From a virus: DNA of 22,672 bases. The notes beneath the pieces were generated by a model. That model saw only the letters and a list, made by a program, of their open reading frames with translations. It made no database searches and was not told the DNA's origin. Positions 1-22,672 of this stretch are shown here, in pieces (within the stretch, counting starts at the first letter, position 1; every line of letters starts with the position of its first letter). Both the position numbers and the translations under genes were made by a program. Location of the stretch: positions 1-22,672 of the IMG/VR virus record IMGVR_UViG_3300030451_001684. One strand, written 5' to 3'.

Positions 1-941
1 CTCTTAATATTTAAAGTTTTCCTTCTAACGCTGTAAGCTTCTTTAGCAGGAACAACCTTTTCCTCTTTAGCTTTGTAATGTGTCATACCCCAATTAATAC
101 TAAATTCACCAACTTTTGCCTTACTATGATTACCCATTGCTTCCATCAACTTCGCCATTGCGTTCTGTTTGCTCGCCTTTGCGTTCTTGATAGTTTCATC
201 GCATAACATGATTTGCCTTGCGTGATCCTCATACAGCTTGTCAAGATCAATCACTTCGTCTTCTGTAGCTTCAGGATGCACTAGCACGCCATCATTCCGC
301 TTTTCATCAAGTAGTTCAAAGGGAAAGTAATCCTCTTCTTTTACTCTTCTATTCCAATCCTCTACTGCTACTCTAAGCTTATCTGCAAAAGCAGGATCAC
401 GCTTATAGACAAACAAGCGGAAATCTGTAGATTGATATAACACAACTAATAATCCCCAGTCTACGCTTGCACACTCCATTTGTGCCTGCATCTGTAATAC
501 GCCACGCCATAAAGCAGGTATATTTTCTGCATAGTCTCTTGTACATTTGCACTCAACCACGCCTTGTCCATCTAGTTTCACCTCTGTTGCATCTGGTAAA
601 TATATACCTCTGCTTACATCCTCTTTGATTACTAAATTATCTGCATGAGCCAATCCATCTAATGATGCTTCAAATAATAGATATGGGTGTTTAGCTACTA
701 CACTAATGTTAGTTTGTATATCCGTCATACCTAATCTTTCGCATCCTTCGGTGATAAGAACAGGCTCTAGCACATCACCTGTTCTCTGTATGTTAGTTTG
801 CTCATACCTAGTTAGTTTTCCATGCTTTGCATCTATGCACCTTTTAAGTGCTTCATTTCTTGAACCATACTTATACTCATTAAATAAGTAAGGTGCAATA
901 GATGCAGTAGCTATATCATCTCTAGTTAGTTTACCGACCAT
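1..941 (-). CDS. YqaJ-type phage recombination exonuclease (3' end outside window)
   Basis: I translated this by hand from ATG 941 to the left edge: 313 codons with no stop. AAGGAG lies 6 nt before the ATG, and the start overlaps the previous stop as TAATG. The protein fits the YqaJ/lambda-exonuclease family, which digests one strand of double-stranded DNA ends for recombination or replication-linked packaging. Visible signs are G55-D-V-L-E59, D95 in the SLDG motif, and the E130-C-K132 (ExK) core with a preceding strand VVECKCT, followed by a helix RGVLQMQAQM (about 145-154) typical of the family. The C-terminal part (about 200-300) is charged and helical. The last visible residues, YSVRRKTLNIK, look close to the natural end. 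It is the last visible gene of the leftward early operon. A single-strand annealing partner would be expected to the left, outside the window. Cas4-like nucleases share the core but usually carry a cysteine cluster, which I do not see. Confidence 0.85.
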   Translation of the reverse strand, partial: MVGKLTRDDIATASIAPYLFNEYKYGSRNEALKRCIDAKHGKLTRYEQTNIQRTGDVLEPVLITEGCERLGMTDIQTNISVVAKHPYLLFEASLDGLAHADNLVIKEDVSRGIYLPDATEVKLDGQGVVECKCTRDYAENIPALWRGVLQMQAQMECASVDWGLLVVLYQSTDFRLFVYKRDPAFADKLRVAVEDWNRRVKEEDYFPFELLDEKRNDGVLVHPEATEDEVIDLDKLYEDHARQIMLCDETIKNAKASKQNAMAKLMEAMGNHSKAKVGEFSINWGMTHYKAKEEKVVPAKEAYSVRRKTLNIK

Positions 942-1141
942 TAGTTACTCCTTTCAATTGCAAAAAAACCAAAACCAACCTTACCTCTAATGGTATATTT
1001 TGATCCATCAGTAAATCCCCATATAGCTATTTTATGACTATCTTTAAGATATTCCTGTTTATCCTTGCCTGTAACGATTGGGATTTCTTCACCACCAAAA
1101 TCTATACCTGAATCGTAATTAACCATAATATCCGCCATCAT
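941..1141 (-). CDS. small hypothetical early protein, 66 aa
   Basis: No family recognised. The protein is beta-rich, with a central HKIAIWGFTDGSKYTIRGKVG stretch that looks like a small barrel or sheet. It overlaps the end of the upstream gene by 23 nt, and its stop is shared with the exonuclease start (TAATG). The start is uncertain. ATG 1141 and 1138 have little SD sequence before them, whereas ATG 1126 (MVNYDSG) has GGCGGA about 5 nt upstream, giving 61 aa. The coupled arrangement and the SD for the exonuclease lying inside its last codons support it as a real gene. Confidence 0.65.
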   Translation of the reverse strand: MMADIMVNYDSGIDFGGEEIPIVTGKDKQEYLKDSHKIAIWGFTDGSKYTIRGKVGFGFFAIERSN

Positions 1142-1307
1142 TAATCTTTACAGACTTGATGTAGCTACGCTTACCTTTAGCAAGTTCACGCAACATTCTG
1201 ATTTTAGCTTCATCATAATCTCTATACCTAGCGATCATTTTAAAGTCTTGCCTATGAGCATTTTTCTTAGGCTCTTGCATAATCCAATAGTTAAATGTTG
1301 TTTCCAT
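1119..1307 (-). CDS. small hypothetical early protein, 62 aa
   Basis: Not recognised. It is basic and helical (METTFNYWIMQEPKKNAHRQ...), with a YRDYDEAKIRMLRELAKGKR segment that would form one amphipathic helix. ATG 1307 is preceded by GGAGGG 7 nt upstream within the junction TAGGAGGGTAAGTAAATG. The 16 bases 1305-1320 are identical to those at 1575-1590 before the upstream gene. It is part of the leftward early operon. No function can be assigned from sequence alone. Confidence 0.7.
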   Translation of the reverse strand: METTFNYWIMQEPKKNAHRQDFKMIARYRDYDEAKIRMLRELAKGKRSYIKSVKINDGGYYG

Positions 1308-1320
1308 TTACTTACCCTCC
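1305..1320 (-). repeat. reused RBS/start cassette, copy A
   Basis: On the plus strand this reads CATTTACTTACCCTCC. On the coding strand it is GGAGGG, then TAAGTAA, then ATG. It is identical to 1575-1590 and nearly identical to 1848-1863 (CATTTAATTACCCTCC). It supplies the SD and ATG of the 62-aa gene. Confidence 0.85.
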
Positions 1321-1577
1321 TAATTGTTTTTCCAAATAATGAATTGTCCAAGCAGAGAAGAATCAGTCTCCTGTACAGTAAAATCGTTTGTAGGTTTAAG
1401 ATATTCTATTGGAACATCCCAATCTTCCCAAACATTTATGTAATTCTTTGATGTGTTTAAGGCACTTACATCACAATATTTTCTTTTTACTTTTTGAATT
1501 ACAACAGGAACTTTTTTATGATTATTAGTCCAATCAAAGAAGTAAGCTGTATCACCTTTTTTTAATGTAGTTTTCAT
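1320..1577 (-). CDS. small hypothetical early protein, 85 aa, possible SH3/KOW-like barrel
   Basis: No family recognised with confidence. The N-terminus MKTTLKKGDTAYFFDW, followed by VPVVIQKVKRKYCDVSAL, has the rhythm of a small SH3-like or KOW beta barrel (basic-Gly-Asp turn, then short strands). The rest is polar. The start is ATG 1577 with GGAGGG 7 nt upstream. That SD is encoded by the last codons of the preceding gene (Glu-Gly-Lys-stop). The barrel reading is inference only. Confidence 0.7.
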   Translation of the reverse strand: MKTTLKKGDTAYFFDWTNNHKKVPVVIQKVKRKYCDVSALNTSKNYINVWEDWDVPIEYLKPTNDFTVQETDSSLLGQFIIWKNN

Positions 1578-1590
1578 TTACTTACCCTCC
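1575..1590 (-). repeat. reused RBS/start cassette, copy B
   Basis: The same 16 bases as 1305-1320. Here the coding strand GAG GGT AAG TAA also encodes the C-terminal EGK-stop of the upstream gene and directly abuts the next ATG. Confidence 0.85.
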
Positions 1591-1850
1591 TGTTTTTCTC
1601 TTTTGGAAATTGTAAATTCTATATATCGTATGATAGGTTGCCAAGCTGCATAGCATGCCGCCTTCTCAGAAGGTCTACGACTAGAATTTTCATCATCAAA
1701 ATTTATTGCATCGTCAATAAAAGTTAGACAATATTTTAAATTTGCTGTGCTAAGTTTTCTTAGTCTTTTTTTAACATAACAATCTTTAGAAGCGTTAAAC
1801 TTTATCCAATTATTATTTATTTCGTCAAAGTATTGTTGTTGTGTTTTCAT
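1578..1850 (-). CDS. small hypothetical early protein, 90 aa
   Basis: Not recognised. It is predicted mostly helical, beginning MKTQQQYFDEINNNWIKFN and continuing with a basic KKRLRKLSTANLKYCLTF segment and a WQPIIRYIEF helix near the end. The NNNWIKFN stretch resembles DNWIKFKV in the neighbouring 73-aa protein, which may hint at shared ancestry but is too short to prove it. The start is ATG 1850, adjacent to the previous stop (TAAATG) with GGAGGG 7 nt before it. Confidence 0.7.
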   Translation of the reverse strand: MKTQQQYFDEINNNWIKFNASKDCYVKKRLRKLSTANLKYCLTFIDDAINFDDENSSRRPSEKAACYAAWQPIIRYIEFTISKREKQEGK

Positions 1851-1863
1851 TTAATTACCCTCC
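1848..1863 (-). repeat. reused RBS/start cassette, copy C (one base different)
   Basis: The plus strand reads CATTTAATTACCCTCC. The coding strand GAG GGT AAT TAA ATG ends the 73-aa gene with EGN-stop and provides the SD for the 90-aa gene. Confidence 0.8.
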
Positions 1864-2072
1864 TTAAAATCATCAATACACTCTTCTATAGTTCTTGTCT
1901 CTTGTAAGGTCGAACCTTGCAAGACCTTAAACTTAATCCAGTTATCTCTGATACCTTGTTCGACCATATACTCGTCCTCTAAAATACACCCCACTTCGGA
2001 AGCAGTTATGCTTCCATCGTGTATCATTTCGAGTTCAAGAACCACTTTAAATTTAGAATAAATATTTTCCAT
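1851..2072 (-). CDS. small acidic hypothetical early protein, 73 aa
   Basis: Not recognised. It is acidic, with a beta-like N-terminal half (IYSKFKVVLELEMIHDG) and a helical C-terminal tail (TIEECIDDFKEGN). Small acidic early proteins are sometimes inhibitors or DNA mimics, but nothing here proves that. ATG 2072 directly follows the previous stop, and a GGGGTGG SD lies within the last codons of the upstream gene (EEGVA-stop). Its own last codons supply the SD for the next gene. Confidence 0.7.
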   Translation of the reverse strand: MENIYSKFKVVLELEMIHDGSITASEVGCILEDEYMVEQGIRDNWIKFKVLQGSTLQETRTIEECIDDFKEGN

Positions 2073-2285
2073 TTACGCCACCCCTTCTTCATTTGTAAAT
2101 GCAAAAGTATCATATTTATAGTTTGATACATCGATTTCTAAACTAGCTTTTTGATATGCCTCCTTATCTGATTTACAGATAGGATTACCATTATCACAAC
2201 AAGTTTGGCAATATTGAATTTCATCACCCAATCTTCCGTCTGCTATTACCCAACCTTTACCTTTACAATCTTCACAATTATTCAT
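2073..2285 (-). CDS. small CxxC zinc-binding protein, first gene of the early operon
   Basis: I chose ATG 2285 (70 aa, beginning MNNCEDCKGKGW) rather than the longer reading frame from 2327. AAGGAG lies 8 nt before 2285, and the region above it is occupied by the promoter. The protein has two CxxC pairs: C4-x-x-C7 within CxxCxGxGW, and C26-x-x-C29. This pattern resembles one half of a DnaJ-type zinc module and should bind one zinc ion. C30 and C37 are extra cysteines. The remaining 35 residues are polar. As the promoter-proximal early gene it could be a regulator or host-takeover factor, but that is inference from position only. Confidence 0.75.
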   Translation of the reverse strand: MNNCEDCKGKGWVIADGRLGDEIQYCQTCCDNGNPICKSDKEAYQKASLEIDVSNYKYDTFAFTNEEGVA

Positions 2286-2310
2286 GTCTACTACTCCTTT
2301 TTTGTTAAAC

Positions 2311-2339
2311 ATAAATATATTATACATATATATATTTAT
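2311..2339. repeat. AT-rich 10-bp inverted repeat over the early promoter
   Basis: ATAAATATAT (2311-2320) and ATATATTTAT (2330-2339) are perfect inverted arms separated by 9 bases. The repeat spans the -10 box and the spacer, where a repressor could bind. The sequence is only A and T, so chance is a real alternative. Confidence 0.35.
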
Positions 2340-2346
2340 ATGTCAA
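2319..2346 (-). promoter_or_regulatory. near-consensus sigma70 promoter for the early operon
   Basis: The coding strand has TTGACA (2346-2341), a 16-nt spacer, and TATAAT (2324-2319). Both hexamers match the consensus perfectly. Transcription would start about 2312, followed by a short leader and the AAGGAG/ATG of the zinc-binding gene at 2285. It sits in the only gap between the late genes and the small-gene/exonuclease operon. No terminator is visible ahead of it, so late transcription could also read through. Confidence 0.85.
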
Positions 2347-2351
2347 CAACT

Positions 2352-2792
2352 TTATAACTTATTTATTTTAGGTACTGAACTTAACTCTTCTAAGGTTTCT
2401 TGTAGGGTATCTATTTCAAAGGTGTCTGTTATCTGTTTATTTGTAAAGGTAAAGTAATTCTGCGTAGTGTTATTTGGTTGGAACTTGATACGCTTCCCTC
2501 TAGAACCAACAAATACAAAAGCGTAAATATCGCAATGGTAATGCCTATATACTTCAGACTTTGCTCTTGATGGTTCATGTGCAAAAACATATTTGCCTTC
2601 TTTTGTCTCCTTTCGTGTTTTAACTTGTACTGTATATTTAGCTGATCCTAACTCAACGAGTAAATCGGCAGGATGTTTGTCTTGCGTTGTATAACACCAG
2701 TCGCAATACTCTAGCAAAAATGTTTGCACTAAAGATTCGCCTAATGCTCCTAGTCTTGAATTGCTTTGGTGCTGTTCGCTTGACTTTGACAT
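2352..2792 (-). CDS. PD-(D/E)XK-superfamily nuclease-like protein
   Basis: The 146-aa protein shows a PD-(D/E)XK core layout: a helix with E19 (LGALGESLVQTFL), then D43 in HPADLLVEL, then a strand ending in Q56-V-K58-T. A QVK variant in place of ExK is known in the group of small nucleases that includes intron-type PDDEXK proteins (Pfam PDDEXK_5-like). This is pattern recognition, not a search. A conserved YRHYHCDIYAFVFVG strand follows. ATG 2792 has GAGGAG about 8 nt upstream and lies inside the lysozyme gene, which it overlaps by 43 nt in another frame. Possible roles are a Holliday-junction or restriction-like nuclease, or DNA processing for packaging. It ends just before the early promoter and is the last gene of the late unit. 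Confidence 0.65.
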   Translation of the reverse strand: MSKSSEQHQSNSRLGALGESLVQTFLLEYCDWCYTTQDKHPADLLVELGSAKYTVQVKTRKETKEGKYVFAHEPSRAKSEVYRHYHCDIYAFVFVGSRGKRIKFQPNNTTQNYFTFTNKQITDTFEIDTLQETLEELSSVPKINKL

Positions 2793-3196
2793 TTGGCAAG
2801 CTCCTCACTATTAAATAATGCTCTTCTTCCCACCTGACTTGCGTATTTAGAATTTAGCAATTCTTTACTGGCTTCCTCCCATTGTCCTAGCTCCATATAT
2901 GCTCTGGTTTTTCTGAATGACATCCATGCATTAATACCCATATTAAATACAAGATCAATGCAAACATATTGTGCTGCTATTGGAAAGCTACGCCAAACCT
3001 TCCAATGCTTATCTAATTCATCAATGACCGCTTCAATATCATTATCTAAAAGATATAGTGCTTCTTCCTCGCTAATACCATTGGCATCTAAATTTCTTCC
3101 TACACCCAAACTTAGGAATCCACTCGCACATTTATAAGGCTGAAGCACCATAGCTTCAAAATCTATCAAGCGATCTTTAATTATTTGTTTATCCAT
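2750..3196 (-). CDS. GH24 phage lysozyme (endolysin)
   Basis: The 148-aa size and motifs match T4-type glycoside hydrolase 24 lysozymes, which cut the MurNAc-GlcNAc bond of peptidoglycan. Aligned by eye to T4 lysozyme, the catalytic positions E11-D20-T26 become E14-C23-S29, within FEAMVLQPY-KC-ASGFLSLGVGR. R34 and N35 (GVGRNL) follow as in many GH24 enzymes. The later VCIDLVFNMG helix and the SKYASQVGRRA motif near the C-terminus are also family hallmarks. No signal peptide or signal-anchor segment is seen, so release depends on the holin encoded immediately upstream. The start overlaps the holin stop (TAATG), giving translational coupling. The 3' end overlaps the nuclease gene. Confidence 0.9.
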   Translation of the reverse strand: MDKQIIKDRLIDFEAMVLQPYKCASGFLSLGVGRNLDANGISEEEALYLLDNDIEAVIDELDKHWKVWRSFPIAAQYVCIDLVFNMGINAWMSFRKTRAYMELGQWEEASKELLNSKYASQVGRRALFNSEELAKCQSQANSTKAIQD

Positions 3197-3579
3197 TACT
3201 TAGCAACGCCATTAATTTTTTCTACTGTTCTTAGACCACCTAAACCCAACATTCCCATCAATACAGTCATTAAAGAAGCCATATCAAATTCTGGTAGTTG
3301 CGGTAATTGATAGCCAAAAAAACCTGCAATAAATAAAATCAATGGTGCTAACACATAATGCCAAGCCATAGCAAAAGATAAACTCCATCCAAGAAAAGGT
3401 CGCCAACCTGCAACAAATATTGATCTATGACTAGCTTCAATCTTATTGATCTCGACTTGAGCCATATTAGCTTTATGTAGCTCTTGATCTAATTCATGTT
3501 GTAGCTTTGCTTTTAAATCTTTATCAGCAACAAACTTATCAAGAATATTGCTGATAGGATCAATAAGCTTTTCAATCAT
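3196..3579 (-). CDS. holin of the three-TM (GTA-type) family
   Basis: The 127-aa protein has an N-terminal amphipathic coiled segment (residues about 1-50, DPISNILDKFVADKDLKAKL) followed by the motif AGWRPFLGWSLSFAMAWHY and two further hydrophobic stretches (VLAPLILFIAGFFG and MASLMTVLMGMLGLGG), ending in R-T-V-E-K. The WRPFxGW segment and the final GLGGLRTVEK pattern are typical of the Pfam family described as a holin of 3 TMs for gene-transfer-agent release. It would form the inner-membrane lesion that lets the lysozyme out. It overlaps the preceding membrane-protein gene (ATGA) and the lysozyme gene (TAATG). Confidence 0.85.
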   Translation of the reverse strand: MIEKLIDPISNILDKFVADKDLKAKLQHELDQELHKANMAQVEINKIEASHRSIFVAGWRPFLGWSLSFAMAWHYVLAPLILFIAGFFGYQLPQLPEFDMASLMTVLMGMLGLGGLRTVEKINGVAK

Positions 3580-3806
3580 AAAAATAGATTAGTTATAAAA
3601 ATACCAAACATAGAAATAACTACCATAGTTAAACCGCCTTTTATCCAAGTATTCAAACTATTTATATCCTCATCTAGTTTTTCAAAATGGTTAAAAGCGG
3701 TTTTCCATCTTTCAGCACATTGGATTTCATGTAGTTCAAGGTTATGGTTTACCTTTTCTGCTGTAATCCTAGTTGGCTTTTTTGTTGGTTTCCTTTTTGC
3801 TTGCAT
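3576..3806 (-). CDS. XhlA-like small membrane protein of the lysis cassette
   Basis: A basic N-terminus (KRKPTKKPTR) leads into a coiled-coil region with HNLELHEIQCAERWKTAFNH, followed by one C-terminal TM segment (GGLTMVVISMFGIFITNLFL). The HExxCAER-type helix plus a terminal TM resembles haemolysin XhlA-like proteins found next to holins. I prefer ATG 3806 (76 aa), where GAAGG lies 5 nt upstream. The longer version from ATG 3839 (87 aa) has no SD. The gene overlaps the 54-aa coiled-coil gene in another frame and ends in an ATGA overlap with the holin. It is likely an accessory holin or anti-holin; which one cannot be told. Confidence 0.7.
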   Translation of the reverse strand: MQAKRKPTKKPTRITAEKVNHNLELHEIQCAERWKTAFNHFEKLDEDINSLNTWIKGGLTMVVISMFGIFITNLFL

Positions 3807-3933
3807 CTTTGCCTTCAAGCTGTTGTTCCAATTCGGCATTTTTAACTGTTAATGCTCTCAAAGCATGTCGCAGTTCAGAATTTTCCTGTATCGCCAATTG
3901 ATACATAGCTTCTAAATTCAACTCATTTTCCAT
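3769..3933 (-). CDS. 54-aa coiled-coil protein, overlapping gene
   Basis: A 54-codon frame runs from ATG 3933 to TAG 3769 (MENELNLEAMYQLAIQENSE..., ending KKETNKKAN). It has a strong AGGAGA SD 5 nt before the ATG, the best in this part of the window. The middle, ELRHALRALTVKNAELEQQL, shows heptad-like Leu/Ala spacing, so a short coiled coil is likely, with a lysine-rich tail. There is no TM or signal. It overlaps the next membrane-protein gene by 38 nt (71 nt if that gene starts at 3839) in a different frame. No family recognised. Its place suggests a tail or lysis accessory role. Confidence 0.7.
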   Translation of the reverse strand: MENELNLEAMYQLAIQENSELRHALRALTVKNAELEQQLEGKDASKKETNKKAN

Positions 3934-3992
3934 TTAACTCTCCTGTTAATTAATAAAATTAAATTTTAATATAAAACTGAATATTAATATAC

Positions 3993-4235
3993 CTATTCAG
4001 ACCATAAAGCGTTAGCTATTGTCTTTACAAAATCGTCTTGTCCTTCCAAGCCATCATCTTTACTTAAATTAACAACTTTAGTAGCTGTAATTGGTAAATC
4101 ATCATCTTTAGGATCATCAAAAACTTCATTATAAACTACCATTAAAGTAGGGTATGTAGGTTCTTGATCCTCTTGATGATGAGCAGCAGGATAGCACTCA
4201 ACTCTTTGTACTGTTTGCGTTTTTGTTATCGCCAT
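3993..4235 (-). CDS. conserved small tail-associated protein of marine phages, 80 aa
   Basis: It begins MAITKTQTVQRVECYPA and contains PTLMVVYNEVFDDPKDDDLPIT, followed by a C-terminal QDDFVKTIANALWSE. I recognise this layout (TxTVQRVExYPA, PTLMVVYxDxxDDPxDxxLP, and a final helix ending W-S) from small proteins next to fibre genes in many marine phages. Their function is unknown. AGGAGA lies just before ATG 4235. The preceding fibre gene ends 25 nt upstream and the next gene starts 59 nt downstream after an AT-rich gap (3934-3992) with no clear signal. A virion or tail-fibre assembly role is inferred from location. Confidence 0.65.
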   Translation of the reverse strand: MAITKTQTVQRVECYPAAHHQEDQEPTYPTLMVVYNEVFDDPKDDDLPITATKVVNLSKDDGLEGQDDFVKTIANALWSE

Positions 4236-4260
4236 AGTTTTCTCCTATAAAAAAATATTA

Positions 4261-5022
4261 TTATACACCACCACCACCTCCTCCTGAGCCACCATGATTT
4301 GCTTGTAAATCAAGTAGTCTTCCTGTGGTATCTACAGAAGTTGTTGATGTTGGAAAAAATAGATTATCACTTCCAACTGTGAATCTAACCCTAAAACTAA
4401 AAGAAACTGCATTTGTTGCTCTTACCCTCGCTATTGGATTGCTTGAATTTGCTACTGCTTGCCAAGCAAAATTAACAGCAGAACCATTAGTCATACTGAT
4501 AAAGCTATTAAAAGTACCTGTAATGCTTGAACCTGCTCCGTTTTGTTCAATCGTTGCATTAGAAGTACATTTGATTTGGAAATCTACGCTATTACCTTCG
4601 CAATTAGTGTAGTTAATAAATGTTGTTTGCTGTGAAAAGCCATCAACTGAATTGCCAGACGTACTGACCAATTGCACTCTGTTATTAGCAGTTTGCAGAG
4701 TTGCTACTACAGAACATGAGCTAGTCGGTGTAGAGGTTGCAGAGGTTGTACAATCTTCGTCACCCCATTGAGTAAAAGGCGTTGTTGCACTATAACTTCC
4801 TGCTGATACTGCTATATCAGAAGCACCTCTAAATTGTCCGATTGATATTTGTGTGCCAGAACCTGTATTTAGACCACCACCATTAAACTCTGGATGGGTA
4901 AAAGAATGATTACGCAAATCTGTATCGTTTAAAGAAACTGTAGTACCTGAAGAGCCACCAACAACAGTATGAATATCATCCATTGTTACATTAGTTACAC
5001 CAACAAAATTAGGCACACTCAT
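4261..5022 (-). CDS. accessory tail fibre / adhesin-like protein, 253 aa
   Basis: The N-terminal 70 residues have the small fibre signature seen in many marine phage tail proteins: a short start, TMDDIHTVVGGSSGTTVSLNDTD, then the repeated-type motif SGTQISIGQFRGAS. The rest is Ser/Thr/Asn-rich beta sequence with four cysteines (DEDC..., SSCSV, NYTNCEG, FQIKCTS), which might pair if the protein is displayed outside the cell. The C-terminus is glycine-rich (GGSGGGGGGV). It overlaps the giant tip gene by 14 nt in a different frame, so the two are probably translated together and act together at the tail tip. Receptor binding is inferred, not shown. Confidence 0.6.
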   Translation of the reverse strand: MSVPNFVGVTNVTMDDIHTVVGGSSGTTVSLNDTDLRNHSFTHPEFNGGGLNTGSGTQISIGQFRGASDIAVSAGSYSATTPFTQWGDEDCTTSATSTPTSSCSVVATLQTANNRVQLVSTSGNSVDGFSQQTTFINYTNCEGNSVDFQIKCTSNATIEQNGAGSSITGTFNSFISMTNGSAVNFAWQAVANSSNPIARVRATNAVSFSFRVRFTVGSDNLFFPTSTTSVDTTGRLLDLQANHGGSGGGGGGV

Positions 5023-8000
5023 CTAGCTTTGCCTTGAGTTCATCTATTTGTTCTTGTTGATCTTTGATAGCTTCTATTAGATAACCGACTAGGTTGCCAT
5101 AAGCTACAGACTTTGTACCTTGCTCATCATCTGCTGTTAAGACTAGCTCTGGTGCAATCTTTTCAATTTCTTGAGCAATGACACCACTTCCCTCTTCACC
5201 ATCTCTTATGTAGCTTACACCTCGCATTTGTAGAGCTTTTTTGCCATCTAGTGTTTGTATGTTGTCTTTAAGTCTTTCATCTGAAAATGCTGTTACATTA
5301 CCAGTAAAAGTTGCATCATTTACATTGCTTATAGTAATGGCGTTAGCACTTCCTGTTTCGTTTCTAATTGTAAAGGTTTCATTATCTGTTCCAACGCTAA
5401 AACTTCTTGCAACACCCTGCGAATCATTCAGAAATAGTTTTGGATATGTGCCAGCTGCAGTTATGTTTCCACTATTGATAGTTCCTATGTTTGTAAGGTT
5501 TCTTGAATTATCTATAACTGTGGTTGTACCAATTCTTAGACCACCATTTTTAATATCTACATTACCACCACCATTAATCTGGAATATATCTGAATAGTTA
5601 GTACCATCTGTACTGGTAAAAATCATTTCAGTATCTGTTTGAGCAGTACCACCATCAAATATCATATTGACTTCGCGACCACCATTAGACTTATTCCAAC
5701 CTATATGTAAACCAACATTTCCATCTGTATTGACAGTACCAACATTTGACTTCACATTAAAATAACCACCTGTGCCTGTGCCATTAGTTACTGCTAAAGC
5801 AGTTTGTTGACCATTAGTAGATGTTGAAAATAATGACCTTGAACCAGTTACAGACAAACCACCTGTAGCATCAATTCTAGCTGTTTCTGTATTGCCATTA
5901 GCAAATCTTAAATAGCCATCTGTTTGAAATAAAGTACCAGAACCTTCGCTATTAATATTATATTTTGTACTGCCTATATTCCCTATATTGGTAAGGTTTC
6001 TGCTTTGGTCTATAAAAACAGTTGTTCCCATTTCTATTGAACCAGTAGCGATTCTTACATTAGTTTTTGGCTCTAATATAATATCTGATTGAGCATCTGT
6101 AATACCATTAGCATCTAATCCTAAATAGCCACCATAAGTTCCACCTGCATTGGTGCTTATAATCATATCGGAATCTGTTAAAACATTAGCTGTATAACCA
6201 ATACCCATAGCATCGCCAGAATTATTTTTAAATATAACTTTTGCAGAAGCACCACCACCACCTCCATTACCTGTATCACTAAGTGTTATTTTAGGTGTAA
6301 CTGCATCTGCTATTGTTATATCACCACTAGAGATAGTTCCTGCTAAGTGCAGGTCTTTGAATCTTCTACTGCTTTGACCTAAGTCAATCGTTGCATCAAC
6401 AGAAGCTCCGTTTTGCAGAGGTAAAACTTTTGCACCAGTTCCATGCATAAGCAGTCCAGAGCCAGAAGATGAGCCACCCTGTATAAATAAACTATCACCA
6501 CCTTCAGAGCCAATAGTTCCAATCGTTGTTCCATCTTTAGCAAATGTTGATATTGCTCCATCTGTTGATTTGCGATTTAGATATAAAGGATCACCATTTG
6601 TTCTAATTGCAACTATGCCACCTGTATCTCTTAACTCAATTCCATCCGTAGTTAAGTCTGAAGATGTTTTTGAAACTAACAGATTTCCTGAACTATCAAT
6701 ACGCATCCTTTCTGTATTACCTGTGCCAAATGTCATAGTTCCATTAGATAAATCTTTTATATGGAAACCACTTGTATCCATAAACAATTCAGCAGCATCA
6801 CCACCACTTCTTTGAATTCTTAAAGTTGCTGTCCCACTTTTTTCAATTTCTATCCCAGAGCCATTAGTAAATGCAGGTGAGCCAGTTCCAACAATAAGGT
6901 TGCCAGATGAATTTAAGTGCATCTGTTGACCATTAGCTATATAGAATTGAATATCAGCAGCATTTAATCGTAAAGACCTCCAAGCTACACCCTGATCTAA
7001 AGCAGTAATCCTTCCAACATTACTTGCATAATCTAAAAATACACCTGTTCCTGCACCTGAAGCTATATTTGCTTCGCCATCAACTTTTATACCTCCACTA
7101 GAAATGTGTAATTTTTCATCAGGACTTGTAGTTCCAATACCAACACGTTGAGATGAATCTACTTTTAAAGCATCAGAGCCATTAGTTTTTAGAATGACAC
7201 TTCCTGCATCTTGTGCTTCTATAAACAAACCACCTGTTCCTCTATGAACTAATTGTGAGTTTGTATTTGCTCCACTATTGAATCTTATTAGACGTAGACC
7301 ATAATCGTTATAAGTAGTATCGCCTACAAGATCAATATAAGCATTATGATTTGCAAGAGGACTTGTACCTATTTCTATTCTAGTATCGTTTGTGCCATTA
7401 GAAGGTATATCTATTGCACCTGCTGTTAAGGTGTTATTTACAGTAAGAGTAGATGCAGGTGAAGATAAGGGTGTAAAAAATTCTAATTCAGTAGTTCCAG
7501 ACAAGTCTGCATCAACAGGAAATCTAAGTGCTTTACCACCTTTAGATGAAGGCACACTTGCAGGTATTGTAATATTGCTGTTAAAAGTAACTTTATATTG
7601 ATCTGAATTACTTTGACCACGTATTTTAACAACAGTTTGATTATTAGCACGCAAATCAAAATCAGTAGCACTCGTAGTTCCGATTGTGTTTGTATCTATT
7701 GCACCACTATTAATAGTGCCTGCAAAGGTGGCGTTTTGTGAAGTGTCAAGTATTAGTCCTTCGCTACCAACATTACCACCACCAGATGATAATTTAAGTG
7801 AGCCACCAGATGTTGATATTAAAGATTTTGTTGTTCCATTTTCTCTAAAGCGTAAAGTAGGATTGCTGTTGGTGTCATTAATAACAACCTCTGCATCTGT
7901 TGTTTGAACATTAAGACCATTTTGATCAGGGCTGTTGTGTCCTATTGATACTGTTCCTGCAAAGTAATTTACTACATCCGAAGCAAGATAAATTCCAAAA

Positions 8001-11000
8001 GCATTAGTTGGACGTGTGCCTTCATAACTACCATGTAGAAGATAACCATTTGTAATAGTTCCATTGTCTCTATCTATAATTGACCTTATTGCATAGGCAT
8101 TGTTTAGAGTTGTATCTGAATCATGTTCAACCTCTGCAAGAACACCATAAGCATTTGATCTGTTTGCTGTATTACTATTTAAAACATGCCCTTTAAAAAA
8201 TCCACCATAGATAGCAGTAACAGTTCCTGCTCCTTGCACTTGTCCTGTACCTGCAACTCCAATCGCTAAAGATAAATTAGCACTTGTATTTGCTCTTGCT
8301 GTAGAGTTTATGCCTCTTAGAGCAGAAATCTGACCGCTTGTATGTTTTCCAATACTTAATATATTTGCACCATAAACTAAATCAGAATCTCCAGAAGCAT
8401 CTTGTGCTATATGTAACCCATAAAGTCGATGTTCATTAGAGGTATCACCACCAGTTGCACTTGAATCTTGATCTATGTACAAAGCTCTATGTGTTCTATC
8501 AGCATCTAGCGTATCGCTTCCAGAGGCATTATGATCTAGCACCATGCCAGTAAAACCAGCATTTGCTGTGCTATCTGTACAGTTAAAATCGTAACCCTCA
8601 GTAACAGTTGAAGTACCAGAAAATCCTGTTATATTGGTTAGCTTTCTTGCATCTGTAATGACATTTGTATTATTAATTTTATAAGCACCTGTTACAAGAT
8701 CAAAACCACCTGTACTATTTATTTGGGCAACTACTGCATTGTTATATCTAAATGCCAAACCACCTGTGCCATCATAGAAATCTATGCCATTGGTTTGTTG
8801 AGAATTGCTAATTTGATAATCGCCAGTATTAATACATCTAACATCAAGAGCATCGCTATCTCCAACCCATCTTTGAATTATGCTACTAACTCCTCCTGTA
8901 TTCGTGGCTATGATTGCCGCAGTTGCATCGGAGCTTGTAGTTGCATTGATTTGACCACTTGTAATACTTCCTGTTACTGTTGCTCCTGAACTTGTTGTTT
9001 CTAGTTTTTTATTACCATCATAGAAGAGTTCTACATTTCCATCTTGGTTTGCTTTAATCATGCCCTCAGCATCATCAGCACCATTTACACGAAATGCTTG
9101 TGTGTTAAGAATAAGATTACCTGTGCCTGTATCTTTTATTCTACTATGGTTGCCATCGTGAAAAATCTGTAAATCATTACTAGCTCCAAACTGTAATTTT
9201 TGATTATCAGGCAAAGTAATACCATGAGAAAAATCAAACTCATCATTGGTTGCATCCCAAAGAATAGTCGCATCTGTTGAAGCATCTACTGCATCTTGAA
9301 TAGTTATACCTGCTCCATTTGCATTTGCAGAAGAATCACCTGTTGAAAAGTTTAGGGTTATGTTTTTGTCTTTGACATCTAAGTTAATGGTGTCAATGGT
9401 TGTGGTTGTGCCTTGAACTGTAAGATCACCACCAACTATGAGGTTGTTAGAAAAAGTATGATTGCCTGTAATAGTTGAATCTAAGTTAAGCGTAACACTT
9501 CCAGTTGTGCCACCACCATTGAGGTTAGTACCTGCTACAACTGCTGTTATATCACCTGCTCCTGTGCCAACAGCAGAGCCATTAAACTGCAAAGCTCCAT
9601 TAAGTAAATAAAGACTGTTAGTTTGAGCAGAGCCACTTGGTGCTGAACTTAAATTTGATAAAGTTATTGAACCTTCTTTATTAACTATAGTTTCTTTTTG
9701 ACTGTTGCCTGCTGCTGAAGAAAAGAATCTAAAATCAGTACCATTTGCTAAAAATGATTCAAAGCCAACACCAGAACCGCCTGTTGATAATGCTAAGTAT
9801 TGTAATCCTGTATCTGTTATTTTTAATTGATTTTGTGCTTGGAAACCTATTGACATAATTCTATTAGAGCCTGTGCCTGTTACTCCAAAAGCATCATCTA
9901 ATGGCTCTCCATTAATAGTAATAACACTAGCATCCAATGTTCCTGTAACAGTTGCACCAGTAACATTTAAAGATGAAGCTGTTATCGCACCTGATACTGT
10001 TGCACCTGTTGCAGTCATAACACCAGAAGAACTAACTGTAAAAGCTCCTGATCCTATATTAATTGATGAGGAAGAACCATTGATGGTAATTCCAGAATTG
10101 TCAATTGTTACATCACCACCGCTTACAGTAACATTAGCTGCGTCTAAAGTACCTGTAGTTATATCATCGGCACTTATAACACCAAAGACACCAGAAGCGG
10201 AAGTAAGTGTTCCTGTTTGTATCTCAGTAGCTGTAATAGCATTTGCTTGAATATCGCCTAGCTTTACAGGCTGTTGAGTTACATTAAAGGTAATAGAGGT
10301 TGCACTTGATTCAGCACCAGTACTACTAATTGATGTTATAGATGCAACATAACCATTAGCTACAGCAATAAAATCTAAGTCTATGAAAGCATCACTAACA
10401 ATTCTGTTATGTATTTCTTGTCCTGAAGAGTTTTTAATTATTACTCTAAATTCTTTTGCAGGATAATTAGTTGCAGCCGTCCAAGTTAAAAAAGCTCTTC
10501 TTGTTGAAGTAGCATCGGTAAATGTTAGGTTTGTTGGTGGTTCTGCTTCTGTTCCTGTTGGCAAGTCTGGATCACCACCTACATTTTCTTCTGGTGGTGT
10601 AGCTGACCATGTGTAAAAATCAAAATACTCTATTGCTTGTATTCCTACTAAGCCATTATCTAATAAGTTAATTGTTTCAATTCTATAAGCAGCATTTGAT
10701 AAATTGTAAGGCGTGTAAGTTATTGTAACCACATCTCCTGCTGTTAGATTTAATAATCTAGGAGTGCCAACAAAACTAATAGTTTTTTGTCTTCTACTTC
10801 TCTCAAGTATGCCTTTACCCATGTTGAAGGCGTTATAGGGATTAGTTATGTATTGAAATTCTGCTGTAGTTTCAAGCTCTTCGCCACCATCGTCATTTTT
10901 ATAAGTTAAAGTGCTATTGTTATGAAATACAGTTTTAGTATCTGATTCATATTTTTTCTGTGCGTTAAAAAACTGTACTACAACTTTATTAAGTTTTTCT

Positions 11001-12613
11001 GCTTTATCTTCATAACGTATTTTTATACCCTGATCTATTATATGATCATCGGTAATACTAAAGGATGATGATGTTGCATCTTCTACTAGAACGCTGTATT
11101 TACCATCTATGTAATTTAAGAATCCACGCATATTAGATAGTAAATCTCTTGCGTTATCTAATACAGTTTCATTGGTATCTAAAACACCATCACATTGCAA
11201 TCTTCTAGTTTGTGTTAATACAGAGCCAGATTCGTCTGCATACATAAATTTACCAACAGCACTTCCACCACCATTACCTGTATCAGAACTGTTAGCTAAT
11301 ACAGTTGCTAGGTTTAAATCAGTTGCTTCAATCGTAAAACTGTTAGCATCTACAACTGTTGCAATAGTATAGCCTTTGTTTAGAACTGTTGTTGTTATGT
11401 TGCCACCAAGACTTGTTGCTCCTGCAAAAAGAACTCTATCGTTGGCGGATGCACCATGTGAAGTACAAGATACAGTAATAGTTGCATCTCCATTAGTAGC
11501 AGAAAACGTAACACTTTTGCTTACTTTTGCAGGCGGTGTTCCGTCTGTATAAATTCTAAAATTTGTGCTTTCGGTATGTGGTGTAAATCTTTGAGCATCA
11601 ATAACATTGTTTTGATTTATTATTACAGAACCACCACTATCCTTAACGCTTAATAATTCACCACCCTTTATTTTTTTCCATGTTGCTTCGTTTACTGTAA
11701 TAAAATTATCTTCAACGTCTGCTGAAAAAGTAGCAGAAGCATAAGAGCCACTATAATCAGGAACATCAACAATAGTATCTGCGGTGTTAGCTGCTGTTTG
11801 AAAAGACTGTAAATCTATAGAAGATGTTGCTAAACCCTTACCATAATCTTGATGCATATAGTCAAGCATAGTTAAAGCTGCATTATTAGACCATTCATAA
11901 GTAGTCGGATCATCTATTCTGTGCGAACCTGTACCACCTGTTATTGAGCCATCAAGTCTAGGATCGTAAAGTTTTCTTCCCTTAACAACTACTGTTAATT
12001 CTGGAACAGAAGTAAACATACCCTTTTGATCGTACTGAAAACTACATGCCAAATATGCTATACCTCTTAACCTATGATTACTTCCGAATCTTGCAGGCTG
12101 TGAAGCAACAAGCATAGGATCAGCAGCTTGATCATCTGCTCCATGATGTGCATTTAAAACCATTCTATAAATTTTTGTTGGATCAGTTCCAGACCTTCCA
12201 TCCCCTCTAAAACTTCCTGAAGATGTACCAATCTGGCTAGCAGTATTTAATGAACCTGCACCACTAGATATTTTATCTGATCCTGTATAATAGCCATCTC
12301 TAAAAACTTTTGTATCTGATAAAGGCACACCATTAATCTCTATCGTATCTAGCTCTATTGAATCGACCTCACCTAAACATAAACCATATATTACAAATAA
12401 TTCTTTTGAGTTGCCTGAATCTGTGTCCATGTAAAGAAGTGTTGAGCCAACTCTTCTTCTTCCATAAATAATTGGAATTTTGCCACCTTGAGCAGTTTTA
12501 GTAGCTAGTATATCTTGACCTTGATCCTTTAATTTTTTTGCTGTTCTAAAATTTTTAATACCTGTTATTACAGTTATAGCAAAAAAAATATCGCTTAAAA
12601 TTTTTAAAACCAT
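5009..12613 (-). CDS. giant tail tip (J-like) / fibre protein with S74 self-cleaving chaperone
   Basis: The 2534-aa protein takes up a third of the window. Residues 1 to about 690 are tail-hub sequence (GGKIPIIYGRRRVGSTLLY, then a J-type body) with an inserted beta domain at about 361-450. A fibronectin-III domain sits at about 688-780 (PPTNLTFTDA...FLTWTAATN), followed by a J-central-like DIQANAITATEIQTGTL segment. From about 800 to 2440 there are beta-strand repeats such as DSSGNLLVS, NSSGNLIVG, AGTINSG and SRNLTNIG, including a widespread marine-phage fibre module at about 1058-1218 (TTTTIDTINLDVKDKNITLN). The C-terminus is a peptidase S74 / endosialidase-type chaperone: SDERLK, with S2444 and K2449 spaced as in the known Ser-Lys dyad, then GVIAQEIEKIAPELV. 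Cleavage before S2444 would release 91 residues after trimer folding. The ATG directly follows the previous TAA, with GGTGGGG upstream. Confidence 0.85.
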   Translation of the reverse strand: MVLKILSDIFFAITVITGIKNFRTAKKLKDQGQDILATKTAQGGKIPIIYGRRRVGSTLLYMDTDSGNSKELFVIYGLCLGEVDSIELDTIEINGVPLSDTKVFRDGYYTGSDKISSGAGSLNTASQIGTSSGSFRGDGRSGTDPTKIYRMVLNAHHGADDQAADPMLVASQPARFGSNHRLRGIAYLACSFQYDQKGMFTSVPELTVVVKGRKLYDPRLDGSITGGTGSHRIDDPTTYEWSNNAALTMLDYMHQDYGKGLATSSIDLQSFQTAANTADTIVDVPDYSGSYASATFSADVEDNFITVNEATWKKIKGGELLSVKDSGGSVIINQNNVIDAQRFTPHTESTNFRIYTDGTPPAKVSKSVTFSATNGDATITVSCTSHGASANDRVLFAGATSLGGNITTTVLNKGYTIATVVDANSFTIEATDLNLATVLANSSDTGNGGGSAVGKFMYADESGSVLTQTRRLQCDGVLDTNETVLDNARDLLSNMRGFLNYIDGKYSVLVEDATSSSFSITDDHIIDQGIKIRYEDKAEKLNKVVVQFFNAQKKYESDTKTVFHNNSTLTYKNDDGGEELETTAEFQYITNPYNAFNMGKGILERSRRQKTISFVGTPRLLNLTAGDVVTITYTPYNLSNAAYRIETINLLDNGLVGIQAIEYFDFYTWSATPPEENVGGDPDLPTGTEAEPPTNLTFTDATSTRRAFLTWTAATNYPAKEFRVIIKNSSGQEIHNRIVSDAFIDLDFIAVANGYVASITSISSTGAESSATSITFNVTQQPVKLGDIQANAITATEIQTGTLTSASGVFGVISADDITTGTLDAANVTVSGGDVTIDNSGITINGSSSSINIGSGAFTVSSSGVMTATGATVSGAITASSLNVTGATVTGTLDASVITINGEPLDDAFGVTGTGSNRIMSIGFQAQNQLKITDTGLQYLALSTGGSGVGFESFLANGTDFRFFSSAAGNSQKETIVNKEGSITLSNLSSAPSGSAQTNSLYLLNGALQFNGSAVGTGAGDITAVVAGTNLNGGGTTGSVTLNLDSTITGNHTFSNNLIVGGDLTVQGTTTTIDTINLDVKDKNITLNFSTGDSSANANGAGITIQDAVDASTDATILWDATNDEFDFSHGITLPDNQKLQFGASNDLQIFHDGNHSRIKDTGTGNLILNTQAFRVNGADDAEGMIKANQDGNVELFYDGNKKLETTSSGATVTGSITSGQINATTSSDATAAIIATNTGGVSSIIQRWVGDSDALDVRCINTGDYQISNSQQTNGIDFYDGTGGLAFRYNNAVVAQINSTGGFDLVTGAYKINNTNVITDARKLTNITGFSGTSTVTEGYDFNCTDSTANAGFTGMVLDHNASGSDTLDADRTHRALYIDQDSSATGGDTSNEHRLYGLHIAQDASGDSDLVYGANILSIGKHTSGQISALRGINSTARANTSANLSLAIGVAGTGQVQGAGTVTAIYGGFFKGHVLNSNTANRSNAYGVLAEVEHDSDTTLNNAYAIRSIIDRDNGTITNGYLLHGSYEGTRPTNAFGIYLASDVVNYFAGTVSIGHNSPDQNGLNVQTTDAEVVINDTNSNPTLRFRENGTTKSLISTSGGSLKLSSGGGNVGSEGLILDTSQNATFAGTINSGAIDTNTIGTTSATDFDLRANNQTVVKIRGQSNSDQYKVTFNSNITIPASVPSSKGGKALRFPVDADLSGTTELEFFTPLSSPASTLTVNNTLTAGAIDIPSNGTNDTRIEIGTSPLANHNAYIDLVGDTTYNDYGLRLIRFNSGANTNSQLVHRGTGGLFIEAQDAGSVILKTNGSDALKVDSSQRVGIGTTSPDEKLHISSGGIKVDGEANIASGAGTGVFLDYASNVGRITALDQGVAWRSLRLNAADIQFYIANGQQMHLNSSGNLIVGTGSPAFTNGSGIEIEKSGTATLRIQRSGGDAAELFMDTSGFHIKDLSNGTMTFGTGNTERMRIDSSGNLLVSKTSSDLTTDGIELRDTGGIVAIRTNGDPLYLNRKSTDGAISTFAKDGTTIGTIGSEGGDSLFIQGGSSSGSGLLMHGTGAKVLPLQNGASVDATIDLGQSSRRFKDLHLAGTISSGDITIADAVTPKITLSDTGNGGGGGASAKVIFKNNSGDAMGIGYTANVLTDSDMIISTNAGGTYGGYLGLDANGITDAQSDIILEPKTNVRIATGSIEMGTTVFIDQSRNLTNIGNIGSTKYNINSEGSGTLFQTDGYLRFANGNTETARIDATGGLSVTGSRSLFSTSTNGQQTALAVTNGTGTGGYFNVKSNVGTVNTDGNVGLHIGWNKSNGGREVNMIFDGGTAQTDTEMIFTSTDGTNYSDIFQINGGGNVDIKNGGLRIGTTTVIDNSRNLTNIGTINSGNITAAGTYPKLFLNDSQGVARSFSVGTDNETFTIRNETGSANAITISNVNDATFTGNVTAFSDERLKDNIQTLDGKKALQMRGVSYIRDGEEGSGVIAQEIEKIAPELVLTADDEQGTKSVAYGNLVGYLIEAIKDQQEQIDELKAKLDECA

Positions 12614-13162
12614 TTAAGAACCCCACCTAATATTTGCTTTTGTTACATGAGCATATTCAAGACCTTTATCGGATGTAAATGCTAATTGTTGAGATTCATC
12701 GGTGAAATGCCTTCCTTGTTTTAAGTTCCAATTTGACCAATGATTTGAGCAGGTCACAGTAATTTTTGAATCTGTTTTACTTTCATCAACTTCTACATTC
12801 TTAATGTTGCCTGAGAAATAGGTTAATGCATCAATGAAAGAATCATTAGAATCAAAAAAACCAAGATAAATATTAACTGTATTATCTATGTAGTTTTGAT
12901 CGTCAAATACTGATATTAGTGTTGAGTTGATATTTGATAATTCTATCGATGTTTCTTCAACTTTAAGTTCTCCTGTTTCTGGTGTTGTATTTACGGATAT
13001 TATTTCACCAGAAGATGTATAAGTATTTGAATCATAAGTTACATCAAACTGATTGTCGGTAAGCCTAAATACTGTTGATGTGTTTATTTCAAGTAAAAAA
13101 CAAAATGTATTAGTAGGATTCGCTAACTGCGTTAAAAGTGTATTGCTTAGTGATCTTGACAT
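12614..13162 (-). CDS. distal tail protein, gpL / DUF2163-like
   Basis: The 182-aa protein is all-beta, with FCFLLEINTSTVFRLTDNQFDVTYDSNTYTSSGEIISV at the start and a C-terminal WSNWNLKQGRHFTDESQQ...DKGLEYA motif. That layout, plus its place between the M-like gene and the tip protein, fits the minor tail proteins related to lambda L or the DUF2163/BR0599 group that form the hub joining tube and tip. I cannot see the C-terminal cysteine cluster that holds iron-sulfur in lambda L, so the DUF2163-like version is more likely. The start overlaps the upstream stop (TAATG), and its own stop abuts the tip-protein ATG. Confidence 0.6.
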   Translation of the reverse strand: MSRSLSNTLLTQLANPTNTFCFLLEINTSTVFRLTDNQFDVTYDSNTYTSSGEIISVNTTPETGELKVEETSIELSNINSTLISVFDDQNYIDNTVNIYLGFFDSNDSFIDALTYFSGNIKNVEVDESKTDSKITVTCSNHWSNWNLKQGRHFTDESQQLAFTSDKGLEYAHVTKANIRWGS

Positions 13163-13764
13163 TACTCAATACACTCTCGCAATGAAAAACTGATTGAAAA
13201 CAAACCTGTTGAGTTTGTTGTATAAAGAATATCGCTACTAAGATAAACTTTAAAATTTGGTTGGTTGACTGTTACAGCCTCACTATTTGCAAGTGTACTT
13301 ATTATGCTTGGACTTATTGTAACTGTTGCATTACCGCTACTATCAGAAGTCAAATTAGATTCGACCATATAAACTTTATCGTGATTAGCAAATTTTATTA
13401 AATCGCCAGCTTTTAACACATTAGACGTTGAATTATCAAAACCTGATAAAGCAATCGTTGAATCACCCACACTATGAGAACCATTTACAACAATATCTGT
13501 TTGCGTTTTGTTAGTGCCTCTGTTTGTTATTGGATATGTATAGTCAAATTTATCAAAAGAGTTTTGTTGTTTCTTAAGAAAAGCAAAAACATCCATCGCA
13601 TCATTTTTTGATAAAGGTGGTAATGTAATATCTATAGTAAAAAATTGTGCGCCATATTTTCTAGTTACTCTTTTACCAGATACAGATTGATTAATTAAGT
13701 TAGGTCTATTGTCTTGCAATGATAGACTGCTTGGCTTTATTGTTGTTGGAAAAGTACCTGACAT
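13162..13764 (-). CDS. distal tail protein, gpM-like with an inserted beta domain
   Basis: The 200-aa protein sits directly after the tape measure, the position of lambda M. The outer parts look like an M/Dit fold: SGKRVTRKYGAQFFTIDITLPPLSKNDAMDVFAFLKKQQ at about 28-67 and a final GLFSISFSLREC strand. Between them (about 80-170) lies an extra beta domain with GDSTIALSG and AGDLIKFANHDKVYMVES, a pattern seen inserted into marine phage tail proteins. This explains why it is much longer than lambda M (about 109 aa). The protein would cap the tail tube and connect it to the hub. It is coupled at both ends by TAATG overlaps. Confidence 0.6.
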   Translation of the reverse strand: MSGTFPTTIKPSSLSLQDNRPNLINQSVSGKRVTRKYGAQFFTIDITLPPLSKNDAMDVFAFLKKQQNSFDKFDYTYPITNRGTNKTQTDIVVNGSHSVGDSTIALSGFDNSTSNVLKAGDLIKFANHDKVYMVESNLTSDSSGNATVTISPSIISTLANSEAVTVNQPNFKVYLSSDILYTTNSTGLFSISFSLRECIE

Positions 13765-15518
13765 TATGCTATACCCATTTTACCTCTTGAGTTATAAGCT
13801 TGATTTACCATGCTTATAATCATGTTTTTTCTGGTTGCAAGCAACTCATCAAAACCTGCTGCATCTATTGTAGATATATTAAAGTTTACAGTAGGAGCTT
13901 GATCGCCTGATTGCCTTAAATCTGTGTTAGATAAAATTTGACCATCTTGATTTGGTACAAATAACTCTCTTCCTGTTTCACCCACTAGATATGGTGTACC
14001 TGCTTTTACACTTCCACCTAAAGATTTATTGCCAAATATATTACCAAAAAATGATTCGACACTACCTGTTATTGGTTTTAATATTGCTTCCTGTATAGCG
14101 ATTCTTAAGATTTGTTCAATGACATAATCAGCAAAGTCTTTGAAAGCTAATTTACCATTTTTTAAACCTTCAACAATTCTATCTTCAAAGTTTTTCATGG
14201 TGTTAATTGTAAGATTCGAAATATTATCTTGAGTAACGCCTATTGAATCACTAAAAGCTTGTACTTTTTCAGATATTTCTTGTTCAAAAGTTGTTTTTGG
14301 TTTTTCTTTAAGCTCTAATTTAAAATCTTGTACTTTTTTTATTGCTGCATCAAAAACTTTTACAATAGGATTTTCTTCAGGATTTTCACCATGTAATTGT
14401 TTGTCAAGTTCAATTAACTCTGCTCGAACTTTTGTCATTTCAGCAAGCAAGTTTTCAGCACCAACTATAGCTTCATTATCTCCAAATATATCTAAAAATA
14501 TCTGATCTTCACCCATAAAAGCTCTCATAAGAGCATCATATTTATCTTTTAATTTATCAAATTCAGCTTGTACTTTTTGATTTTCTTCTCCAATATCTCC
14601 AAAAATCTGCTTACCTATTTTTGTTGACGCAAAAGTTATTAACCTTTGCTCAACTTCATTAATAAAACTTAATATACCAATAAGAGTTTGCTTCATAAAT
14701 TCAAGCACAGTTATAGCAACTTGTTTTCCAAAACCTTCAAAGCCTTCTTCAGCACCTTTAGCTTTTGCTATAGTGTCTGTAAATTTAGTTGCTATATCTT
14801 CAAGAATAGGTATAAAAGCAGAAGTAACATTTGCTGTAACTGCTGTAATTTGTTTTTTTAGAACATTTAAAGAATCTGCAAACATTTCAGCTTTTTTGAT
14901 ACTCTGACTACTTATAATAATTCCTAGATTTTCTGCTTCTTCTTCAAATTGTCTAAGACCATCAGCACCATTTTTTAAAGTATTTACAAGAGAAACACCT
15001 TCAGAATCAAAAAATTTAAAAGCTAATCTCACTTGCTCACCTGAACTGGAAGTATTTTTAAGACCATCTGCAACATCGAATAAGACGTCGCGTACATCTC
15101 TTAAAGTTCCATCATCATTTTTAAGCTCTATGCCTAATTGTTCAAAAGCCCTTTTTGCTTCTCCTGTGCCTTGAGCAGCTTCAGCAGCACGCCTTATAAA
15201 TCTTTGTAAACCCATATCAAGGGCTTCAACTTTTACCCCTGTTTGCTCAGCAGCAAAACGCATATTTTGTAAAAATTCAGCAGTAATTCCAAGCTTAGAA
15301 GAAGTTTTACCAAGCTTATCCATAAAATCAATATTTACTTTAGCTAGAGCAGAAATTGCTGTTGCAGTAGCAGTAGCAGCAATGCCGACTTTTGCAACAC
15401 CCATAGTTGCACCTTTAGCAACACCACCTACTCCTTTTAATCCTTTAGTTACAGAGTTAAAAGCAGCTTTAGTTCTATCTACTGCTGAAAGTTCAAATTT
15501 TACTTGTCTCTTTGCCAT
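13764..15518 (-). CDS. tail tape measure protein
   Basis: The 584-aa protein opens with a basic N-terminus (MAKRQVKFELSAVDRTKAAFNSV), then a Gly/Ala-rich hydrophobic segment at about 33-65 and long helical stretches with Phe/Leu repeats. The C-terminal part holds the lambda-type tape-measure motif SLGGSVKAGTPYLVGETGRELFVP at about residues 510-535. The protein sets tail length and would be ejected ahead of the DNA. At roughly 0.15 nm per residue, as known for lambda, 584 residues suggest a tail near 90 nm, shorter than lambda's. It follows the G/GT chaperone in canonical order. ATG 15518 overlaps the stop of the GT frame (TAATG), consistent with coupled translation. Confidence 0.9.
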   Translation of the reverse strand: MAKRQVKFELSAVDRTKAAFNSVTKGLKGVGGVAKGATMGVAKVGIAATATATAISALAKVNIDFMDKLGKTSSKLGITAEFLQNMRFAAEQTGVKVEALDMGLQRFIRRAAEAAQGTGEAKRAFEQLGIELKNDDGTLRDVRDVLFDVADGLKNTSSSGEQVRLAFKFFDSEGVSLVNTLKNGADGLRQFEEEAENLGIIISSQSIKKAEMFADSLNVLKKQITAVTANVTSAFIPILEDIATKFTDTIAKAKGAEEGFEGFGKQVAITVLEFMKQTLIGILSFINEVEQRLITFASTKIGKQIFGDIGEENQKVQAEFDKLKDKYDALMRAFMGEDQIFLDIFGDNEAIVGAENLLAEMTKVRAELIELDKQLHGENPEENPIVKVFDAAIKKVQDFKLELKEKPKTTFEQEISEKVQAFSDSIGVTQDNISNLTINTMKNFEDRIVEGLKNGKLAFKDFADYVIEQILRIAIQEAILKPITGSVESFFGNIFGNKSLGGSVKAGTPYLVGETGRELFVPNQDGQILSNTDLRQSGDQAPTVNFNISTIDAAGFDELLATRKNMIISMVNQAYNSRGKMGIA

Positions 15519-15664
15519 TACTTCTTGCTCTCTTCTTCTTTTAATTCAAAGTATGCAATCCAACCTTGATACTCTTCGATACTAATACTTTGCAATTCTT
15601 GTAATGTCTTGCCTAGTTTTTCCGCTAGTGCATATTGGAAAAACAAATTAGTATCTTTTTTTAC
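15518..15664 (-). CDS. gpT-like extension of the tail assembly chaperone, reached by -1 frameshift
   Basis: This frame has no usable start. It is entered from the G gene at the slip site A AAA AAG (15670-15664) and continues 48 codons from GTA 15664 to TAA 15518. The peptide starts VKKDTNLFFQYALAEKLGKT and goes on to LQELQSISIEEYQGWIAYFE. The LAExLGKTxxEL...EYxxWxAYF pattern is the signature of tail-chaperone T domains in many siphoviruses. The fused GT product would be 159 aa (111 + 48). In lambda the G:GT ratio is important for loading the tape measure; the same role is inferred here. The stop overlaps the tape-measure ATG. Confidence 0.85.
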   Translation of the reverse strand, partial: VKKDTNLFFQYALAEKLGKTLQELQSISIEEYQGWIAYFELKEEESKK

Positions 15665-15996
15665 TTTTTTTTGACATCCTCAATAGGCTCTTGCCCCATT
15701 ATTTGTTGTGCTACACGCATCAATACTTCTCTATCTACATTGTTAAGGAGATCACTTTTATTGCCAATGTCAAATAGCTTATTGCCATCGGCATCAAGAG
15801 CTTTATAAATTAGCACATAAGCCATCATCGTCAGATCGTCCTCTTTACTAAGTCTATACAACTTAGAGGTTTCGCCTAGTGATAATGGCTTACTGTAAAT
15901 GTATAAAGGCTCATTTTCGTCTCCCCATTCAGGAACTTCAATCTTAGTGATATCTTGATCGCTAAAATGTTGTTTGGCTTTATCTATAACTGACAT
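15661..15996 (-). CDS. tail assembly chaperone (gpG-like)
   Basis: The 111-aa acidic protein sits between the tail tube and the tape measure, the place of lambda G. It has a beta-strand start (ITKIEVPEWGDENEPLYIYSKPLS) followed by helices (LGETSKLYRLSKEDDLTMMAYVLIYKAL) and ends EDVKKK-stop. The three final lysine codons AAA AAA AAG form the slip site for the -1 shift into the T frame. The family coats the tape measure during tail assembly and is absent from the finished virion. The ATG overlaps the tail-tube stop (TAATG). Confidence 0.85.
   Translation of the reverse strand: MSVIDKAKQHFSDQDITKIEVPEWGDENEPLYIYSKPLSLGETSKLYRLSKEDDLTMMAYVLIYKALDADGNKLFDIGNKSDLLNNVDREVLMRVAQQIMGQEPIEDVKKK
15664..15681 (-). 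promoter_or_regulatory. programmed -1 frameshift signal: SD-like element plus A AAA AAG slip site
   Basis: On the coding strand GAGGA (15681-15677) is followed 6 nt later by A AAA AAG (15670-15664), read in the zero frame as AAA AAG, then TAA. A_AAA_AAG is the classic efficient bacterial -1 heptamer, and an upstream SD-like element stimulates shifting in dnaX. The zero-frame stop immediately after the site is also typical. Confidence 0.85.
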
Positions 15997-16385
15997 TAAT
16001 AAGTGCCTGTTGTTAAGCCACCTGTTCCTTGAACAGTAATAGTAGATTCTACTAAACCATCAAACGAAGATGTTACAGATTTACCTGTAACAATTGCATC
16101 GCCAGATAGTTTGACCTTGCCACTTGTAATGCCCTCGGGAGCAAAATTAAGTGTTACAGATGAACCAACTGATAAAGCTGTTTGTCCGTTAGTATCAGTA
16201 TCATCATAAAGAACATCAACTGATCCACTAAAATCTTTGATTGTAGCTTTATAAGTCTTTGATGAATCACCCATACTTGTATCTTCTACAACGTCTATAG
16301 ATTCATCAATACTAAAACTTCTGATTTCAGCAATAGCGTTTGAACCAACTTGTACTGTGCCTTCTTTTCCAAGAAATGTTGCCAT
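15996..16385 (-). CDS. major tail tube protein
   Basis: The 129-aa protein is all-beta: MATFLGKEGTVQVGSNAIAEIRSFSIDES, then VVEDTSMGDSSKTYKATIKDFSGSVDVLYD. It ends with a strand pair VESTITVQGTGGLT. The AEIRSFSI...DTSMGDSSKTY pattern is a recognised tail-tube signature, with a mobile loop between strands. It has the size of lambda V without the C-terminal Ig domain. Order (tail terminator, small protein, tube, chaperone, tape measure) supports the call. A GAGG SD lies inside the end of the 48-aa gene, 2 nt after whose stop the ATG begins. Confidence 0.85.
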   Translation of the reverse strand: MATFLGKEGTVQVGSNAIAEIRSFSIDESIDVVEDTSMGDSSKTYKATIKDFSGSVDVLYDDTDTNGQTALSVGSSVTLNFAPEGITSGKVKLSGDAIVTGKSVTSSFDGLVESTITVQGTGGLTTGTY

Positions 16386-16387
16386 AG

Positions 16388-16534
16388 TTATTCCTCTTTT
16401 TTAGTTTTAGAAGAAGATTTTACTTTATCTTTCGATGGGATTGCTCCTTCTTTCCAACCCTTACTCAATAAATACTCAACCGAATCTGGATGTGCATATA
16501 TTGTTGTTTTACCATTAGGACTTGTCATTTCCAT
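16388..16534 (-). CDS. 48-aa small protein between tail terminator and tail tube
   Basis: A complete short frame runs from ATG 16534 to TAA 16388: MEMTSPNGKTTIYAHPDSVE, then YLLSKGWKEG, then a Lys/Ser-rich tail ending KKEE. GAGGA lies 6 nt before the ATG, and the gene fills the space between neighbours (12 nt and 2 nt gaps). The P-x-G-x-x-x-x-x-x-P-x-x-V-x-x-Y-L-x-x-G-W pattern resembles small phage proteins of the DUF7302 kind that sit in head-tail regions. I offer that only as a resemblance. Its role is unknown. Confidence 0.7.
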   Translation of the reverse strand: MEMTSPNGKTTIYAHPDSVEYLLSKGWKEGAIPSKDKVKSSSKTKKEE

Positions 16535-16546
16535 AATAATTCCTCG

Positions 16547-16993
16547 TTAAACCGCCACGTCTGGATTAGTTTCCTTAACATGATAGGTTGTTAAAAATGT
16601 TAAAGTTGCATAACCAACAGGACTTTCACCCTCTGCATTAAACTCAATTTCGGTTGACTGTATATAAATATCTTTAGCCAAACTGTTAAGAGTTGTATCA
16701 GCAGCTATAGCTTCTTCAACTTCCTTGCTTATTGTATCAATAGTATCATCAAAGTTGGAATTTGCTTTTGCATAACATTCAACCACTAATGATAATTCTC
16801 TTTCCATTACCCTATCAGTATGCATAACAAGAGGTAAAGAATCTTCTGATTTTGTATAAATTAAAAGAGCAGGCAATTCAGAATCTTGTAAAGGATAAAC
16901 TCTACTCTCATAAACTCTTGATGCTGTTGATGTTAAACCTGTAAGCACAGTTCCAACTCTTTCACGAATTTGTTGGCGTACATGATTTGCCAT
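16547..16993 (-). CDS. tail terminator protein (gpU-like)
   Basis: The 148-aa protein has an N-terminal helix (MANHVRQQIRERVGTVLTGL), then RVYESRVYPLQDSELPALLIYTKSE, a long strand MERELSLVVECYAKA, a helix with DTIDTISKEVEEAIAAD, and a last strand GYATLTFLTTYHVKE. This helix/strand order and the xxVYPLxxxxLPALLIY motif fit lambda gpU-type tail terminators, which cap the tail tube and meet the head connector. No gpZ-like gene is present between it and the FII-like gene. The start is coupled to the upstream stop (TAATG). Confidence 0.75.
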   Translation of the reverse strand: MANHVRQQIRERVGTVLTGLTSTASRVYESRVYPLQDSELPALLIYTKSEDSLPLVMHTDRVMERELSLVVECYAKANSNFDDTIDTISKEVEEAIAADTTLNSLAKDIYIQSTEIEFNAEGESPVGYATLTFLTTYHVKETNPDVAV

Positions 16994-17340
16994 TATTGTT
17001 CCTCTAACATAAGTTGCGTAATACCTGTATTGTCTGGTTGCACATTTACAACTTTATAAGTTGCACCTGCTTTGATAGTAGTGCCATCTAAATTTTTATA
17101 TGCAGGAGCAACAATACTATCTCCATGAGCTACACTCGGAACGTCTGTTGTTTTGCAAAATGCGATAGGTTGAAAACCCTCAACATCTACAGTTCCTACA
17201 TCAATGCCAAAATATTCTTGTTCCAATATAATTTTGATAGAACTTCCAGAGCCACCTTGAGGAGTATAAGTCACAGTCATACCATGACCAAAATCTGCAT
17301 CAAGATAACCATTGAAATCTCTATCAAACTCAATTGCCAT
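16993..17340 (-). CDS. head-tail joining protein (gpFII-like)
   Basis: The 115-aa length equals lambda FII (117 aa). A short N-terminus is followed by an SH3-like beta barrel: MTVTYTPQGGSGSSIKIILEQEYFGIDV, then VEGFQPIAFCKTTDVPSVAHGDSIV and YKVVNVQPDNTGITQLMLEE. The order of elements matches FII: a strand, an F-x-x-T-D-V-type strand, then GD, then V-x-x-V-x-P-D-x-x-G. The protein forms the ring to which the finished tail attaches. It follows an FI-like gene, as in lambda. The ATG overlaps the upstream stop (TAATG). Confidence 0.75.
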   Translation of the reverse strand: MAIEFDRDFNGYLDADFGHGMTVTYTPQGGSGSSIKIILEQEYFGIDVGTVDVEGFQPIAFCKTTDVPSVAHGDSIVAPAYKNLDGTTIKAGATYKVVNVQPDNTGITQLMLEEQ

Positions 17341-17549
17341 TATTTTTTGCTACGTTTCTTTGGCTTTGGAGTTTCAGATTTTTCTAATCCTACGCTTCTA
17401 TTAGTTTCTTTTTTTGGCTTGCCTTTATATTCTTCAGCTTTACCATAACCAACCAATGATCTTCCTTCATCTACAGGAAGCTCAACTACGTCACCTGCTT
17501 TTACTTTTTCTTTGTTAGCAACTGTGTCGCTTAGTATTAAATATTTCAT
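17340..17549 (-). CDS. FI-position small protein, 69 aa
   Basis: I chose ATG 17549 because AAGGTGGG lies directly upstream. The longer frame from 17612 would run through the hairpin after the capsid gene. The protein starts MKYLILSDTVANKEKVKAGD, has VVELPVDEGRSLVGYGKAEEY, and ends in a lysine-rich tail (KPKKRSKK). The KAGDVVELP..GRSLVGYGKAE core is a small domain common just after capsid genes in phages. Position matches lambda FI, which helps DNA packaging, but the sequence is too short to claim homology. The tail could bind DNA or another head protein. Confidence 0.7.
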   Translation of the reverse strand: MKYLILSDTVANKEKVKAGDVVELPVDEGRSLVGYGKAEEYKGKPKKETNRSVGLEKSETPKPKKRSKK

Positions 17550-17568
17550 ATACCCACCTTTTCTAAGT

Positions 17569-17590
17569 TGGGTGGCAATTAAGCCACCCA
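17569..17590 (-). other. RNA hairpin between capsid gene and FI-like gene
   Basis: An 8-bp perfect stem, TGGGTGGC (17569-17576) and GCCACCCA (17583-17590), encloses a 6-base AT loop. It lies 26 nt after the capsid stop and 20 nt before the next ATG. In the coding direction it is not followed by a U run, so it is more likely a partial attenuator or an mRNA-protecting structure than a full terminator. Confidence 0.7.
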
Positions 17591-17616
17591 TTTTGTTAGT
17601 TGTTAAAACCACTCAA

Positions 17617-20301
17617 TTATGAAGCAGCACAGAAAGACACAGCGTGTCTAACAGCTACATCAACTGATTGTAAAGCAACAATTCTAACTGTACCTGAACT
17701 TGAAGATGTATAAGGATCAACAACAATGTCTAATCCTCCGAACATTCCAATAAGTAAGTCATTGAAGTTACCAAACACGTAATTGTTTGCAGTTAACTGT
17801 GGTGATACAACTGCTCTGTAGCCATTGATCTCATCGTTAACAGCAACAAATTGTGCTGTGTTACTTGCTTTTTCAGTAGTTTTTAATGTGCCATAGTTAG
17901 TTGGATGCACAATATAAGCTAAATCGCCTAGTAATGCGTTATCAACTCTAACAGCAGTTTCCATAGAAACCATTTCAGCAAAAGTTGGAGCAGCAGCACT
18001 TGAAAGTGATACGCTGTTAATTCCACTCGTATTGGTTATCCCAGTTGGATTCCCAGAAGAGCCAGAACCTTCTAATGCAGCATCATCAATAGCAATAGCC
18101 ATTGAAGCAGCTAGATCGTTTCTAACTAGATTTTCAACATCGATTGATGATTGAATCATAAGTTGTCTAGTAATGTCTGTGAACGCACCTAATGATTTAG
18201 GAGACATGCTTACATTACCAACTGTTAATTCAGATTCACCTGCAGCACCACCCTCTGAGCTAATAAAAGCAGCAGAAGCAGCAGCAGTTTTTCTAGGAAT
18301 CTTAACATCGCCTGATAGACCATTTAGCATAGTTGCTAATGGCATAACAGCAGAGTTATTTCTTAGAACATCAATGAAATCACCTGCTCTGTAGTCTTGA
18401 CCAATTAGGTCTCCATCTGAGCCTGCTGATAAATCTCTTTGATTCCAATTTCTTAAAACTTCATCTGGAAGCATAATACCTTGAGCAGTTTGCCCATATG
18501 ATCTTTGTGCAGCTTCAGAAGCTTCAAATTCAAATTTAGCGGCTTCTTGAGCTCTTCTATCAGTTGGATTTGCCATCGCATTGATAGCTCTCAATAAGCT
18601 AAATCTTTTTGTTTCTTTTTCTGTAAGACCAATATCTTTTGGAGTTTCTAAAGGAGTATCATTAGAAATGTTGTCTAATAAAATACCTCTAAACTCTTCA
18701 ACAGATTTGCCTTCAGAAATAGCTTGATGTGCTAGGTCTCTTTTGTTGTGCTTAACAGCTAAATCAAGAATCTCTTTTGAGTTTCTTGCAAATTCTTTTT
18801 TAGCAGCTTCAGCACTCTCTGATCTAACTTCATCAAGATTAATTTCTTGTTTTTCGTTTGACATAATTTGTACCTTTGCTTTTTCAGCAATTTCTTTTGA
18901 ACGTCCAACTCCAACAAGTCTACTTTGATCAGCAGGAACGCTTACACTTGAAACTTCAAGTGGCGTCCAACTAGCTCTGTAGTAATCCTCGTCTTTGTCT
19001 TTCATTCTTGTTAATTTATCCACTCGATAGCCTACGCTTATATTCATGCGTATACCATCAAGCACATCTCTAAAAACTTCTTCAGCTAGAGCAGATCGAC
19101 CAAATCTGACTACTGCTATTGTCCTGTTAGCAGTCTGATCAAGTTTAAATTCTTCAATAACACCAATTTGTTTAGTCATATCGTGATCTAACAAAAGTGG
19201 TGCTCTTCCTGATTCCATAAACTCCATGTTTATATCTTCAGCAGAGTGTCCTAAAACTTCCATTCCAAAACTTCTCTCAACTGGCTCTTCACTAGAAACA
19301 CCAATTCTTACACGTCTATTTTCTTCATCGACAAATTCTGATCTTGATAAATCAATAGTTCTGTAATTGACCTTAAGATCAACTACTTTTCTTTCTTTAT
19401 CTTCATCTTCTTCATCGTGATATGGGCGTGCTTCTTCAGTCATTTCCATTTCTTCGCCTTCTTCTTCCTCTTCGTGATGCTTTGCAAACTCGACTACAAC
19501 TTTATCATCGATTTCGCTTACATTGAGGATATGCCTATCCTGTTTATCTTCCATAGATTTCTCCTCTTTGCTTGATAAAGGATGTGATTCAGGAAGCAAA
19601 TCAGTATCATGCTTCCCACCTTGAAACCTCCCATTGCGTAAAGCAAATAAGAAGCTATTAACTCTTGCCATAGCCCAAGTCTGCGGATTAGACACATTCG
19701 GTCTAACGCTTGCAGGTGAGGTGTTGTATGCACCTATCCCTCTATCGTAGACTTTTTTTAGCGTTCCAAGAGTTGTTCTTTTTGATGCAGCATTGTTAAC
19801 TTCTTTGTTATGCTCATCAACTTTGTTTTGTAATGCCTTTTCTGTTTTTGCTGATATTTGCCTATCTGCTTGAGCCTGACTAGCAGAACCATACTCTTTG
19901 CCTTCTCTATACTTAATAGCTTCTAAAACAACATCTTTCATTTTTTGTTCACCTAATGTTCCAATAACACCCCACTTCATTTGTGCGATTACTCCTGCAA
20001 TGTTTGATGGTCGACCTGCTTTGTCTCCTGATTTAAACTGTGATCCATCTTCAAAATGTCTTGCAGCCCAAGCTTCTCTTTCTTTGATCCACTTAATGAC
20101 ACCATCGGTTTCTTCACCTGCTCTTGCTTTCGTCCACAGATTAAAAGCTTCATTACCTCTAATGTTACCTCCTGCTTTGTAAATATCATTATCATTTTCT
20201 TTTACACCTGCAATAAAATCATAATCAAATTGTGGATAGTTAGAGTTTCTTAGTGAGACTTTTTTATCATCATCTTTAGTTGGGAAATCAGTCGCCATCA
20301 T
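17617..20301 (-). CDS. fused head gene: N-terminal domain + U35 prohead protease + HK97-fold major capsid protein
   Basis: Starting at ATG 20301 (AAGGTGG upstream; 894 aa) rather than the SD-less ATG 20343, one frame carries three units. Residues 1-249 form a domain with SLRNSNYPQFDYDFIAGVK, GGNIRGNEAFNLW and AAKHF-like elements, ending RVNSFLFALRNGRFQ...DTDLLP, known beside phage head genes but of unknown role. Residues 250-479 hold a prohead protease of the U35/HK97 type: H373 in LLLDHDMTKQIG, S422 in MNISVGYRV and E449 in PLEVSSVSVPAD. Residues 480-894 form a capsid protein with a helical delta region (about 485-600) then an HK97 fold (LPDEVLRNW, GDVKIPRKT, SPKSLGAFTDITRQL, IDDAALEGSG). 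The capsid part alone is 415 aa, a normal full length. Internal ATGs with SDs at both domain borders suggest separate products as well. Scaffold function would come from the delta region. The gene overlaps the portal by 14 nt. Confidence 0.85.
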   Translation of the reverse strand: MMATDFPTKDDDKKVSLRNSNYPQFDYDFIAGVKENDNDIYKAGGNIRGNEAFNLWTKARAGEETDGVIKWIKEREAWAARHFEDGSQFKSGDKAGRPSNIAGVIAQMKWGVIGTLGEQKMKDVVLEAIKYREGKEYGSASQAQADRQISAKTEKALQNKVDEHNKEVNNAASKRTTLGTLKKVYDRGIGAYNTSPASVRPNVSNPQTWAMARVNSFLFALRNGRFQGGKHDTDLLPESHPLSSKEEKSMEDKQDRHILNVSEIDDKVVVEFAKHHEEEEEGEEMEMTEEARPYHDEEDEDKERKVVDLKVNYRTIDLSRSEFVDEENRRVRIGVSSEEPVERSFGMEVLGHSAEDINMEFMESGRAPLLLDHDMTKQIGVIEEFKLDQTANRTIAVVRFGRSALAEEVFRDVLDGIRMNISVGYRVDKLTRMKDKDEDYYRASWTPLEVSSVSVPADQSRLVGVGRSKEIAEKAKVQIMSNEKQEINLDEVRSESAEAAKKEFARNSKEILDLAVKHNKRDLAHQAISEGKSVEEFRGILLDNISNDTPLETPKDIGLTEKETKRFSLLRAINAMANPTDRRAQEAAKFEFEASEAAQRSYGQTAQGIMLPDEVLRNWNQRDLSAGSDGDLIGQDYRAGDFIDVLRNNSAVMPLATMLNGLSGDVKIPRKTAAASAAFISSEGGAAGESELTVGNVSMSPKSLGAFTDITRQLMIQSSIDVENLVRNDLAASMAIAIDDAALEGSGSSGNPTGITNTSGINSVSLSSAAAPTFAEMVSMETAVRVDNALLGDLAYIVHPTNYGTLKTTEKASNTAQFVAVNDEINGYRAVVSPQLTANNYVFGNFNDLLIGMFGGLDIVVDPYTSSSSGTVRIVALQSVDVAVRHAVSFCAAS
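18864..18877 (-). promoter_or_regulatory. internal SD/start at protease-capsid border
   Basis: AAAGG (18877-18873) lies 8 nt before an in-frame ATG at 18864, which begins MSNEKQEINLDEVRSESAEA. This looks like a natural capsid N-terminus and would give a 415-aa product. Confidence 0.6.
19552..19566 (-). promoter_or_regulatory. internal SD/start at N-domain-protease border
   Basis: GAGGAG (19566-19561) lies 6 nt before an in-frame ATG at 19554 (MEDKQDRHILNVSEIDDKVV). This SD is stronger than that of the annotated start of the whole gene. Translation from here would make a protease-capsid product of 645 aa. Confidence 0.75.
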
Positions 20302-21778
20302 CGCCACCTTGTATGTTAGCTTCAACAGGCATCTTCTGACCAAAAGGTTGATATGCTATCTCAATACCATACTGTTCTGCTAGTGCTATTTCTTTTTGAT
20401 GTTGTTCAAACAACTCCTCGACATCTCTTCCAAAAGCAGAAGATATATCGCTATAGGTTGTTGTTCCGTTTTGTAATCCAATGACGTTTGCTTGCATCTC
20501 TTTCAATGGATCAATGTGTGAGAATGATCTAGGTATATAAGTTATACCTCTAGCAAACTTATCAAACTTACCCATAGGAAGATTTATATATCCTGTTGAC
20601 ATTGCCATCTCTAACCAAGATTTAAAAACAGGATCAATAAAATGTTCAATAATAAACTGTTGCATTATTTGATATGCACTTCTATCTTCTAACGCACCTT
20701 GTCGAATTGAAGAGTAATTTACAGAACTAAGATCGTTTGACAACGAGTGATATGAAATATTTAGACCACTTGCAATACTTCTTAATACGCTAGTTGTAAA
20801 AGAATCAAAAGCAGAATTTGGATGCGATGGATCAAAAGCTTTGAAATCCATACCTGCGGGCAACTGTTCAAATACACCTGCTTGAGCAGTCATTGTGGGA
20901 TTAAAGGTATCTTCAAAATCACCATCTCCGACATAGCCATCTCCGTCTGGAGAAATAAAGAAGCCTTGCTTAGATGCTCCAACCCTTGCAGCTACTATCT
21001 CAGCTTCAAGATATGCGTTTAGTTGTTTTACATTTGCCATAACAGGTGCAATAAAAGATACACCTCTTGTTTGTTCTGCTCTATTTGGTAAGTATGCGTG
21101 TATTATTTCTTCAGCAGGAACTCTTATATATTCTTGAGCAGGTTTTGGATATGTATTGTTGTAAGGATGTTTTTTGAATAAGTGATAAGCAACAGGCTTA
21201 TCGTTTCTATCAACTTCAACACCCATCTTAATACTTCTTCCATTGGGTAAAGTATTATTGTTTTTTTGTTCGTCTAAATGATCTGCTTCTAAGAACTGTA
21301 TCTGGAAACCAAAATCTGAATCTGTTGTTTTAATTTTTCTAACTAATACTTCACCATCTCTGAGTAAAGTTTCAATAAATATTTTTTGACAATCTAAAAA
21401 TGATAATCTTCCATTTGCAGTACAGTTACCCAGTTGTGTCCATTCCTTCCATGATCTCTCAATCAGCAGGTTAGCTCCTAAGTCTAATGATCTATCATCA
21501 TTATATGACTTGGAGCTTACTCTTACGCCTTGCTTGCCAATGACATTCGATACCATCAGGTTAAGGTATCTTGAGATATATGCATCGTTGCGAGCTAACT
21601 CTCGACCTCTATCTCTTAGGATTCTAAGGTTGTCTTTGACTTCTGCATCGGCACTTGTTGAGGTTGTTAAAAAGTCTGCAAACAATCTTCCTGTGTTTGC
21701 ACCTTGATAACTTCTTTTAAAAGCTCTTTTCTTAGCTTTCTTTTTGTTATTGCCTAATAAATTATCGTACCAAGCCAT
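20288..21778 (-). CDS. portal protein (lambda gpB family)
   Basis: The 496-aa protein shows the lambda-type portal layout: basic N-terminus (GNNKKKAKKRAFKRSYQGA), then LRDRGRELARNDAYISRYLNLMVSNVIGKQGVRV, a WTQLGNCTANGRLSFLDCQKIFI region, and a core with RDGEVLVRK, QIQFLEADHLD, GVEVDRNDKPVAYHLF and VPAEEIIHAYLPNRAEQTRGVSF. The ISYHSLSNDLSSVNYSSIR segment at about 345-365 is a strong family hallmark. Twelve copies would form the ring through which DNA enters and leaves the head and on which the capsid assembles. The ATG overlaps the gpW-like stop (TAATG), and the 3' end overlaps the fused head gene. No separate protease gene lies between portal and capsid. Confidence 0.92.
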   Translation of the reverse strand: MAWYDNLLGNNKKKAKKRAFKRSYQGANTGRLFADFLTTSTSADAEVKDNLRILRDRGRELARNDAYISRYLNLMVSNVIGKQGVRVSSKSYNDDRSLDLGANLLIERSWKEWTQLGNCTANGRLSFLDCQKIFIETLLRDGEVLVRKIKTTDSDFGFQIQFLEADHLDEQKNNNTLPNGRSIKMGVEVDRNDKPVAYHLFKKHPYNNTYPKPAQEYIRVPAEEIIHAYLPNRAEQTRGVSFIAPVMANVKQLNAYLEAEIVAARVGASKQGFFISPDGDGYVGDGDFEDTFNPTMTAQAGVFEQLPAGMDFKAFDPSHPNSAFDSFTTSVLRSIASGLNISYHSLSNDLSSVNYSSIRQGALEDRSAYQIMQQFIIEHFIDPVFKSWLEMAMSTGYINLPMGKFDKFARGITYIPRSFSHIDPLKEMQANVIGLQNGTTTYSDISSAFGRDVEELFEQHQKEIALAEQYGIEIAYQPFGQKMPVEANIQGGDDGD

Positions 21779-22404
21779 TATGTATAGTCCGTTGGATTAA
21801 TAGTTGATGTTGAACCAAACTTTACTTTAATAGTATTGCCTGATCCTTGCTTGTTCCTGATTCTAGCTAGTTTAATTTCTTTTAAATATTCAGCTTTATA
21901 TCTATCTCTTAACTCCATCAAATCAGGTATTGGAGTTCTTGAAAGTGATCTTCCTGAAATAGACATAGATGCTTGATCTATTGTTGCTCTTCCTTCTAAA
22001 ACATTTTCAATAGCATCAAGAACTTTTTTTGCATGACTTCTAAGATCAGCGTTCGTATTAGCGAGGTTGGTTGTAATTTCAGTTCTTCCTGAATCAACCA
22101 TGATTCTCTCAGAATCAGCACTCCTCGTTATGTAGGCTTCCCAAATATAATCACCTGTTTCATAACTTGCTGTAGTTGATGAACCAACCTCTATGTAATA
22201 GGTGCTATCTGCTTCAGTAGCAGTAATTGTAAACTTCTTATTACCACCGCCACCGCTATCTTCATGGAACTCATACGTTAAAGCAAAAGTACCAACAGGG
22301 TAATCATTTGCTAAATCGTCTCTTCTCCATGTAAATCTGTCGCCTGCAACAAGTTTTGCAGGTTCAGCAGTTGGATAATTTGTTCTATCGAATCTGTTAG
22401 TCAA
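21778..22404 (-). CDS. head completion/connector protein: beta domain fused to gpW-like helix domain
   Basis: The frame has no ATG; the in-frame stop TGA at 22416-22414 limits it. I favour TTG 22404 (208 aa, begins MTNRFDRTNYPTAEPAKL), 6 nt after GAGGA. A second TTG at 22407 is only 3 nt from it. Residues 1 to about 115 are a beta sandwich (AGDRFTWRRDDLANDYP, YYIEVGSSTTASYETGDYIWEAYIT). From about 120 the chain is helical, with GRSLSRTPIPDLMELRDRYKAEY, matching the gpW pattern R-S-x-x-R-x-x-x-x-x-L-x-x-L-R-x-x-Y. Lambda W (68 aa) lies in the same place before the portal and closes the head after packaging. The added beta domain may be an immunoglobulin-like decoration. It is the first gene after the late promoter. 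Confidence 0.7.
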   Translation of the reverse strand: MTNRFDRTNYPTAEPAKLVAGDRFTWRRDDLANDYPVGTFALTYEFHEDSGGGGNKKFTITATEADSTYYIEVGSSTTASYETGDYIWEAYITRSADSERIMVDSGRTEITTNLANTNADLRSHAKKVLDAIENVLEGRATIDQASMSISGRSLSRTPIPDLMELRDRYKAEYLKEIKLARIRNKQGSGNTIKVKFGSTSTINPTDYT

Positions 22405-22418
22405 CAATAATCCTCATA

Positions 22419-22448
22419 AATGTTATAGATACACCTACTTATAACATT
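22419..22448. promoter_or_regulatory. 9-bp inverted repeat, candidate operator
   Basis: AATGTTATA (22419-22427) and TATAACATT (22440-22448) are perfect arms 12 bases apart. With one skipped base the symmetry extends to CATAA on each outer side. The repeat overlaps the -10 region of the promoter just upstream and the likely start of transcription, a usual place for a repressor dimer site. Confidence 0.55.
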
Positions 22449-22471
22449 ATGAACCATTTTGTTTTTGTCAA
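22444..22471 (-). promoter_or_regulatory. candidate promoter of the morphogenesis operon
   Basis: TTGACA (22471-22466) is a perfect -35. With a 16-nt spacer the -10 is TAATGT (22449-22444), which is only fair. The alternative CATAAT (22451-22446) is closer to consensus but the spacer would be 14. A weak -10 behind a perfect -35 would suit an activated or repressed late promoter. Confidence 0.6.
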
Positions 22472-22482
22472 TATATAAATAA

Positions 22483-22508
22483 AAAAAGGCTCAGTTAAGA
22501 GCCTTTTT
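22483..22508 (-). terminator. rho-independent terminator
   Basis: A perfect 10-bp stem, AAAAAGGCTC (22483-22492) and GAGCCTTTTT (22499-22508), has a 6-base loop. On the minus strand it is followed by an uninterrupted run of seven T, and it lies 26 nt after the stop of the partial gene. It would insulate that gene from the late operon and could also work on the plus strand. Confidence 0.9.
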
Positions 22509-22534
22509 GTGTGTGAATTAATTTAATTTAAAAC

Positions 22535-22672
22535 TTAAATATAATAAGATTCATTGTATTCTTTTTCATAATTTATTTTTTCTAATCTGTTTTGCTCTTT
22601 GATCATTGGATTTATTAAATCTCTTCTAAGATATCTATATACTGTTTTAAAACAAATTCCATGTCCTTTTTT
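22535..22672 (-). CDS. unidentified small basic protein, C-terminal 45 aa only
   Basis: An open frame enters from the right edge and ends at TAA 22535. The visible part reads KKGHGICFKTVYRYLRRDLI, then NPMIKEQNRLEKINYEKEYN and ESYYI. The CFKTVYRYLRRDL stretch could be the recognition helix of a helix-turn-helix, as in small DNA-binding phage regulators or terminase small subunits, but too little is present to decide. A terminator follows at once, so it belongs to a separate transcript from the head and tail genes. Confidence 0.55.
   Translation of the reverse strand, partial: KKGHGICFKTVYRYLRRDLINPMIKEQNRLEKINYEKEYNESYYI

Follow-up and report, generated by a model that had tools for sequence, protein, structure and literature searches.

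In lambda-type late control, the operon that carries the virion genes is turned on by Q, a protein encoded at the end of the early region, which acts at pR′. In T4, RNA that was initiated upstream is described as masking the ribosome site of genes e, soc, 49 and I-TevI; with gene e and I-TevI, the transcripts made from late promoters lack the 5′ strand of the hairpin (PMC3014915; PMC2988022). Inserts that lie between genes contiguous in relatives, and whose ORF is flanked by a promoter and a terminator, are treated as morons (PMC3029335). Among marine phages, subgroup V of the CRP-822-type has a G+C content of 35.4% and mostly predicted SAR86 hosts (PMC12629253). The word ‘promoter’ is absent from the main text of that family paper, and we found no description of the promoter element reported here in open-licence PMC papers.

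This study analysed a virus record of 22,672 bases (hereafter the window), which has a G+C content of 35.2% and carries the genes of interest on its minus strand. Its source is a low-G+C marine siphovirus-like phage that is kin to the CRP-822-type roseophages. Two features were compared, portal and gene order: the portal is up to 49% identical to that of CRP-406, and the same terS-terL-connector-portal-capsid order is found. CRP-406, CRP-831 and CRP-811 differ in that at most 4 nucleotides separate terL from the connector gene, which leaves no room for a promoter. In the window, the head-tail connector gene (positions 21778 to 22404; PHROG 5774, head-tail joining, E value 6e-40) is followed by the portal and capsid genes. 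Because terS and terL are located upstream of the promoter, the latter heads only the connector-portal-capsid-tail part of the gene order. By eye, a 908-residue ORF (17617 to 20343, minus strand) resembles a fusion of prohead protease and major capsid protein, and the end of a 2534-residue tail protein (5009 to 12613, minus strand) resembles an endosialidase-type intramolecular chaperone.

Read along the minus strand, the control region comprises the end of an ORF, a terminator, TTGACA, a 16-nucleotide spacer, TAATGT, TATAAG, TAGGTGTATCTA, GAGG and TTG. To judge from its sequence, this is a conserved late promoter, probably HTH-dependent, that sits inside a predicted fold-back able to mask the ribosome binding site. 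The whole account, in which a late-used promoter of the virion operon is activated by a small protein (HTH54) from within such a fold-back, is one that we hold with moderate confidence; late timing, activation by HTH54 and translational masking are the parts that we infer.

Searches with the connector (best 80 of 384 kept) and with the portal (best 80 of 484 kept) supplied the relatives, giving 128 entries with usable gene starts, the window included; some contigs were fetched twice, and a terL match was present upstream in 115 entries. The promoter core is widely conserved among them. After 7 partial and 9 short loci had been left out, TTGACA-N16-TANNNT was found ahead of the connector gene in 46 of 55 distinct 75-nucleotide upstream sequences, down to approximately 54% connector identity. 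The entire conserved unit consists of TTGACA-N16-TANNNT (mostly TAGTGT), 5 to 6 nucleotides, TAGRT-NN-ATCTA, GAGG and TTG. Among the 46 core promoters, the −10 hexamer is TAGTGT in 37 and TAATGT in six, and three other hexamers occur once each. The first-pass annotation of the window had named a TTGACA −35 element and a poor −10 element, and both assignments hold: TTGACA is located at positions 22471 to 22466, 11 nucleotides past the terminator stem, and TAATGT (22449 to 22444) follows at 16-nucleotide spacing with three of six matches to the consensus. In four relatives without TTGACA (L108, L110, L124 and L135), TATAAT is separated by an equal distance from a degenerate form of the palindrome described below, which supports the −10 assignment and places the palindrome at about +1. 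Transcription in the window is predicted to start near position 22437, where TAGGTGTATCTA begins. When ten phage records were scanned with a matrix of the −10 block, the best site was at this promoter in eight, and a coding site outscored the promoter in G004 and G007.

All 46 promoter-type sequences have a TTG start codon for the connector gene, compared with five of the nine others, and GAGG lies 5 to 8 nucleotides ahead of it in 45 of the 46 (7 nucleotides in 38); in the window, this Shine-Dalgarno sequence occupies positions 22412 to 22415. A TTG start had been proposed for the first gene and a TTG is indeed present, but the conserved start is the second such codon (22404 to 22402) rather than the one at 22407. 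The proposal of a tightly held late promoter stands in part, since conservation, position and the deviant −10 support the idea of a held promoter in front of the virion operon; its lateness is inferred from the virion genes that it heads. The window contains just one perfect match to TTGACA-N16-TATAAT with that spacing (2346 to 2319, minus strand), an early promoter that precedes the first early gene and is followed by the leader ATGTTTAACAAAAAAGGAGT.

With a consensus −35 element placed 16 nucleotides from a deviant −10, the promoter should be used poorly by host sigma70 polymerase alone. A candidate activator is HTH54, an HTH protein of 52 to 65 amino acids that is encoded at the end of the early region, just ahead of a minor-tail-like gene (Z) at the genome end. 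HTH54 matches the Pfam family HTH_50 with an E value of 1e-5, which is below the curated cut-off. Its structure model (pLDDT 82) has three helices, and the most probable of the PDB matches listed by Foldseek was the DNA-binding domain of TyrR (0.87), no match having an E value below 0.28.

HTH54 co-occurs with the promoter core. We considered all loci in which the connector start could be scored together with the slot that precedes the Z gene, and the resulting 71 entries (61 with both features, 9 with neither and 1 with HTH54 but not the exact core) were collapsed by hand to 40, 6 and 1 contigs. The exact core is thus present in 40 of 41 scorable contigs with HTH54 and in 0 of 6 without it (L110, L312, L327, L328, G072 and L365), although the 40 are not an unbiased sample because many HTH54 contigs were fetched through HTH54 itself, whereas the six were not. 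No contig has the core without HTH54, and the single exception in the other direction, L212, carries TTGACT-N16-TAGCTT, one base off in the −35 element. A smaller hand-picked set gave 29 of 29 with HTH54 versus 0 of 7 without, two CRP records being among the seven. HTH54 was not found in the complete records of CRP-406, CRP-831 and CRP-811, which also lack the core. It is present in eight of nine long promoter-bearing contigs (G001 to G009); for the ninth, G006, no HTH54 is shown, and that contig stops before the region concerned. A search of 45 HTH54 contigs for the core plus palindrome gave matches without mismatch in 24, and three contigs had only 3-mismatch matches away from the promoter. 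The 20 HTH54 contigs without a real match, G020 aside, revealed no connector gene (a search without any match); tblastn agreed on its absence for five contigs and found a connector in G020 and G055.

A further-reaching reading, which we consider somewhat less likely than not, is that HTH54 is a minimal dedicated activator of late transcription, a single three-helix domain that would let host sigma70 polymerase use the TA[AG]TGT −10 and that may have been lost at least twice along with the promoter type. On a terL tree of 36 rows, HTH54 undergoes three gains or losses, two of which are forced by well-supported branches, with the caveat that G072, G008 and G020 are long branches. The window ends before both the HTH54 gene and the gene for a putative ribbon-helix-helix protein (RHH), which lie outside this fragment; by analogy with its relatives, the window's own phage would carry them.

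An alternative explanation is that this is an ordinary constitutive sigma70 promoter whose weak −10 only sets its strength, and that the palindrome, the dyad discussed below and the link to HTH54 are by-products of shared descent. TTGACA with a TAnnnT −10 at 16 nucleotides can work alone, and the combined evidence for masking given below is modest. Moreover, the circular map places HTH54, terS, terL and the promoter side by side; they may therefore be passed on as a block, and such co-inheritance could mimic a functional link. However, the terL tree shows at least two joint losses of HTH54 and the core (L110 and L327 types), L327 lacks only HTH54 between the two flanking genes, and the lineages without HTH54 have TATAAT or TAATAT in place of the deviant hexamer. 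We consider a purely constitutive promoter to be unlikely.

Many independent contigs (L002 to L135) start approximately 2400 nucleotides before the connector gene, just ahead of terS, and several stop just past the Z gene; these shared starts and ends suggest fixed (cos-type) genome ends. In a clade without HTH54 and TTGACA (L312 5457 and L315 5457), the slot before the Z gene holds a 159-residue ORF that appears HNH-like by eye, and the small early genes upstream run in the opposite direction.

Between the −10 element and the Shine-Dalgarno sequence lies a palindrome, TAGNNNNATCT[AT] or a variant of it, which follows the −10 after 6 nucleotides in 41 of the 46 promoters and after 5 in 4, and is unrecognised in 1. 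The window carries TAGGTGTATCTA (22426 to 22437), a degenerate form of the conserved TAGATNNATCTA, which would form the tip of the fold-back. Its near-constant spacing and its beginning at the predicted +1 are consistent with a different function, in which TAGATNNATCTA is a DNA operator for a phage repressor (for example the early-region RHH protein) or for a host protein that keeps the promoter blocked until late, RNA pairing being incidental. The best site in a palindrome matrix scan is at this promoter in 10 of 10 phage records, and all nine of the contigs G001 to G009 have an RHH gene. G020 has neither the palindrome nor a detectable RHH, and L327 keeps AGATTAATCT even though it lacks HTH54 and TTGACA. 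Other data argue in the opposite direction. G072 and G075 have RHH genes, yet their connector genes lack such a palindrome, and CRP phages without the palindrome have RHH-like ORFs as judged by eye, cases that weaken RHH as the sole palindrome binder. The inner palindrome is conserved overall, yet it is asymmetric in the window clade, where TAGGTGTATCTA breaks the symmetry of the DNA at a place where a G-U pair still forms in RNA. Furthermore, the matrix scan gave no second site that would suggest autoregulation. We regard an operator as an unlikely explanation for the palindrome.

Further copies of the palindrome were considered as a regulon, and this idea was set aside because the strongest secondary sites inspected (two in G008 and one in G004) sit inside ORFs. 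The RHH model has a pLDDT of 67, with weak Arc/CopG matches only, and a conserved A-x-W in its strand was dismissed as a sign of specificity because it also occurs in RHH copies without the palindrome. The RHH-like ORFs of the CRP phages, each 53 residues long, lie directly before the PDDEXK gene (L136 24363 to 24524, L137 22336 to 22497 and L161 8791 to 8952), a slot that the RHH gene occupies in relatives of the window. G020 carries the core and HTH54 but no palindrome, indicating that HTH54 tracks the core and that the palindrome is separable from it.

The promoter is preceded in the window by a perfect 10-bp terminator with a T run, whose stem (22508 to 22483, minus strand) was confirmed as first annotated. 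One terminator-like structure was found in the window versus 1.3 expected by chance, but this terminator is credible because similar hairpins occupy the same place in other relatives with an insert. The distance from the terL stop to the connector start is 56 to 91 nucleotides in 94 of 115 loci and 419 to 2635 nucleotides in the remaining 21. We inspected the ends of 17 of these inserts, of which 11 keep the TTGACA promoter (L010, L011, L023, L068, L074, L111, L117, L128, L129, L132 and L133). A terminator lies shortly ahead of TTGACA in all 11 promoter-type inserts (AAGGCTCTT type in 10, another type in L117), and nine of the 11 (not L074 and L117) open with an AT-rich start region and a leader like those of the early promoter, so that such start regions recur in the cassettes of nine relatives between terL and the late promoter. 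The presence of a terminator at the insert end in relatives implies that the one in the window closes a moron-like cassette. The terminator and the promoter are therefore two units rather than one, and the former belongs to the cassette.

The likeness to morons lies in the extra ORFs between terL and the promoter, which most relatives lack, and in the early-promoter-like start and the terminator found in L010 and eight other relatives; the window exposes only the 3′ (terminator) side of its cassette. The visible ORF, the C-terminal part of the last cargo gene (22535 to 22672, minus strand, stop codon 22537 to 22535), has 45 residues identical to the C-terminus of a 195-residue ORF in L010 (2695 to 3282). 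That ORF carries HEVSHH...GHG and, by eye, would be a zinc peptidase (HExxH...GHG); family searches of the cassette ORFs, this one included, returned no firm match. The edge ORF had been taken for a partial HTH protein that might bind the dyad, a candidacy that fails because it is the tail of an HExxH-bearing cargo protein and not an HTH. The regulator acting here is likely another phage HTH protein that is encoded outside the window.

In the first-pass annotation, terminator, promoter and dyad formed one compact control knot, a single switch whose regulator binds AATGTTATA-N12-TATAACATT. The named features are physically present, including the perfect 9-bp dyad (22448 to 22440 and 22427 to 22419), which overlaps the −10 and extends with a one-base slip, and TGTT-N18-AACA recurs with unchanged spacing in the window clade as well as the L109, L117 and L127 types, as judged by inspection. 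The unity of the knot is lost, however, because the terminator arrives with the inserted cassette. As DNA, the dyad is near chance level: five perfect inverted repeats (arms of 9 or more, loops of 3 to 20 nucleotides) were counted in the window, the terminator included, compared with a mean of 1.9 (range 0 to 7) in 12 dinucleotide shuffles. A search for further copies had been suggested; the arms with 10 to 14 nucleotides between them occur once within the 22,672-nucleotide window. Conservation in relatives is divided, since the left arm coincides with the −10 region and the right arm is kept in only 17 of 46 distinct promoters; A/G changes in the left arm among close relatives are unmatched on the right. 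The dyad was accordingly rejected as the main operator. Other elements are better conserved, and an RNA fold-back explains the dyad no less well than a binding site would. A single switch operated through the dyad is thus highly improbable.

Our preferred account instead assigns this pairing to RNA. A 59-nucleotide read-through RNA of the window has a folding energy of −12.0 kcal/mol (z −2.69; equalled by 3 of 200 shuffles). In it, UUCAUAAUGUUAUA pairs with UAUAACAUUUAUGAG in a predicted hairpin (22413 to 22453) that includes both dyad arms and reaches into the Shine-Dalgarno sequence, whereas the RNA from +1 has −3.1 (z +1.08). The predicted 5′ strand consists of spacer plus −10, so that transcripts from the putative start site would lack the mask. 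Across 49 sequences, GAGG is unpaired with a median probability of 0.25 in read-through RNA and 0.47 in RNA that begins at the promoter; shuffling the upstream strand gives 0.35. Other clades pair with other letters, as in the L042/L107 type, where AACCUU pairs with GAGGUU.

For statistics, 64 distinct elements were grouped in 11 clusters. Masking is significant at p 0.05 in 2 of the 11 and at 0.1 in 4 (combined p 0.026), and folding energy reaches p 0.05 in 3 of the 11 (combined p 6e-5); among 82 other gene starts from four of these phages, 7% pass 0.05 for masking and 12% for energy. Mann-Whitney comparisons of the clusters with these controls gave 0.024 for masking, 0.003 for energy rank, 0.002 for energy gain and 0.052 for gain in accessibility. 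In an alignment of 22 representatives, a three-part helix has 80.3% paired cells; column shuffles give 78.1% (8 of 500 as high) and sliding gives 33 to 52%, and the covariation is 0.124 versus 0.098 (5 of 500 as high). Double changes occur in three pairs of this helix, no more than in shuffles (143 of 500 have as many), and RNAalifold predicted no common structure for the 22 elements. Clusters L025, L345 and L386 showed no masking, and L071 folds, yet its GAGG stays as free as before. We take masking to be a genuine trend in approximately six clusters (L107, L157, L363, L387, L390 and L391) according to these folding models, with no proven conserved structure.

Taken together, HTH54, whose gene stands last in the early region, would most likely switch the promoter on, as its co-occurrence with the core suggests. 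In transcripts that read through from upstream, folding predicts that the promoter strand pairs with the Shine-Dalgarno sequence and would silence the TTG-started connector gene, whereas transcripts from approximately 22437 would lack that strand and should be translatable. In this phage, a cassette has been inserted just upstream, and its own terminator would further shield the virion operon from upstream transcription. If HTH54 activation and the fold-back are both true, one short element would hold the virion operon off at the levels of transcription and translation in a widespread group of marine phages.

Little has been described of how genes are regulated in this widespread marine phage group, most of which is uncultured. 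A concrete promoter, together with a candidate regulator and an RNA switch that can be tested, would provide a first handle on its early-to-late timing. The element is ordinary in kind; it is a specific, testable variant of known arrangements. As with Q of lambda, the proposed HTH54 would be made at the end of the early region and would switch on the virion operon, but HTH54 is modelled as a three-helix domain. With T4 gene e the locus shares a promoter that encodes the 5′ strand of a predicted hairpin masking the ribosome site, such that RNA started there would lack that strand. It differs in having a sigma70-type TTGACA-N16-TAATGT rather than the T4 late promoter TATAAATA read by a phage late sigma factor, in standing at the head of a virion operon rather than before single genes, and in its TTG start; masking here is predicted, and not in all clades. 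Because promoter type and gene differ, we claim likeness to the gene e arrangement and not membership, and the locus would offer a clean case of a T4-style translational guard on a virion operon.
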